Assembly (NCBI RefSeq): GCF_000504285.1
Contig: NZ_KI632511.1
Coordinates: forward strand, 4,089,372-4,153,371
Length of the DNA stretch: 64,000 bases
Direction of reading: 5' to 3'
Source: Actinospica robiniae DSM 44927
GTDB lineage: Bacteria > Actinomycetota > Actinomycetes > Streptomycetales > Catenulisporaceae
Below the pieces are notes generated by a model. It was not told the DNA's origin. It searched no databases and saw only the letters and a list, made by a program, of their open reading frames with translations. The translations under genes and the position numbers were made by a program. This document shows positions 1 through 64,000 of the stretch, one piece after another. The number at the start of each line of letters is the position of its first letter. Within the stretch, counting starts at the first letter, position 1.

Positions 1-1200
1 GCTCGGCACGAACATCCGGCTGTTGAGCGGCTTCGAGGCCGGGTCCACCAGGGCCTGGGTGCGCGCGATGATCGCGGAGCGGTCGGTCGCGGTGAACATG
101 GCCTGGCGCAGCGCCAGCTTGACCGGGTCCTCCTGCGCGGCCTGGGTGGTGCCGCCGAGGAAGGTGTTCTTCAGGTTCAGGTCGATGTGCTCGTACGTCA
201 GACCCGCGTCGAGCTGGTACTTGACCTTAGAGCCGATGGCCTTGACACCCTTGACGATGTTCTGGTCCGGCTGCGGGATGATGGCGTTGACTTCGCCGTT
301 CTGCAGCGCCGGGACCTCCTGCGCGGAGTCCGTGATCGTCACGAAGGTGATCTTGTCGAAGTAGGGGCCGTCCTTGCCGAACCACTTGGGGTTGGGCACC
401 TCGACGATGGTGGATCCGTCCGACGAGGAGGACTGGATCAGGTACGGGCCCTCAGACCAGGTCGGGACGGTCTTGTCGAACCAGTTCCAGGACTGCTCGA
501 TGCCAGTGGCCTGGGCCGACTTGGCGGTGCTCAGCTGCGCGATCGTCGACGACGTGTCGTAGCCGTGCTGGGCGGCCAGGTGTGCCGGCAGGAGGTCGAA
601 CAGGCCCTTCCAGTCCGGGTCGAGCTTGCCCGGCTTGAAGGTGACCGTGACGGTCTGGTTGTTGGTGCCGGAACCGACCACCGAGGCGATGTCCGTGTAG
701 CCCGTGGTGGAGGCAGCGCTGACGTTGGGGTCCGCGCCGGACTGGGCCAGCCAGTTGTAGATGAAGTCGTCGGCGTTGATCGCCGTGCCGTCGCTCCAGA
801 CCGCCTTCGGGTTGATCACGTACTGGATCGTCTCGGGCGAGGAGCTGGTCAGCGTGGCCGACGTCAACAGGTCGGCGTTGAGAGCGACCGAACCGTCAGG
901 CTGGGGGACGTACGGGTCTCCCGTCGAGGAGTAGATGCCGTTCTCGAGGTAGATGTAGTCCTCGGTGTTGCCGTTGGCGTCGAGCGAGTTCCAGTCGGTG
1001 ACGTTCTTCTCGATGCCGATCGTGATCGATCCTCCCTTCTTGGGAGTACCGCTGTTGATCGTATTGAGGCCGGTGGTCGACTTGGTGACCGGCGTAGTGG
1101 ACTTCGCTGCGCTGCTGCTGCTGCAGGCGGTCGCGGCGAGAGCGAGGGCCCCCACCGCGGCTATGCCGCCCGCGAAGCGCCGCTTACCGTACCCAGACAT
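1..1200 (-). CDS. ABC transporter substrate-binding lipoprotein, peptide/nickel family (SBP family 5), C-terminus outside window
   Basis: Reads on the minus strand from an ATG at 1200 and is still open at base 1, giving 400 codons without a stop. The N-terminus has basic residues (YGKRR), a hydrophobic stretch and the lipobox ALAATAC followed by a Ser-rich linker, so it should be a membrane-anchored extracytoplasmic lipoprotein. The body (WNSLDANGNTEDY, AVWSDGTAINADDFIYNW, LRQAMFTATDR) is typical of family 5 solute-binding proteins (DppA/OppA type), which bind peptides or related ligands for an ABC importer. A GAGGAG lies 12 bases before the ATG. The permease genes would be expected to the left of the window. 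The ligand cannot be read from sequence. Confidence 0.88.
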   Translation of the reverse strand, partial: MSGYGKRRFAGGIAAVGALALAATACSSSSAAKSTTPVTKSTTGLNTINSGTPKKGGSITIGIEKNVTDWNSLDANGNTEDYIYLENGIYSSTGDPYVPQPDGSVALNADLLTSATLTSSSPETIQYVINPKAVWSDGTAINADDFIYNWLAQSGADPNVSAASTTGYTDIASVVGSGTNNQTVTVTFKPGKLDPDWKGLFDLLPAHLAAQHGYDTSSTIAQLSTAKSAQATGIEQSWNWFDKTVPTWSEGPYLIQSSSSDGSTIVEVPNPKWFGKDGPYFDKITFVTITDSAQEVPALQNGEVNAIIPQPDQNIVKGVKAIGSKVKYQLDAGLTYEHIDLNLKNTFLGGTTQAAQEDPVKLALRQAMFTATDRSAIIARTQALVDPASKPLNSRMFVPS

Positions 1201-1614
1201 GAGTATGTCAATCTCCTCGCACGCGCTGGCCGGTCTCGTAAACCGGGCTGCTGCTCGTCGGTCCCCACGTAGCGACTCTCGCAGCGCGGGGTCTTGCTGC
1301 CTTAGCCGGGGCGCTCTCGCCCGCGTGATTGCACATCGCGAGTTTGTGGAATCACGTTGTGCTTGGCTGAATTTGTAGCGCAGAAATCCCCGTGCAGGAC
1401 ATGGGGTCGCGTCACAATCCGATCAAGAAGTCATGAAGATCGCGACGTGTCATGGGTATGATGGCCTTGCGCCCCGTACATACCCAGGTCCCACGCAACA
1501 CATCCGCAACAAATGACCACTCGCGCCCCGGGGACAGCGCAGTGCCCGGAGTTCGTCCGGGCACTGTCGTTGAGATCGCAACAGGGTTCCAAAGTACGGA
1601 CCTGAACGCGCCGG
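1201..1614. other. Intergenic region between SBP gene and MFS gene
   Basis: These 414 bases hold the upstream region of the SBP gene (minus strand) and the terminator of the MFS gene at 1540-1566. Bases 1370-1460 are less GC-rich than their surroundings and probably carry the SBP promoter, but I see no clean -35/-10 pair. No open frame here shows actinobacterial codon bias. Confidence 0.5.
1540..1566 (-). terminator. Hairpin downstream of the MFS gene
   Basis: CAGTGCCCGGA and TCCGGGCACTG form a perfect 11-bp stem around a GTTCG loop. It lies 49 bases beyond the MFS stop codon. There is no T-run, as is common for actinobacterial terminators. Confidence 0.6.
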
Positions 1615-3090
1615 TCAGCTTCGCCGAGGCCGCGGGATCCGGCTCGCGAGCGCCGCGCCGAACACGGCGAGCCCGGCGGTGACGCACAGCGCCACGGCCA
1701 CCGCGTGCGCCGAGGCGTGCGGCGTCCCGGCTCCGTCCAGGTCGAGGAACAGGGTGCCGACCGTGGCCACGCCGGTAACCTGACCCAGCTGGGTCAGCGT
1801 GTTGATCACGCCGCTGGCGTCCGCCGCGTCGGCCGGCGGCACCCGGGAGATGATCAAGCCCATCAGGGGGCTGAAGGCCAGTCCGAGACCGAAGCCCAGC
1901 GCGGTCATCAGCGCCCAGCGATCGAATCCGCCGGCGCCGCCGCCCCGCAGCGTCCCGGCCAGCAGCAGCAGGGTGGCGGCGAGCAGCCCGAACCCGGCCA
2001 CCACGGCCGGCACGTAGAGGCGCTCGGGCAGCCGGCGCCAGGTCATCGAGACCACGAAGACGGCGGCCGCCTGCGGCGCGAAGGCGAGACCGGAGCCGAG
2101 CGCGCTGAAGCCGAGGGCGCCCTGCAGGTGCAGGGTGATGGCGAAGAGCAGGCCCATCATCAGCACCATGGACAGGAACAGCGTCCCGACGCTGACCGCG
2201 AACCCGGGGTGGCGCAGCACCCGCGCCGGGATGACGGGCGAGCCGCCGCGCCGGGCCAGGCGCGACTCCACCTTGGCGAAGAGCGCGAAGCCGGGCAGCG
2301 AGCCGCCGAGCAGCAGCCACCCCCACAGCGGCCAGTGCTCGTCGTGCCCGAGCACCAGCGGCACCACGAAGGCGAGCACGGCCGGGGTGAGCACCGCCAC
2401 GCCCAGCGGGTCGAGCCCGCGCCCGGGCTCGCCGCGGTCCTTCGGCAGCACCCTGCCGGCGGCGACCAGCACGACGAGGCCGACCGGGACGTTCACCAGG
2501 AAGCACGGCCGCCAGCTCCAGCCGAACAGGTCGGCGCTGATGATCAGTCCGCCGAGCACCTGCCCGGCCACGGCGCCGCCGGAGATGACCGCGGTGTACA
2601 GGCTCATCGCCTTGATCCGGTCCGGGCCGCTGAAGGTGCGCTGGATCAACGAGAGCACCTGCGGCATCATCACGGCCGAACCGAGGCCCTGAAGCAGCCG
2701 GAAGGCCACCAGCGCGCCGGTGCTGGGCGCCAGCCCGCAGGCGAGGGAGGCGAGGGTGAACAGCACCAGCCCGCCGCGGAAGACCCGGCCGTGGCCCCAC
2801 CGGGAGCCCAGCCTGGCCCCGGTCACGATGAAGACGGCGTAAGAGATCGTATATCCAGATACCGATAGCTGTAGCCCCGCCCCGGAGGAGTGCAGACTAC
2901 TTCGAATGGTGGGCAGGGCCACGTTCACGATCGCCACGTCGAGGATGGCCATGAAGTAGCCGAGCAGAATCACCGTCAGCACGGCCCCGGGCCGGGACGC
3001 GCCGGTCGGCGTGGAGGACCCGGCCAAGGCCGGAGCAGGGATGGATGAGGATGAGGACCCTGCGGAAGCGGTCAGTGTGGAAGTCGCCAT
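1615..3090 (-). CDS. MFS drug exporter of the DHA2 (14-TM, EmrB/QacA) family
   Basis: 491 residues, the usual length for 14-helix DHA2 antiporters that export drugs in exchange for protons. After a Ser/Ala-rich cytoplasmic start (residues 1-35), TM1 carries LDVAIVNVALP, the DHA2 signature. Motif A is GARLGSRWGHGRVFRGG near residue 90, and the antiporter motif C region is SGGAVAGQVLGG near 165. Hydrophobic segments continue to the C-terminus. It is divergent from the XRE regulator at 3191 with 100 bases between the starts, a common arrangement in which the regulator controls the exporter. The substrate is unknown. Confidence 0.9.
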   Translation of the reverse strand: MATSTLTASAGSSSSSIPAPALAGSSTPTGASRPGAVLTVILLGYFMAILDVAIVNVALPTIRSSLHSSGAGLQLSVSGYTISYAVFIVTGARLGSRWGHGRVFRGGLVLFTLASLACGLAPSTGALVAFRLLQGLGSAVMMPQVLSLIQRTFSGPDRIKAMSLYTAVISGGAVAGQVLGGLIISADLFGWSWRPCFLVNVPVGLVVLVAAGRVLPKDRGEPGRGLDPLGVAVLTPAVLAFVVPLVLGHDEHWPLWGWLLLGGSLPGFALFAKVESRLARRGGSPVIPARVLRHPGFAVSVGTLFLSMVLMMGLLFAITLHLQGALGFSALGSGLAFAPQAAAVFVVSMTWRRLPERLYVPAVVAGFGLLAATLLLLAGTLRGGGAGGFDRWALMTALGFGLGLAFSPLMGLIISRVPPADAADASGVINTLTQLGQVTGVATVGTLFLDLDGAGTPHASAHAVAVALCVTAGLAVFGAALASRIPRPRRS

Positions 3091-3190
3091 GTGACTATGG
3101 TCAGAGGATTGTGATCGTCATACCTAGAGCCTGGTTATCCTGGTACCGGCAGCACCCGGCAGCCGGCCGGGCGGGGCGTGACACGGGGGT

Positions 3191-4117
3191 GTGACGAACG
3201 TGGCGGTGGAGAACGGAGCGGCGCGCAGGGCGGAGCTGGCGGAGTTCCTGCGCTCCCGACGCGAACGCATCACCCCGGAGCAGGCCGGCCTGCCGCCCGC
3301 GCCGCGCCGGCGCACCCCGGGCCTGCGCCGCGAGGAGGTGGCCCAGCTCGCCGCCGTCGGCGTGACCTGGTACACCTGGCTCGAGCAGGGGCGCCCGATC
3401 AACGCGAGCACGCAGGTGCTGGACGCGATCGCCCGCACCCTCAAACTGGACACCGCGGAGCACCGGCACCTGTACGTGCTGGCCCAGGTCCCGGACGTGG
3501 CCCAGGCCGAGGCCGATCTGGCCGCGCTGCCCGCCACCCTCCGACCGATCCTGGACGGGATGGGCCACATGGCGGCGGTGCTCAACGAGCGCTTCGACCT
3601 GATCGCGACCAACAGCCGGTTCGACGCCGTCTTCCCGTCGCTTCTGGACCAGGACGGCCCGCAACGCAACACCCTGTGGTGCACCTTCCTGCTGCCGGCC
3701 TGCTGCCACCCCTTCGTCAACCGGCACGAGACGATCCCCGCGCTGGTGGCCACGCTGCGCGGCGCCTACGCCCGCCACATCGGCGAACCGCACTGGGACG
3801 AGTTCATCAAGGACCTGCTCGAGCGCAGCCCGGACTTCGCCGAGCTGTGGTCGCGCAACGACGTGGCCGGCTTCGGCCGGATGCAGCGGGTGTTCTACCA
3901 GCCGGCCGTCGGCCTGCTGCGCTACGAGATGAGCACCTTCGGCGTGCTGGACGCGCCCGGGGTCCGGATGAACGTCTTCGTCCCCGCCGACGAGGAGACC
4001 CGGCTCGCCGAGGCGAAGCTGGCCGTCGGCGACGCGGAGCACCCCGAGGTGCTGTCCTGCGGCCACACCTGGGACGAGTGGATCCACACCCGCGCCACGG
4101 TCGGGCCGGTGGCCTGA
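3191..4117 (+). CDS. XRE-family transcriptional regulator with MmyB-like ligand-binding domain
   Basis: 308 residues from a GTG start; a second GTG nine bases on is also possible. The N-terminal helix-turn-helix (about residues 10-80) contains RRTPGLRREEVAQLAAVGV and TWYTWLEQGR, highly typical of the actinobacterial HTH-MmyB family. The C-terminal two thirds (from about residue 105) match the PAS-like MmyB ligand pocket, which is thought to bind lipid-like ligands in this family. Divergent transcription from the DHA2 exporter suggests it controls the exporter and itself from the shared 100-bp gap, which is relatively AT-rich. The direction of regulation is not known. Confidence 0.9.
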   Translation: MTNVAVENGAARRAELAEFLRSRRERITPEQAGLPPAPRRRTPGLRREEVAQLAAVGVTWYTWLEQGRPINASTQVLDAIARTLKLDTAEHRHLYVLAQVPDVAQAEADLAALPATLRPILDGMGHMAAVLNERFDLIATNSRFDAVFPSLLDQDGPQRNTLWCTFLLPACCHPFVNRHETIPALVATLRGAYARHIGEPHWDEFIKDLLERSPDFAELWSRNDVAGFGRMQRVFYQPAVGLLRYEMSTFGVLDAPGVRMNVFVPADEETRLAEAKLAVGDAEHPEVLSCGHTWDEWIHTRATVGPVA

Positions 4118-4160
4118 AGCTCGCCTCGGGGCCGGAGCGTGATCGTCGACGCGGGACCGC

Positions 4161-4570
4161 CCGCCCACTCGTTGCGTTGTCGGGGCGGGCTGGGGTTTCA
4201 AGATCTCGTCTCCGGCGCGGGCCCTTCCCTCGGAGAGAGATGCCGGGGTCTGTGGGGTGCTGACGTCGGCGGGGCGGACTGGGGTTCGGGATGGTGAGGT
4301 TGCGGGGGCGTGCTCTCTCCTCGGCCGGGCCCCCGGAGGCAATCAGGAACCTGCCGGGAGGTCAAGCGGCGCGGTGGCTTGGGCTGGTGGCGGATTTTGC
4401 ATGGCGCCGCTTGACCTCCCGGCAGAACCCTGATCGGGCTTCGCCTGCCCGACCGAGGAGAGAGCACACCCCCTGAGGATCGGTACGAGCTGTGCTCGGC
4501 CCGAGACCCGTCCCGTGGCCCGGCCTCAAGGGGAACACCCACGATGCGGAAGGATTCTGCATCGCCGTTC
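4161..4570 (+). repeat. Left arm of large inverted repeat
   Basis: Reading rightwards, this arm aligns by eye over its whole length to the reverse complement of 5019-5425, with an estimated 75-80% identity. Shared landmarks in order are GTTGCGTTG, GGTTTCAAGAT, CCCTTCCCTCGGAGAGAGAT, TGCTCTCTCCTCGG, the internal hairpin, CCGAGGAGAGAG, and GGAAGGATTCTGCATCG. Substitutions and small indels are scattered along it, so this is an old duplication or two copies of a dispersed element. Confidence 0.8.
4311..4466. repeat. Nested hairpin inside left arm
   Basis: An outer inverted pair (TGCTCTCTCCTCGG at 4311-4324 and its complement at 4453-4466) encloses a perfect 22-bp inverted repeat (4351-4372 with 4404-4425, core CCGGGAGGTCAAGCGGC). 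The transcript of either strand could fold into a stem of more than 100 nt in total. Confidence 0.75.
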
Positions 4571-5018
4571 CGGGTCGCTTGTTCCATCTCTACTACTTCA
4601 ACGCCGGAAAGCGCGCTCGAGTGCCCGGAAATCTCCAGTATTTTTACTTATACGGCGAAAGCTGGATTCACGGCTTTTGTCGGTGGCGGCGTCTAGCATG
4701 GAAGAGTACGGGGGATCGGACTTGCGACGGGAGGGGTGGTGGACGGGATGGCTGCGCGGACGGCGTCAGGGGTGCGGCCGAAAGCAGTGCAGGATTTCCC
4801 CTCGGGGTGCGGCCGGGCCACGCGATCCTGCGCGGTACGCGAGCACCGGGCGGATCGGACCGGGGCGATGCAGAATCCTTCCGCATCGAACGCGGCCGGC
4901 CTGCGGGATTCTGCCGCGAGGCCTGGGATCAAGGTCGATCGCACCAAGGCAATGCACGATTCAACAGCAAGCATGACCCGGGCGCCGATCCTTCACGCGG
5001 ATCACAGATCCGGATGGC

Positions 5019-5425
5019 AGGACCACGGCGATGCAGAATCCTTCCGCGCCGAGCGCGGCCGGGCCACGGGCCGGGGCTCAGCCCGAGCGCAGCTCGCACC
5101 ACTCCCCCAGGGGGTGGGCTCTCTCCTCGGTCGGGCAGGCGAAGCCCGATCAGGGACCTGCCGGGAGGTCAAGCGGCGCCATGCAAGATCCAGCATCAGC
5201 GGAAGCCACCGCCGCTTGACCTCCCGGCAGGTCCCTGATTGCCTCCGGGGACCAACCGAGGAGAGAGCACACACCCGCAACCCCACCACCCCCAACCCCA
5301 ACCCGCCCCACCACGCCAGCACCCCACCAACCCCGGCATCTCTCTCCGAGGGAAGGGCCCGCCGGCAGCGATTTTCATCTTGAAACCGCAGCCCGTCCAC
5401 CCGCCAACGCAACGGGTGGGCGTGG
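5019..5425 (-). repeat. Right arm of large inverted repeat
   Basis: Inverted partner of 4161-4570 with the same order of landmarks. It contains the longer internal hairpin (5118-5268). A further inverted copy of the short GCGATGCAGAATCCTTCCGC motif lies at 4865-4884 in the spacer, so that motif occurs three times. Confidence 0.8.
5118..5268. repeat. Nested hairpin inside right arm
   Basis: Same plan as the left-arm hairpin. The outer pair is 5118-5130 with 5256-5268. The inner stem is a perfect 27 bp (5152-5178 with 5210-5236) around a 31-nt loop. The stem is conserved although the loop sequence differs between arms, which points to selection on pairing or to a mobile-element end. Confidence 0.75.
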
Positions 5426-5622
5426 ACAGGCAAACCAGGCGACGCAAAGCGGCCGCCCCCACCCCGACAACCACCCCGACCCGACTAGCCATCCATCCCA
5501 CCAGCACCCAGCCGATCATCAATTCGCTCTAGATGGCCTAAACGGCCTAGGCAGGCCCGCGTGGTCCCGAGACGGGCAGCTTCGGCACGCATTGCGCCCG
5601 CGAATCCGGGAACCCGGACGCC

Positions 5623-6321
5623 ATGAGTCTTGAACACGCTCCGTCACCAGTGGATACGGTCACCAGCGCCGTACGCATCCCGATCGAGGAAGGCGCCCAC
5701 CTGAACGCGGACCTGAGCGTGCCGGTCGGGGCCAGTTCGGCGGTGATCTTCGCGCACGGGACCGGCAGCTCCCGGCACAGCCCGCGCAACCGTGCCGTCG
5801 CCGAGGTGCTGCAGCGGGCCGGCGTCGCCACCCTCCTGCTCGACCTGCTCACCGAGCGCGAGGAGGAGATCGACGACGTGACCGCCGAGTACCGCTTCGA
5901 CATCCCGCTGCTCGGCCGGCGCACCACCGCCGTGGTCGACCGGCTGGCCGAGCAGCCGGGCACGCGCGGACTGCCGGTGGGGCTGTTCGGGGCGAGCACC
6001 GGCGCGGCGGCGGCGCTGATCGCCGCGGCGGAGCGGCCGGAGCGGGTCACCGCGGTGGTCTGCCGGGGCGGCCGGGTGGATCTGGCCGAGGACGTGCTGG
6101 ACCGGGTCCGGGCGCCGGTGCTGCTGATCGTCGGCGGCCGCGATCCGCAGGTGCTGGCGCTCAACCGGGACGCCGCCGACCGGCTCACCGCGCCGCACCG
6201 GCTCGAGGTGGTCCCCGGCGCCACCCACCTGTTCGCCGAGCAGCACGCGCTCGAGACCGTCGCGCTCGCCGCCCGGCTCTGGTTCACCCGGCCCGGGCCC
6301 GAACCGTCCACCGTCGGCTGA
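5623..6321 (+). CDS. Alpha/beta hydrolase, dienelactone hydrolase-like
   Basis: 232 residues. The nucleophile elbow is GASTG with Ser at about residue 125, preceded by LPVGLF. The oxyanion/strand motif VIFAHGTGSS is near 41-50. The acid region is LLIVGGRDPQV and the catalytic His sits in PGATHLF near the C-terminus, so the full triad is present. It resembles the small hydrolases often found beside, or fused to, phosphoribosyltransferases in actinomycetes, but no such partner is adjacent. A cytoplasmic location is likely because no signal peptide is seen. The substrate is unknown. Confidence 0.82.
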   Translation: MSLEHAPSPVDTVTSAVRIPIEEGAHLNADLSVPVGASSAVIFAHGTGSSRHSPRNRAVAEVLQRAGVATLLLDLLTEREEEIDDVTAEYRFDIPLLGRRTTAVVDRLAEQPGTRGLPVGLFGASTGAAAALIAAAERPERVTAVVCRGGRVDLAEDVLDRVRAPVLLIVGGRDPQVLALNRDAADRLTAPHRLEVVPGATHLFAEQHALETVALAARLWFTRPGPEPSTVG

Positions 6322-6566
6322 GATCGGCCGGCTCCGGTTCACACCACATGACATTCGCGTGAATCCCGCACCGTGGTTCACGTGAATCCGCATGCCGTCA
6401 AATGTGCGGAAAGTTTCACCGAGTTCGTCCCGACGGCAGCACCTACATGGCCGTGACCTGCAAGGATACAGCGCGCTTCAGCTCGAATGTTTCGTCTCGA
6501 AATAGCCGTGTTCACATTACGCGTCAGCGCTCTTACGCTCAAATCGACTCATCCACCCATACCTTC

Positions 6567-6574
6567 AAGGAGGG
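6567..6574 (+). promoter_or_regulatory. Ribosome-binding site that sets a TTG start
   Basis: AAGGAGGG lies 11 bases before the TTG at 6586. The ATG further upstream (6487) would put about 33 extra residues before the signal peptide and has no such site, so the TTG is preferred. Confidence 0.7.
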
Positions 6575-6585
6575 CTGGGAAAATT

Positions 6586-7632
6586 TTGAGACGACAACGC
6601 AGAACGCTGCGTGCCTTGCTGATCGCGACCCTGTGCGCGCTGGCGGCGACGGTTCTGGCCGCGGCCCCCGCCTCGGCGCACGGCGCCATGGAGTCGATCG
6701 GCAGCCGCACGTACCTGTGCTACGAGGACGGGCTGACCTCTACCGGCCAGATCGTGCCGCAGAACTCCGCCTGCCAGGCGGCCATCGCGTCGAGCGGCAC
6801 CACCCCGCTCTACAACTGGTTCGCCGTGGGCAACCGCTCCGGCGCCACCAGCGGCGAGACCAGCGCGCTGATCCCCGACGGGGACCTGTGCAGCGGCGAC
6901 AGCAACTACTTCGATTTCTCCGGCTTCAACTCGGCGAACGCCAACTGGCCGAAGACCCACCTGACCTCCGGATCCTCCGTCCAGATCAAGTACAACATGT
7001 GGGCGGCGCACCCGGGGACCTTCTCGCTCTACATCACCAAGCCGGGCTGGGACTCCACCCAGCCGCTGACCTGGGCTGACCTGGAGCCGACGCCGTTCTC
7101 CACGGCGACGAACCCGCCCTCGGTGGGCAGCCCGGGCAGCGTGAGCAGCTACTACTACTGGAACGCCACGCTGCCGACCGGCTACACCGGATACCAGATG
7201 ATCTACTCGATCTGGGCCCGGTCGGACAGCACCGAGACGTTCTACGGCTGCTCCGACGTCGTGTTCGACGGCGGCAACGGCAACGTGACCGGCCTCGGCA
7301 CCAGCGGCGGCACGCCGCCGCCCGAGGTGGCGTGCACCGCGGTCGAGACGATCACCAGCACGTGGCCCGGCGGATACCAGGCCTCGACGACGATCACCAA
7401 CCCGACCACCAGCACGATGAACAAGTGGCACGTGAGCTGGGACGAGCCGAACGGCGAGGCCATCAGCAGCGCCTGGAACGGCACGCTGACCTCGGCCGGC
7501 ACTCTGGCCACAGTCAACAGTGCCGCCTGGAACGGCGTGCTCGCGGCCGGCGCGAGCACCAGCTTCGGATTCACCGCCAACTACACGGGCACCCCGGCGG
7601 CGCCCAGCAGCATCTCCTGTCAGAGCCCGTAA
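6586..7632 (+). CDS. Secreted AA10 lytic polysaccharide monooxygenase with C-terminal CBM2
   Basis: 348 residues from the TTG start. The signal peptide (basic start, hydrophobic core, APASA) is cut to expose His32 as the first mature residue (HGAMES), as required for the copper histidine brace. The second brace His is at about residue 142 in MWAAHPGTF. Aromatic and Cys features of AA10 enzymes follow (IWARSDSTETFYGC). A short Gly/Pro linker leads to a CBM2 at about 248-348 with its conserved Trp residues and terminal Cys pair. AA10 enzymes oxidatively cleave cellulose or chitin; the CBM2 favours cellulose. The next gene encodes a Met-rich lipoprotein that might supply copper. Confidence 0.93.
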   Translation: MRRQRRTLRALLIATLCALAATVLAAAPASAHGAMESIGSRTYLCYEDGLTSTGQIVPQNSACQAAIASSGTTPLYNWFAVGNRSGATSGETSALIPDGDLCSGDSNYFDFSGFNSANANWPKTHLTSGSSVQIKYNMWAAHPGTFSLYITKPGWDSTQPLTWADLEPTPFSTATNPPSVGSPGSVSSYYYWNATLPTGYTGYQMIYSIWARSDSTETFYGCSDVVFDGGNGNVTGLGTSGGTPPPEVACTAVETITSTWPGGYQASTTITNPTTSTMNKWHVSWDEPNGEAISSAWNGTLTSAGTLATVNSAAWNGVLAAGASTSFGFTANYTGTPAAPSSISCQSP

Positions 7633-7650
7633 TCACGGATCGGCGGGATC

Positions 7651-7692
7651 GTGGGCGGCCACCGGAGCCATGCGGCTCCGGTGGCCGCCCAC
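7651..7692 (+). terminator. Strong hairpin after the LPMO gene
   Basis: A perfect 19-bp stem (7651-7669 with 7674-7692) around the loop ATGC begins 18 bases after the LPMO stop. No T-run follows. The lipoprotein gene starts 52 bases later, so it depends on partial read-through or on its own promoter. Confidence 0.8.
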
Positions 7693-7744
7693 GGCCCGTT
7701 CCGCCGCGGCCGGTTCCACCTCCACCCCTGAAAGGCGTGTCATC

Positions 7745-8683
7745 GTGCTGATTGATTCCGTGTCTCACCGCCGTCGGCGCCGGGCCCTGGCGGCGGGGTT
7801 GGCCGCCGGACTCGCGCTGAGCGCGGCCGCGTGTTCGACCTCTGCCACCGCGGCGCCCTCCTCCGGGGCGACCGGGATGGACATGGGCCAGACCGGCGGC
7901 GGCGACATGCCCGGCATGGGCGACGTCACCGCCGCGCCGACCACCGCCGCGTTCGCCGCCGCGGCGCCGACCGGAACCGGCCTGTCGAGCAGCCTGCACG
8001 GCTACAGCCTGGTCCCGGCCGCGCACACCGTGGCCGCCGGCAAGTCGAGCATGTACAGCTTCCGGATCGACGGTCCGGACGGGAAGGCCGTCACGAGATA
8101 TCAGACCTATGAGAGCGAATTCGTTCTCTGTTACATCATCCGCTCGGACCTGACCGAGTTCAGCTATCTGCAGCCGGCCATGCGCCAGGACGGCACCTGG
8201 ACCGTCACCCTGCCGGCGCTGCCCGCGGGCTCCTACCGCACTTTCGCCACGTTCGCGGCGCCCGACTCGAGCCAGGGCACGCCGTTGACCTACCAGCTCT
8301 CCACCCCGTTCACCGTCCCCGGCGCCGCCGACCCGTCGCCCGCACCCGCGCCGGCGTCCAGCGCGACCACGGACGGCTACACCGTCTCGCTCACCGGGAG
8401 CCCGAAGGCGGGGAGGACCGGGCCGCTCAGCATCGTCGTGTCCAAGGGCGCAAGCGTCGTCGAGTCCTTCCAACGGTATCTGGACTCTTATGTGCACCTG
8501 ACCGCGTTCCACGCCGGAGATCTGGCCTTCGCCCAGATCCTCTCGCTCGGCGGCGTGAACGCCTCCACCGGCGCGATGACCGCCGAGGCGCTGTTCCCGG
8601 AGGCCGGAACCTGGCAGGTGTTCGTCCAGTTCGACGCGGGCGGCACGGTCCACACGGCCGTGCTCACGGTCAACGTGGCCTGA
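7745..8683 (+). CDS. Secreted lipoprotein with Met-rich putative copper-binding segment
   Basis: 312 residues from a GTG with GAAAGG upstream. The N-terminus is twin-basic (HRRRRR), then hydrophobic, then SAAAC with Cys30 as the likely lipidated residue. Residues 45-60 (MDMGQTGGGDMPGMGD) contain four Met, a pattern of periplasmic Cu(I)-binding proteins. The rest is two beta-rich modules joined by a Pro/Ala linker near residue 200. Both carry the pattern GYTVSLTG or GYSLVP, then a His/Met-containing strand (YVHLTAFHAGDLAF). I know similar actinobacterial proteins only as uncharacterised lipoproteins. The position directly after a copper enzyme suggests copper handling for the LPMO, which is an inference. 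Confidence 0.7.
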   Translation: MLIDSVSHRRRRRALAAGLAAGLALSAAACSTSATAAPSSGATGMDMGQTGGGDMPGMGDVTAAPTTAAFAAAAPTGTGLSSSLHGYSLVPAAHTVAAGKSSMYSFRIDGPDGKAVTRYQTYESEFVLCYIIRSDLTEFSYLQPAMRQDGTWTVTLPALPAGSYRTFATFAAPDSSQGTPLTYQLSTPFTVPGAADPSPAPAPASSATTDGYTVSLTGSPKAGRTGPLSIVVSKGASVVESFQRYLDSYVHLTAFHAGDLAFAQILSLGGVNASTGAMTAEALFPEAGTWQVFVQFDAGGTVHTAVLTVNVA

Positions 8684-8697
8684 TTCCTTGGACCACG

Positions 8698-8750
8698 AAC
8701 CCTGACGGGGTGCGGGCCGCCGGATGCCAGGCCCGCACCCCGTCAGGGTT
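8698..8750. terminator. Bidirectional terminator between convergent genes
   Basis: A perfect 21-bp inverted repeat (8698-8718 with 8730-8750) with an 11-nt loop lies between the stop of the lipoprotein gene and the stop of the CBM2 gene. It can serve both strands. Confidence 0.85.
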
Positions 8751-8759
8751 GTCAAACGC

Positions 8760-10103
8760 TCAGCAGCCGATCCGCCCGCTGCTCAGGGCGACGTCGTCGA
8801 ACCAGAGGGTGTCGTTGCCGCCCCCGCCGTAGCTCTCCCAGCCGAGCTTCAGGTCGGTCAGCTTCGGCCGCCAGGAGGCGCCGTTGCCGGAGAGCCACTG
8901 GTCGCTGACGTTGGAGACCGGCGTGCCGTTCTCGCTCAGGCCGGCGATCTGGCTGCCGTTGATCCAGGTGGTGATGGCCCCGGTGGAGCCGTTCACCTGG
9001 AGCTCGACGCAGTTCCAGGTGTTGATCGGCAGCGCGGTGCTCTGCGCCACCCCGGCCGGGCTCTGGTCGGGCAGCGTCTGGTCGTCCTCCTGCCGGTTCC
9101 ACATCAGCGCGCCGTCCTGCCCGCCGAAGCGCAGGTCGGTGTTGCCCTCCGAGGAGTCGTTCATCGCCACGAAGGTGACGTGCCCGGTGGGGAGCGCCGT
9201 CGTGTGCTTGACGTAGAACCGTACGTCCCACACCGGCCCGGCCAGGCCCATGTCGGCGGCGTCGCGGATGAACACGTGGTTGCAGTACCCGTCGACGCCG
9301 ACCACCTTGGCCGACTTGGTCCCGGCGTGTGCCGTGGTCGAATCGATCGCCGCCGTGCCGCTGCCGGAGCAGTCGAGGTTGTAGACGCTCCAACGGCCCG
9401 AGGGGACCGAGGACGTCTGGTTCTCGAAGCCGTCGCAGAAGACCACGCCGGTCACGGTGCAGCCGGAGCCGGTGGAGACGCCGGTCGGCGACGCGCTCGC
9501 GCTCGCCGAAGCGGAGGCCGAGGCCGAGGCCGAAGCGGATGCCGACGCGCTGGCCGAGGCCGACGCGGACGGGCTCGCGCTACGGCTCGCCGAGGCGCTG
9601 GCCGAGGCTGAGGCCGACGCGGATGCGGACGCCGACCCGCCTCCGCCGCACGAGACCCCGTTGAGGGCGAAGTTCGTCGGCGTGTCGTTGGTGCCGGACC
9701 AGGTGCCCTGGAACCCGAACTGAATGCTGCCGCCGGCCGCGACGGCGCCGTTGTAGGACTCGTTGGTCGCGGTCGCCGCCTTGCCGCTCTGGGTGACCTG
9801 GGCGTTCCAGGCCGAGGTGATCTGCTGATTGCCGTCGAAGCTCCAGCTGACCGTCCACGCCGTCAGCGCGCCGCCCCCGTTGGTGACGCTGACGTTGGCG
9901 GTGAACCCGCCGGTCCACTGGTTGACCTGATAGCCGACCGAGCACGGGGCCGTCGCCGCGGCCGCCCCGCTCGAGCCGATAGCAGCCGGCAGCGTGGCGG
10001 CCACGGCGGCCACCGCCACCGCCGCAGCGAGCAGTCCCCGGCGCCGACGCGCGTCGACGGATCCGTCGGACGGGCGCCGGAATCGCTGTCTCAAGTTCGG
10101 CAT
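8760..10103 (-). CDS. Secreted CBM2 protein with Ala-Ser linker and Cip1-like C-terminal domain
   Basis: 447 residues. A long signal peptide (basic region RRRR, hydrophobic core, ending about residue 50) is followed by a CBM2 (about 52-152: CSVGYQVNQWTGGF, FGFQGTWSGTND, terminal Cys). Next comes a 60-residue (AS)n linker, then a roughly 225-residue beta-rich domain starting CTVTGVVFCDGFENQ and ending LWFDDVAL. That domain (VFIRDAADMG, LMWNRQEDD, WNCVELQVNG) resembles the core of fungal Cip1, a cellulose-induced protein with a polysaccharide-lyase-like fold. It is probably an extracellular plant-polysaccharide-active or binding protein. The catalytic assignment is uncertain. Confidence 0.75.
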   Translation of the reverse strand: MPNLRQRFRRPSDGSVDARRRRGLLAAAVAVAAVAATLPAAIGSSGAAAATAPCSVGYQVNQWTGGFTANVSVTNGGGALTAWTVSWSFDGNQQITSAWNAQVTQSGKAATATNESYNGAVAAGGSIQFGFQGTWSGTNDTPTNFALNGVSCGGGGSASASASASASASASASRSASPSASASASASASASASASASASASASASPTGVSTGSGCTVTGVVFCDGFENQTSSVPSGRWSVYNLDCSGSGTAAIDSTTAHAGTKSAKVVGVDGYCNHVFIRDAADMGLAGPVWDVRFYVKHTTALPTGHVTFVAMNDSSEGNTDLRFGGQDGALMWNRQEDDQTLPDQSPAGVAQSTALPINTWNCVELQVNGSTGAITTWINGSQIAGLSENGTPVSNVSDQWLSGNGASWRPKLTDLKLGWESYGGGGNDTLWFDDVALSSGRIGC

Positions 10104-10301
10104 GTGCGCGCTCCTCCTCGTTCACGTCTCGACGCCATCGCGTCAGACGCAGGCTGCGCCCGGCCCGCCGACCCGACAAGAGTCAGGGCCCGTATTCAGC
10201 ATGCTCGGCGCCGTGACCTGCGCCCGCGCCGGACGCCGCGTGAACCTTCCATCGCGGTTCCGGAACGAGCGCGCTCGCCGCCGGCTCCGATCCCCCGCCG
10301 T

Positions 10302-10885
10302 CTAGGCCGCGGCCGAGCGCGAAGGCCCCTTCTCCCAGACCGGCACCGGCGCCAGCCCCTGCTCCGCGCGGGCGCGATCAGTGAGCTCCTGGATGAGAAC
10401 GGTCTTCGCCGTGGCGTAATCGCCCGCAGCGATCCCCGTGGCCGCGATCCGCCGCTTCAGATCGCCATAGCGCACGGCGGCATCCGGGTCGCGGCGCAGA
10501 AAGTCGCGCAGAATGCGCTGGTTCCGCGTCGGCCAGCTCTCCAGCGTGACGACGTGCAGGATGTGTGACCGGACGCTGTCGACGGCGCGGACGTACAGCA
10601 GCCGGTCGACCATGCCGTTCTGGTGGCGGGCATACCCGATGCTGCCGAGCGCCGCCACGTGCTTCGCGAACGTCTCGAGGCTTCCCACGGCAGCCATCAG
10701 GCGATGATGGGCTTCGCGGCCAAGCCCGGCACGGCAGTGGAGCCGATGTGTTCGATCTCTGCGAATGCGCCCGGCAGCGCCGAACCCAGCTCCGCGATCG
10801 CGTCGGCGGCTCGCGCGGGCCAGGCGGGGTCGTAGTCGACGATCTGGATACCGAAGTTCGAAGGCATGAATGCATCCTGACGCAC
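10302..10885 (-). pseudogene. GrpB (UPF0157) family nucleotidyltransferase-fold protein, split by a frameshift
   Basis: Two overlapping minus-strand frames together make one GrpB protein. The first (from 10885) ends EHIGSTAVPGLAAKPIIA and stops at 10697. The second carries on with MAAVGSLETFAKHVAALG, ESWPTRNQRILRDFLRRD and LIQELTDRARAEQG. Intact GrpB proteins read KPIIDLM at this point, so loss of one base near 10698-10700 converts Asp-Leu to Ala-stop. Everything downstream is well preserved with normal codon bias, so the lesion is recent or a sequencing error. GrpB proteins are of uncertain function and resemble nucleotidyltransferases. Confidence 0.8.
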
Positions 10886-10907
10886 GGCGTCAGAGTCCTG
10901 CTCGGTA

Positions 10908-11600
10908 TTACGGCACCAGCGCGCCGCTCAGTACCTCGCGCCCGGCCGCATGGTCGCCCTCCCAGCCGAGCGCCGGATCCCCTGACGACAGCCGGTTCCA
11001 CAGCATCAGCAACAGGTTCGGCGCCGTGGAGGCTACCGTGGCGACCGGATTTCCCGGGCCGAGCACCCAGGATGCGTCGGTGTCCGTGGCGAGCAGCCGT
11101 ACCGCCGTGGTTGGGCTCGCTGCGCGGCCGAGCGCGATCTGGCGCGGCGCAATGGTATCGATGACCTCTGCTATGCCCTCTCCCGCCAGCTCCGGGTCCA
11201 TCCCGCTGTCGATGCCCAACGCGTGCTCGGCATCCCAGCGGTGAAGCAGAGTCTCCAGGCATCGGCGCCGACGCCAGAAGCCGACGGTATGGGGCGGATA
11301 GATCGTCCACGCATCCTGCGAAGGATCCTGCTGCAGCACCTCGAGCAGGCTGGCGCCGGTGCGGTCGAACCAAGCCGCCAGCTCGACCGGGTCCGTCGGC
11401 GCTTCAGGAGCCTGATAGTCCCCGCGACCTTCGCGCACGGCCGCCACGACCCATTCGTTGGACCGGCCGAGATGCTCCGCCAGGTCTCGCAGGGTCCAGT
11501 CGCCGCAGGTGGTGACCCGCGCAGACAAGTCACCGCACAGACACGTCGCAAAGGCCTGCAGCTCGCGGCGCAGGTGGACGAGAAACTCAGCGGGATCCAC
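10908..11600 (-). CDS. Maleylpyruvate isomerase family (mycothiol-dependent, DinB-like) protein
   Basis: 230 residues. The N-terminal four-helix DinB-like domain (about 1-150) begins with a helix and the pattern TTCGDWTLRDLAEHLG, where the His is a metal ligand. The second metal motif is LLHRWDAEHALG near 118-129 (His-x3-Glu-His type). This is the usual layout of actinobacterial maleylpyruvate isomerase-family proteins, which use mycothiol as thiol cofactor. The C-terminal 80 residues form the small SCP2-like second domain. The substrate cannot be inferred. The gene starts 73 bases from the end of the GPP34 gene. Confidence 0.82.
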   Translation of the reverse strand: MDPAEFLVHLRRELQAFATCLCGDLSARVTTCGDWTLRDLAEHLGRSNEWVVAAVREGRGDYQAPEAPTDPVELAAWFDRTGASLLEVLQQDPSQDAWTIYPPHTVGFWRRRRCLETLLHRWDAEHALGIDSGMDPELAGEGIAEVIDTIAPRQIALGRAASPTTAVRLLATDTDASWVLGPGNPVATVASTAPNLLLMLWNRLSSGDPALGWEGDHAAGREVLSGALVP

Positions 11601-11672
11601 AACGGGAGCCTACGCCGCTGCCGACAGCCGACGGCCGGCGGCCGGCGGGCGCTGAGACGCGGCGCCACGGCG

Positions 11673-12488
11673 TCAGTGGTGGTGCCCGCCCCCGGCATCG
11701 AAGCCGCCGTGGTCTGTGTGGTGGTGCGAGGGGCCGAGGCCGTTGTGGCTGTGGTGCGTGTTGTGGTCGTGCGCCACGCCGTGGTGGACGTCGTGCTGCG
11801 CGGGGAAACTGTCCGGGCCGGAGAGCACCGAGGCGGGCGCGGCCGCGTCGAGCGAGGCCAGGACTACCACGCTCAGCAGCCAGCTCGCCGGATCCTGGGT
11901 CGGCACTGCCGCCGCCGCGGATGCGGATGTGGGGCGTTTGCGGGCGATCTGGCGCAGGCGGGCGCGTGCCTGGGCGCCGTGGCCGCCGGGGTAGAGCGCC
12001 TCGTCGAGACCGGCGACGTGGACGAGGCTGGCGAAGGCGGCCTGATCTGGTGTCAGCTCGCCGGTCGAGGCGGCGATCGCGTCGAGCCGGGCGCGCACCT
12101 GCTGGACGCGGCCGAGGTCGAGGACGTGCCAGCGGTTGACCCGGAACAGGCCGAGGGTGCGGTGTTCCTCGAGACGCACCACGCCTTTCCCGGCCAGGCG
12201 CTCGAGGTAGCGCTCGCGCAGGCCCGGCCGGGCGCTCGCGATCCAGGCCTGCGGCGGGCGGCCCGCGCCGCGCTTGCAGATGTCGGCGAGCGCGGCGTCG
12301 AGGAGCGCGTCGCCGGTCTTGTGCGGATCGAGCACGCGGATGCGGCCGGCCGGGTCGAGACGGCCCAGTTCCGCGAGGAGCAGAAGCTCCGCGCCGGACA
12401 GGGCGAAGCGGAGCTTCTGCTGGGCGTGCATCGTTCCGTTCGGCCGCAGCGCGAGCAGGACCAGGTCCTCCCCCATGGTCGTTTCCAT
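11673..12488 (-). CDS. GPP34 (Golgi phosphoprotein 3-like) family protein with His-rich tail
   Basis: 271 residues from METTMGEDLVLL. Bacterial GPP34 proteins open with this GEDLLLLAL-type strand-helix, then the basic and hydrophobic core seen here (LSGAELLLLAELGRL, RYLERLAGKGVVRLEE, VNRWHVLD). In eukaryotes GOLPH3 binds phosphatidylinositol-4-phosphate; the bacterial role is unknown but membrane association is likely. A hydrophobic segment (ASWLLSVVVLASLDAA) sits near residue 220. The last 40 residues contain 15 His (HDVHHGVAHDH, THHSH, SHHHTDH, GGGHHH), unusual for the family and suggestive of metal binding. It precedes no obvious partner on the same strand. Confidence 0.82.
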   Translation of the reverse strand: METTMGEDLVLLALRPNGTMHAQQKLRFALSGAELLLLAELGRLDPAGRIRVLDPHKTGDALLDAALADICKRGAGRPPQAWIASARPGLRERYLERLAGKGVVRLEEHRTLGLFRVNRWHVLDLGRVQQVRARLDAIAASTGELTPDQAAFASLVHVAGLDEALYPGGHGAQARARLRQIARKRPTSASAAAAVPTQDPASWLLSVVVLASLDAAAPASVLSGPDSFPAQHDVHHGVAHDHNTHHSHNGLGPSHHHTDHGGFDAGGGHHH

Positions 12489-12529
12489 ACTTTGATTCTC
12501 TCCGCCCCGTCTCCCGGCAAACGCCCCGG

Positions 12530-13513
12530 TCAGGAGTACCACTGGCGCGCCAGGGCGAGCGCTTCGGCGGGCTGCGGCCAGCTCGCCGCGCGCGCCGGGC
12601 CGGCGGTGGTCAGGCGCTCGCGCAGCCGCGGGTCGGCCTCGATCCGGTGCACGGCCTCGGCGAGCGCGGACGCGTCGTTCCACGGCACGAGCAACGCCGC
12701 GTCGCCGACCAGCTGCGGCAGGCCGCCGACGGCCGTGGCCACCACGGGCAGACCCGCGCGCAACGCTTCCTGCACCACCAGGGCACGGGCTTCCCACTGC
12801 GACGCCAGGACGAACACGTCCGCTGCTTCGAGCAGGTCCGCGATGTCGGTGCGGTGGCCGAGCAGCGTCGCCGGCAGGCTTCTGGCGGCGATGCGGGCGG
12901 CGAGTTCGCCGCGCTGGGGCCCGTCTCCGGCGATCACCAGGCGGACCGGGCCGGTGGTCAGCATCTCCAGCGCGTCGAGCAGTACCGACATGCTCTTCTG
13001 CGGAGCGAGCCGGCCGATGCTCAGAAGCAGCAGCGCGTCCTCCTCGACGCCGAGCGCGGCGCGCATATCCGACCTCGAACTCGCAGCCTTGGGCAGCTCC
13101 GGTGCCGGCACCGGCACGAACGCGGCCGCCTTGGCCCCCAGGGATCTCGCTCGATGGACGAGGTCTGCCGAGGCCCCCAGCACGACGTCCGCGGGACGGA
13201 TCGCGACCATCTCGACCGCGCGCGCGTCGACCGCGTTGTGCAGTGTGACGACGCGCCGGGGCCGCCGGGCCCGGCTCACCCCGAGCAGCGCGAGGTTGAC
13301 CGCCGCGGCCGCCTTGACGCCATGCGCGTGGACGACCTCCGGCCGCTCACGCATCAATCTCCTGCGAAGGTTCGGCAGATCGGCCGGGTTGCGCCGCAGA
13401 TCGACCGTGACCACCGCCACCTCGTCGCCCGCCGCGACGCAGTGCTCTGCGAGCGCGCGCACGTAGACGCCGATGCCTCCCGTGCTCGGCCCGAGCACCT
13501 GCATGACGCGCAT
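12530..13513 (-). CDS. Glycosyltransferase, GT4-type (GT-B fold)
   Basis: 327 residues. The N-terminal Rossmann domain starts MQVLGPSTGGIGVYVRALAEH, the usual glycine-rich acceptor-side loop of GT4 enzymes, and contains VVHAHGVKA. The C-terminal donor domain has LLSIGRLAPQKS, GDGPQRGEL and the EX7E-like region near SQWEARALVVQEALRAGLP. The ATG overlaps the murJ stop as TGATG, so the two are translationally coupled. With the lipid flippase and the MraY-like gene it suggests envelope glycan or glycolipid synthesis. Sugar donor and acceptor are unknown. Confidence 0.88.
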   Translation of the reverse strand: MRVMQVLGPSTGGIGVYVRALAEHCVAAGDEVAVVTVDLRRNPADLPNLRRRLMRERPEVVHAHGVKAAAAVNLALLGVSRARRPRRVVTLHNAVDARAVEMVAIRPADVVLGASADLVHRARSLGAKAAAFVPVPAPELPKAASSRSDMRAALGVEEDALLLLSIGRLAPQKSMSVLLDALEMLTTGPVRLVIAGDGPQRGELAARIAARSLPATLLGHRTDIADLLEAADVFVLASQWEARALVVQEALRAGLPVVATAVGGLPQLVGDAALLVPWNDASALAEAVHRIEADPRLRERLTTAGPARAASWPQPAEALALARQWYS

Positions 13514-15285
13514 CAGCGCCGCCGCCTGGTCCGGCTGCGGAAGCGGTCCAGCAACGGCCGCAGCTGCGCGCCGTCGAACGGCAGCACCACGCCCACGTAC
13601 AGCGCCAGTGCGACGACCGTGCACAGCGGCCCGACGAGCAGCGCGGCGCGGGCGCTGGTCCAGCCGAAGCCGATGCCGATCCACCAGCCGGCGCCGCCCG
13701 CGACCACCGCCGCGAGAGCACCGGCCAGCGCGGTCCGGCCGAGGCCCGCGAACGCGCCGGGGCCCACCCGGCGGTGCACAGCGCGCAGCAGCAGGAGCCC
13801 GGCCAGCGACATCCCGAGCGAGTTGCCGACGCCCAGTGCGGTGACCGGCTGGGAGCGCCAGACGAAGATGAGCACCGCGTCCGCGGCAAAGACCACCAGC
13901 CAGCCGATCGACGTGGCCGAAGCCGCGTCCCGGCCGTACCCCGAGGCGTAGAGCACCCGGCCCAGCAGCGCGATCGCCGCGTAGCCCAGCAGCCCCGGCG
14001 CGAACGCCAGCAGACCGCCGGCCATCGACGCGGCGCCCGGGCCGGCGCTGCCGTGCGAGATGAACAGGCTCGACATCGGCCAGGCCACCGCCGCGAGCAG
14101 GCTCGCGCCCGCGAAGCCGGCCAGGGTCACCGCCCGCGCGGTCGCCGCGATGCCGGCCCGGTACGCCGGCTCGTCCTCGCTGTCGGCGAGCGCGGCGAGC
14201 TCGGTGAAGGCGCTGGTCGCGATCGGCACCACGAGCACCGCGTAGGGGAGCAGGTACACCGCCCAGCTGAAGTTGTAGACGGTCAGGGCGCCGCCGGTCG
14301 GGTCCGCGTAGTTCGTCAGGAACACCACGCCGAGCACCGCGCAGTTCTGCGCCACCAGCGTGATCATTCCGGCGGCGGCCAGCTGCCGCGCCTGGCGGGC
14401 GACGCCCGGGGCGAACCGCAGCGTCGGACGGATCCGGAAACCGGCCCGGCGCGCGGCCGGGACCAGGCTGAGCGCGAGCGTCGCCACGCCGAGCGTGGTG
14501 CCGATGCCCAGCACCAGCCAGGCGCCCTCGGTCAGCCGGCCCAGGTCGTCCGCGGCCCGCGGGTCGAGCACCCCGAAGGCCGAGTACGTGGCCACCATCA
14601 CCAGGCTGGAGAGCAGCGGCGCTATCGCCGGGGAGAAGAACCTGCGGTCGGCCTGCAGCGCGGCGGAGAGCACCACGGCCACGCCGTAGAGCGGGATCTG
14701 CGGCATGAACAGGATCAGGAAGCGCCCGACCTGGTCCGGATACGTCCCGGCCGGCCCGTGCGGGCCGGCGATCAGCGCGCCGAGCGGTATGGCCAGCCCT
14801 ATGCCGAGCAGGCACAACGGCAGCAGCACGCCGACCGCCCAGGTCAGCAGGGCCGAGACGGTGCGCGAGGCGTAGCCGCGTTCGCCCCGGCCCAACGGCC
14901 CGGCCAGCAGCGGCACCGCCACCCCGGCCAGCGCGCCGCCGGCCACGATGTCGAAGATGGTGTTCGGGATCTGATTCGCCGAGTTGTACGCGTCGGCCAG
15001 GTCGCCGTGCCCGACGGTGTGCGAGAAGACCAGGGTGCGCAGGAAGCCGAAGAGCCGGGAGAGCACGGTGACCCCGGCGATCATCGCCGCGGCCCGGGCC
15101 ACCGAAGCGCCGCCGCTGAAGGACCCCGGCGAGTCGGACCGGTGCAGCTCGTCGACCGGTTCGAGCAGCGGGTCGTCGAGCCCGCGCGGGCCCGGCGGGT
15201 GCCGCCGGGACGGACGGGCCGGCTCCGCCGGCGGCGCGGACGCCGCCGAGACCGGCCGGCCTTGAGCGCGGGACTGCTCAGCCAC
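13513..15285 (-). CDS. murJ: Lipid II flippase MurJ (MviN family)
   Basis: 590 residues. After a 60-residue Pro/Arg-rich cytoplasmic extension come about 14 hydrophobic segments. MurJ hallmarks are TVLSRLFGFLRTLVFSHTVG, NQIPNTIFDIVAGGALAG and PLLAGPLGRGE in the first two helices; the conserved Arg residues of the central cavity are present there. MurJ flips lipid II across the cytoplasmic membrane for peptidoglycan synthesis. The gene starts inside the end of the MraY-like gene (8-base overlap) and is coupled to the glycosyltransferase downstream. Actinobacteria often have several MviN homologues, so this copy may or may not be the essential one. Confidence 0.88.
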   Translation of the reverse strand: MAEQSRAQGRPVSAASAPPAEPARPSRRHPPGPRGLDDPLLEPVDELHRSDSPGSFSGGASVARAAAMIAGVTVLSRLFGFLRTLVFSHTVGHGDLADAYNSANQIPNTIFDIVAGGALAGVAVPLLAGPLGRGERGYASRTVSALLTWAVGVLLPLCLLGIGLAIPLGALIAGPHGPAGTYPDQVGRFLILFMPQIPLYGVAVVLSAALQADRRFFSPAIAPLLSSLVMVATYSAFGVLDPRAADDLGRLTEGAWLVLGIGTTLGVATLALSLVPAARRAGFRIRPTLRFAPGVARQARQLAAAGMITLVAQNCAVLGVVFLTNYADPTGGALTVYNFSWAVYLLPYAVLVVPIATSAFTELAALADSEDEPAYRAGIAATARAVTLAGFAGASLLAAVAWPMSSLFISHGSAGPGAASMAGGLLAFAPGLLGYAAIALLGRVLYASGYGRDAASATSIGWLVVFAADAVLIFVWRSQPVTALGVGNSLGMSLAGLLLLRAVHRRVGPGAFAGLGRTALAGALAAVVAGGAGWWIGIGFGWTSARAALLVGPLCTVVALALYVGVVLPFDGAQLRPLLDRFRSRTRRRR

Positions 15286-16312
15286 GGGTATCCGGGTCGT
15301 GCGGCGGATCGTCGAGGTCGGCGGTGAGCACGGGGTCGGCCTCGGCCGCCCGGGCGGCCTGCGCGGGCACCTTGGCCTCGGTGACGGGACGGCGCCCGAG
15401 CCGGTCGAACGCGTCCAGCGGCGGGCACGCCGCGATCAGCCGGGTGAAGGAGACCTTCTCGCCGGCCAGGGTCACCGCCGTGAGCGCGGCCGCGCGCCAC
15501 ACCAGCCCGGCCCGCGACGCGCCGGCCGCCGCGGCCACGCCGAGCAGCGCGCCGAGGGCGTTGGCGCCGGCGTCGCCGAGCATCGCGCGCTCGCCGAGGT
15601 CCTCCGGCAGCAGCGCCGCCGCGGCGCCGAGCCCGGCCGCGCCGAGCACGAGGGCGCCGCGGTCCTCGGCCGGGCCGGCGGACCGGCGGACCAGGCCGGG
15701 GCCGGCGACCACGGCGGCCGCCTTCACCGCACGGCCCGGGCGCAGATCCAGCAGGTTGACGGCGTTCGCCGCGCCCGCGACCACGATCCCGGCCAAGGCC
15801 TTGTCCAGCACGCTGCCGCGCCGCACCAGGGCGCCGCAGCCGAGCCCGAGCGCGCCGATGCCGACGAGCTTGACGCCGCCGGTGGTCAGCTCGCCGTTCT
15901 TGAGGGCGCTGAGATGCCCGCGCAGTCCGCGCCGATCCGCGGTGCCGTAGAGGTCGTCGTAGGCGCCCAGCGCGCCCGCGCCGAGCGCGGCGGCGACCCC
16001 GGCGGTGCGCACCCGCGGCGCGAGCCCGGGGGCCAGCCACACGGCGGCGGCCGCGCCCGCGGCGTACGCCGGGCCCTCGAGCAGGGTGACCTGCTCGCCG
16101 CGGTGGTTGAGCCGGTTCCACCGCTCCGGGGCGAACAGCGCCGCGCCGAACGCCGCGCCCGCGCCGGGGTCGGTCCGGCGGGTGAGCCGCTGGGCCCCGC
16201 GCAGGCCGAGCCGCGCTCCGGCCGCTCCCACCGCCGCCGTCAGCAGTGCTGTGGCCGTCGCGTTCCGCATCGCCCGATCCGCCCTTAGCCTCATCGTCCG
16301 TCCTGCCCGCAC
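15278..16312 (-). CDS. MraY/WecA-like phosphoglycosyltransferase family membrane protein
   Basis: 344 residues from a GTG with GGCGGAG upstream. Many Ala/Gly/Leu-rich segments indicate a polytopic membrane protein. Family marks are GAYDDLYG (the DDxxG-type Mg2+ motif of MraY/WecA), NAVNLLDLRPGRAVK (equivalent to the NxxNxxDGxxG motif, here with Arg-Pro in place of the usual Gly) and MLGDAGANALGA. Such enzymes transfer a sugar-phosphate to undecaprenyl phosphate. The helix count is lower than in classic MraY and some loops are shortened, so it may be a diverged or regulatory member. It sits between mctB and murJ, as homologues do in other actinomycetes. Confidence 0.78.
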   Translation of the reverse strand: MRAGRTMRLRADRAMRNATATALLTAAVGAAGARLGLRGAQRLTRRTDPGAGAAFGAALFAPERWNRLNHRGEQVTLLEGPAYAAGAAAAVWLAPGLAPRVRTAGVAAALGAGALGAYDDLYGTADRRGLRGHLSALKNGELTTGGVKLVGIGALGLGCGALVRRGSVLDKALAGIVVAGAANAVNLLDLRPGRAVKAAAVVAGPGLVRRSAGPAEDRGALVLGAAGLGAAAALLPEDLGERAMLGDAGANALGALLGVAAAAGASRAGLVWRAAALTAVTLAGEKVSFTRLIAACPPLDAFDRLGRRPVTEAKVPAQAARAAEADPVLTADLDDPPHDPDTRG

Positions 16313-16334
16313 CCGCTCCGCCCGCCCGCGCCGG

Positions 16335-17423
16335 TCAGCCGAGGCCGGCCAGGTTCGGCGGGACCAGCCCGTCGTTGTCCACGCCGGTGCCGTAGTGCCC
16401 GGCCACCGACGTACCGCCGCCCTGCAGCAGCTCGGCGAGGCAGAACACCGAGGCTACCTGTCCCATCGGCGAGTCGGTGTTATCGACGGTGGGGATGTCG
16501 TGCACGGAGACGGAGTCGGCGATCACCGCGGAGATCAGCCCGCCCTTGTCCGCGGACTGCCCGGAGCCGCCCACCACCGGCAGCGCCCCGCCCGCGCGCA
16601 GCGCCTGGGCGAGGGCCAGATACGTCTGGTTCTGGGCGTCGGTGCCGGTGCCGCTCGGCGCGGCCAGGTAGGTCAGGTTGGCCGGTCCCCACGCGGTCGG
16701 CGGGACGGTCATGGTGATCATGCCGTCCTTCTGGAAGTCCTGGAGCGTCTCGAGCGCGTCGGCCGGCGTCATCGCCGCGGTCGAGCCCGCCAAGGGGGTG
16801 CCGCTCCCCGCCCCGGCGCCGGGCGACGCGTTCGTCTTCGCGCCCACCGCCGTCGAGGGCGCGGTCGTCGGCGTCGACGAGGGCGAGGTGGACGGGTGGG
16901 CCGGCGCGGTCGAACCCTGCTGCGCCGCGGTCAGCGCCTCGCCGAGCAGCCGCGCCGCCTGCTGCTGCACGGTCGTGCCGGCGAGGGTCTGGCCGGCCGG
17001 GGTGTGCCGGGTGAGCAGGGCGGTCAGCTGCTGGCGCGAACCGTCGGCGGTGAACGAGGTGTTGATCGTGGTCTCGCTGCAGATCGAGGCGCCGCTCTGC
17101 TTCTGCAGCAGCGTGGCCATCGTGCCGTAGGCGTCCGCGTCCGCGCCGGCGATCTGGACCACCGCGACGCAGCCGGCGTCGAGCTGGTGGGCCACCAGGC
17201 CGGCCGCGGTGGCGGAGATGTACTTGTCCCGCTGCTCGACCTCGCCCTTGAGCTCGTTGATCTGCTCCTGCTGGCTCTTGATCTGCGAGTTGGACTGGGC
17301 CAGGCTGCCGCGCAGGCTGTCGGCCAGCCCCTTGGACAGGATGGACGCGCCGATCACCAGTCCGACGGTCAGCGCCAGGAACACCGCCACGATCGACACG
17401 ACGTGGTACCGGAAATCGATCAC
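16335..17423 (-). CDS. mctB: Copper transporter MctB family (outer envelope channel-like) protein
   Basis: 362 residues from a GTG that overlaps the steA stop as GTGA. One N-terminal membrane helix (DFRYHVVSIVAVFLALTVGLV interrupted only by the family's conserved polar residues) is followed by a coiled coil (QSNSQIKSQQEQINELKGE) and a large extracytoplasmic domain with a Ser/Thr/Pro-rich insert near residues 185-215. MctB was described in mycobacteria as needed for copper efflux. Here, as in most actinobacteria, it is inseparable from steA, which hints at an envelope role beyond copper. Function beyond the family name is inference. Confidence 0.85.
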   Translation of the reverse strand: MIDFRYHVVSIVAVFLALTVGLVIGASILSKGLADSLRGSLAQSNSQIKSQQEQINELKGEVEQRDKYISATAAGLVAHQLDAGCVAVVQIAGADADAYGTMATLLQKQSGASICSETTINTSFTADGSRQQLTALLTRHTPAGQTLAGTTVQQQAARLLGEALTAAQQGSTAPAHPSTSPSSTPTTAPSTAVGAKTNASPGAGAGSGTPLAGSTAAMTPADALETLQDFQKDGMITMTVPPTAWGPANLTYLAAPSGTGTDAQNQTYLALAQALRAGGALPVVGGSGQSADKGGLISAVIADSVSVHDIPTVDNTDSPMGQVASVFCLAELLQGGGTSVAGHYGTGVDNDGLVPPNLAGLG

Positions 17424-18640
17424 GAGAAGAGCCCCTGCACCCAGAAGACGAAGTTGTCCCAGTATCCGCGCAGCACTTCCCCGTACGCGCCGGCCCAGGG
17501 CGAGACCGCGACCGCGGCCACCAATGTGACCACCGCGGCGGCGATCAGCAGCAGCAGCGAGCCGGAGGAGATCTGGCTGCGGTAGAGGCGGGAGACGCCC
17601 TTGGCGTCGACCAGCTTGCCGCCCACCCGCTGCCGGGTCAGGAAGGTCGAGGCCATGCCGGAGCGGCCCTTGTCCAGGTACTCGATCAGCGTGGTGTGCG
17701 TGCCCACGGTCACGATCAGCTTGGCGCCCTTCTCGTCGGCGAGCAGCAGCGCTATGTCCTCGCTGGTGCCGGTGGCCGGGAAGACGACGCCGTCCAGGCC
17801 GAGCCCGTGCAGCCGGTCCAGGCCCGGGGCCTTGCCGTCGCGGTAGGCGTGCACCACCATCTCCGCGCCGCATGTCAGGGCTTTGTCGGAGACCGAGTCC
17901 ATGTCGCCGACGATCAGGCCGGGCTTGTATCCGGCCTCGATGATGGCGTCCGCGCCGCCGTCCACGCCGATCAGCACCGGCCGGAACTCGCGGATGTAGG
18001 GGCGCAGCGCGGCCAGGTCCTCTCGGTGGTGGTAGCCGCGCACCACCACGAGCACGTGCCGGTCCGCGAGGTCGGTGCGGATGTCCGGCACGCCCACGCC
18101 GTCGAGCAGCAGCTCGCGTTCCTTCTGCAGGTACTCGAGGGTGTTCTCGACGAAGGTCTCGAGCTGCGCGGACAGGCCGAACCTGGCCTCGTCCATGGCG
18201 GCGAGCACGAACGCCGCGTCGAGCAGCCGGCCGGCCGCGAGCGGGACGTCGCCGCGCAGCAGGATGTTGCCCTCCACCCGGACCCGCTCGCCCTCCTTGG
18301 CGATCTGGAACAGCTCGTCGCCGACCTCGTCGATCAGCGGGATGCCGGCGGTGACCAGGATCTCCGGGCCGAGGTTGGGGTAGCGCCCGGTGATCGAGAC
18401 GGCGGCGTTGAGCACGGCCGCGGGCCGCGCGGCGACCAGCGCCTCGGCGGCGACTCGGTCGATGTCCTCGTGGTCGATCAGCGCGATGTCGCCCGGGCGC
18501 AGCCGCTTGGTGAGGTTCTTGGTGCGCCGGTCCATCCGCAGCGTCTGCTCCCCGAGCGTGGCGTCGGGGGCGCGCGCCTCGTCGGGGTCCTCGTTCCGGG
18601 CGCGCCGGGCGCGCGTGCTGCTGCTCATGGTCTCCCCCAT
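17420..18640 (-). CDS. steA: SteA, septation-linked protein of the thiamine-pyrophosphokinase-like fold
   Basis: 406 residues. A charged N-terminus (about 50 residues) precedes the conserved body with LRPGDIALIDHEDIDRVAA, NAAVSITGRYPNLGP and the nucleotide-binding signature GVDGGADAIIEAG...GDMDSVSDKAL of TPK-like proteins. One membrane helix (SSGSLLLLIAAAVVTLVAAV) lies near the C-terminus. In corynebacteria SteA, with its partner SteB (MctB family), acts in cell separation after division. The 4-base overlap with mctB shows the two are translated together. Confidence 0.9.
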   Translation of the reverse strand: MGETMSSSTRARRARNEDPDEARAPDATLGEQTLRMDRRTKNLTKRLRPGDIALIDHEDIDRVAAEALVAARPAAVLNAAVSITGRYPNLGPEILVTAGIPLIDEVGDELFQIAKEGERVRVEGNILLRGDVPLAAGRLLDAAFVLAAMDEARFGLSAQLETFVENTLEYLQKERELLLDGVGVPDIRTDLADRHVLVVVRGYHHREDLAALRPYIREFRPVLIGVDGGADAIIEAGYKPGLIVGDMDSVSDKALTCGAEMVVHAYRDGKAPGLDRLHGLGLDGVVFPATGTSEDIALLLADEKGAKLIVTVGTHTTLIEYLDKGRSGMASTFLTRQRVGGKLVDAKGVSRLYRSQISSGSLLLLIAAAVVTLVAAVAVSPWAGAYGEVLRGYWDNFVFWVQGLFS

Positions 18641-18695
18641 CCTGCCAGGTCCCCGGGCCTGCGCGCGTCCGGCCCGGGATCTTCTCGCCGGATCT

Positions 18696-20474
18696 TCAGG
18701 CCGCGCCGGAGCCGGCCCGCCCCCGCTCGGCCGCCGCCGCGTCGACGAGCTCGCGCGCGTGGTCCTTGGCGGAGTCGGACTCGGTGTGCCCGGAGAGCAT
18801 CCGGGCGATCTCGGTATAGCGGTCCGCGTCGGCGACCACGGTCACGTCCGAGGAGGTGACCGCGCCGGCGGTGTCCTTGGCCACCACCAGCTGCCGGTCG
18901 GCGAACGCGGCGACCTGCGGCAGGTGGGTGACCACGATGACCTGGCAGCTGCGGGCGAGCCGGGCCAGCCGGCGGCCCACCTCGATCGCCGCCTGGCCGC
19001 CCACACCCTGGTCGACCTCGTCGAACACCAGGGTCGGGACCGGGTCGGCGCCGGCGAAGACCACCTCGATGGCCAGCATGACCCGGCTGAGCTCGCCGCC
19101 GGAGGCGCCCTTGGCGATCGGCAGGAACGGCGCGCCGGGGTGCGGCGCGAGCAGCAGTTCCACCTCGTCCCGGCCGGACGGGCCGAACTCCTCCCGGCCG
19201 TTGACCCGCACCTCGATCCGGGCGTGCGGCATGGCCAGCGCGGCCAGCTCGGTGCCGACGGCGGCGGCGAAGGTGCCCGCCGCCTCCGTGCGCAGCGCGC
19301 TGACCTGGTCGGCGAGCGGGGCGAGGCGCGCGTGCAGGTCGTCCCGGCGGCCGGTCATCTCGTCGATGCGGCCGTCGTCGCCCTCGAGCTCGGCCAGCCG
19401 CAGCGCGGCGCGCTCGCCCCAGGCCAGCACGGCGCCGACGGTGACCTCCGGCTCGGCCTCGAGGTAGCGCCCGACGTGGCGGCACAGCGCGTCCAGGTCG
19501 GCCACCCGCTCGTGCGCGTGCTCGAGCCGGGCCGGGTCGGCCTCGATCCCGGCCAGGTAGCCGGCCAGGTCGGCGGCGGATTCGGTCAGCTGCCAGTAGA
19601 GGTCTTCCAGCCGGCCGGCCAGCGCGGCGAGCGCCGGGTCCTTGTCCTTCTCCGGATCCAGCGCGCGGCGGGCGTGGTTGAGCAGGGTCAGCGCGTCGCC
19701 CACGGACTCCGGGGAGTCCTGGGCGCTCAGGGCCTCGTGCGCGCGGGCGGCCGCGGTGCGCAGCGACTCGGCGCTGCCCAGGCGGTCGATCTCGGCGACG
19801 AGCTCCTCGCGCTCGCCCTCGCGCGGCTCGGCCTTCTCGATCTCGGCCAGGCCGTAGCGCAGCGCGTCGGCCTCGCGGAACCGCTCGGCGGCGCGGGTGG
19901 TCAGCTCGTCGATCTCGGCGCAGACGGCCTTGTACTCCGTATATGCAGCGCGGTAGGCGCCGAGCACGCCCAGCAGCGGTTCGGCGGCGTACCGGTCGAG
20001 CGCGTCGCGCTGGCGCGCGGGCTGGCGCAGCAGCTGCTGCGAGGACTGGCCGTGCATGGCCACCAGGTCCTCGGCGAGCTCGGCGAGCACGGCCACCGGC
20101 ACCGGCTGGCCGCCGAGGAAGGCGCGCGAACCGCTCGATCCGGCCGCCGCGACCGCGCGGTTGATCAGGAGTTCGGAGCGCTCGCCGCCGTCCGGCGCCG
20201 GGTCGGCGGGGTCGAGGGCGGCGCCGTACTCCTGGGCGCGCTTGGCCGCGCGCGAGGCGTCGGCCAGCTCCAGGCGTCCTTCGACCACGGCGCGCTCCAC
20301 CCCGGGCCGGACCCGGCCGGACTCGGCGCGGTCGCCGAAGAGCAGCCCCAGCCCGGTCACGACCATGGTCTTGCCCGCGCCGGTCTCCCCGGTGACGGCG
20401 TTGAAACCCGGCGCGAATCGGAGAACCGCGTCTTCGATCACGCCGAGCCCGCGGATGCGCATCTGCTCCAGCAC
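18696..20474 (-). CDS. recN: DNA repair ATPase RecN
   Basis: 592 residues, the usual length. It starts MLEQMRIRGLGVIEDAVLRF; the internal ATG four codons later is an alternative start. Walker A is GETGAGKT at about 29-36. Two central coiled-coil arms are rich in Glu/Arg/Ala. The signature region is ASGGELSRVMLAIE, and Walker B is PTLVFDEVDQGVGG. RecN is an SMC-like protein that acts early in double-strand break repair. It heads the minus-strand group recN-steA-mctB, with 55 bases to steA. Confidence 0.95.
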   Translation of the reverse strand: MLEQMRIRGLGVIEDAVLRFAPGFNAVTGETGAGKTMVVTGLGLLFGDRAESGRVRPGVERAVVEGRLELADASRAAKRAQEYGAALDPADPAPDGGERSELLINRAVAAAGSSGSRAFLGGQPVPVAVLAELAEDLVAMHGQSSQQLLRQPARQRDALDRYAAEPLLGVLGAYRAAYTEYKAVCAEIDELTTRAAERFREADALRYGLAEIEKAEPREGEREELVAEIDRLGSAESLRTAAARAHEALSAQDSPESVGDALTLLNHARRALDPEKDKDPALAALAGRLEDLYWQLTESAADLAGYLAGIEADPARLEHAHERVADLDALCRHVGRYLEAEPEVTVGAVLAWGERAALRLAELEGDDGRIDEMTGRRDDLHARLAPLADQVSALRTEAAGTFAAAVGTELAALAMPHARIEVRVNGREEFGPSGRDEVELLLAPHPGAPFLPIAKGASGGELSRVMLAIEVVFAGADPVPTLVFDEVDQGVGGQAAIEVGRRLARLARSCQVIVVTHLPQVAAFADRQLVVAKDTAGAVTSSDVTVVADADRYTEIARMLSGHTESDSAKDHARELVDAAAAERGRAGSGAA

Positions 20475-20832
20475 ACAATGAGATTAGCCGGTTCCGACGG
20501 GTACGCGGGCGTCCGGGCGGCGATCTTAGGGTCCGGACCACTTGGCGACAACACGTCGGTAACACGGGGGTGGCGCCAGGCGCCGTGACCAGCCCGTGAT
20601 ATCGGCCCGGAAGGTCCGATTCATCCCGGGAGCGAAACGGGCATACAACGGCGCACTGCGACAATCCGTTCGGTGCCGCGCGCACGGCGCCGACGGGCCG
20701 GATCCGGCCCGACGCAAAGCAATTTCGGCCATGGACTACCTCTGCGGAGTGAGTCCCTGGCAAGGTAACGGTTCAGCCCGTCCATACCTCGTTCAGTCTG
20801 AGTTCTGCCCTCAGAAGGGATTGTGGGAGTCC
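20475..20832. other. Divergent region between recN and the NlpC/P60 gene; long 5' leader candidate
   Basis: 358 bases with no supported gene. It must carry both divergent promoters. The part before the NlpC/P60 ATG is long for a simple leader and contains a GGTAACACGGGGG stretch (20559-20571) and a GCGCCAGGCGCC palindrome (20574-20585). Genes for cell-wall hydrolases of this class in actinobacteria are often under a c-di-AMP (ydaO) riboswitch. I cannot trace the full ydaO consensus here, so that remains only a possibility. Confidence 0.4.
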
Positions 20833-21888
20833 ATGAGCACCGCCACGCACCGCGCACCGAAGGCCGTCACGCCCCGAAAAGCCACCGCCGTCGCAGTGGT
20901 CGGACTGACCGCCGGATCGGTGGCGATCAGCGCGGGCTCCAGCCAGGCGCTCACCCTGGCCCAGGCCAAGGCGCAGTACCAGGCGGACGAGGGCAAGGCC
21001 GAGGCGGCCGGCCAGGTATACGACCAGCAGGAGCAGGCCTACGCCCAGCTCCAGCAGAAGATCAACGCGCTGCAGAACCAGATCAGCACGCAGAACGCGC
21101 AGGTCGCCCAGCTCCAGGGCGCCATCGGCTCGCAGGCCGCGGCCCAGTACCGCAGCAGCGGCGTGAGCAGCACCCTCGAGCTGACCCTCTCGGCCAGCCC
21201 CGACACCTACCTGGACAAGGTCTCCGGCGAGAGCGAGATCGCCTCGCAGGAGGCCGAGCAGCTCAAGACGCTCAAGTCCGACCAGGCCGAGCTCGCCCAG
21301 GAGCAGGCCCTCGCGGCCCAGCTGACCAAGCAGCAGGCGGCCGCGCTCGCTTCGGCCCAGTCGGCCAAGGCCGAGGCCGACCAGCTGGCCAAGGAGGCCA
21401 AGGACCTGGTCGCCTCGCTCACCCCGTCCGAGCAGCAGGCGATGAACCTCGGCAGCGGCGGCATGTGGACGCACTACTCCGGCACGCTGCCGGTGCCCAC
21501 CGGCCGCAACGCCATAGCCGTGGCCTACGCCGAGTCCAAGATCGGTGACCCCTACGTCTACGCCGCCAACGGGCCCAACGCGTTCGACTGCTCCGGTCTG
21601 GTCCAGCAGGCCTGGCTGGCCGCCGGCGTCTCGCTGCCGCGCACCTCGTTCGACATGTGGGACCAGCTGCCGCACATCAGCCGGGCGCAGCTGCAGCCGG
21701 GCGACCTGATCTACTTCCTCGAGCCGGGCGCGTCGGCGAGCGACGGCCCCGGCCACGTCGGGATGTACCTCGGCAACGGCATGATGGAGCACGCGACCCA
21801 CCCCGGTTCGTACGTCCAGTTCGCCTCGATCGACCCGTCCTCCGAGTACTACGTCAACATGACGATCCTGGGCTACTCCGGCGTCTGA
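20833..21888 (+). CDS. Secreted NlpC/P60 peptidoglycan endopeptidase with coiled-coil domain
   Basis: 351 residues. The signal peptide ends near residue 39 (GSSQA). Residues 40-220 are a long Gln/Ala/Lys-rich coiled coil (LAQAKAQYQADEGKAEAAG, LQQKINALQNQIS) as in RipA/SpoIIQ-associated hydrolases. The NlpC/P60 domain occupies the last 120 residues, with catalytic Cys in NAFDCSGLVQ, His in GHVGMYLGN and the third polar residue in MMEHATHPG. It cleaves the D-Glu to diaminopimelate link in stem peptides, probably at division sites. GGGAG lies just before the ATG. Its last 16 bases overlap the convergent LtrA gene. Confidence 0.92.
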   Translation: MSTATHRAPKAVTPRKATAVAVVGLTAGSVAISAGSSQALTLAQAKAQYQADEGKAEAAGQVYDQQEQAYAQLQQKINALQNQISTQNAQVAQLQGAIGSQAAAQYRSSGVSSTLELTLSASPDTYLDKVSGESEIASQEAEQLKTLKSDQAELAQEQALAAQLTKQQAAALASAQSAKAEADQLAKEAKDLVASLTPSEQQAMNLGSGGMWTHYSGTLPVPTGRNAIAVAYAESKIGDPYVYAANGPNAFDCSGLVQQAWLAAGVSLPRTSFDMWDQLPHISRAQLQPGDLIYFLEPGASASDGPGHVGMYLGNGMMEHATHPGSYVQFASIDPSSEYYVNMTILGYSGV

Positions 21889-23051
21889 TCCGCCCGGCGC
21901 CCCACGTAGACCCCGGCGGTCAGCGCGACCGTGCAGCACGCCCCAGCCAAGATGACCGCGTAGCCGCCTGCCTGAGTACACAGCAGGACGGCGACCGCGG
22001 TCATCGGCATGAGCGCCTGTGCCCGGCCGTGCTTGAAGAACCGGCCCTGCAGCCCCCAGACGGCGAGGTAGTACACCGCCGTCGGCACGGTCACGGCCGC
22101 CGCGGCCAGGCGCGCCGAGATGTGGTCCTCGCCGGTCGTCCAGGCCGCGCCCACCTCCATCCCGGCACCGATCGACGCGGCAGCCGCGAAGACGACGTAG
22201 TGCCCGTATCCCCAGAGGAACGGCGAGAGCTGACGCTCCAGCAGATCGGCCATCTCGTGGGCGAAGTAGATCCACCAGGCCGAGAAGACGATCAGCAGGC
22301 CGCCGAGGGCGAGCGCGAGCAACTCCTTGAGATCCTCCTGCGCCACGGTCGCCTCCTGCACCGCCACGGTGGCGGCCGAGACGGTCTCCCCCAGCACGAT
22401 CAGGGTGAACAGGCCGTAGCGTTCGGCGATGTGGTGCGGGTGGAAGGGGAGGCGCCCGGCCCGCCCGGCCCAGTAGGGCACCGTGATCTCGGCCGCCACC
22501 AGCACGGCGAATCCGATGTCGTAGTCGGCCTTGTCGTGCACGAGCTGGAGTAGCACCCAGAACACCTGGATGACGAACACGCCCCACCCCCAGCGCGCGG
22601 CCGTGCCGCGCAGCTCGGGGTTGTCCCGGTACACGCGCAGCCACTGCGAACAGAAAGCCAGGCGCAGCACCACGTATCCGACCACCACGAGGTGGAAGTC
22701 GTGCTCGGCGAAGGCCCGCGGCACCGCCGCCGCGATGATCAGCGACCCGGCGATCTGGACGAAGGTGGCCAGCCGGAACGGGATGTCGTCGGGGTCGAAG
22801 GAGGTGGCGAACCAGGAGTAGTTCATCCACGGCCACCACACCGCGAAGAAGACCGCCGCGTAAGAGGCGAGCCCGTGCCCCACCTGCCCCGCGCCCACGG
22901 CCAGCGCCAGCTCCCGGCCGGCCTGGCCGACCGCGACGACGAAGCAGAGGTCGAAGAAGAGCTCCAGCGGTGTGGAGACCCGGTTGCTCTCGCCCTTTTC
23001 CCGGGCCTGGACCGCGCCGACGGGTTGTCTGAGCCGAGGGACACGCACCAT
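21873..23051 (-). CDS. Low temperature requirement protein A (LtrA) family membrane protein
   Basis: 392 residues with about ten hydrophobic segments. The N-terminal signature STPLELFFDLCFVVAV with its Glu and Asp is the LtrA hallmark. Others are NYSWFATSFDPDD, HHIAERYGLFTLIVLGE and WWIYFAHEMAD. LtrA was linked to growth at low temperature in Listeria; the molecular function is not established. It is single-gene and convergent with the NlpC/P60 gene. Confidence 0.88.
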   Translation of the reverse strand: MVRVPRLRQPVGAVQAREKGESNRVSTPLELFFDLCFVVAVGQAGRELALAVGAGQVGHGLASYAAVFFAVWWPWMNYSWFATSFDPDDIPFRLATFVQIAGSLIIAAAVPRAFAEHDFHLVVVGYVVLRLAFCSQWLRVYRDNPELRGTAARWGWGVFVIQVFWVLLQLVHDKADYDIGFAVLVAAEITVPYWAGRAGRLPFHPHHIAERYGLFTLIVLGETVSAATVAVQEATVAQEDLKELLALALGGLLIVFSAWWIYFAHEMADLLERQLSPFLWGYGHYVVFAAAASIGAGMEVGAAWTTGEDHISARLAAAAVTVPTAVYYLAVWGLQGRFFKHGRAQALMPMTAVAVLLCTQAGGYAVILAGACCTVALTAGVYVGRRADQTPE

Positions 23052-23162
23052 CCGCCCAGCTTGCCAGACTATTGAGGTACCTCGGCGGCAGCGCGAGCCT
23101 CGGCGCGGCGGACGGAGGCGCGGCGGACGGACGGTGGCCGGGCGTGAGCCGCGGCGCCCCCG

Positions 23163-24149
23163 CTACCGGATCGCCCGCCATCCCTCCACCGGCAGCGCGA
23201 ACTTCGCCACCAGCCGGTCGGTGAACGGCGCCTGGTGCAGCCGGGCCAGCCGCACCGCGCGCTCTCCCCGCCGCACCTCGATCCGCGAGCCCGCCGGCAG
23301 CTGCAGCGTGCGCCGGCCGTCGCACCAGAGCACGCCCGAGCCTTCGTGCCCGTGCCCCTGCTCGAACTCCTCGGTGGTGCCGGCGGACGCGTCCATCGAC
23401 ACCCCGGCCAGGTGCTCGACGACCGCGCCGTCCTGCACGTTGATGGCGAGCATCGACGACGGCGCGGCCACCAGCGGCCGGGCGAAGAGCGCGTGCGCCG
23501 AGATCGGTACCAGCAGCAGCGCCTCCACACCCGGCCACACGATCGGGCCGCCGGCGGAGAAGGCATAGGCGGTGGAGCCGGTGGGCGTGGCGCAGATGAC
23601 GCCGTCGCAGCCCCAGCGGGAGAGCGGCCGCCCGTCCACCTCGACCAGGACCTCGAGCATCCGCTCGCGCGAGCGCTTCTCCACCGACGCCTCGTTCAGC
23701 GCCCAGGTCTGCCCGACCAGCCGTCCGCCCGCGGTGACCTGGACGTCGAGCGTCATCCGCTCCTCGACCTCGTACCGCTGGTCCACGATGCGTTCGACGA
23801 CCTCGTGCAGGTCCTCGAGCTCGGCCTCGGCCAGGAAGCCGACCCGCCCGAGGTTCACGCCGAGCAGCGGGATGTCGGCCATCCGCGCCAGCTCCGCCCC
23901 GCGCAGCAGCGTCCCGTCCCCGCCGAGCACGACGACGAGTTCGCAGCCCTCGACGGCGTGCCGGTCCTCGGGCACGATCCAGCTGCCCGGCTCGCCGACC
24001 TCCAGCCGGTCGAGCTCGACCTCGGGCGCGAGCATCCGCACGCCGATCCCGGCCACGGAGAGCCAGTGCGCCACCTTGCGCGCGGCGTCGCGCGCCTCGC
24101 TGCGGCCGGTGTGGGTGATGAGCAGGACGGTGCGCTCGGACTCGTTCAC
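23163..24149 (-). CDS. nadK: NAD kinase
   Basis: 328 residues from a GTG. The phosphate-binding motif is VVVLGGDGTLLRGAE with GGDGT at about 76-80. Other family motifs are PLLGVNLGRVGFLAEAE, LNEASVEK, and GVICATPTGSTAYAFSAGG. It phosphorylates NAD to NADP in the cytoplasm. The gene follows tlyA on the same strand, as in other actinomycetes. It lies directly after a small open frame whose TGA overlaps its GTG. Confidence 0.95.
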   Translation of the reverse strand: MNESERTVLLITHTGRSEARDAARKVAHWLSVAGIGVRMLAPEVELDRLEVGEPGSWIVPEDRHAVEGCELVVVLGGDGTLLRGAELARMADIPLLGVNLGRVGFLAEAELEDLHEVVERIVDQRYEVEERMTLDVQVTAGGRLVGQTWALNEASVEKRSRERMLEVLVEVDGRPLSRWGCDGVICATPTGSTAYAFSAGGPIVWPGVEALLLVPISAHALFARPLVAAPSSMLAINVQDGAVVEHLAGVSMDASAGTTEEFEQGHGHEGSGVLWCDGRRTLQLPAGSRIEVRRGERAVRLARLHQAPFTDRLVAKFALPVEGWRAIR

Positions 24150-24508
24150 CGGTCCTCCCTTCGAGCGGTGCCGATCTGCGGGTGCAGTGGGTGGTGAGGG
24201 TGCTGTGGATCGGACAGTACGGCATCCGCGCCCACGGCGACGGCGCGATCGGGCCGCCCCGGATGATGCACGCGAGCACCGACGGGTTGCGCATGCGCTT
24301 CGCCGGAAGGCGCGACACGTCCGCGCAACGCGGGGCGAGATTCCTTTGCCAGCCCGGAGAACGCGCGACCGGGTTGCGCGACAGGCCCGCAGAACGCACG
24401 GCAGGGCTCACGCAGGGCCCCGGCCGAGTAGCGAGCACCTCGGATTACCGAGCCGTCCGTACGTGCCCGCACGCCCGCTCTCCGCCCCGCCTCAGGCCCC
24501 ATTGCCAT
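24146..24508 (-). CDS. Possible small protein between tlyA and nadK (hypothetical)
   Basis: An open frame of 120 residues begins at an ATG with a strong AAGGAG site and ends in a TGA that overlaps the nadK GTG by four bases, which is the coupling seen across the window. Against a real protein: its third positions are far less G/C-biased than neighbouring genes, and the residues (Arg, Ala, Pro, His) form no recognisable domain. It may be a coupling leader, a decayed gene, or chance. A second in-frame ATG is at codon 3. If it is not coding, these roughly 400 bases hold nothing else I can identify. Confidence 0.35.
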   Translation of the reverse strand: MAMGPEAGRRAGVRARTDGSVIRGARYSAGALREPCRAFCGPVAQPGRAFSGLAKESRPALRGRVAPSGEAHAQPVGARVHHPGRPDRAVAVGADAVLSDPQHPHHPLHPQIGTARREDR

Positions 24509-24555
24509 GGCGGTCTCCTTCCGCGCCGCGCCTGCGCGCTCCGATACGTACGTCC

Positions 24556-25503
24556 CTACGCCGCCGAACTCGGCGTGCCCCCTGAGTTCCCCGCGCCCTG
24601 CGTGTTCTCGGCGTCCGCCGAGCTCTCTGCGCCCCCTGTGCCCTCGACGCCGTCTTTCGCCACGCTGCCCTTCGCCGTGCCGGCCGGCCCCTGCGCCACC
24701 GCGCGCGCCACATCCTCGTCCCGCAGCGGCTCCGCGCCGCGACGCAACCACAGGAAGTACTCCACGTTGCCGCTCGGCCCGGGCAGCGGGCTGGCGGTGA
24801 CGCCAAGCACGCCGAGACCGAGCTCGCGCGCCGAGGCGGCGACCGTGCGCACGGCCTCGGCGTGCAGCGCCGGGTCGCGCACGACGCCGCCCGTGCCGAG
24901 GCGTTCCCGGCCGACCTCGAACTGCGGCTTGACCATCAGCGCGAAGTCCGCGTCCGGCAGGGCGCAGCGCGACAGGGCCGGCAGCACCAGCGTCAAGGAG
25001 ATGAACGAAAGATCCCCCACCACCAGTTCCACCGGCTCGCCGCCGATCTGATGGAGGGTGAGTTCGCGCACATTCGTGCGGTCCACCACGACGACCCGCG
25101 GGTTGTTCTGCAGCTCCCACACCAGCTGGCCGTAGCCGACGTCGACCGCGACCACCTGCCGCGCGCCGGCCCGCAGCAGCACGTCGGTGAAGCCGCCGGT
25201 GGACGCGCCGGCGTCCAGGGCGCGCCGCCCTTCCACACTCAGCCCGCCGGGGCCGCGGCCGAACGCGGCCAGGGCCCCGGCCAGCTTGTGGCCGCCGCGT
25301 GAGGCGTACTCCGGCTCGCCCTCGGGCGCGGCCGCGACCACGATCGCGGCCGAGGTCTCCACCTGGGTCGCCGCCTTGGTCGCCCGCTGCCCGCCCACGC
25401 TGACCCGCCCGGCCGCGATCAGCTCCACCGCCTGCTCGCGCGAGCGCGCCAGCCGGCGCCTGACCAGTTCCGCGTCGAGACGCCGTCGCGCCTGACCTGC
25501 CAT
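24556..25503 (-). CDS. tlyA: TlyA-family rRNA 2'-O-methyltransferase
   Basis: 315 residues. An S4 RNA-binding domain (about 5-65: RRRLDAELVRRRLARSREQA, AAGRVSVGG) precedes a Rossmann methyltransferase domain with ASRGGHKLAGAL (contains the catalytic Lys), the SAM motif LDAGASTGGFTDVLL and VVGDLSFISL. Mycobacterial TlyA methylates both 16S and 23S rRNA, and its loss gives capreomycin resistance. The last 50 residues (AKGSVAKDGVEGTGGAESS) are an extra low-complexity tail with relaxed codon bias, continuous with the odd composition of the next 400 bases. Confidence 0.93.
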   Translation of the reverse strand: MAGQARRRLDAELVRRRLARSREQAVELIAAGRVSVGGQRATKAATQVETSAAIVVAAAPEGEPEYASRGGHKLAGALAAFGRGPGGLSVEGRRALDAGASTGGFTDVLLRAGARQVVAVDVGYGQLVWELQNNPRVVVVDRTNVRELTLHQIGGEPVELVVGDLSFISLTLVLPALSRCALPDADFALMVKPQFEVGRERLGTGGVVRDPALHAEAVRTVAASARELGLGVLGVTASPLPGPSGNVEYFLWLRRGAEPLRDEDVARAVAQGPAGTAKGSVAKDGVEGTGGAESSADAENTQGAGNSGGTPSSAA

Positions 25504-25578
25504 GCTCTGCTCGTTCTCTTTTCCCCGTCGACGGTGCCCCGCTGCGTCCGGATCGGCGCGCTAGTTCGAAGACACGGC

Positions 25579-25782
25579 CTAGCGGCCCAGATCGGCCAGC
25601 GCCGCCTGCAGCGCCTGGTGCACTCCGTCGTAGACCTCCGGGTGCTGATCGGTGGACCGCTCGCCCAGCTCCCGCAGCCGGTCCAGTGCGTCGTCGACCG
25701 CCTCGTCGCCGGTGGGCTCGGGTTCCGGGAACGGCGTGTCGGCCTGGGCCTGCGGCAGCTCGGCGATCTCGGGGCTGTTCAT
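25579..25782 (-). CDS. Small conserved actinobacterial protein
   Basis: 67 residues from MNSPEIAELPQAQ; an upstream in-frame start at 25812 would add ten. It is acidic and mostly helical (GDEAVDDALDRLRELGER, VYDGVHQALQAALADL). Proteins like this sit upstream of tlyA in streptomycetes and have no known function. The start region is divergent from the SCP2-like gene with about 50 bases between starts. Confidence 0.7.
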   Translation of the reverse strand: MNSPEIAELPQAQADTPFPEPEPTGDEAVDDALDRLRELGERSTDQHPEVYDGVHQALQAALADLGR

Positions 25783-25835
25783 GGACAAGACGGTATCGCG
25801 TGCAGCCGACAACCGGGATGTGTAGGGTGCCTTGC

Positions 25836-26186
25836 GTGGCGACCAAGGAGGAATGCGCGGCGGCGCTCGACCGGCTGGCGGCGAAGCTCGGCGGACTGGA
25901 CGACGCGCGGCGTGCCGGCAACGGCGACGAGCGCACCGTCAGCTGCACCGTCCCGGACCTCGGCGTCGCCTTCCACGGCCGGCTCAAGGACGCGCGGCTG
26001 ATCGACGTCGTCGCCTATGACGACGTCAGATCGGTGCCGCAGGCGCAGATCCGGCTGACCATCCCCAGCGACGACCTGCCGGCGCTGGTGGACGGACGGC
26101 TCAACTTCCTGCAGGCACTCGGTTCCGGCCGGATCAAGGTGAGCGCGTCCTTCGGCGACATGCTCAAGCTGCGCAAGATCTTCTGA
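25836..26186 (+). CDS. SCP-2 sterol-transfer-like domain protein
   Basis: 116 residues from a GTG (ATKEECAAALDRLAAKLGG). The end of the protein has the SCP2 pattern: a beta strand with IRLTIPSDDLPALVDGRL, then NFLQALGSGRIKVSA and a last helix DMLKLRKIF. This fold makes a lipid-binding tunnel in larger proteins. The stand-alone actinobacterial form is uncharacterised. It is conserved next to tlyA in related genera. Confidence 0.75.
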   Translation: MATKEECAAALDRLAAKLGGLDDARRAGNGDERTVSCTVPDLGVAFHGRLKDARLIDVVAYDDVRSVPQAQIRLTIPSDDLPALVDGRLNFLQALGSGRIKVSASFGDMLKLRKIF

Positions 26187-26214
26187 CACCGATCCGCGCG
26201 GCCCGCACGGTCCG

Positions 26215-27042
26215 TCAGCCCGCCTGCAGCAGCGCCCTGAGGTCCTCGGCGACGTAGGTGGGCCGGTGCGCCCCGTCCGCGGCGTCGGCCTGCTCCCGTG
26301 TGGTCACGCCGGTGAGCACCAGCAGCGAGTCCACCCCGGCCCGGTTCGCGCCCTCGATGTCGGTGTCGAGCCGGTCGCCGACCACCAGCGGACGCTCGGC
26401 CTTGGTGCGCAGCATCGTCTCGCGGTGCAGCGCGATCTCCGGCTTCCCGGCCACCCGCGGCCACTGGCCCGGGCAGGCCTGGGCGACTGCGGTCACCAGC
26501 GCGCCGTTGCCGGGGGCGATGCCGCGCGCGGTCGGCATGGTCAGGTCGGTGTTGGCGGCGAACCACGGCACACCGCGCTGTACCGCGTACGCGATCTCGG
26601 CGAGGTCCGTCCAGGAGGTGTCCGGCCGGTAGCCCTGCACGGCCGCGGCCGGGTCGTCGTCGGCCGAGGTGACCGGGACCAGGCCGCGCTCGGTCAGCGC
26701 CACTTTCAGCCCTTCACCGCCGACCGCGAGCACCTTCGAGCCGGCCGGCACCGACTCGGCGATCATCCGGGCGACCGCCTGGGCCGCGGTGACCACGTCC
26801 TCCGGCTTGGCCGGCAGTCCGAGCTCGACCAGGTGCTGGGCGACGGCCTCCGGGGTGCGCGAGGCGTTGTTGGTGACGTATGCCAGGCGCATGCCCTGGT
26901 CGGCCGCCGCGAGCAGGGCGGAGACGGCGTGCGGGACGGCGTCGGGGCCGCGGTAGACCACCCCGTCGAGGTCGAGCAGGGCGGTGTCGTAGCGGCGGGC
27001 GAGCGGCAGCGTCGAGTGCGGCGATGTCGAGTCTTGGGTCAC
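26215..27042 (-). CDS. HAD-IIA family phosphatase (NagD/phosphoglycolate phosphatase-like)
   Basis: 275 residues. Motif I is TALLDLDGVVYRGP with the nucleophile Asp and the acid/base Asp two residues on. Motif II is AYVTNNASRTPE. Motif III/IV is AGKPEIALH and VVGDRLDTDIEGANRAG. The C2 cap lies between motifs II and III, as in NagD and PGP-type phosphatases. It is a cytoplasmic small-molecule phosphatase. The substrate (4-nitrophenyl phosphate in assays, phosphoglycolate or sugar phosphates in cells) cannot be predicted here. Confidence 0.9.
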   Translation of the reverse strand: MTQDSTSPHSTLPLARRYDTALLDLDGVVYRGPDAVPHAVSALLAAADQGMRLAYVTNNASRTPEAVAQHLVELGLPAKPEDVVTAAQAVARMIAESVPAGSKVLAVGGEGLKVALTERGLVPVTSADDDPAAAVQGYRPDTSWTDLAEIAYAVQRGVPWFAANTDLTMPTARGIAPGNGALVTAVAQACPGQWPRVAGKPEIALHRETMLRTKAERPLVVGDRLDTDIEGANRAGVDSLLVLTGVTTREQADAADGAHRPTYVAEDLRALLQAG

Positions 27043-27119
27043 CCCTCGATCTTACTGAGCGCCGCCGCCGGGCGATCCGGCCAGGTACGGCCGGGGCCCG
27101 GGCGACGCCGGGGACCGCG

Positions 27120-27590
27120 TCAGCGCTGCTCCTGCGGCGGCCGGTGGGCGTGGGCCCGCGCCGTCGCCCGCGCGCCGCGCAGAGCAAGCGTGTAGTAGTT
27201 CACATCCGGGCGCATCGCCGCGGCCACGGCCAGATGCTCGACCGCCAGGTCGAACCGGCCGAGCTTCGCCGCCGACAGGCCCCAGCCGAACTGGGCGTAG
27301 TCGTCGTCCGGGTCCTCCTCGACCAGGCGCTGGAAGGAGACCACCGCCTCGTCGTACTGCTCGGAGTCGAACTGGGCCCGGGCGAGGGCCTCGAGCACGG
27401 ACCGGGAGTGCGGAACCCGGGCGGCCGCGCGCCGGAGCACCTGGGAGGCGGTGGCCGGGTCGCCCTCGTCGAGCAGTTGCACGCCCCGCTGGTACCAGTC
27501 GTAGACCTCGCCGCTGGGCAGGCCCTGCTCCTGCTCGTCCGCCTCGTCCAGCCAGCCGTTCTCGCCCTGCTGCCGCTCGCCCGCCATCAT
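27120..27590 (-). CDS. Tetratricopeptide-repeat protein
   Basis: 156 residues. After an acidic Gln-rich start come three TPR units: EVYDWYQRGVQLLDEGDPAT, SVLEALARAQFDSEQYDEAV and YAQFGWGLSAAKLGRFDLAV, each with the Gly/Ala/Tyr spacing of the repeat. TPRs bind peptides or proteins. The gene is conserved in this position beside the HAD phosphatase in actinomycetes. The partner is unknown. Confidence 0.8.
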   Translation of the reverse strand: MMAGERQQGENGWLDEADEQEQGLPSGEVYDWYQRGVQLLDEGDPATASQVLRRAAARVPHSRSVLEALARAQFDSEQYDEAVVSFQRLVEEDPDDDYAQFGWGLSAAKLGRFDLAVEHLAVAAAMRPDVNYYTLALRGARATARAHAHRPPQEQR

Positions 27591-27751
27591 CCCGCGCCTC
27601 CTACCCGTCCCGTCACCCGATCCCGAAGAGGTCGGTGGTTGCGTGACTCCCTATAGAGCCGTACCTTCCCCGCTCCTCGTCCGCTCGATGCCTCAACGTC
27701 GACCACACCACCCGTTCACCGGAGAGGCACGGTCCCCTTTAGCATTTCGCT

Positions 27752-29038
27752 ATGACCGCCGAGCTTGCCGCCGACACGCCGAGCCGCCTCGTCCTTTCGC
27801 CGTTTCGCGGACTCCGCTTCACCGCCGCCGACCAGGCCGCCGTGATCAGCCCGCCTTACGACATGATCGACCACGATCAGGCGCAGCGGCTCGCGGACGG
27901 CGACGTGCACAACATCGTCCGCGTGATACTCCCCGAGCTCCACGAGCCCGACCCGCGCCTGCGCTACCGCCGCGCCGCCCGCACGCTGCGGGAATGGCGC
28001 GACGAGGGCCTGCTGGCGCTCGACGAGCGCCCGGCCCTGTACGTCTACGAGCAGCACGTACCGGACGGTCCGGACGGCCCCGGCTCGGTCCAGCGCGGCC
28101 TGATCGGCGCGCTGCGGCTGCCGGGCGCCGGCGCCGGGCCGGTGCACCCGCACGAGGACGTGGTGGACGCGGTGGTCCAGGACCGCCGCTCGCTGATGTA
28201 CGCGCTCGGGGCGAACCCGGAGCCGATACTGCTCGCGTACCAGGGCGAGGGCGCCGCGTCCGATCTGGTCGAGCGGATGGCCGAAGATTCCGGGCCGCTG
28301 GTAGAGGTCGCCGGACTCGACGGCGTACGCCACCGGCTGTGGGCCGTGGACGACCCGGAGCAGCTCGCGGCCGTGGCCGAGGACCTGGCCGGACGCGAGG
28401 CGCTGATCGCCGACGGCCACCACCGCTACGCCGCCTACCGCGAGCTGGCCACGCTCGGGCGCGCGGGCACCGACCACGGCCTGGCGCTGCTGGTGAACAC
28501 CGGACGGCACCCGCTGCGGGTGCGCGGGATACACCGCTGGCTGCCCGATCTGCCGGCCGCGCAGGCCGTCGCCGAGGCGGGCAAGTGGTTCACGGTGACG
28601 AAGGTCGAGGGCAACTACCGGGCCGCCATCGAGGCGCTGGACGCGGTGGGCCCGGACCGGATCGCGATGGCCGTGGTGGCCGGCCACGACGCCTGGCTGC
28701 TGACGGACCCGGACCCGAAGCTGATCGCCGAGCACGTGCCGCCGGACCGCCCGGAGGCCTGGCGGAAGCTGGACGCGACGGTGCTCCACCACGCCCTGGC
28801 GGTCGGCGTCTGGGGGATACCCGACACCGCGCAGAGCATCCGCTACGACCACGACGCCCGCAGCGCGGTGACCGAGGCCTACCGCCACGCCGGCATCGCC
28901 GTGCTGCTGCGGCCGGTGCCCGAGGCGACCGTGCACGAGCTCGCCGCCGCGGGCGTCATGCTGCCGCGCAAGTCGACCTCGTTCTCGCCCAAGCCCGCGA
29001 CGGGTCTGGTGCTGCGTCTGCTGGACGAAGAGGGCTGA
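27752..29038 (+). CDS. DUF1015 family protein
   Basis: 428 residues. The family signature ISPPYDMIDHDQAQRLADGD (usually PPYDVI) is near residue 32, followed by NIVRVILPE and YVYEQHV. The middle contains EALIADGHHRYAAYREL, the most conserved motif of the family with paired His residues, and the end has LMPRKST-type LPRKSTSFSPKP. The fold is related to the ParB/sulfiredoxin superfamily and the protein is cytoplasmic. Its biochemical role is not established in actinobacteria. It is convergent with the TPR/RGG gene, separated by a strong terminator. Confidence 0.88.
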   Translation: MTAELAADTPSRLVLSPFRGLRFTAADQAAVISPPYDMIDHDQAQRLADGDVHNIVRVILPELHEPDPRLRYRRAARTLREWRDEGLLALDERPALYVYEQHVPDGPDGPGSVQRGLIGALRLPGAGAGPVHPHEDVVDAVVQDRRSLMYALGANPEPILLAYQGEGAASDLVERMAEDSGPLVEVAGLDGVRHRLWAVDDPEQLAAVAEDLAGREALIADGHHRYAAYRELATLGRAGTDHGLALLVNTGRHPLRVRGIHRWLPDLPAAQAVAEAGKWFTVTKVEGNYRAAIEALDAVGPDRIAMAVVAGHDAWLLTDPDPKLIAEHVPPDRPEAWRKLDATVLHHALAVGVWGIPDTAQSIRYDHDARSAVTEAYRHAGIAVLLRPVPEATVHELAAAGVMLPRKSTSFSPKPATGLVLRLLDEEG

Positions 29039-29083
29039 GCCGGGCCAACTCTCTCAGCGCCTTCCGCGCTGTACGCGAGACCA

Positions 29084-29132
29084 CAGCACAGTGCCCCCGA
29101 TGCCCGTAAAGGGCCTCGGGGGCACTGTGCTG
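29084..29132. terminator. Bidirectional terminator between convergent genes
   Basis: A 22-bp stem with a single mismatch (29084-29105 with 29111-29132) and a GTAAA loop lies between the DUF1015 stop and the stop of the TPR/RGG gene. Confidence 0.85.
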
Positions 29133-29157
29133 AGATGCGCTGGGCTATCGCGGACGC

Positions 29158-31530
29158 TTACTGCTCTTCGTCCTCGATGCCGGCGGCGAGCTCGGCGGCG
29201 TCGAGCTGCGGCGCGCGCTGCTCGAACTCCTCGTCGTCGTCTTCGTCATCTTCGTCGTCGTCGAGGTCGTCTTCGTCGTCCTCGTCGTCGTCCTCGTACT
29301 CTTCGTCATCCTCGTCGTCGAGTTCGTCGTCCTCGTCGTCGAACTCCTCGTCGAGCTCGGCCGCGCCCTCGGCACTCTCGTCGTCTTCGCCGAAGACGAC
29401 TCCGTCGAGCTCGGCGATACGGTCCTCGGCGTCGGTGACGCCGTCCGAGTCGGCCTCGGCCGCGCGGGCGAACCACTCGCGGGCCTCGGGCTCACGGTCG
29501 GCCTCGAGCAGCGCGTCGGCGTAGGCGTAGCGCAGCCGCGCGGTCCACGGCTCGATCTGAGCGGGGGTCAGGTCGGCACCCTGCAGCATGGCCACGGCCG
29601 CGTCGACCTGGCCGAGGTCGCGGCGCGCGCCGGCGGCGACGATGCGCAGCTCGATCTGCGTGCCCTTGTCCAGCTCCTTGGCCTCCGGCGCCTGCGCCAT
29701 CTCCAGCGCCTTCTCCGGACGCCCGAGCCCGCGCTCGCAGTCGGCCATCACGGCCCACTGGTGGTTGGACCCGGTGATGCGCCGCGCGGCACGCAGCTCG
29801 GCGAGCGCCTCGGCGTACCGGTCGGACAGGTAGGCGGTCAGGCCGAGCGCCTCGCGGGTCGCGGCCAGGCGCGGCGCGAGCTGCTGAGCCGAACGGGCGT
29901 ACTGGTAGGCCTTCTCCGGGTCCTCGTCGATGAACCGGCCGGCCATGACCAGGTGGCCGCCGACGAGCTGGGCCTTCATCCGCACGAGGGTGCGCAACTC
30001 GGCCCGGATGTCCTCGTCGAGGTCGTTCAGGTCGATGTCGTCCGGCAGTTCGAGGTGCGGGGCCTGCTCGCGCTCGGCCGCCGGCTGCGCGGGACGCTCG
30101 TCCCGGCGGAACCCGCCGCGCTCGCCGCCACGGTCGTCGCGACGCTGGAAGCCGCCGCGGTCCGGACGGTCCCCGCCACCGCGGTTGTCACGGTCGCCGT
30201 AGGACGGACGACGGTCACCGTACGAGGGACGGTCCCCGCCGCGGTCATCACGACGCTGGAAGCCACCACGGTCCGGACGGTCCCCGCCACCGCGGTTGTC
30301 ACGGTCGCCGTAAGAGGGACGACGGTCGCCGTACGACGGCTTGTCACCCCGGTCATCACGGCGCTGGAACCCGCCACGGTCCGGACGGTCCCCACCGCCA
30401 CTGCGGTTGTCACGGTCGCCATAGGAGGGACGACGGTCACCGTAAGAGGGACGGTCGCCACCGCGGTCATCGCGACGCTGGAAGCCGCCACGGTCCGGAC
30501 GGTCCCCACCGCCACTGCGGTTGTCACGGTCGCCATAGGAGGGACGACGGTCACCGTACGAGGGACGGTCCCCGCCTGTGCGGTTGTCACGGTCTCCGTA
30601 GGACGGACGACGGTCACCGTACGAGGGGCGGTCCCCGCCGCGGTCGTCACGACGCTGGAAGCCACCACGGTCCGGACGGTCCCCGCCTGTGCGGTTGTCA
30701 CGGTCGCCGTAGGACGGACGACGGTCACCGTACGACGGGCGGTCCCCGCCACGGTCGTCACGACGCTGGAAGCCACCACGGTCCGGACGGTCCCCGCCTG
30801 TGCGGTTGTCACGGTCGCCGTAGGACGGACGACGGTCACCGTACGACGGGCGGTCCCCGCCACGGTCGTCACGACGCTGGAACCCGCCGCGCTCGCCACC
30901 GCGGTCATCGCGGCGCTGGAAGCCACCACGGTCCGGACGGTCCCCACCGCCACTGCGGTTGTCACGGTCGCCGTAAGAGGGACGACGGTCACCGTACGAG
31001 GGCTTGTCACCGCGGTCATCACGGCGCTGGAACCCGCCACGGTCCGGACGGTCCCCACCGCCACTGCGGTTGTCACGGCCCTGATAGCCGCCACGCTCGC
31101 CACCGCGGTCATCGCGCCGCTGGAAACCGCCGCGCTCACCACCACCGCGGTTGTCACGGTCGCCGTAAGAGGGACGACGGTCACCGTACGACGGCTTGTC
31201 ACCCCGGTCATCACGGCGCTGGAACCCGCCACGGTCCGGACGGTCCCCACCGCCACTGCGGTTGTCACGGCCCTGATAGCCGCCACGGTCACCACCGCGG
31301 TCATCGCGCCGCTGGAAACCGCCGCGCTCACCACCACCGCGGTTGTCACGGTCGCCGTAGGACGGACGACGGTCACCGTACGAGGGGCGGTCGCCGCCCG
31401 AACGGCCCTTGTCGTCTTCGCGGCGGCCGACGTTCCGGTCGCCACGGGACTGGCCGGCCACACGCTTGTTTCCCCCCGAGGGGCGGCCCGTCATAGGACG
31501 CTTGGGGCGGCCGGAAGAGGAAGTAGACAT
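29158..31530 (-). CDS. TPR protein with giant RGG/RDD-type repeat region and acidic tail
   Basis: 790 residues from MSTSSSGRPKRPM. Residues 47 to about 480 are tandem repeats of low complexity: ten blocks of PSYGDRRPSYGDRDNR alternating with DRGGFQRRDDRGG units, about 37-65 residues each. Then a helical domain (about 500-715: LPDDIDLNDLDEDIRAEL, RFIDEDPEKAYQYARSA, RYAEALAELRAARRI) looks like TPR repeats and resembles conserved actinobacterial proteins. The end (716-770) is nearly all Asp/Glu. Arg-Gly-Gly/Tyr-rich regions bind RNA and promote condensates in other proteins; that role is inference here. It lies immediately downstream of the rrn operon on the same strand. Confidence 0.82.
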   Translation of the reverse strand: MSTSSSGRPKRPMTGRPSGGNKRVAGQSRGDRNVGRREDDKGRSGGDRPSYGDRRPSYGDRDNRGGGERGGFQRRDDRGGDRGGYQGRDNRSGGGDRPDRGGFQRRDDRGDKPSYGDRRPSYGDRDNRGGGERGGFQRRDDRGGERGGYQGRDNRSGGGDRPDRGGFQRRDDRGDKPSYGDRRPSYGDRDNRSGGGDRPDRGGFQRRDDRGGERGGFQRRDDRGGDRPSYGDRRPSYGDRDNRTGGDRPDRGGFQRRDDRGGDRPSYGDRRPSYGDRDNRTGGDRPDRGGFQRRDDRGGDRPSYGDRRPSYGDRDNRTGGDRPSYGDRRPSYGDRDNRSGGGDRPDRGGFQRRDDRGGDRPSYGDRRPSYGDRDNRSGGGDRPDRGGFQRRDDRGDKPSYGDRRPSYGDRDNRGGGDRPDRGGFQRRDDRGGDRPSYGDRRPSYGDRDNRGGGDRPDRGGFQRRDDRGGERGGFRRDERPAQPAAEREQAPHLELPDDIDLNDLDEDIRAELRTLVRMKAQLVGGHLVMAGRFIDEDPEKAYQYARSAQQLAPRLAATREALGLTAYLSDRYAEALAELRAARRITGSNHQWAVMADCERGLGRPEKALEMAQAPEAKELDKGTQIELRIVAAGARRDLGQVDAAVAMLQGADLTPAQIEPWTARLRYAYADALLEADREPEAREWFARAAEADSDGVTDAEDRIAELDGVVFGEDDESAEGAAELDEEFDDEDDELDDEDDEEYEDDDEDDEDDLDDDEDDEDDDEEFEQRAPQLDAAELAAGIEDEEQ
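30090..31392 (-). repeat. Tandem repeat array inside the TPR/RGG coding sequence
   Basis: About 1.3 kb of imperfect tandem DNA repeats encoding the Gly/Arg/Asp/Tyr-rich region. Most units are 111-117 bp with some longer composite units (about 150-195 bp). Adjacent units near 30590-30890 are nearly identical at DNA level, so unit number probably changes by recombination. Every unit is a multiple of three, so the frame is kept. Confidence 0.85.
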
Positions 31531-31686
31531 GCGAGTGGGGCTCCTGTCGTGGCGCGTAGAGGAACTTCTAGTGAACCGATCTAGGCGTTGCCTAGACGCA
31601 TCCCCCCATTCTCCCCCACCGTCCGCGCCGATGGCCAATCGCCCGGGCACGGGTGTGCGGGCGCGGATGAGCAGTTGGGGTGAAAC

Positions 31687-31730
31687 AGCTGTAGGCCCCT
31701 GGACCGTTTCGGGTCCGGGGGCCTACAGCT
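31687..31730 (-). terminator. Terminator of the rrn operon
   Basis: A 19-bp stem (31687-31705 with 31712-31730) with one mismatched position lies nine bases beyond the 5S gene in the direction of transcription. Confidence 0.85.
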
Positions 31731-31739
31731 CTACGGGTT

Positions 31740-31856
31740 GCGCGGCGGCGTCCTACTCTCCCACCAGGTCTCCCTGGCAGTACCATCGGCGCTGGCGGGC
31801 TTAGCTTCCGGGTTCGGGATGGGACCGGGCGTTTCCCCGCCGCCATGACCGCCGCA
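31740..31856 (-). rRNA. rrf: 5S ribosomal RNA
   Basis: About 117 nt. The minus strand shows the actinobacterial 5S landmarks GGGGAAACGCCCGGT, CCGAACCCGGAAGCTAAG, and GCGCCGATGGTACTG, and the complementary ends GCGGCGG/CCGCCGC that close helix I. Ends are estimated to within a few bases. Confidence 0.95.
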
Positions 31857-31908
31857 CGTCATTCAGGTTTCCTAGCAACTACTCCCGGGCGGGAGCGGCC
31901 GGGTACCT

Positions 31909-31933
31909 GTGAACCGGCTAGTGGATGCGAGCA
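31909..31933 (-). other. 3' half of the pre-23S processing stem
   Basis: Complementary to 35135-35159 at 23 of 25 positions (one of the two differences can be a G-U pair). Together they bring the two flanks of 23S rRNA into a long helix of the sort cut by RNase III. Confidence 0.75.
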
Positions 31934-31962
31934 AGCAGAAGATCAAGAAAGTCTATGTTGGG

Positions 31963-36993
<5,031 letters not shown>

Positions 36994-37427
36994 AAAGAAT
37001 TCAATGACCTGGCTAAACATCCCGACGGGGGTCGGGATATACTAGCCAATTCAAAACTATTGGCATCGTAAACAAATGACACACTGTTGAGTTCTCAAGA
37101 AACAGTCACGCGCTAGGTACTTTGTTTTTGTTCCGTTTCCCTTGCGGTGTTCCCAACTCTATCAGACTTTCGCGGCGGTTATTTCCACCGGGTTTTCTCG
37201 CTGTTTCGATCTTTCGACCGGAACGACGGAAAACCGATCCCTTCGGCCCTAAGGCTTGAGGATCCGTCTCACGAAGTTGGGGTTTCGCCGCTCCGCTATC
37301 GCCCGGTTGGACCCGGTCCGATCGCTCTTGGCGACGTTGGTCTACATTACGCGTCCGGCCCGCCCCCGTCAAATCGGGTGCGGGCCGGGTGGCCGATGGG
37401 CGCCGAGGCGCCGGCTGCGGGGCGCGG
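36994..37427 (-). other. rrn leader and promoter region
   Basis: 434 bases between nusB and 16S. From 16S outward: a short ATCCCGAC/GTCGGGAT hairpin (37017-37038), the conserved actinobacterial leader box CTTGAGAACTCAACAGTGTG (complement of 37080-37099), then an AT-richer stretch, and a strong promoter at 37344-37372. A weaker -10-like TAGAGT (complement near 37156-37161) may mark a second promoter. No gene is seen. Confidence 0.7.
37344..37372 (-). promoter_or_regulatory. Main rrn promoter (housekeeping sigma)
   Basis: On the minus strand TTGACG (37367-37372) and TAATGT (37344-37349) are separated by exactly 17 bases. They lie about 350 bases upstream of 16S and 56 bases past the nusB stop codon. 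Confidence 0.75.
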
Positions 37428-37862
37428 TCAGCGCTGCAGCGAGGGCTTGAGCTCCATGATCCGGTTCAGCATGCCGTTGACGAACTGGGGCGAGGTGTCG
37501 GTGGAGAGCTGTTGCGCCAGTCCCACCGCCTCGTCGATCGCCACCACGTCCGGCACGTCCTCCTGCCAGAGCAGTTCGAAGATGCCCAGCCGGAGCAGGT
37601 TGCGGTCCACCGCGGGCATCCGGTCCAGCGGCCAGCCCACGGAATAGGTCTCGATCAGGGTGTCGATGCGCTCCTGGTGCCGGGCCACGCCCTCCACCAG
37701 CTTCACCGCGTACTCGCCGATCCGCGGATCGGAGTCCTGCGGCGTGAGCTGCTGGACCCGGGCGATCCGCTCGGCGAGCACGGCGGACGGACTCACGCTG
37801 CGCAGATCCGCCTCGTACAGCATCTCCACCGCGCGTCGGCGTGCCTTGTTGCGTGTAGCCAC
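37428..37862 (-). CDS. nusB: Transcription antitermination protein NusB
   Basis: 144 residues, all helical. It opens with TRNKARRRAVEMLYEADLR, the basic first helix that binds boxA RNA with NusE (S10), and closes with VDRNLLRLGIFELLW, VVAIDEAVGLAQQLS and QFVNGMLNRI, the most conserved NusB segments. NusB is needed for antitermination of rRNA transcription. It lies between efp and the rrn promoter on the same strand, so nusB transcripts may run into the rrn operon. Confidence 0.96.
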   Translation of the reverse strand: MATRNKARRRAVEMLYEADLRSVSPSAVLAERIARVQQLTPQDSDPRIGEYAVKLVEGVARHQERIDTLIETYSVGWPLDRMPAVDRNLLRLGIFELLWQEDVPDVVAIDEAVGLAQQLSTDTSPQFVNGMLNRIMELKPSLQR

Positions 37863-37919
37863 GGTTCTCGTCAGGTCCCTCGTTGCCAGGATCGGTTGGT
37901 GACAGCGTGCGGAACGCGC

Positions 37920-38483
37920 TTAGTTGTTGATCCGGCCGAGGTACTTGCCGTCGCGGGTGTCGACCTTGACCTTCTCGCCGGTGCCGATGAACAGCGGGAC
38001 CTGGATCTCCGCGCCGGTCTCGACGGTGGCCGGCTTGGTGCCACCGGTGGAGCGGTCGCCCTGCAGGCCCGGCTCGGTGTAGGTGATGACCATCTCGACG
38101 GCCGCGGGCAGCTCGATGTAGAGCGGCACGCCGTCGTGCGTGGCGACCATGGCCTCGGCGCTCTCGAGCAGGTAGTCCGCGTTCTGGCCGACGGTGTCGC
38201 CGGACACGTGCAGCTGGTCGTAGGTGTCGAGGTCCATGAACACGAAGTCGGCACCCTCCTTGTAGAGGTACTGCATGGTGCGCTTGTCGACGTTCGCGGT
38301 CTCGACCTTGATGCCGGCGTTGAAGGTCTTGTCGACGACCTTCCCGGACAGGACGTGCTTGAGCTTGGTCCGAACGAAGGCCGGTCCCTTACCGGGCTTG
38401 ACGTGCTGGAATTCGACGACATTCCACAGCTCGCCGTCCAGGTTGAGCGTCATGCCGTTCTTGAGATCATTGGTCGAGGCCAC
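37920..38483 (-). CDS. efp: Elongation factor P
   Basis: 187 residues from a GTG ([19 protein letters not shown]). Domain I carries the loop [12 protein letters not shown] with Lys32 at the tip that contacts the peptidyl-tRNA. Domains II and III follow with [19 protein letters not shown], and the C-terminal EF-P signature [23 protein letters not shown] relieves stalling at polyproline. In many actinomycetes pepP and aroQ lie between aroB and efp; here aroB is the direct neighbour. Confidence 0.96.
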
Positions 38484-38536
38484 GGCCGGGTGACTCCTAG
38501 CTAGAGGAAATTGGTGAGATTGCGCCAGTCTACCGG

Positions 38537-40222
<1,686 letters not shown>

Positions 40223-40226
<4 letters not shown>

Positions 40227-41452
40227 GCCGCTCCCCCACCGACCTGCAGGCCGCGCTCGGCCAGCTCGGCCAGGTAGGCCTCGACGTTGCGCCGGGTCTC
40301 GCGGACCGAGTCGCCGCCGAACTTCTCCAGCAGGGCGTCGGCGACCGTCATCGCGGCCATGGCCTCCGCCACGATCGCGGCGGCCGGGACCGCGCACACG
40401 TCGGAGCGCTGGTGGTGCGCGGTGACGGCCTCGCCGGTGGCGACGTCGACGGTGGCAAGGGCGCGCGGGATGGTGGAGATCGGCTTCATCGCCGCGCGTA
40501 CGCGCAGCACCTCGCCGGTGGACATGCCGCCCTCGGTACCGCCGGACTTGCCGGTACGCCGGCGCACGCCCGGGTTGGCGGGCTCCATCTCGTCCTGGGC
40601 CTGCGAGCCGCGCACCCGGGCCAGCTCGAACCCGTCGCCGAGCTCGACGCCCTTGATCGCCTGAATACCCATCAGCGCCGCGGCGAGGCGGGCGTCGAGG
40701 CGCCGGTCCCAGTGCACGTGGCTGCCGAGGCCGGGGGGCAGGCCGTAGACGAGCACCTCGACGACACCGCCGAGGGTGTCGCCGGCCTTGTGGCACGCGT
40801 CGATCTCGGCGACCATCGCGGCCGAGGCCTCCGGGTCAAGACAGCGCACCGGGTCGGCGTCGACGCGCTCCTCGTCGGAAGGCAGCGGGAGCAGGCCGGC
40901 CTTGGCCCGCACCGGGCCGAGCTCGACCACGTGCGAGACCAGTTCGACGCCGGCGGCCTGGCGCAGGAACGCGCGGGCGACCTCGCCGAGCGCGACCCGG
41001 GCGGCGGTCTCCCGGGCGCTGGCCCGCTCGAGCACCGGGCGGGCTTCTTCGAACCCGTACTTCTGGATGCCGGCCAGGTCGGCGTGGCCGGGGCGGGGCC
41101 GGGTGAGCGGGGCGCTGCGGGCCTGCCCGGAGCTGCCGGGCTCGATCGCGTCGAGCTCGCCCTCGCCCTCGGCCGGGTCGGCGGCCATCACGGTGCGCCA
41201 CTTGGGCCACTCCGAGTTGCCGATGCGCACCGCGACGGGTCCGCCCTGGGTCAGGCCGTGGCGCACGCCGCCGAGGAACTCGACCTCGTCCTGCTCGAAC
41301 TTCATCCGAGCTCCGCGGCCGTACCCGAGCCGGCGCCTCGCCAGTGCGTGCGCGAGATCCTTGGTCGAGGTCTCCACTCCGGCCGGCAGGCCTTCGGCGA
41401 TCGCGACGAGGGCCGGACCGTGGGATTCGCCTGCGGTGAGCCAACGCAACAT
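40223..41452 (-). CDS. aroC: Chorismate synthase
   Basis: 409 residues from [18 protein letters not shown], the classical N-terminus. Other signatures are [52 protein letters not shown] and [13 protein letters not shown] near the FMN site. It makes chorismate from EPSP with reduced FMN. The stop TGA overlaps the ATG of the repeat cassette. It is divergent from the plus-strand islet at 41586, with 133 bases between. Confidence 0.96.
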
Positions 41453-41573
41453 GCCCCGATCATCCCACACCGGGGGTCTGCGGATCCTGGGTGTCCAGAT
41501 CCGCGCGGGCACCCGGCCGGGGGCGGGCGACCCCCGGTAACCGGGCGGCCACGTCGCGGCCATCTGGCTTGCC

Positions 41574-41579
41574 TACAGT
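41574..41579 (+). promoter_or_regulatory. -10 element placing a leaderless start at the first repeat cassette
   Basis: TACAGT matches TANNNT and is followed after six bases by the ATG of cassette A (41586). This spacing is typical of leaderless mRNAs in actinobacteria. No clear -35 is present. Confidence 0.45.
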
Positions 41580-41585
41580 GCGGGA

Positions 41586-41662
41586 ATGAGCGAGCTTGCG
41601 AGCGAATCATCAGGCACAGAGTGTGCGCGAACGCGCCGACCGAGCTCTAGCGAGGTCGCGTC
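41586..41662 (+). repeat. 77-bp start-codon cassette, copy A
   Basis: Begins ATGAGCGAGCTTGCGAGCGA and ends at the base before the GTG of copy B. It encodes 26 residues ([10 protein letters not shown]... ending SSSEVAS), and its TGA overlaps the next GTG. It is identical to copy B over most of its first 50 bases. Confidence 0.85.
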
Positions 41663-41739
41663 GTGAGCGAGCTTGCGAGCGAATCATCAGGCACAGAGTG
41701 TGCGCGAACGCGCCTACCGAGCGCTCGCGCGGTGGCTGC
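41663..41739 (+). repeat. 77-bp start-codon cassette, copy B
   Basis: Direct tandem neighbour of copy A with the same length. It begins GTGAGCGAGCTTGCGAGCGA, encodes 26 residues ([10 protein letters not shown]... ending PSARAVAA), and its TGA overlaps the GTG start of the SAM-hydroxide adenosyltransferase gene. Confidence 0.85.
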
Positions 41740-42588
41740 GTGAGCGCCTCTGCCAGGTCCTGGATCGGGTTCCTCTCCGACTACGGCCTGAGCGACTGCC
41801 ACGTCGGGATCTGTCACGGCGTCATCGCCGCGACGGCGCCCGCGGCCCGGGTGATCGACCTGTGCCACGAGGTGCCGCCGGGGGATCTGCGCAGCGGGAG
41901 CGCGCTGCTGGCCCAGGCCGCGCCGTACCTGCCGGCCGGGGTGCTGCTCGCCGTGGTCGATCCGGCGACCGGGCCGGGCGCGGGCACCCGGCGGCGGGCC
42001 CTCGCCGTGATCGCGGGCAAGAGCGTGCTGGTCGGTCCGGACAACGGACTGCTGCTGCCGGCCGCGCGGGCGCTGGGTGGGGCGAGCGCGGCGCACCAGA
42101 TCGTCTCGAAGACGCACGTGCGCCACCCGATCTCCGCGACCTTCCGCGGCCGGGACCTGTTCGCGCCGGTGGCGGCGCACATCGCGGCCGGGCTCTCCCC
42201 CGCCGCGCTCGGACCGGAGGTCCCGGTGGACGCGCTGGTGCGGCTGCCCGAGCCGGTCTCGCGGCTGACGGCGCATCGGCTGGAGGGCGAGGTGCTCTCG
42301 GTGGACCGGTGGGGGACGGTTCAGACCACGCTCGGCGCGGGGCTCTTCGAGGAGGCCGGCCTGCGCGTCGGCGACACGCTGACGGTGCACTGCCGGACCG
42401 GCGAGGTGAAGGTGCCGTTCGGCCGCAGCCACGCCGACGTCCGGCCGGGCGAGTCCGTGGGCTACCTGGACTCGGCCGGGCTGTTCGCGCTGGCCCGGCA
42501 CACGAACTCGGCGGCGCTCGAGCTCGGACTGCAGCCGGGGGACTCGGTGGCGGTCCGGCTGCCCGCGACCATGGACATCTCCCGGTGA
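41740..42588 (+). CDS. SAM hydroxide adenosyltransferase (DUF62, fluorinase/chlorinase superfamily)
   Basis: 282 residues from the GTG after cassette B (SASARSWIGFLSDYGLSD). Family marks are FLSDYG, VIDLCHEVPPGDLRSG, VVDPATGPGAGTRRRALAV, LVGPDNGLLLPAA and HPISATFRGRDLFAPVAAH. The Asp-Arg-His triad that activates water in DUF62 enzymes is present, so the likely reaction is SAM plus water to adenosine and methionine rather than halogenation. It is about the usual length. It is the first gene of a two-gene plus-strand islet splitting the aro cluster. Confidence 0.88.
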   Translation: MSASARSWIGFLSDYGLSDCHVGICHGVIAATAPAARVIDLCHEVPPGDLRSGSALLAQAAPYLPAGVLLAVVDPATGPGAGTRRRALAVIAGKSVLVGPDNGLLLPAARALGGASAAHQIVSKTHVRHPISATFRGRDLFAPVAAHIAAGLSPAALGPEVPVDALVRLPEPVSRLTAHRLEGEVLSVDRWGTVQTTLGAGLFEEAGLRVGDTLTVHCRTGEVKVPFGRSHADVRPGESVGYLDSAGLFALARHTNSAALELGLQPGDSVAVRLPATMDISR

Positions 42589-42684
42589 TCGGTAGCTAGA
42601 CTTTCTTCTTCGAGGGCGGCGACCAAACCGCTCCGAGACTGCCCGCCGCCCGCGGGCGCGGCGGCTCGAGGGGATCTTCGGAGC

Positions 42685-44022
42685 GTGACTGACGAGCGAG
42701 AGGCGGCTACCGGCGGCGCGGTCGAGGCGCCGGCCCGGATGCGGGTGGCCGAGGTCTTCGACGGGCGCGGGCCGAACGGCGGCGTGCTGATCAAGCGGCC
42801 GCCGGTGGGCGAGGACGAGTTCGAGGCGCTCTCCCGGTATCTGACGACGGCTCCGGTGGCGCTGGCCACGACGAAGACCGCGCCGGACGAGATGTCGCCG
42901 GACGCGGGCATGGCGGTTCCGCGGGCGTATCACACGGACGGGTACTGGATCTGGCCCGCGGCGGTCGGCTACTACCTGAGCCAGTACCGGCTGCCGCCGC
43001 AACCGGACCTGGTCGCGCATATCAGGGCTCGCGGTTACGAGGTGGGCGCGGTGGCCGAGCCGGTGCGGCAGGCCGCGGCGGCGCAGATGCTCGAGGAACT
43101 CGCGGCGGCGCGACGGCGGCAGCGGGCGGTGCCGGCCCAGGCGCCCGCGCCGGAGCCGCAGCCCGAGCCCGAACCCGAACCCGAACCCGAACCTGACGCA
43201 GTGCCGGAAGCCGTGGCGCAGCAGGCGTCCGCGCCCGCGCCCTCGCTCTGGCTGCCCGAGCAAGCCGCGGAAACCCCCGCCGAGCAGGCCCTCGAAGCCC
43301 CCGCCGAAGAGCCCGTGCCGGACGCGCTCCGGGTGCTCTCCTTCAGCCGTGAGCTGACCGAGGCCGGCAACCGGCACGCGGCCTGGGTGCTCGAGCAGAT
43401 CGAGGAGTTCCTGGCGTTCATGCCGGTGGACGAGTGGAGCGTGGACCACGAGCGGCGGCTCTACCGGCAGGCCGGGCGGGAGTTCGCGGTGGACGCGCTC
43501 GGGCGGCTGACCGAGGACGGGCGCTGGCGCTGGGCGTGGGCCGAACCCGAGGCGTGGTCGGCGGATCCGCGGATCACCGAGCGGGTGCGCGCGGTGTGCG
43601 AGGCGGCCGGCGAGGTCGGGATCGCGGAGCTCGCGGCGCCGGTGCTCGACCTGTCCGCGAACGACGACGCCGAGGATCCGGAGACCGCCGCCGAGATGCT
43701 GGCCTGGACCGTGATGGGGCTGGCCGGGGCGCGCGCGTACATCGGGCACAGCCAGGGCGAGCGCGGGCGGATCTACTACCTGGCCTTCGACGAGGCGATC
43801 CCCGCGGCCAGGCCGGAGCTCGGCGAGGTGCCGCGGTTCCTGACCCAGGGCGTGGTCAAGTTCGAGGAGGGCGCGACCGAGTGCGTGCTCGGCTACGTCG
43901 AGCACCACGGCTGGGACTGGAGCCGCAGCGCCGACGGGATCGAGGTCAGCGCGGCCGGACTGGGCTCGTTCACGGCCGAGGTGTCCGGCGACGGCGCGCT
44001 CACCGGCATCTCACTGCACTGA
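42685..44022 (+). CDS. Hypothetical protein with EP-repeat linker and DUF6882-like C-terminus
   Basis: 445 residues from a GTG. The N-terminal 150 residues contain YHTDGYWIWPAAVGYYLSQY and HIRARGYEVG, then a linker with repeated Glu-Pro (about 150-165). The C-terminal half (about 215-445) is rich in conserved Trp (RWRWAWAEPEAW, HGWDWSRS) and resembles DUF6882 proteins, which are uncharacterised. No signal peptide or membrane helix is seen. The N-terminal segment may be an immunity- or SUKH-like module, but that is speculation. Confidence 0.6.
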   Translation: MTDEREAATGGAVEAPARMRVAEVFDGRGPNGGVLIKRPPVGEDEFEALSRYLTTAPVALATTKTAPDEMSPDAGMAVPRAYHTDGYWIWPAAVGYYLSQYRLPPQPDLVAHIRARGYEVGAVAEPVRQAAAAQMLEELAAARRRQRAVPAQAPAPEPQPEPEPEPEPEPDAVPEAVAQQASAPAPSLWLPEQAAETPAEQALEAPAEEPVPDALRVLSFSRELTEAGNRHAAWVLEQIEEFLAFMPVDEWSVDHERRLYRQAGREFAVDALGRLTEDGRWRWAWAEPEAWSADPRITERVRAVCEAAGEVGIAELAAPVLDLSANDDAEDPETAAEMLAWTVMGLAGARAYIGHSQGERGRIYYLAFDEAIPAARPELGEVPRFLTQGVVKFEEGATECVLGYVEHHGWDWSRSADGIEVSAAGLGSFTAEVSGDGALTGISLH

Positions 44023-44056
44023 GGGTAACCGAAGGACGCCGCGGGGTGACGCCTGG

Positions 44057-44892
44057 TCAGGCGTCGTCCCGGGCGGCCAGGGCCGCGCGCATCGCCTCGA
44101 GGATCTCCCCGCCCCGGCCGCGCACGCCCGTCATCAGCTCCACCTGGGTCACCGCCTGGTGCAGCAGCAGGTCGCGGCCGCCGAGCACGACGCCGCCGCG
44201 CCGTTCCCAGGCGGCGGCCAGCGGCGTCGGCCACGGGTGGTAGATCACGTCGAAGAGCGTGCCGACCTGCTCGGGCAGTCGCTCGGCGAGCTCGTCGGCC
44301 ACCCCCGCCGGGGTGGTGTTGACGACGAGTTCGTGCTCGGCCGCCTCGCCGGCCCGGCTCCACGGGCGCGGATCGAGGGTCAGCTTGAAGTGCTCGGCGA
44401 GCGCGGCGAACTCGGCCACCTTGGCCGGGGTGCGCGCGTAGAGCGCGATCGGGCCGCGCACCAGCCCGGCCAGCGCGGCCAGGCTGGATCCGGCCGTCGC
44501 GCCGCCGCCGAGGACGGCCGCCGCCGCGACCTCGTGCACTCCGCGCTCGCGCAGCGCCGCGGCCAGACCCGGCACGTCGGTGTTCTCGCCGTGCCGGGTG
44601 CCATCGGCCTCGAATACCAGGGTATTGACGGCGTTGACCGCGCGGGCGGTGCCGCTGATCCCGTCGAGCAGCGGGATCACCGCGCGCTTGAGCGGCATGG
44701 TCAGCGACAGGCCGGCCCAGCTGCCGTCGAGGCCCTCGACGAAGGCCGCCAGGCCCGCCTCGTCCACCTCGCGGCGGCCGTAGCTCCAGTCGGCCAGGCC
44801 CAGCCGGGCGTAGGCCGCGCGGTGGAGCACCGGCGAGAGCGAGTGCGCGATCGGCGAGCCGAGCACGGCGGCCCGGCGGGCGGTCGGCGTCA

Positions 44893-44893
<1 letters not shown>
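44057..44893 (-). CDS. aroE: Shikimate dehydrogenase
   Basis: 278 residues from MTPTARRAAVLGSPIAHSLS, whose ATG overlaps the mltG stop (TGATG); a start four codons upstream is possible. Substrate motif SPIAHSLSPVLH, catalytic Lys in SLTMPLKRAV, Asp in HGENTDVPG, and NTTPAG are present. The nucleotide loop is VLGGGATAGSSLAAL. It reduces 3-dehydroshikimate with NADPH. It is separated from aroC by the two-gene plus-strand islet. Confidence 0.92.
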
Positions 44894-46877
<1,984 letters not shown>

Positions 46878-46881
<4 letters not shown>

Positions 46882-47381
46882 TCGCTCTCCTTCACCGGGG
46901 CCGCCGCCTGCGGCGAGGTGCCCTGTTCCAGGGCGACCAGGGTACCGGGCACGGAGCCCGACCCGCGCTCGATGTCGAGCGCGTTCTGCAGGATCACGAC
47001 CGCGGCGGCCTGATCCACCACCGCCCGGCTTTTGCGCCCGCGCACACCCGACTCGCGTAGTCCACGGGTCGCCGTCACGGTTGTCAACCGCTCGTCGACC
47101 ATTCGTACCGGAATAGGGTGGATTTTCCCGGCGAGACGGTCCGCGAACACCCGGGCCTTCGCGGCCGCCGGACCTTCGGCGCCGGAGAGCGAGCGGGGCA
47201 GGCCGACCACGATCTCCACGGCGCCGTACTCGTGCGCGAGCGCGACGATGCGGGGCACGTCGCCCTCGCCCGCCGGGACGGTCTCGACCGGTGTGGCCAG
47301 GCGTCCCTCGGGGTCGCACACGGCCACCCCGACGCGGACCGCGCCCACGTCGACACCCAGTCTTCTGCCCGCTCTCAACAC
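46878..47381 (-). CDS. ruvX: RuvX/YqgF family putative Holliday junction resolvase (pre-16S nuclease)
   Basis: 167 residues from a GTG with GGAG upstream (LRAGRRLGVDVGAVRVGVA); an upstream ATG at 47435 would add 18 residues. RNase H-like motifs are LGVDVGAVRVGVAV, EIVVGLPRSLSG, RMVDERLTTVTA and VDQAAAVVILQ. The family is thought to process 16S rRNA 5' ends or resolve junctions. It is coupled to mltG by the ATGA overlap. Confidence 0.9.
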
Positions 47382-47462
47382 CCGCTCCGTTCCGATCCGG
47401 CCGCCGCCGGGCCGTGAAGAACCCGCACGGCGCACGCTGTCAGGGTTCAGCCTCGCACGAAC

Positions 47463-47491
47463 GGGGCCCGCGCGCTTGACGGACGGGCCCC
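47463..47491 (-). terminator. Possible terminator between alaS and ruvX
   Basis: An 8-bp GGGGCCCG/CGGGCCCC stem with a 13-nt loop lies about 50 bases after the alaS stop. Confidence 0.45.
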
Positions 47492-47543
47492 GGGAATGAC
47501 GCGAGCGACCAGTGCGCCGCGTGGATACCAGAAATGTCGCGCG

Positions 47544-50204
47544 CTAGGCGGCGATCTGACGCCGCACCGCCTCCAAAGCTTCATCCAGCGCCGCCGCGTT
47601 CGTGCCGCCGCCCTGGGCGATGTCGTCCTTGCCGCCACCGCCGCCGCCGAGGGTCTGGGCCGCGGTCTTGGCCAGCGCGCCGGCCTTCAGGCCCTGCTCG
47701 CGGGCCGCCTCGTTGGCCGTCACCACGACCACCGGGCGCTCGCCGGCCACCGCCGCGACCGCCACCACGCTGGGGCGCGAGCCGAGCCGGGCGCGCACGT
47801 CGAGGGCGAGCTTGCGCAGGTCGTCCGCGCCGGTGCCGTCGGGCGCGCGGTGGCCGACGTAGGCCACGCCGCGCACGTCCGCCGGGTCGGCCGCCAGCTG
47901 CCCGGCCACCGCGAGCACCTGGCCCGCCCGCAGCGCGGCGATCTCCTTCTCCGCGTCGCGCAGCTTGCCGATGATGCCGCCGATCCGCTCCGGCAGCTCC
48001 TCCGGCCGGGCCTTGACCGCCTCGGCGATCTGGGCCAGCAGCACGTGCTCGCGGGCCAGGAAGCCGTACGCGTCCGCGCCCACCAGCGCCTCGACCCGGC
48101 GCACGCCGGCGCCGATGGAGGACTCGTGCAGCAGCTTGACCAGGCCGAGCCGGCCGGTGTTGGGCACGTGCGTGCCGCCGCACAGCTCGTGCGCCCACTC
48201 GCCCACCGAGACCACCCGGACCCGGTCGCCGTACTTCTCGCCGAACAGCGCCATCGCGCCCATGGCCTTGGCCTCGGGCTGCGACATGATCTGCGCGGTC
48301 ACCGCGAGGTCGTCGATGAGCACCTCGTTGACCAGCTGCTCCGCGTCGGCCAGGACCGAGTGCGGCACGGCCTGCGGGTGGGCGAAGTCGAACCGGAAGC
48401 GGCCGGGCGAGTTCTCCGAGCCGGCCTGGGTCGCGGTGTCGCCCAGCAGCTGGCGGAAGGCCTTGTGCACCATGTGCGTGGCGGTGTGCGCGCGGGAGAT
48501 CGCGGCGCGGCGGGCCACGTCCACCGCGGCCTCGGCGGGCTGACCCGCCGTCACCTCGCCGTCCCGGACCACGGCCCGGTGCACGATCAGGTCGCCGACC
48601 GGCTTCTGCACGTCCACGACCTCGATCACGGCGCCGTTGGCGAGCCGGATCAGGCCGTGGTCGGCGAGCTGGCCGCCGCCCTCGGCGTAGAACGGGGTGC
48701 GGTCGAGCACCAGCTCGACCTCCTGGCCGCCGACCGCGCTCCCGGCCACCGCGCCGTCCACCAGCAGGCCGCGGACCACGGCCTCGCTGACGGTCTCGCG
48801 GTAGCCGGTGAACTCCGGGCTGCCGGAGAGGTCGAACAGCTCGCGGTAGGCGGAGACGTCCACGTGGCCGGTCTTCTTGGCCTTCGCGTCGGCCTTGGCG
48901 TTGGCCTTCTGCTGGGCCATCAGCCGGCGGAAGCCCTCCTCGTCCACCGACAGGCCCTGCTCGGCCGCCATCTCCAGGGTCAGGTCGATCGGGAAGCCGA
49001 AGGTGTCGTGCAGCTGGAAGGCCTCGGCCGCGTTCACCCGGTCCCCGCCGGCCGCCTTGGCCGCGGAGATGGCGTTGTCCAGGATGCCGGTGCCGGTGCG
49101 CAGCGTCTGCAGGAACGCGGTCTCCTCGCCGATGGCCACGGCCAGGATCCGCTTGGAGTCGGCGACCAGCTCAGGGTACTGCGGCCCCATCGCGTCGATG
49201 CCGCTGCGGATCAGCGCCTCCATGCTCGCCGCGTTCGAGCCGAGCAGGCGCATGTTGCGGATGGCCCGGCGCATGATCCGGCGCAGCACGTAGCCGCGGC
49301 CCTCGTTGCCCGGGATGACGCCGTCGCCGATCAGCATCAGCGCGGTGCGGACGTGGTCGGTCACCACGCGCAGGGCCACGTCGGTGCGGTGGTCCTTGCC
49401 GTAGACCGCGCCGGTCAGCTCGGCCGCCTTGTCCAGGATCGTGCGGGACGTGTCGATCTCGTAGAGGTTGTCCACGCCCTGCAGGATCGCGGCGAGGCGC
49501 TCGAGGCCGAGGCCGGTGTCGATGTTCTTGGCGGGCAGGTCGCCGCGGATCTCGAAGTCGTCCTTGCCGGTGCCCTCGCCCCGCTCGTACTGCATGAAGA
49601 CCAGGTTCCAGATCTCCAGGTACCGCTCGCCGTTGACGGCCGGGCCGCCCTCCTCGCCGTAGGCGGGGCCGCGGTCGTAGTTGATCTCCGAGCAGGGACC
49701 GCACGGCCCGGGCACGCCCATGGACCAGAAGTTGTCCTTCTTGCCGAGGCGCTGTATGCGCTCGGCCGGGACCCCGATCTTGCGGTTCCAGATGTCGTAG
49801 GCCTCGTCGTCGTCCAGGTAGACGGTGATCCACAGCCGCTCCGGCTCGAGCCCGTAGCCGCCGTCGGCGACCGGGCTGGTCAGCAGCTCCCACGCGAGGG
49901 TGATCGCGCCTTCCTTGAAGTAGTCGCCGAAGGAGAAGTTGCCGCACATCTGGAAGAAGGAGCCGTGCCGGGTGGTCTTGCCGACCTCTTCGATGTCCAG
50001 GGTGCGCACGCACTTCTGCACGCTCGTCGCGCGCGGGGCCGGCGGCGGCTCCTCGGCCAGGAAGTACGGCTTGAACGGCACCATGCCGGCGTTGACCAGC
50101 AGCAGGGTGGGATCGGAGGCGATGAGGGAGGCGGACGGGATCTCGGCGTGCCCGCGCTGGACGAAGAAGTCGATCCAGCGGCGGCGGATCTCTGCGGAGT
50201 CCAT
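47544..50204 (-). CDS. alaS: Alanyl-tRNA synthetase
   Basis: 886 residues, full length. The class II catalytic core starts [19 protein letters not shown] with [17 protein letters not shown] (motif 2) and [11 protein letters not shown]. The editing domain has the Zn-binding [11 protein letters not shown] and [10 protein letters not shown]. The C-terminal DHHA1-like domain ends with a Gly-rich [14 protein letters not shown]. It charges tRNA-Ala. The neighbours on the same strand match the usual actinobacterial alaS-ruvX-mltG-aroE order. Confidence 0.97.
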
Positions 50205-50323
50205 GGTCGAACTACCTCTCGCTTACATCGGTGGAACGTTCACAGGTCGAGTCGCGACAGTGCTGCGCTCCTCATTCTTCCAGCTGTGCAGCCGCGCTCG
50301 TACCGGCCCGCGGACACCCCGGC

Positions 50324-50575
50324 TCAGCGGCGGCCGGTCTCCTGGTCCTTCGCGTCCACCCCGAGGGCGTGGTAGAGCTCGAACTCGCGCTCGGCGGCGG
50401 CGGAGCGCACGTCCTCGGTGAAGTCCTGCCAGGCGGAGGTGAGCCGGCCGGGCACGCCGGTGGCCGACTCGGCCAGGGTGGAGGGGGCCAGCTTGCGGGC
50501 GGCCTTGGTCACCTTGGCCGCGACCACGACGCCGGTGCCGGCGCCGAGGGCGGCCCAGAACAACCGCTTGACCAT
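50324..50575 (-). CDS. Small conserved actinobacterial protein (DUF6167-like)
   Basis: 83 residues. One N-terminal hydrophobic segment (LFWAALGAGTGVVVAAKV) and then a helical charged part (AWQDFTEDVRSAAAEREFE). Proteins like this are conserved next to alaS in streptomycetes without known function. It is probably membrane-anchored and is separated by four bases from the DUF948 gene, so the two are likely co-translated. Confidence 0.75.
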   Translation of the reverse strand: MVKRLFWAALGAGTGVVVAAKVTKAARKLAPSTLAESATGVPGRLTSAWQDFTEDVRSAAAEREFELYHALGVDAKDQETGRR

Positions 50576-50579
50576 GGTC

Positions 50580-51014
50580 TCAGTCCTTCCGGGTCCGGCG
50601 GGCGGCCTTGATCTCGGCCTTGACCCGCTTCTCCACGTCCGCCCGGCGGCGGTTGGCCAGGGCCGAGCGCACGCCGTAGGAGAACGCCGCCGCCTTGATC
50701 ATCGGACCGCCCACGGTGGCCGAGAAGGTGGAGGCGAGCGCGGAGGCGTTGGTGGAGATGTTCGAGACGTTGTCGGTGATCACGTCCACCTTGCCGAGCT
50801 GCTGGTTCGTCGTGACCACGGTGGTGGTGATCTCGGTCAGCAGCGGCGAGGTCTTCTCGCTGATGCCCGCCACGAGCTGCTTGGTCTCCTTGAGCACCTG
50901 GGCCAGGCGCAGCAGGACCACGCAGAGGAAGACCACCCCGACCGCGAAGAAGATCGCGAAAATCAGTCCGACGACTGCACCTGCCGACACGTGCGGGTCC
51001 GTCCCTTCGCTCAC
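50580..51014 (-). CDS. DUF948 family membrane protein
   Basis: 144 residues from a GTG (SEGTDPHVSAGAVVGLIFAI); an upstream start at 51044 is possible. One membrane helix at about 11-35, then a coiled-coil-like region with repeated Thr/Val/Ile (EITTTVVTTNQQLGKVD, NISTNASALAST) as in DUF948 proteins, and a basic C-terminus (KRVKAEIKAARRTRKD). Function unknown. Confidence 0.82.
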   Translation of the reverse strand: MSEGTDPHVSAGAVVGLIFAIFFAVGVVFLCVVLLRLAQVLKETKQLVAGISEKTSPLLTEITTTVVTTNQQLGKVDVITDNVSNISTNASALASTFSATVGGPMIKAAAFSYGVRSALANRRRADVEKRVKAEIKAARRTRKD

Positions 51015-51156
51015 GCCCGAGTGGGATTGACGTCTGGAGTCCACGAGGGGCCAGACCTGCTAGACGATATCGCGTCCGGCCCCGCCGACGTCGTCAGGCC
51101 TGGCGGACACCGCCGGACCCTCGCCAGGCCCGCGTCCGCGCCCGTAGGCTGACGGC

Positions 51157-52167
51157 ATGGGGAGGGCCTTCGACTCGGAGTTCGCCGACGAGCTCTGGCG
51201 GTTCGGCGGGACGCCGTACCAACCGCTGGCCAGGATTACGTCAGGCTCCGGCGACACGTTCCTGGGGTTGGCCCGGGACGGGCGCCCGACCGTGGTCAAG
51301 CTGCACCGCCCGGCCGGCGCCGCGGACGTCGCACTGATCCGAATGCAGAGCGCCGCGGAGCTGATCAGCGCTCTGGGATCGCCGCGGATCGCCCGGCATC
51401 TGGCCGTCGGAGAGGTGCGCGGACTGGCGTGGACGGCGGCCGAATACGTGCCCGGACCCTCGCTTCAGGAGGCTGTGGACGGGTACGGACCGCTGTCGCA
51501 AGAGGGCGTGCGGCACCTGGCGCGAGGGCTGGTCGAGGCGTTCTCCGCGTTGCGCGATGCCGGGCTCACCGGGCGCGGCGTGACGGCACGCGACGTGGTG
51601 CTTGGCCGGATCGGTCCGATCGTCGTGGACGTGGGCCTGACCCGCATCGAGGGCGCTGACGGGCGGATCGAATCGGCCGACGAAGCCGAGTCCACCGCCG
51701 AGGACGTGCGCGCGATCGGTGCGCTGCTCTATCTCGCGGCGACGGGCCGGCCGGCGTCGAGCGCGTCCGGCGACATCCTCAGCCCGGCGGTGGGCAACTG
51801 CCCGAACGCCCTGCGCGAGGCGATCGAGTCGAGCCAGCGGGTGCGGCCCGCGGCGCGGCCGAGCCTCGAGCAGCTGGCCCGGGCCGCGGACGAGACCTGG
51901 GTCCCGGCCTCGCTCGCGACGAAGTGGCTGGCAGAACCCTGGCAGTCCGCCGACGTGCTGCGCGAGATCGACGATCGCGCGAACGAGCTGGCCAGGCTGC
52001 GTTCGCGGGCGATCGAGCGCGCCATCCTCGCCGCCGCCGCCCCGCCGAGCCTCTCGGCCCGGCGGAGCCCGGCCGTCCGCTGGGAGAAGAACGAGCCGGC
52101 CGTGCGCAACCGCCGTTGGCTGGCCGGCGCGGCGGTGCGCGCGCTGTGGTCCCGGCGGGGGCGGTAA
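51157..52167 (+). CDS. Protein-kinase-fold protein, probable pseudokinase
   Basis: 336 residues. Kinase landmarks are degenerate: glycine loop ITSGSGDTFLG, the ATP Lys in TVVKLHRP, hinge EYVPGPSLQEAV, then GVTARDVVLGRIGPIVVDVGL in place of HRDLKPxN and DFG. The two Asp residues survive, but His, Lys and Asn of the catalytic loop are missing. The C-terminal 80 residues are basic and Arg-rich. It may be a pseudokinase or have unusual chemistry. It is divergent from the DUF948 gene. Confidence 0.65.
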   Translation: MGRAFDSEFADELWRFGGTPYQPLARITSGSGDTFLGLARDGRPTVVKLHRPAGAADVALIRMQSAAELISALGSPRIARHLAVGEVRGLAWTAAEYVPGPSLQEAVDGYGPLSQEGVRHLARGLVEAFSALRDAGLTGRGVTARDVVLGRIGPIVVDVGLTRIEGADGRIESADEAESTAEDVRAIGALLYLAATGRPASSASGDILSPAVGNCPNALREAIESSQRVRPAARPSLEQLARAADETWVPASLATKWLAEPWQSADVLREIDDRANELARLRSRAIERAILAAAAPPSLSARRSPAVRWEKNEPAVRNRRWLAGAAVRALWSRRGR

Positions 52168-52410
52168 ACCGTACCCGGGCACGTCGGAGCAGGGGGCGCA
52201 TTCTCGCGCCGATGCGCGCACCCTTGCGGCCGACCGGCGGCGATGGCAAGATCGGCACGCACCGGCCGGGGACGACTCCCGGTCGACGTCGACACCGGGG
52301 AGTGGGGCCCATGCCTGTCAGCGCGCACGCCACCGAGGGCCGCCGACAGTCCTGACGCAGCATCGGCGGCATGTCCGTACACTCACATGCCATATCAAAG
52401 GATTACCGCA

Positions 52411-53160
52411 GTGGACTTCCACGTCCAGCACCATGCCCGCACCCTGGCTCTGCGCAGCCTGGGGCACGTGCGCACCGGGCCGTTCGTCGCCCGGTTCAAT
52501 CCGGAGTGGGCCAGTCCGATGGCCAACTACGCCATCCCGGACGACCACGCCGAGCCCAGCGCCGCCGACATCCGCGCCCTGATCGAGGTCTTCCGCGCGC
52601 GCGAGCGCAAACCGCGGCTGGAGTTCCTGCCCAGCTGCGCGCCGGCGGTCGAGCCCGCGCTGCGGGCGGCCGGCTTCAAGGTGGAGAGCCGGGCGCCGCT
52701 GATGGCCTGCCCGCCCGGCGACCTGGCCGCGCCCAAGCCGGTGGCCGGCCTCGAGCTGTTCGAGCCGCGCGCCGACGATGACCTGTTCGGACTGGTGACC
52801 GTGCAGCACTACGCCTACGGCGAGCCGGGCCGACCGGACTGGCCGGCGATCGGCGGCCTGCGCGCCACGTACGAGAACGGCGGCATCGTCGTGCTCGGCT
52901 TGTTCGAGGGCGAGCCGGCCGGCGGCGGGTCCTGCTCGGTCCCGATCGACGGGCTGACCGAGGTGGGCGGCATAGCCGTGGCCGAGCGCTTCCGCCGCCG
53001 CGGCGTCGGCGCCGCCGTGGCCGCGCGGCTGACCGAGCTCGCCTTCGAGCGCGGGCTGCGGGTGCCCTGGCTCGAGCCGTCCGGGGAGATCAGCGAGCGC
53101 GTCTACGCGGGCATCGGGTACCGGGCCATAGGCGAGAAGCTGAACATCTCGCTTCCCTGA
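52411..53160 (+). CDS. GNAT-family acetyltransferase
   Basis: 249 residues from a GTG preceded by AAAGGA at 8 bases; an ATG at 52387 lacks such a site. The C-terminal GNAT domain (about 120-249) has EVGGIAVAERFRRRGVGAAV with the acetyl-CoA loop R/G-x-x-G, and YAGIGYRAIGEKL at the end. The N-terminal 110 residues (PRLEFLPSCAPAVEPALRAA) form a second GNAT-like half, as in tandem GNATs. The substrate is unknown. Confidence 0.85.
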   Translation: MDFHVQHHARTLALRSLGHVRTGPFVARFNPEWASPMANYAIPDDHAEPSAADIRALIEVFRARERKPRLEFLPSCAPAVEPALRAAGFKVESRAPLMACPPGDLAAPKPVAGLELFEPRADDDLFGLVTVQHYAYGEPGRPDWPAIGGLRATYENGGIVVLGLFEGEPAGGGSCSVPIDGLTEVGGIAVAERFRRRGVGAAVAARLTELAFERGLRVPWLEPSGEISERVYAGIGYRAIGEKLNISLP

Positions 53161-53303
53161 AGCCCGGTTTCCACCGCGCCGGCCGGCCGCCTCGGCTTCC
53201 CGCCGCCGGAGAGAAACGAGCGGCGAGGGGCCGCGGGGCCGGGAAAGCTTTCGATTCTGCCGCCGGGTTCTGGAAGTATGTGCTCCGAAAGTAGGAGACA
53301 CAC

Positions 53304-54545
53304 ATGCACTTGGCCCGTTACAAGTCCGTGCTCGGCCTGCCCGGCATGAAGACCTTCATGCTGGTCGCGCTGGTCGCCCGGATCCCCGGCACCGCGTGGA
53401 CCACCGCGCTGACGCTGAGCGTCGTGCTCGACCGGCATCTGAGCTACGCCGCGGCCGGCGCGGCCACCGCGATGTTCACGGTCGGCCTGGCGCTGGGCTC
53501 GCCGCTGCTCGGGCGGGCCATCGACCGGCGCGGTCCGCGGCCGGTGCTGCTGGTGACGGGCGTGGTCTCGCTGCTGTTCTGGAACCTCGTGCCGTCGCTG
53601 CCCTACCCGGCGCTGCTCGGCTGCGCCGTGTTCTGCGGCGCGCTGCAGGTGCCGATCATGACGCTGGTGCGCCAGTCGCTGGCGCAGCGGGTGCCGGAGT
53701 CGGTGCGGCGCCAGGCGTTCTCGCTGGACTCGATGGCCGTGGAGCTCTCCTTCATGGTCGGCCCGGCGGTCGCGGTGCTGGCCATCACCTCGCTGGGCGA
53801 GGCCGTCTCGACGCTGCGCGTGGTCGGCTTCGGCATCGCCGCCGGCGCCGCCGTGCTCTACGCGTACACCGCCCGGCAGGACGCCGCCGGCGGCGCGGCC
53901 GAAGCGGAGCTGGAAGAAGCGGCCGAGGACGCGGCCAAGGCGCACTGGCTCGCGCCGGGCTTCCTGCTCATCCTGGCCGTGTGCACCGCCTGCTGCGTGA
54001 TCCTGTCCGCGACGGACGTGGCCGTGGTGGCGCTGCTGCGGGGGCACGGGCAGATCGCCTGGGCCGGCGTCGTCGTCATCGTCTGGTGCGCGGCCTCGCT
54101 GGTGGGCGGCTTCATCCACGGTGCGATGCCGCGGCCGGTGCCGATGCCGGTGCTCCTGCTGCTGCTCGGCGCGCTCAGCGTGCCGATCGGCCTGGCCGAC
54201 AACTGGTGGGCGCTGTGCCTGCTCTGCATCCCCGGCGGCCTGGCCTGCGCCCCGACCATCGCCTCGAGCGTGGACGCGGTCAGCCGGGCGGTGCCGCCGT
54301 CCCGGCGCGGCCAGGCGATGGGCATGCACGCCGCCGCCCTGACCGTGGGCAGCGCGATCGGCGCGCCGCTGATCGGCGTGGTCATCGACGGGGCCGGCCC
54401 GGCCTGGGGCATGGCCGCGGTCGGCCTGCTCGGCTGCGTGGTCGCGCTCGCCGCGATGGCGGTGCAGCGTGGGCGGCAGGCGGCCGCCGCGCCCGCGCCG
54501 CTCGTGCCGGCGAGCGCCGCCGAGGCCGCGCTCGAGCGGGTCTGA
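53304..54545 (+). CDS. MFS transporter, 12 helices
   Basis: 413 residues with about 12 hydrophobic segments and TAGGAG before the ATG. Motif A is GSPLLGRAIDRRGPRPVLL near 65-83. A central cytoplasmic loop is acidic (EAELEEAAEDAAK). Similar actinobacterial proteins are annotated only as MFS permeases. The substrate cannot be predicted. Confidence 0.85.
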   Translation: MHLARYKSVLGLPGMKTFMLVALVARIPGTAWTTALTLSVVLDRHLSYAAAGAATAMFTVGLALGSPLLGRAIDRRGPRPVLLVTGVVSLLFWNLVPSLPYPALLGCAVFCGALQVPIMTLVRQSLAQRVPESVRRQAFSLDSMAVELSFMVGPAVAVLAITSLGEAVSTLRVVGFGIAAGAAVLYAYTARQDAAGGAAEAELEEAAEDAAKAHWLAPGFLLILAVCTACCVILSATDVAVVALLRGHGQIAWAGVVVIVWCAASLVGGFIHGAMPRPVPMPVLLLLLGALSVPIGLADNWWALCLLCIPGGLACAPTIASSVDAVSRAVPPSRRGQAMGMHAAALTVGSAIGAPLIGVVIDGAGPAWGMAAVGLLGCVVALAAMAVQRGRQAAAAPAPLVPASAAEAALERV

Positions 54546-54549
54546 GGCT

Positions 54550-54597
54550 CGGGTCCGTGCCCGCGTCGGCACACGCCGACTCTGGCGCACGGACCCG
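54550..54597 (+). terminator. Hairpin after the MFS gene
   Basis: CGGGTCCGTGC (54550-54560) pairs with GCACGGACCCG (54587-54597), with a smaller GTCGGC/GCCGAC-type stem inside. It begins five bases after the stop codon. Confidence 0.65.
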
Positions 54598-54618
54598 TCC
54601 AGCCCTTACCTTTCTCGG

Positions 54619-55353
54619 ATGAAAGCTGACCGAGCGGTAACCGCCCGTCCGAAGAGCCACGTCGTCGCAGGCGCGGGACGCACGGCGTTCGGCTGCCTCG
54701 CGCTGGTGGCGCTGGCCGTCGGCTACGACCGGGACCTCCACGTCGGCGACGCCGTGAACTTCTTCTTCTACTTCACGGACCTGTCGAACCTGTTCGGCGC
54801 GGCCGTGCTGCTGATCGGCGGGCGGGCGCTGCTGCAGGGCCGGTCGGGCGTGCCGGACCTGGTTCGGGGCGCTGCGGTGCTCTACCTCGTCATCACCGGC
54901 CTCGTGTACTGGACGCTGCTGGCCGGGCAGGCCACCGCCGCCACGATCACGTGGCAGAACGACATCGTGCATGGCGTGATGCCCTGCATCCTCGTGCTCG
55001 ACTGGCTGCTTCTTCCCCCGACGGCACGCCTGCGCCACGCCGTGGCGACCCGCTGGCTCGTCTTCCCACTGGTGTACCTGGCCGTGTCGCTCGTGCGCGG
55101 CCCGATCGTCACCTGGTGGCCCTACGACTTCCTGGACCCGCGCGAGCCCGGCGGCTACCTGCACGTGACGACGTGGTCGCTGATCGTGCTGATCGTGTTC
55201 GTGGTCTTCATGCTGCTGACCGTACTGACGGGCAATCAGCTCGGCTCGCGGCGCTCGCCTTCGCCCGACCCCTTGAGCTCGACGGATTCCGCCGAGGACG
55301 GCTCCTCGCCCGAGCCCAACAGCGACCGCAACTTCACCACCCGGTCCGCGTAA
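54619..55353 (+). CDS. Pr6Pr family membrane protein
   Basis: 244 residues with about six hydrophobic segments. Family motifs are [36 protein letters not shown] and [16 protein letters not shown]. Members are putative membrane enzymes or transporters without known function. The last 40 residues (Ser/Pro-rich) are read from DNA that also encodes the C-terminus of RarA on the other strand, a 118-base convergent overlap. The true protein probably ends functionally near residue 205. Confidence 0.78.
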
Positions 55354-56648
55354 CGCTCCTCCAAGCCGTGCCGGGTCGGGTTGTAGTACCGCTTCCCGTG
55401 CACGGCGTCCGGCGCGTACTGCTGCGCGGCCACCGCGTTCGGCAGGTCGTGCGGATACACGTAGCCCTGGCCGTGCCCGAGCTTTCCCGCGCCCTGGTAG
55501 TGGCTGTCGCGCAGATGCGCCGGCACCGGGCCTGCCAGGCCCGCGCGCACGTCCGCCAACGCCGCGTCGATGGCCAGGTACGCCGCGTTCGACTTCGGCG
55601 CCGCGGCCAGCGCGATCGTCGCCTGCGCCAGCGAGATCCGGGCCTCCGGCCAGCCGATGAAGGACACCGCCTGCATCGCCGCGACCGCGGTCTGCAGCGC
55701 CGACGGATCGGCCAGCCCGATGTCCTCGCTGGCCGAGATGACCAGCCGCCGGGCGATGAAGCGAGGGTCCTCCCCCGCCTCGACCATGCGCGCCAGATAG
55801 TGCAGCGCGGCGTCCACGTCCGAGCCGCGGATCGACTTGATCAGCGCCGAGGCCACGTCGTAGTGCTGGTCGCCGTCCCGGTCGTAACGCACCGCGGCGC
55901 GGTCCACCGCCTGCTCCAGGACGGCCACGGTGATCTCGTCCGAGCCGCTGTCCTTCGCCGCTCCCGCGCCCGCCTCCAGCGCCGTCAGCGCGCGCCGGGC
56001 GTCGCCACCGGCCAGCCGAAGCAGGTGCGCCCGCGCGTCCTCGGCCAGCGTCACCGTGCCGGCCAGGCCGCGCTGCTCGACCAGCGCGCGGTCGATCAGG
56101 TCGCTGATGTCCTCCTCGCCCAGCTGCTCGAGCGTGAGCAGCAGCGAGCGGGACATCAGCGGGGAGATCACCGAGAAGTACGGGTTCTCCGTGGTCGCCG
56201 CGATCAGGGTGACCGTGCGGTTCTCCACCGCGGGCAGCAGCGAGTCCTGCTGCGCCTTGGAGAAGCGGTGGATCTCGTCCAGGAACAGCACCGTCTCGCG
56301 CCCGTACCCGGCCAGCTGGGTGCGCGCCTCGTCCAGCGCCGCGCGCACCTCCTTGACCCCGGCCGTGATCGCGGACAGCTCCAGGAAGTGCCGGTCCGTG
56401 CTGCGGGCGACCACGTGCGCCAGCGTGGTCTTGCCGGTGCCGGGCGGACCCCACAGGATGACCGAGGCGGGCACCGCCCGGGACTGCGAGGTCGCGTCGA
56501 CCAGGCGCCGCAGCGGCGAGCCCGGCTTCAGCAGCTTGCCCTGGCCGACCACCTCGTCCAGGGTGCGCGGGCGCATCCGGGCCGCGAGCGGGGCGCGCGA
56601 CTCCTCGTGCTCGCGGTTCACGAAGTCGAAAAGGCTCTCAGCGGGCAT
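55236..56648 (-). CDS. rarA: Replication-associated recombination protein A (MgsA/WRNIP1 family AAA+ ATPase)
   Basis: 470 residues from [18 protein letters not shown]. Walker A is [18 protein letters not shown], Walker [20 protein letters not shown], sensor 1 [13 protein letters not shown], and sensor 2 [14 protein letters not shown]. The C-terminal domain has [20 protein letters not shown] and the conserved [17 protein letters not shown]. RarA works at stalled replication forks. Confidence 0.95.
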
Positions 56649-56700
56649 GTCGACGAGCCTAACGCCCACGCCCGACAGCGCAGGTGCGAGAATCTTGAGC

Positions 56701-56777
56701 ATGAGCGAGCTTGCGAGCGAGTCATTAGGCACAGTGCTTCGCGCACGCGGCCTACCGAGCGCTAGCGAGGTGGCGGT
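56701..56777 (+). repeat. 77-bp start-codon cassette, copy C
   Basis: Begins ATGAGCGAGCTTGCGAGCGA and ends GAGGTGGCGGT at the base before the GTG of the GNAT gene. The frame encodes MSELASES... [10 protein letters not shown] and continues three codons to a TAG at 56788-56790, because the downstream gene starts GTGC rather than GTGA. A -10-like GAGAAT ends seven bases before its ATG. Confidence 0.85.
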
Positions 56778-57566
56778 GTGCACGGTATAGAGACGGTCAC
56801 CCGGTTCGACTCCTACCGGCAGCTGCCCGCCGAGGTGCTCGACGACGCGCTGCTGCGGCTCGAGACCGACCCCGGCATCCTGCACGGCGCGTGGACCACT
56901 CCCGGCGGCTACGCATTCGCCTCGATCGACTCCTACGGCGGCGACCCGTGCTGGCTCAACGTCGTGGCCGATCCGGCCGTCGCGCTCGCCCTGGTCGAGG
57001 CCGCGATGGCCGACCTCGGCGACGCCTGCTTCGGGATCACCGTGCCGCGCGGCGTCGACGTCAGCCGCTGGGTGGTCGCCGATCCCGGCCACGGCTCGTG
57101 GGACCTGATGCGCTGCGACGAGCCGCCGGCCGCCCAGCCCGGCGAGGACCGCGTCCGCGTGCTGACGGATCTCGCCGCGGTGCAGGCCTTCCTGGACCGG
57201 GTCAACCCGAGCCACTCGGTGCGCGCCGACCACGCCGAGGTCGAGCGGTGGATGGGCGTGGCCGACGAGGCGAGCGGCGAGTTGCTCGCGCTCGGGGCTT
57301 TCACCCGCCGCGTGTCCGGCGTCGCCTATCTCGCCTCCATCGCCACCGACGCCCAAGCCCGCGGCCAAGGACTCGGCGCGGCGGTGACCGCTGTACTCAC
57401 CCGGCACGCGTTCGCGTCGGGGGATGTTCTGTGCACCCTCGCGCACTACCACCCCAACGAGCCGGCCCGGCGGCTCTACCTGCGGCTCGGCTACCGGACG
57501 ACCCATCAGAACCTGTCCAATCCGCTGCCCCGGCCGGCCGCGCCCGCCGACGGAACCCCGGCATAG
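56778..57566 (+). CDS. GNAT-family acetyltransferase
   Basis: 262 residues from the GTG directly after the 77-bp cassette. The C-terminal GNAT fold has [20 protein letters not shown] with the acetyl-CoA loop and ends [15 protein letters not shown]. The N-terminal 120 residues carry [19 protein letters not shown], a diverged first half. It is the first gene of the GNAT-MurA-HipA group (27-base gap to the MurA-like gene). Confidence 0.82.
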
Positions 57567-57593
57567 CGGGCTGACCGGCGCCACAATGGCCTC

Positions 57594-58916
57594 ATGACCA
57601 GAGCGTGGAAGATCGAACCCACCGGCCCGTTGCGCGGGGACGTCACCGTGCGCGGGTCGAAGAACGCCGTCACCAAGCACATGGTCGCCGCGATCCTCGG
57701 CCACGGCGCGAGCCGGATCGGCAACGCCCCCCGGGTCGGCGACGTAGAGATCACCGCGTCGATGCTGCGCTCGCTCGGCTGCTCGGTCGAGCGCGACGCC
57801 GACACCCTGATCGTCGAACGCGGCGAGCAGCCCGCCTCGGCCGTGCCGCAGACCTTCACCGGCCGCAACCGGATCCCGGTGCTGCTGCTCGGCCCGCTGC
57901 TCAACCTCACCGGCGAGGCCTTCGTGCCGCTGGTCGGCGGGGACCGGATCGGCCCGCGCCCACTCGACTTCCACATCAGCGCCCTGGCCGCCATGGGCGC
58001 CCAGATCAGCGTGGACGACACGGGCATCCACGCCACGGCCAAGCGGCTGCAGGGCACGAAGGTGAAGCTGCCCTACCCGAGCGTCGGGGCCACCGAGTCG
58101 ATCATGCTCTCGGCGGTGCTGGCCGAGGGCCGCACGGTGATCTCGAACGCCGCGGTGGAGCCGGAGATCATGGAGCTCGCGCTGTTCCTGCAGCGGATGG
58201 GCGCCGGCATCCAGCTCCAGCCGGACCGGCGCATCCTGATCGAGGGCGTGGAGAAGCTGCACGGCGCCGACACCCGGCTCTCCGGCGACCGGCTCGAGGC
58301 GTTCAGCTACCTGGTGGCCGGCCTGCTCACCGGCGGCCAGGTGCGCGTGCACGGCTGCGCCCAGGAGCGGCTGGTGACCGCGATCGAGACGCTGCGCAAG
58401 ATGGGCACCCGGTTCGACATCGGCGAGGAGTACATCAGCGCCTCCGCCCCCGACGGCCTGCGCTCGGCCGCCGTGCACACCGACACCCACCCCGGCTTCG
58501 CCACCGACTGGCAGCAGCCGCTGCTGGTGCTGATGAGCCAGGCCCGCGGCCTGTCCGTGCTGCACGAGACGGTGTTCGAGAACAGATTCGTCTATGTCAA
58601 GGCGCTGCAGCAGCTCGGCTGCGAGATCGAGCTGTTCCCGATGTGCCTGGGCGGCAACGCCTGCCGCTTCCACGACACCAACCACCTGCACTCCGCCGTC
58701 GTGCACGGCCCGTCCAAGCTGGTCGGCGCGCAGGTGCACGTGCCCGACGTGCGCACCGGCTTCTCCTCGGTCATCGCCGCCTCCATCGCCGACGGCCCCT
58801 CGGTGCTGATGGACGTCGAGTCGCTCGAGCGCGGCTACGACGAGCCGCTCAAGCGGCTGCAGTCGCTCGGCATGGCCATAACCGTGGACGAGGCGTTCGA
58901 GGAGACGGCGGACTGA
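57594..58916 (+). CDS. MurA-like enolpyruvyl transferase (UDP-GlcNAc 1-carboxyvinyltransferase family), Cys-to-Asp type
   Basis: 440 residues with the two-domain EPSP-synthase fold. The substrate pair Lys-Asn is at 23-24 ([11 protein letters not shown], where MurA proteins usually have GAKNAALP). The mobile-loop catalytic residue is Asp117 in [15 protein letters not shown] rather than Cys. The C-terminal domain has [19 protein letters not shown] with the general base Asp. Mycobacterial MurA also has Asp here and is fosfomycin-insensitive. The altered SKN region, and the setting outside the usual murA locus, suggest a second paralogue rather than the housekeeping enzyme. Confidence 0.85.
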
Positions 58917-58943
58917 GCGCGGCGTCCGGCGTAGAGTGATCAG

Positions 58944-59726
58944 GTGCTGCAACAGGTCACCGCCACCCGCTACGTCACGCCGCTGCGCGAGGGCGGCTCC
59001 CTGCCCGGGATCGTCGAGGCCGACGATCTGGGCACGTACGTGGTCAAGTTCCGCGGCGCCGGCCAGGGCAGCGCGGCGCTGGTCTCCGAGATCGTGGTCG
59101 GCGAGCTCGGCCGGCGGCTCGGGGTGCGGGTGCCGGACCTCGTGCTGATCTCGCTGGACGCGGAGATCGGCAAGCGCGAACCGGACCAGGAAGTGCAGGA
59201 GCTGCTGCTCGCGAGCGTCGGGGTGAACCTCGGCATGGACTTCTTGCCGGGCTCGATCGGCTACGACGGGATCCACTGGCAGCCGCCGGCCGAGGAGGCC
59301 GCGCGGATCTTCTGGCTGGACGCGCTCACCGGCAACGTCGACCGGACCTGGGCCAATCCCAATATGCTGATCTGGCATCGGAAGCTGTGGGCCATCGACC
59401 ACGGCGCCGCGCTGGTGTTCCAGCACTCGTGGCCGGCCGTCTCGGCCTGGGCGGCACGGCGCTACGACCTGTCCAAGCACGTGCTCGGCGGCCTTGTCGC
59501 CGGGATCGGGCACGGCCCGCTCAAGGCGCTCGACGCCGAGCTCGCCGACGCGATAACGCCGGAACTGATCGACGAGGTGCTCGCCCTGGTGCCGGACGAG
59601 TTCCTGTTGCGGCTCAACTCCGCCCCGGAGGACGCCGAGGCGGCTTCGCTCCGGGAGCGTTACGCCGATTATCTGCTCGCGCGGCGGGCTTCCGACCGCG
59701 CCTGGTGGCCGGAGAGTGCGGCATGA
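58944..59726 (+). CDS. HipA-family kinase-like protein
   Basis: 260 residues from a GTG. Kinase features of the HipA-like family are [10 protein letters not shown] (nucleotide Lys), [19 protein letters not shown] with the catalytic Asp and Asn, and [13 protein letters not shown] with the metal Asp. It is shorter than E. coli HipA (440 residues) because the N-subdomain is reduced. Its TGA overlaps the DUF3037 ATG. HipA-DUF3037 pairs occur in many bacteria; the target is not known. Confidence 0.85.
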
Positions 59727-60118
59727 CGCGAACGCAGACCGGTTTGCTCGGCTACGACTGCGTCGTGCTGCGCGCCGTGCCCCGCCCCGACCGCGGCGAG
59801 CAGGTGAACGTCGGCGCGGTGCTCTACTGCCAAGAAGCCGACTTCCTCGCCGCCGCCGTGCACGTCGACGCCGATCGGCTGCGCGCCCTCGATCCGGCCG
59901 TCGACGTGGAGCTGCTCACCGCCGCCCTCGACGGCATCCGCGACGTGTGCGCCGGCGCTCCCTGTGCCGGCGACGCCGGGACGGCGAACCTGCGGACCCG
60001 GTTCGGCTGGCTCAGCGCTCCGCGCAGCACGGTGCTGCAGCCGGGGCCGATCCACGGCGGGCTGACCGCCGATCCGACCGCGGAGCTCGAACGGCTGATG
60101 GACCGTATGGTGCGATGA
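59723..60118 (+). CDS. DUF3037 family protein
   Basis: 131 residues. DUF3037 marks are [20 protein letters not shown] (usual Y-V-R-P pattern) followed by [13 protein letters not shown], and a middle with [19 protein letters not shown]. It is always paired with a HipA-like kinase in the families I know; both overlaps here are ATGA, so the three genes 58944-60642 are translated as a unit. Confidence 0.85.
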
Positions 60119-60642
60119 GGATGGGCGAGGCCATCCCGCTCGCGCAGGGCGATCTGCGCTGGGTGTTTCCCGAGGTGGACGACCCCGCTGTGGTGAGTGG
60201 CGCCCTGTCTGAGGCTGATGCGCGGATGCGCCGGGTGGCCGCCCATCTGGGAGCGGCCGACACCGGCCTGGAATTTCACCGCGTCGAGGGCTTCATGCTC
60301 CATGGCGTCTTCGGGCTCGCCGAAAGCTCAGACGTCTCGTTCGCGGCCGAGCTGTGCCTCCCGCAAGATTGCCTGTGGAGCAAGCCGGCAGGGCCGCCGT
60401 GGCAGGTCGAGGCCGTGGTCATGGTCCCGGGTGAGACCACTGCGGATGACGCCGAAGAAGGCTGCGGCACGGAGATCGTGGCGGAGTGGGCGCATTCCTA
60501 CGACACTCCGGTCGAAGCAGCACGAGGGCTGATCCAGGCCACTGACTGGCTCTACGAGCAGTGCGTCACCTTCGAAGGATGGATCCGGCCGCCGCGCCGG
60601 GGTTCGGGGCGCGGCGGCCGGGGCGTGCACGCGGGCGACTAG
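60115..60642 (+). CDS. Hypothetical protein coupled to DUF3037
   Basis: 175 residues from an ATG overlapping the DUF3037 stop (ATGA). It is acidic in the first 140 residues (DLRWVFPEVDDPAVV, EVAEWAH-like EIVAEWAHSYDTPVEAARG) and ends in a Gly/Arg-rich tail (RPPRRGSGRGGRG). No signal peptide or membrane segment. Not recognised. The TAG stop shares the palindrome CTAG with the stop of the convergent GH53 gene. Confidence 0.6.
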   Translation: MRMGEAIPLAQGDLRWVFPEVDDPAVVSGALSEADARMRRVAAHLGAADTGLEFHRVEGFMLHGVFGLAESSDVSFAAELCLPQDCLWSKPAGPPWQVEAVVMVPGETTADDAEEGCGTEIVAEWAHSYDTPVEAARGLIQATDWLYEQCVTFEGWIRPPRRGSGRGGRGVHAGD

Positions 60643-62252
60643 CGCGGCGCGTAGTCCGAGATCACCGGCAGAGCGGTGTCGCTGTAGTCGAACATCGCCT
60701 GGTTCTCCCAGCCGTCACCCGCGCTCGGGTCGGTCGGGTCCCAGCCGTTGCCCTGCACCACGGTCCAGGTCGGCTCCCAGTAGAAGGCGCCGAGGCCCAG
60801 CCCGTTCGGCACGGCCTGGACGATGCTGAGCGTGTCGCGGAACATCGCCTCCTGGCCGGCCGGGGTGGCCGGGTAGCCGGTCTCCAGCTCGCTCGCGGTG
60901 CTGAAGCTCAGCGCCGCGGTCGGGTCGCCGCTCTCCAGCGTCCACGGGTAGGCGGTCTCGGCGAGGATGATCGGCTTGCCGTAGCGGGTGGCCGTGTCGT
61001 CGAGCGTGGTCTGCAGCTCGTCGAGGTAACCATGCCAGTACGAGTAGTACGACAATGCGATGACATCGAAGGGCACGCCCTGCGCGATCGCGTTGTCATA
61101 GAACCACTGCACGCCGCCCTCATCCGCCGCGTTGGCGATGTGCAGGGCGATCTTCGTCTTCGGGTCGGCGCTCTTGACCCCGGCGATGGCGGACTTGAGC
61201 AGCGCGCCGAAGGTGGTCCAGGAGCTGTCCGAGCCGTAGTCCAGCCCGGTCGGCCAGAGGAAGCCGCCGTTGACCTCGTTGCCGGTCTGGACCATGTCCG
61301 GCGGGGTGCCCTGGGCCACCAGGTCGTGCACGACCTTCGCCGAGTACGTGTACAGATCCGACTCGAGCCCGCTGAGCGAGTCGTCCGCCCAGGCGGCCGG
61401 GACGCTCTGGTGGCCGGGGTCGGTCCACGTGTCGGAGTAGTGGAAGTCCAGGAAGATCTTCATATGGTGCGCCTTGGCCTGCTTGGCGCCCGCGAGCAGC
61501 TGCTGCTCGTCGTCGAAGCCGTCGACCGGGTTGACCCAGACGCGCAGCCGGGCGTAGTTCATGCCGGCGTCACCGAGGATGTCGAGGGCGTTCTCCTGCC
61601 TGCCCGAGGCGGTGTAGTACACGCCGCCGTCCTGCTCGCCGCGCACCAGGCTGGAGACGTCGCCGCCGCGGATCGGCAGCGAGGCGTAGCCGGCAGTCAG
61701 CGTCACCAGGCCGTAGTTGGTCCAGTCGTTCGCCGCGCTGTGCGAGACGAGGTGGATGACCGCCTGGTGCCCGACCACGCGCACCGACGTGACGATCCGC
61801 AGCCAGCTGCCGTCCGAGATCACCGGCACGTCGGTGCGGTTCTCGTTCGGGCCGGACTGCAGCTCGACGTAGTTCGCGCTGTCGCCGCCGCCGGACTTGA
61901 CCCACACGCCGAGGGTGTAGTCGCCGTTCGGCAGACCCGTCACCCGCTGCCAGGTGTCCACGTTGTAGGCCGCTGACGACCAGTGCGTGAGCTGATAGCC
62001 GTCACCGTCGTAGCCGTAGCCGGTCGCCTCGGTGAACGAGGCTCCGGCGGTGCCCGTGGTGGTCCAGCCGGACGGCGTCGCGGTGCCGGTGCCGTCGAGG
62101 TCGAAGCCCGGATTGGCCACCGTGCCCGAACCCTGCGACACCCCGTGCCCCTGCTGGGCCTCGGCGAGCGTCGGCGAGGCGGCCAGGCCCAGCGCCACGG
62201 CGGCCGCACACCATCTTCGTATCCGCACCCGAGGCTGCTTCGTGTTCGTCAC
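60639..62252 (-). CDS. Secreted GH53 endo-beta-1,4-galactanase with N-terminal carbohydrate-binding module
   Basis: 537 residues. The signal peptide (RIRRWCAAAVALGLAA) ends near residue 32. Residues about 45-190 are a beta-sandwich module (WTTTGTAGASFTEATGYG, GVWVKSGGGDSANYVELQ) of the CBM61/CBM4-9 kind. The GH53 barrel follows (DVSSLVRGEQDGG, ARLRVWVNP, FLDFHYSDTWTDPGHQ) with the acid/base Glu in MVQTGNEVNGG and the nucleophile Glu in ILAETAYPW. It cuts galactan or arabinogalactan side chains of pectin. A LacI-type operator lies just upstream of the start. Confidence 0.93.
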   Translation of the reverse strand: MTNTKQPRVRIRRWCAAAVALGLAASPTLAEAQQGHGVSQGSGTVANPGFDLDGTGTATPSGWTTTGTAGASFTEATGYGYDGDGYQLTHWSSAAYNVDTWQRVTGLPNGDYTLGVWVKSGGGDSANYVELQSGPNENRTDVPVISDGSWLRIVTSVRVVGHQAVIHLVSHSAANDWTNYGLVTLTAGYASLPIRGGDVSSLVRGEQDGGVYYTASGRQENALDILGDAGMNYARLRVWVNPVDGFDDEQQLLAGAKQAKAHHMKIFLDFHYSDTWTDPGHQSVPAAWADDSLSGLESDLYTYSAKVVHDLVAQGTPPDMVQTGNEVNGGFLWPTGLDYGSDSSWTTFGALLKSAIAGVKSADPKTKIALHIANAADEGGVQWFYDNAIAQGVPFDVIALSYYSYWHGYLDELQTTLDDTATRYGKPIILAETAYPWTLESGDPTAALSFSTASELETGYPATPAGQEAMFRDTLSIVQAVPNGLGLGAFYWEPTWTVVQGNGWDPTDPSAGDGWENQAMFDYSDTALPVISDYAPR

Positions 62253-62292
62253 TCACACCACTCCTATCGGAGACCGGACGGCACCCCACCGT

Positions 62293-62306
62293 TGGGATCG
62301 TTCCCA
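62293..62306 (-). promoter_or_regulatory. LacI-family-type operator upstream of GH53
   Basis: TGGGATCGTTCCCA has 5-bp palindromic arms TGGGA/TCCCA and resembles the CebR-type TGGGAGCGCTCCCA operator of sugar-utilisation genes. It lies 41-54 bases upstream of the GH53 start codon. Only the centre departs from symmetry. Confidence 0.6.
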
Positions 62307-62465
62307 GTCCGCTGGCAAGATTTACCACCACCCGGCGCCATAGTCGAGATGCAGCAGCGGATTTCGCAGCTCACAATTCCGTGAACGCTCCCAGATCTGT
62401 ACGCGGATCCACTTCGAATCCGCACCCGGGCCTGCGCTCGGATCCGCCGCCGGGCCTGGCCCGGG

Positions 62466-62498
62466 TGTGGTCCGGGCGTGGTCCGGACGTGGTCCGGG
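62466..62498 (+). repeat. Three 11-bp direct repeats upstream of the sigma factor gene
   Basis: TGTGGTCCGGG, CGTGGTCCGGA, CGTGGTCCGGG in direct succession. The spacing of 11 bp places them on one face of the helix. Confidence 0.7.
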
Positions 62499-62554
62499 AG
62501 CGGCTTGAGCACGCCCGGAACCGGCAGCTCACCGGGCCCGGCTAGGCTGGAGCG

Positions 62555-63433
62555 GTGGCGGAAGTCGAAGAGTTCGAACGGCACCGGCGCTACCTCGGCG
62601 CGGTGGCCTACCGGCTGCTCGGATCGGTGGCCGACGCGGAGGACGCGGTCCAGGAAGCCTGGCTGCGCTGGAGCGAGGTGGACGGGTCCGCGGTGCAGAA
62701 CCCGCGCGCCTATCTGACCACCGTCGTCAGCCGGCTCTGTTACGACCAGCTCGGCTCCGCCCGCGCCCGCCGGGAGGCGTACTACGGCGAATGGCTGCCC
62801 GAGCCGCTGATCGACGACCAGCTCACCCCGCACGACCAGGCCGAGCGCGGCGAAGAGGTCTCGCTGGCGATGATGGCGGTGCTCGAGCGCCTCAGCCCGG
62901 CCGAGCGCGCCGCCTTCGTGCTGCACGACGTCTTCGGCGTCGACTTCCCGCAGATCGCGCTGACCCTCGAGCGCACCGAGGCGGCCGTGCGCCAGCTCGC
63001 CTCCCGCGCCCGCAAGCAGGTCAAGGACCGCTCCCCCCGCCCCGCCGTGGACCGCGGCGCGCACCGCGACGCCGTGCGCGCCTTCGCCGACGCGATCGGC
63101 AAGGGCGACATCATCGGCCTGATGAAGGTGCTCGACCCCGACGTGGTCTGGCACTCGGACGGCGGCGGCATCGTCCGCGCCGGCGTGCGCCCGATCCTGG
63201 GCGCGGACCGGGTCTCGCGGATGGTGCTCGGGCTGATGGAGCGGTACTGGGAGCCCGGCAGCGTCATCGAGTTCGTCGACGTCAACGGCGAGCCGGGGAT
63301 GGCCCTGTTCACCCCGGACGACGCGCCGCTCGGCGTGGTCGGGTTCGGCGTGGTCGACGGGCTGATCACGGAGACGTACGTGGTGGTCAACCCGGAGAAG
63401 CTCACGCACGTCAGACGGGCCGCCGCGGCGTGA
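62555..63433 (+). CDS. sigJ: ECF41 (SigJ-type) RNA polymerase sigma factor with SnoaL-like C-terminal domain
   Basis: 292 residues from a GTG. Region 2 has AVAYRLLGSVADAEDAVQE and region 4 LSPAERAAFVLHDVFGVDF with RTEAAVRQLASRARKQV. The linker carries WLPEPL (80-85) and the end VNPEKL, both ECF41 signatures; in this group the SnoaL-like domain (about 170-285) modulates sigma activity instead of a separate anti-sigma factor. ECF41 genes sit beside the oxidoreductase or carboxymuconolactone decarboxylase they control; the next gene fits this. Confidence 0.92.
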   Translation: MAEVEEFERHRRYLGAVAYRLLGSVADAEDAVQEAWLRWSEVDGSAVQNPRAYLTTVVSRLCYDQLGSARARREAYYGEWLPEPLIDDQLTPHDQAERGEEVSLAMMAVLERLSPAERAAFVLHDVFGVDFPQIALTLERTEAAVRQLASRARKQVKDRSPRPAVDRGAHRDAVRAFADAIGKGDIIGLMKVLDPDVVWHSDGGGIVRAGVRPILGADRVSRMVLGLMERYWEPGSVIEFVDVNGEPGMALFTPDDAPLGVVGFGVVDGLITETYVVVNPEKLTHVRRAAAA

Positions 63434-63551
63434 GGTGAGCCAGCGCCGCTGTGTGAGGGGGTTCGCCGCTGCATGCCGGGACGCGCCGCTGCCTGAGCCG
63501 TCCTTGCGGCGGGGTGGGCGGCCGTGGCCTGCGGGATGTGTCCCACGTCAC

Positions 63552-63578
63552 AGTCACACTCGGCGCGGGCCCGTCGTC
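63552..63578 (+). promoter_or_regulatory. Predicted ECF41 promoter of the oxidoreductase gene
   Basis: AGTCACA (63552-63558), then 16 bases, then CGTC (63575-63578). The reported ECF41 consensus is TGTCACA-N16/17-CGTC, so only the first base differs. The ATG of the oxidoreductase is 33 bases beyond. Confidence 0.65.
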
Positions 63579-63611
63579 CCCCTTGCGACAACGAAGCGAG
63601 GAGGGCCCACC

Positions 63612-64000
63612 ATGACTACGCAGAGCAACGCCAAGCAGAACACGCCGGCCGGCCGGATCGTCGTCATCGGCGCCGGCTACTCGGGCCTGTGCGCGGCCGC
63701 GCGTGCCGGCAAGAGCGCCCAGGTGACGCTGATCGCGCCGGACGAGCGCATCCCGAACCGCATCCGGCAGCACGAGGTCGCGGCCGGGCGCGAGGTGCCG
63801 AAGCCGCTGATCGCCCACGTGGTGCGCGGCCGGAAGGTCACCCACGTCCAGGCCCGGGTGACCGAGCTGGACCTGACCGCGCGCAAGGTCTTCACCGACA
63901 CCGGCCGCGCCGTCGAGTACGACACCCTGGTCTACGCACTCGGCAGCCACACCGCCTGGCACGGGGTGCCCGGAGCGCAGAAGCACGCGTACTCCACCGA
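63612..64000 (+). CDS. NAD(P)/FAD-dependent oxidoreductase (NDH-2-like), C-terminus outside window
   Basis: 130 codons to the window end, still open. The FAD-binding GAGYSGLCAAARAG (GxGxxG) is near residue 20, followed by PDERIPNRIRQHEVAAGREV and YDTLVYALGSHTA (second conserved FAD contact). The pattern matches NDH-2-type pyridine nucleotide-disulphide oxidoreductases, a usual partner of ECF41 sigma factors. AAGCGAGGAGG precedes the ATG. Confidence 0.85.
   Translation, partial: MTTQSNAKQNTPAGRIVVIGAGYSGLCAAARAGKSAQVTLIAPDERIPNRIRQHEVAAGREVPKPLIAHVVRGRKVTHVQARVTELDLTARKVFTDTGRAVEYDTLVYALGSHTAWHGVPGAQKHAYST

Follow-up and report, generated by a model that had tools for sequence, protein, structure and literature searches.

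What does a 77-nt cassette that directly precedes the start codon of a gene encode, and how does it come to lie there? The question is raised by four such cassettes (copies A to D, Table 1) in a 64,000-nt stretch of the Actinospica robiniae DSM 44927 chromosome, which we call the window. An earlier note on this DNA, made from the letters, had read the cassette as a conserved 26-residue peptide, which might act as such or might be translated merely to deliver ribosomes to the next start.

Table 1. Cassette copies, their parts and their target genes in the window (positions are those of the 64,000-nt stretch).
Feature	Position	Strand	Description
Copy C	56701..56777	+	77-nt element adjoining the start codon of a GNAT gene
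Copy C, left hairpin	56701..56722	+	Own start of the cassette comes first; its hexamer RTGAGC and guide 1 can pair
Copy C, guide 1	56717..56722	+	GCGAGT; most copies in the own genome have GCGAAY or GCTCAY
Copy C, guide 2	56741..56746	+	GCGCAC; 5 of 6 positions complementary to the gene start GTGCAC at 56778
Copy C, right hairpin	56752..56773	+	CTACCGAGCGCTAGCGAGGTGG; guide 2/start-codon pairing extends it outward
Copy C, GAGGTG (Shine-Dalgarno-like)	56767..56772	+	5 nt ahead of GTG 56778; source of 'SEV' in the peptide
Copy C, open reading frame	56701..56790	+	ATG 56701, 29 codons, stop 56788-56790
Copy C target, GNAT acetyltransferase	56778..57566	+	Pfam PF00583, E 6.4e-10
Copy A	41586..41662	+	Unit 1 of a two-unit array
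Copy B	41663..41739	+	Unit 2 of the A/B array
A/B target, SAM hydroxide adenosyltransferase	41740..42588	+	Pfam PF01887, E 1e-41
Copy D	40150..40226	-	Guide 1 in the GCTCAT form, guide 2 GCGAAT
Copy D target, shikimate kinase	39616..40149	-	Pfam PF01202, E 2.7e-41

The anatomy given in the earlier note was borne out. A 26-codon frame whose TGA overlaps the next RTG is present in copies A, B and D, the stop of copy C comes three codons later, and SEVA occurs in copies A, C and D, with ARAVAA in copy B. With up to three mismatches, the 20-nt cassette start occurs four times in the window against 0.03 expected. Upstream of copy D, a 449-codon frame terminates at the cassette's first TGA. In the alignment of copies, columns 67-72 are near-invariant and read GAGGTG, which matches the anti-Shine-Dalgarno sequence.

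The window represents a small part of a large family. In the own chromosome (9.92 Mb, one contig), a covariance model gave 56 matches and we count about 55 copies, partly in tandem arrays of similar units; an exact 18-mer was found 35 times (reversed control 0) and a 20-mer with up to three mismatches 58 times (control 3). Own-genome counts leave out loci L196, L197, L042 and L186 and one SDR gene start that resembles the cassette. Among 52 own units, taken without copy D and two late model matches (L405, L406), the length is 77 nt in 45, 71 nt in 3, 74 nt in 2 and 80 nt in 2. All of these except copy C (51/52) end in an RTGA that overlaps the next start, and the corresponding -4 overlap was seen in 94 of 136 copies from contigs of other species.

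An exact 20-mer scan of GTDB species contigs returned at least 120 rows. Among the matches listed, the contigs belong mainly to what we take to be Pseudonocardiaceae, Micromonosporaceae, Geodermatophilaceae and Nocardia, with some mycobacteria and MAGs. The model was then run on 12 genomes chosen for holding the 20-mer, with 150 candidates scored per genome. It gave at least 118 matches in Actinoplanes regularis, at least 83 and at least 81 in two Kutzneria, at least 79 in a Geodermatophilus, at least 50 in Actinokineospora iranica, at least 43 in Nocardia mexicana, at least 17-21 in four others and one each in two mycobacteria. Within the window's own family the element is found in 3 of 14 genomes, all of the window's genus.

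Seven rows from gut Clostridia or Ruminococcus (L076, L084, L108, L163, L170, L080, L101) also carry the 20-mer. Its surroundings there are different and partly recurrent (with CAACGCGAACCGCGCC after it, for instance), and it looks unrelated; these loci were removed before the guide 1 count and all that depends on it. Membership of a known Rfam RNA was rejected, since no family scored above its cut-off: the best for copy C was RF03031 with 18.3 bits against 37.3, and the stretch with A, B and D gave none.

Where the cassette inserts can be read from its right end and from sites that lack it. All 35 gene-facing right ends listed run into open frames of at least 90 codons (a 36th row is an array unit). 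Read by eye, many of the targets presumably encode familiar proteins, among them HemA, Dop, PurH, LysA, Zwf, Asd and Nuo subunits; Pfam was run on the window genes. Two genomes of the same genus supplied element-free orthologues. In one of them (G003), the copy C site reads gcgagaatccagagc followed directly by ATGAACGGTACAG, and in the own genome gcgagaatcttgagc, the 77 nt and GTGCACGGTATAG. The G003 orthologue of the A/B target, likewise free of the element, begins at the same place as the gene in the window. For hemA, the flank gaatgaggtgttgccggc of the empty orthologue is identical up to the insertion point and continues with ATGAGC; for nuo2, aggagctaccg is followed by ATGAGC. Empty orthologous sites with small flank differences were found for nuo2, dop, thiL, purH, zwf and others.

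Some copies have a left start that differs from that of the gene. In seven of eight clear cases (purH, zwf, L037, L058, L183, L184 and L189; the exception is L039) the native start is that of the gene, so the left RTG seems to be brought by the element. Copy C, whose two orthologues disagree, was set aside in this count, and L181 has no clear orthologue. As judged from empty sites and overlaps, the cassette lies before native start codons and its frame ends on the next start. In a rough motif scan upstream of 36 first units, the raw counts were 6 for a -10-like TANNNT close to the start and 21 for a stretch resembling a Shine-Dalgarno sequence.

Several features of the ends bear on how they are cut and joined. 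The left and right first bases are the same in 54 of 65 single contig copies, which would also fit target-site duplication. The bases directly 5′ of both starts match over at least 4 nt in 11 of 88 single copies (1.6 expected) and over at least 1 nt in 62 of 88 (about 41 expected). Moreover, arrays in Kutzneria and Actinoplanes regularis have inner junctions of 78 nt, with a fused frame, next to a gene-facing unit of 77 nt (L090, L096, L165, L112, L328, L339, L416).

Some left ends have no recognisable right end and run in frame into gene-like sequence (L130, L118, L135, L169, L075, L166 and, in genome G002, L226); a protein N-terminus seems to have arisen here from the residues with which the cassette opens. 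A replication-strand bias of the kind seen in single-stranded DNA elements is not striking: 24 of 39 own loci run with replication, assuming an origin at dnaA and a terminus opposite.

How, then, are start codons found? Compared letter by letter, each of the two hexamers at the flanking start codons has its complement in an internal 6-nt segment of the cassette; we call these segments guides 1 and 2. Column pair 47/78 has the strongest corrected mutual information in 40 own elements (array units included), and column 78 is the first base of the downstream gene. The pair ranks third in the pooled 89 elements and is absent from the 22 pairs listed for the 49 contig elements alone. In the own genome (n = 35), the guide 2 base and the gene's first base are T-A in 23, C-G in 9, C-A in 2 and undefined in 1 (p 1e-6). 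Among 79 gene-facing contig copies, for which the motif search also picks wrong sites, 47 matched (T-A 19, C-G 28), 13 were mismatched (C-A 10, T-G 3) and 19 were undefined (p 9e-6); L054 and L181 are scored as mismatches, and L181 also has a fitting GAGT.

Copy C stands before an odd target, GTGC, its guide carries GCAC, and the two are paired in its RNA fold. Similarly, L343 has CTTCAT at ATGAAC and L375 has CCGCAT at ATGAGG.

Complementarity was also assessed over all six bases of guide 2, a segment that, like the Kutzneria classes below, was defined after the data had been viewed. When targets were permuted within each set, 0 of 2000 permutations reached the observed value in the own genome (n = 35; 38 once copy D and the two late matches are included), Kutzneria CA-103260 (37), Kutzneria 744 (33), Geodermatophilus (10) and the contig set (65), and 31 of 2000 did so in Nocardia (8). 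Wrong-guide controls were above chance in three of five sets, with smaller gains (per 2000: 21 and 48 in the own genome, 3 and 12 in Kutzneria, 0 and 0 in the contigs), presumably as a result of linkage between guide 1 and guide 2 types. Each of the two guides has several pairing forms (GAAY, TCAY, GCAY). In Pseudonocardia, 74-nt copies (L062, L066, L085, L146) have GCGAAG at the place of guide 2, before ATGAGC.

At the other end, the first 22 bases, RTGAGCGAGCTTGCGAGCGAAY, can fold back on themselves through R1-Y22, T2-A21, G5-C18, C6-G17 and G9-C14, with tandem G.A pairs, which are stable in this form, at 3/20-4/19 and 7/16-8/15. In 113 first or only contig copies, R1 and Y22 read A-T in 60, G-C in 38, A-C in 8, G-T in 4 and otherwise in 3 (p 4e-17 for the 110 that have Y). 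Covariation is weak among 23 inner array units (A-T 10, G-C 5, G-T 6, A-C 1, A-A 1; p 0.15). Rare variants are compensated (A5-T18 in L192, T6-A17 in L195), and a guide 1 of the form GCTCAT turns the G.A pairs into Watson-Crick pairs in L187-L190, L193, L194 and copy D. In Geodermatophilus, GTGAAC pairs with GTTCAC (L368) and GTGACC with GGTCAC (L365).

In a 47-row alignment, these pairs scored above shuffles on four of five measures; the fifth, which admits further pair types, was not above them (444 of 500). Their covariation score of 0.171 exceeds those of all slid versions, the best of which reached 0.074. Guide 1 permutations were not significant in Nocardia (236/2000) and marginal in Geodermatophilus (40/2000). 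The folding energy of the whole element is not clearly better than that of shuffles, so the case rests on covariation. Across the aligned copies, then, guide 1 covaries with the cassette's own start and guide 2 with that of the host gene. A central stem was weak as an independent hairpin, one slid control scoring higher.

If the guides choose the target, a changed guide should go with a changed target. Kutzneria has a subfamily that mostly begins with GTGACC, with GGGCAC, GGTCAC or GGGAAC as guide 1 and GGTCGC as guide 2. For elements taken from the best-scoring matches, GGTCGC guides stand at GTGAC genes in 6 of 7 cases in strain CA-103260, against 2 of 30 other elements, and in 7 of 8 in strain 744, against 2 of 25; without insertions known to be shared, the latter figures are 6 of 7 and 2 of 22.

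These data have to be weighed against a different role for the same complementarity. The guides could sequester start codons and the Shine-Dalgarno stretch in the mRNA, such that the gene is translated only when ribosomes traverse the small ORF; pairing would then be maintained by selection after insertion and would play no part in targeting. The RNA minimum-energy folds of copy C and L031, in which guide 2 is paired with the start of the gene and GAGGTG lies partly buried, are consistent with such a switch, as is the kept frame described below. So is an insertion shared by two Kutzneria species (L337/L383), in which a change of the first base came with one of guide 1, which looks like upkeep after insertion; this joint change speaks against pairing at the moment of insertion.

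However, targets appear to fit before they are occupied. Three targets of the GGTCGC subfamily that are unoccupied in Kutzneria 744 start with GTGACC, GTGACC and GTGACT. Among 14 orthologues in the window's genus whose native start is clear, 13 have a first base that fits guide 2 (p 0.011). This table was drawn up without copy C and L190, whose orthologues disagree, L189 and L191, which have no Y in guide 2, L188 and L181, which have no clear start, and L195, where the N-terminus of the orthologue resembles the element. Second codons at shared insertions also differ between species, one being the fitting AGC: in L344/L378 and L337/L383 the guide is GCGAAC in both species, and the target is GTGAGC in one and GTGAAC or GTGACC in the other. 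Because empty targets fit in advance and the same guide faces differing second codons, we favour pairing at insertion over regulatory upkeep. The switch also leaves unexplained the like pairing of the cassette's own start and the way in which the element finds start codons, and we regard it as unlikely, with roughly one chance in five.

Slightly less likely still is that no guide and no enzyme are involved, and that RTGAGC ends let slippage or template switching copy the unit by microhomology. RTGAGC does stand at both unit ends, near-identical units often form arrays, the left start correlates with the right one, the flanks show extra sharing, and a Y1 transposase was not found in most of the genomes searched for this purpose (see below). 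Such passive spread does not explain why an internal guide 2 should be predictive of the host base (in Kutzneria also of the host codon), nor why own-genome copies with unlike ends mostly fit each guide separately.

What of the peptide? Lengths derived from stop codons, as those of the own units and contig copies are, equal 2 mod 3 by construction, and only an independently placed right end can test the frame. With the frame left out of account, right ends were placed in 225 of 267 rows. Of these, 186 have a length of 2 mod 3, so that the TGA overlaps the following start, 28 one of 0 mod 3, which gives an in-frame fusion, and 11 one of 1 mod 3; 42 rows were unplaced, and the set includes a few gene starts with a likeness to the left end. 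Shared ancestry of the length accounts for part of this excess. Frameshifts in most copies, which the earlier note had named as evidence against its claim, were looked for and not seen. In six insertions common to two Kutzneria species, the position of the stop is identical in all six.

The amino acids behave differently. The earlier note had proposed a dN/dS-like comparison, and this gave, for 31 gene-facing 77-nt copies of the own genome, a pN/pS of 0.98 in the real frame, with 0.73 and 0.75 for the two wrong ones; the corresponding values for a Kutzneria were 1.08, 0.84 and 0.84. Selection on the peptide is thus unsupported. The middle of the peptide differs between copies by compensating +1/-1 shifts (RPRMR, RRECG, RARG), while MSELASE and SASEV are the spelling of the two hairpins, and SEV is the reading of AGCGAGGTG, which contains the Shine-Dalgarno-like GAGGTG. 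We ascribe the conservation at both cassette ends to base pairing and to the Shine-Dalgarno-like stretch. What looks like a peptide thus seems to follow from paired ends and a frame kept open, and not to be a conserved protein.

The sequence and open frame that the earlier note described are indeed shared among copies, whereas conservation as a peptide, with pN/pS close to 1, seems not to hold. Of its two options, ribosome delivery fits: the frame is kept, it overlaps the next start in nearly all own units, and GAGGTG precedes the next start of copy C. The option of a selected, acting peptide found no support. That a 24-27-residue protein is made, acts and is selected for its sequence is very improbable. 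In its favour, the frame and start are kept, MSELAS is nearly invariant and five indel-free shared insertions (L343/L385, with indels, left aside) give a pN/pS of 0.68 from 24 non-synonymous and 12 synonymous changes, few enough to make this a weak lean to constraint and not decisive. Against it stand a real-frame ratio near 1 and above the wrong frames, the compensated shifts and the near-absence of variation at the third positions of codons 3-6, seen in copies that had been picked by a similar 20-mer (a model search free of that condition added just a few). The start-codon base also covaries with one in codon 8, as selection on a peptide would not predict. A conserved small protein gene was rejected on the same pN/pS values, which lack the purifying selection expected of one.

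The nearest known element is the mycobacterial MIRU, reportedly described by Supply et al. in 1997, whose insertion sites are DTGA; the likeness is judged from descriptions of MIRUs. In published accounts, MIRUs insert at start codons and carry an internal ORF coupled at -4 nt (PMC12548453), measure 40-100 bp (PMC2734929) and occur as repeats of 77 and 53 bp in senX3-regX3 (PMC4213456). According to PMC4128351, the 5′ UTR of Mb3239c consists entirely of a class I MIRU 77 nt long, and the M. marinum orthologue is leaderless. The cassette shares with MIRUs a short repeat whose small ORF overlaps the neighbouring ORFs, as its -4 overlaps illustrate, and insertion at start codons, to which its RTGA right ends and empty sites testify. 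In addition, thiL and dop appear to be leaderless here, as that M. marinum orthologue is said to be. The two differ in range and, as far as MIRU descriptions go, in their guides. PMC4213456 places MIRUs only in M. leprae and the M. tuberculosis complex, whereas the cassette occurs in many genera outside Mycobacterium. The cassette has two 6-nt guides complementary to the flanking starts. In our sample of 396 Mycobacterium genomes, a CRISPR repeat that we take to be a marker of the M. tuberculosis complex was absent.

In target choice, the closest parallel is IS608, which, according to PMC5934647, picks its target by pairing with an internal guide, and an altered guide leads to an altered target. 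The cassette resembles this in that a guide inside the element is complementary to the target, the choice follows the guide and hairpins lie near the ends; for the IS200/IS605 family as a whole, the match in guide pairing is one of complementarity only. The geometry differs. IS608 inserts 3′ of a target that stays in the left flank, whereas the native start of the cassette is the right one (the seven of eight mixed cases above), and IS608 guides lie 5′ of each hairpin, whereas guide 1 lies 3′ of its hairpin.

No resident Y1 transposase was found to serve as mobiliser: a search for the Y1 (HUH) domain PF01797 gave no match in the own genome and two congeners, nor in six of eight other element-bearing genomes, the remaining two having it. 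REP elements are marked by a GTAG motif ahead of the hairpin and a cognate TnpA-REP. REP units, which PMC8266576 describes as high-copy palindromic units thought to be mobilised in trans, are similar in copy number, palindromes and putative movement in trans. They differ in that the PF01797 search found no Y1 transposase in the own genome and in that cassette units sit at start codons. The element is IS608-like in target choice and MIRU-like in anatomy, and we file it in neither group.

Taken together, we put a probability of about 0.64 on the cassette being a non-autonomous repeat of the MIRU kind, which inserts at start codons by guide pairing and carries a coupled ORF whose frame, but probably not peptide, is selected. 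Start codons are probably chosen by base pairing, somewhat as in IS608 with another geometry. Guide 1 would fold back on the element's own first six bases (RTGAGC), while guide 2 would recognise the opening hexamer of the host gene, read in single-stranded DNA or in RNA. A hypothetical enzyme supplied in trans would deliver the element before those start codons that match its guide. Once the element is in place, its small ORF would be driven by the former ribosome-binding site or by a leaderless promoter, and ribosomes that end at its TGA could re-start on the overlapping start codon, helped by the element's GAGGTG. The open frame would thus be under selection, and the peptide sequence itself probably not.

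Somewhat short of an even chance, in our estimate, is the wider proposal of a widespread class of tiny actinomycete elements, whose two 6-nt guides direct insertion before set second codons (RTGAGC, GTGACC and others) by a mobiliser that is not Y1-like. We know of no explanation of how MIRU-like repeats reach start codons. The limited literature collection that we searched held no guide-programmed targeting for such repeats and no account of how start codons are found, and a text search for the 16-mer and the peptide returned only unrelated material. If the wider proposal is true, MIRUs could find their start codons on the same principle. Pairing of a guide with start and second codon makes targeting directly testable. 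A further gain would be a natural module, small in size, for insertion and translational coupling in actinomycetes. For genome scans it suggests caution: strongly conserved short ORFs can be shadows of paired nucleic acid.

Two further repeats were seen in the window. Positions 30007-31398 hold tandem repeats of about 111 nt, with eight copies of a 231-nt reference in register, and positions 4217-5362 a large imperfect inverted repeat, in which one pair of 108-nt arms agrees at 91% with 626 nt between the arms.
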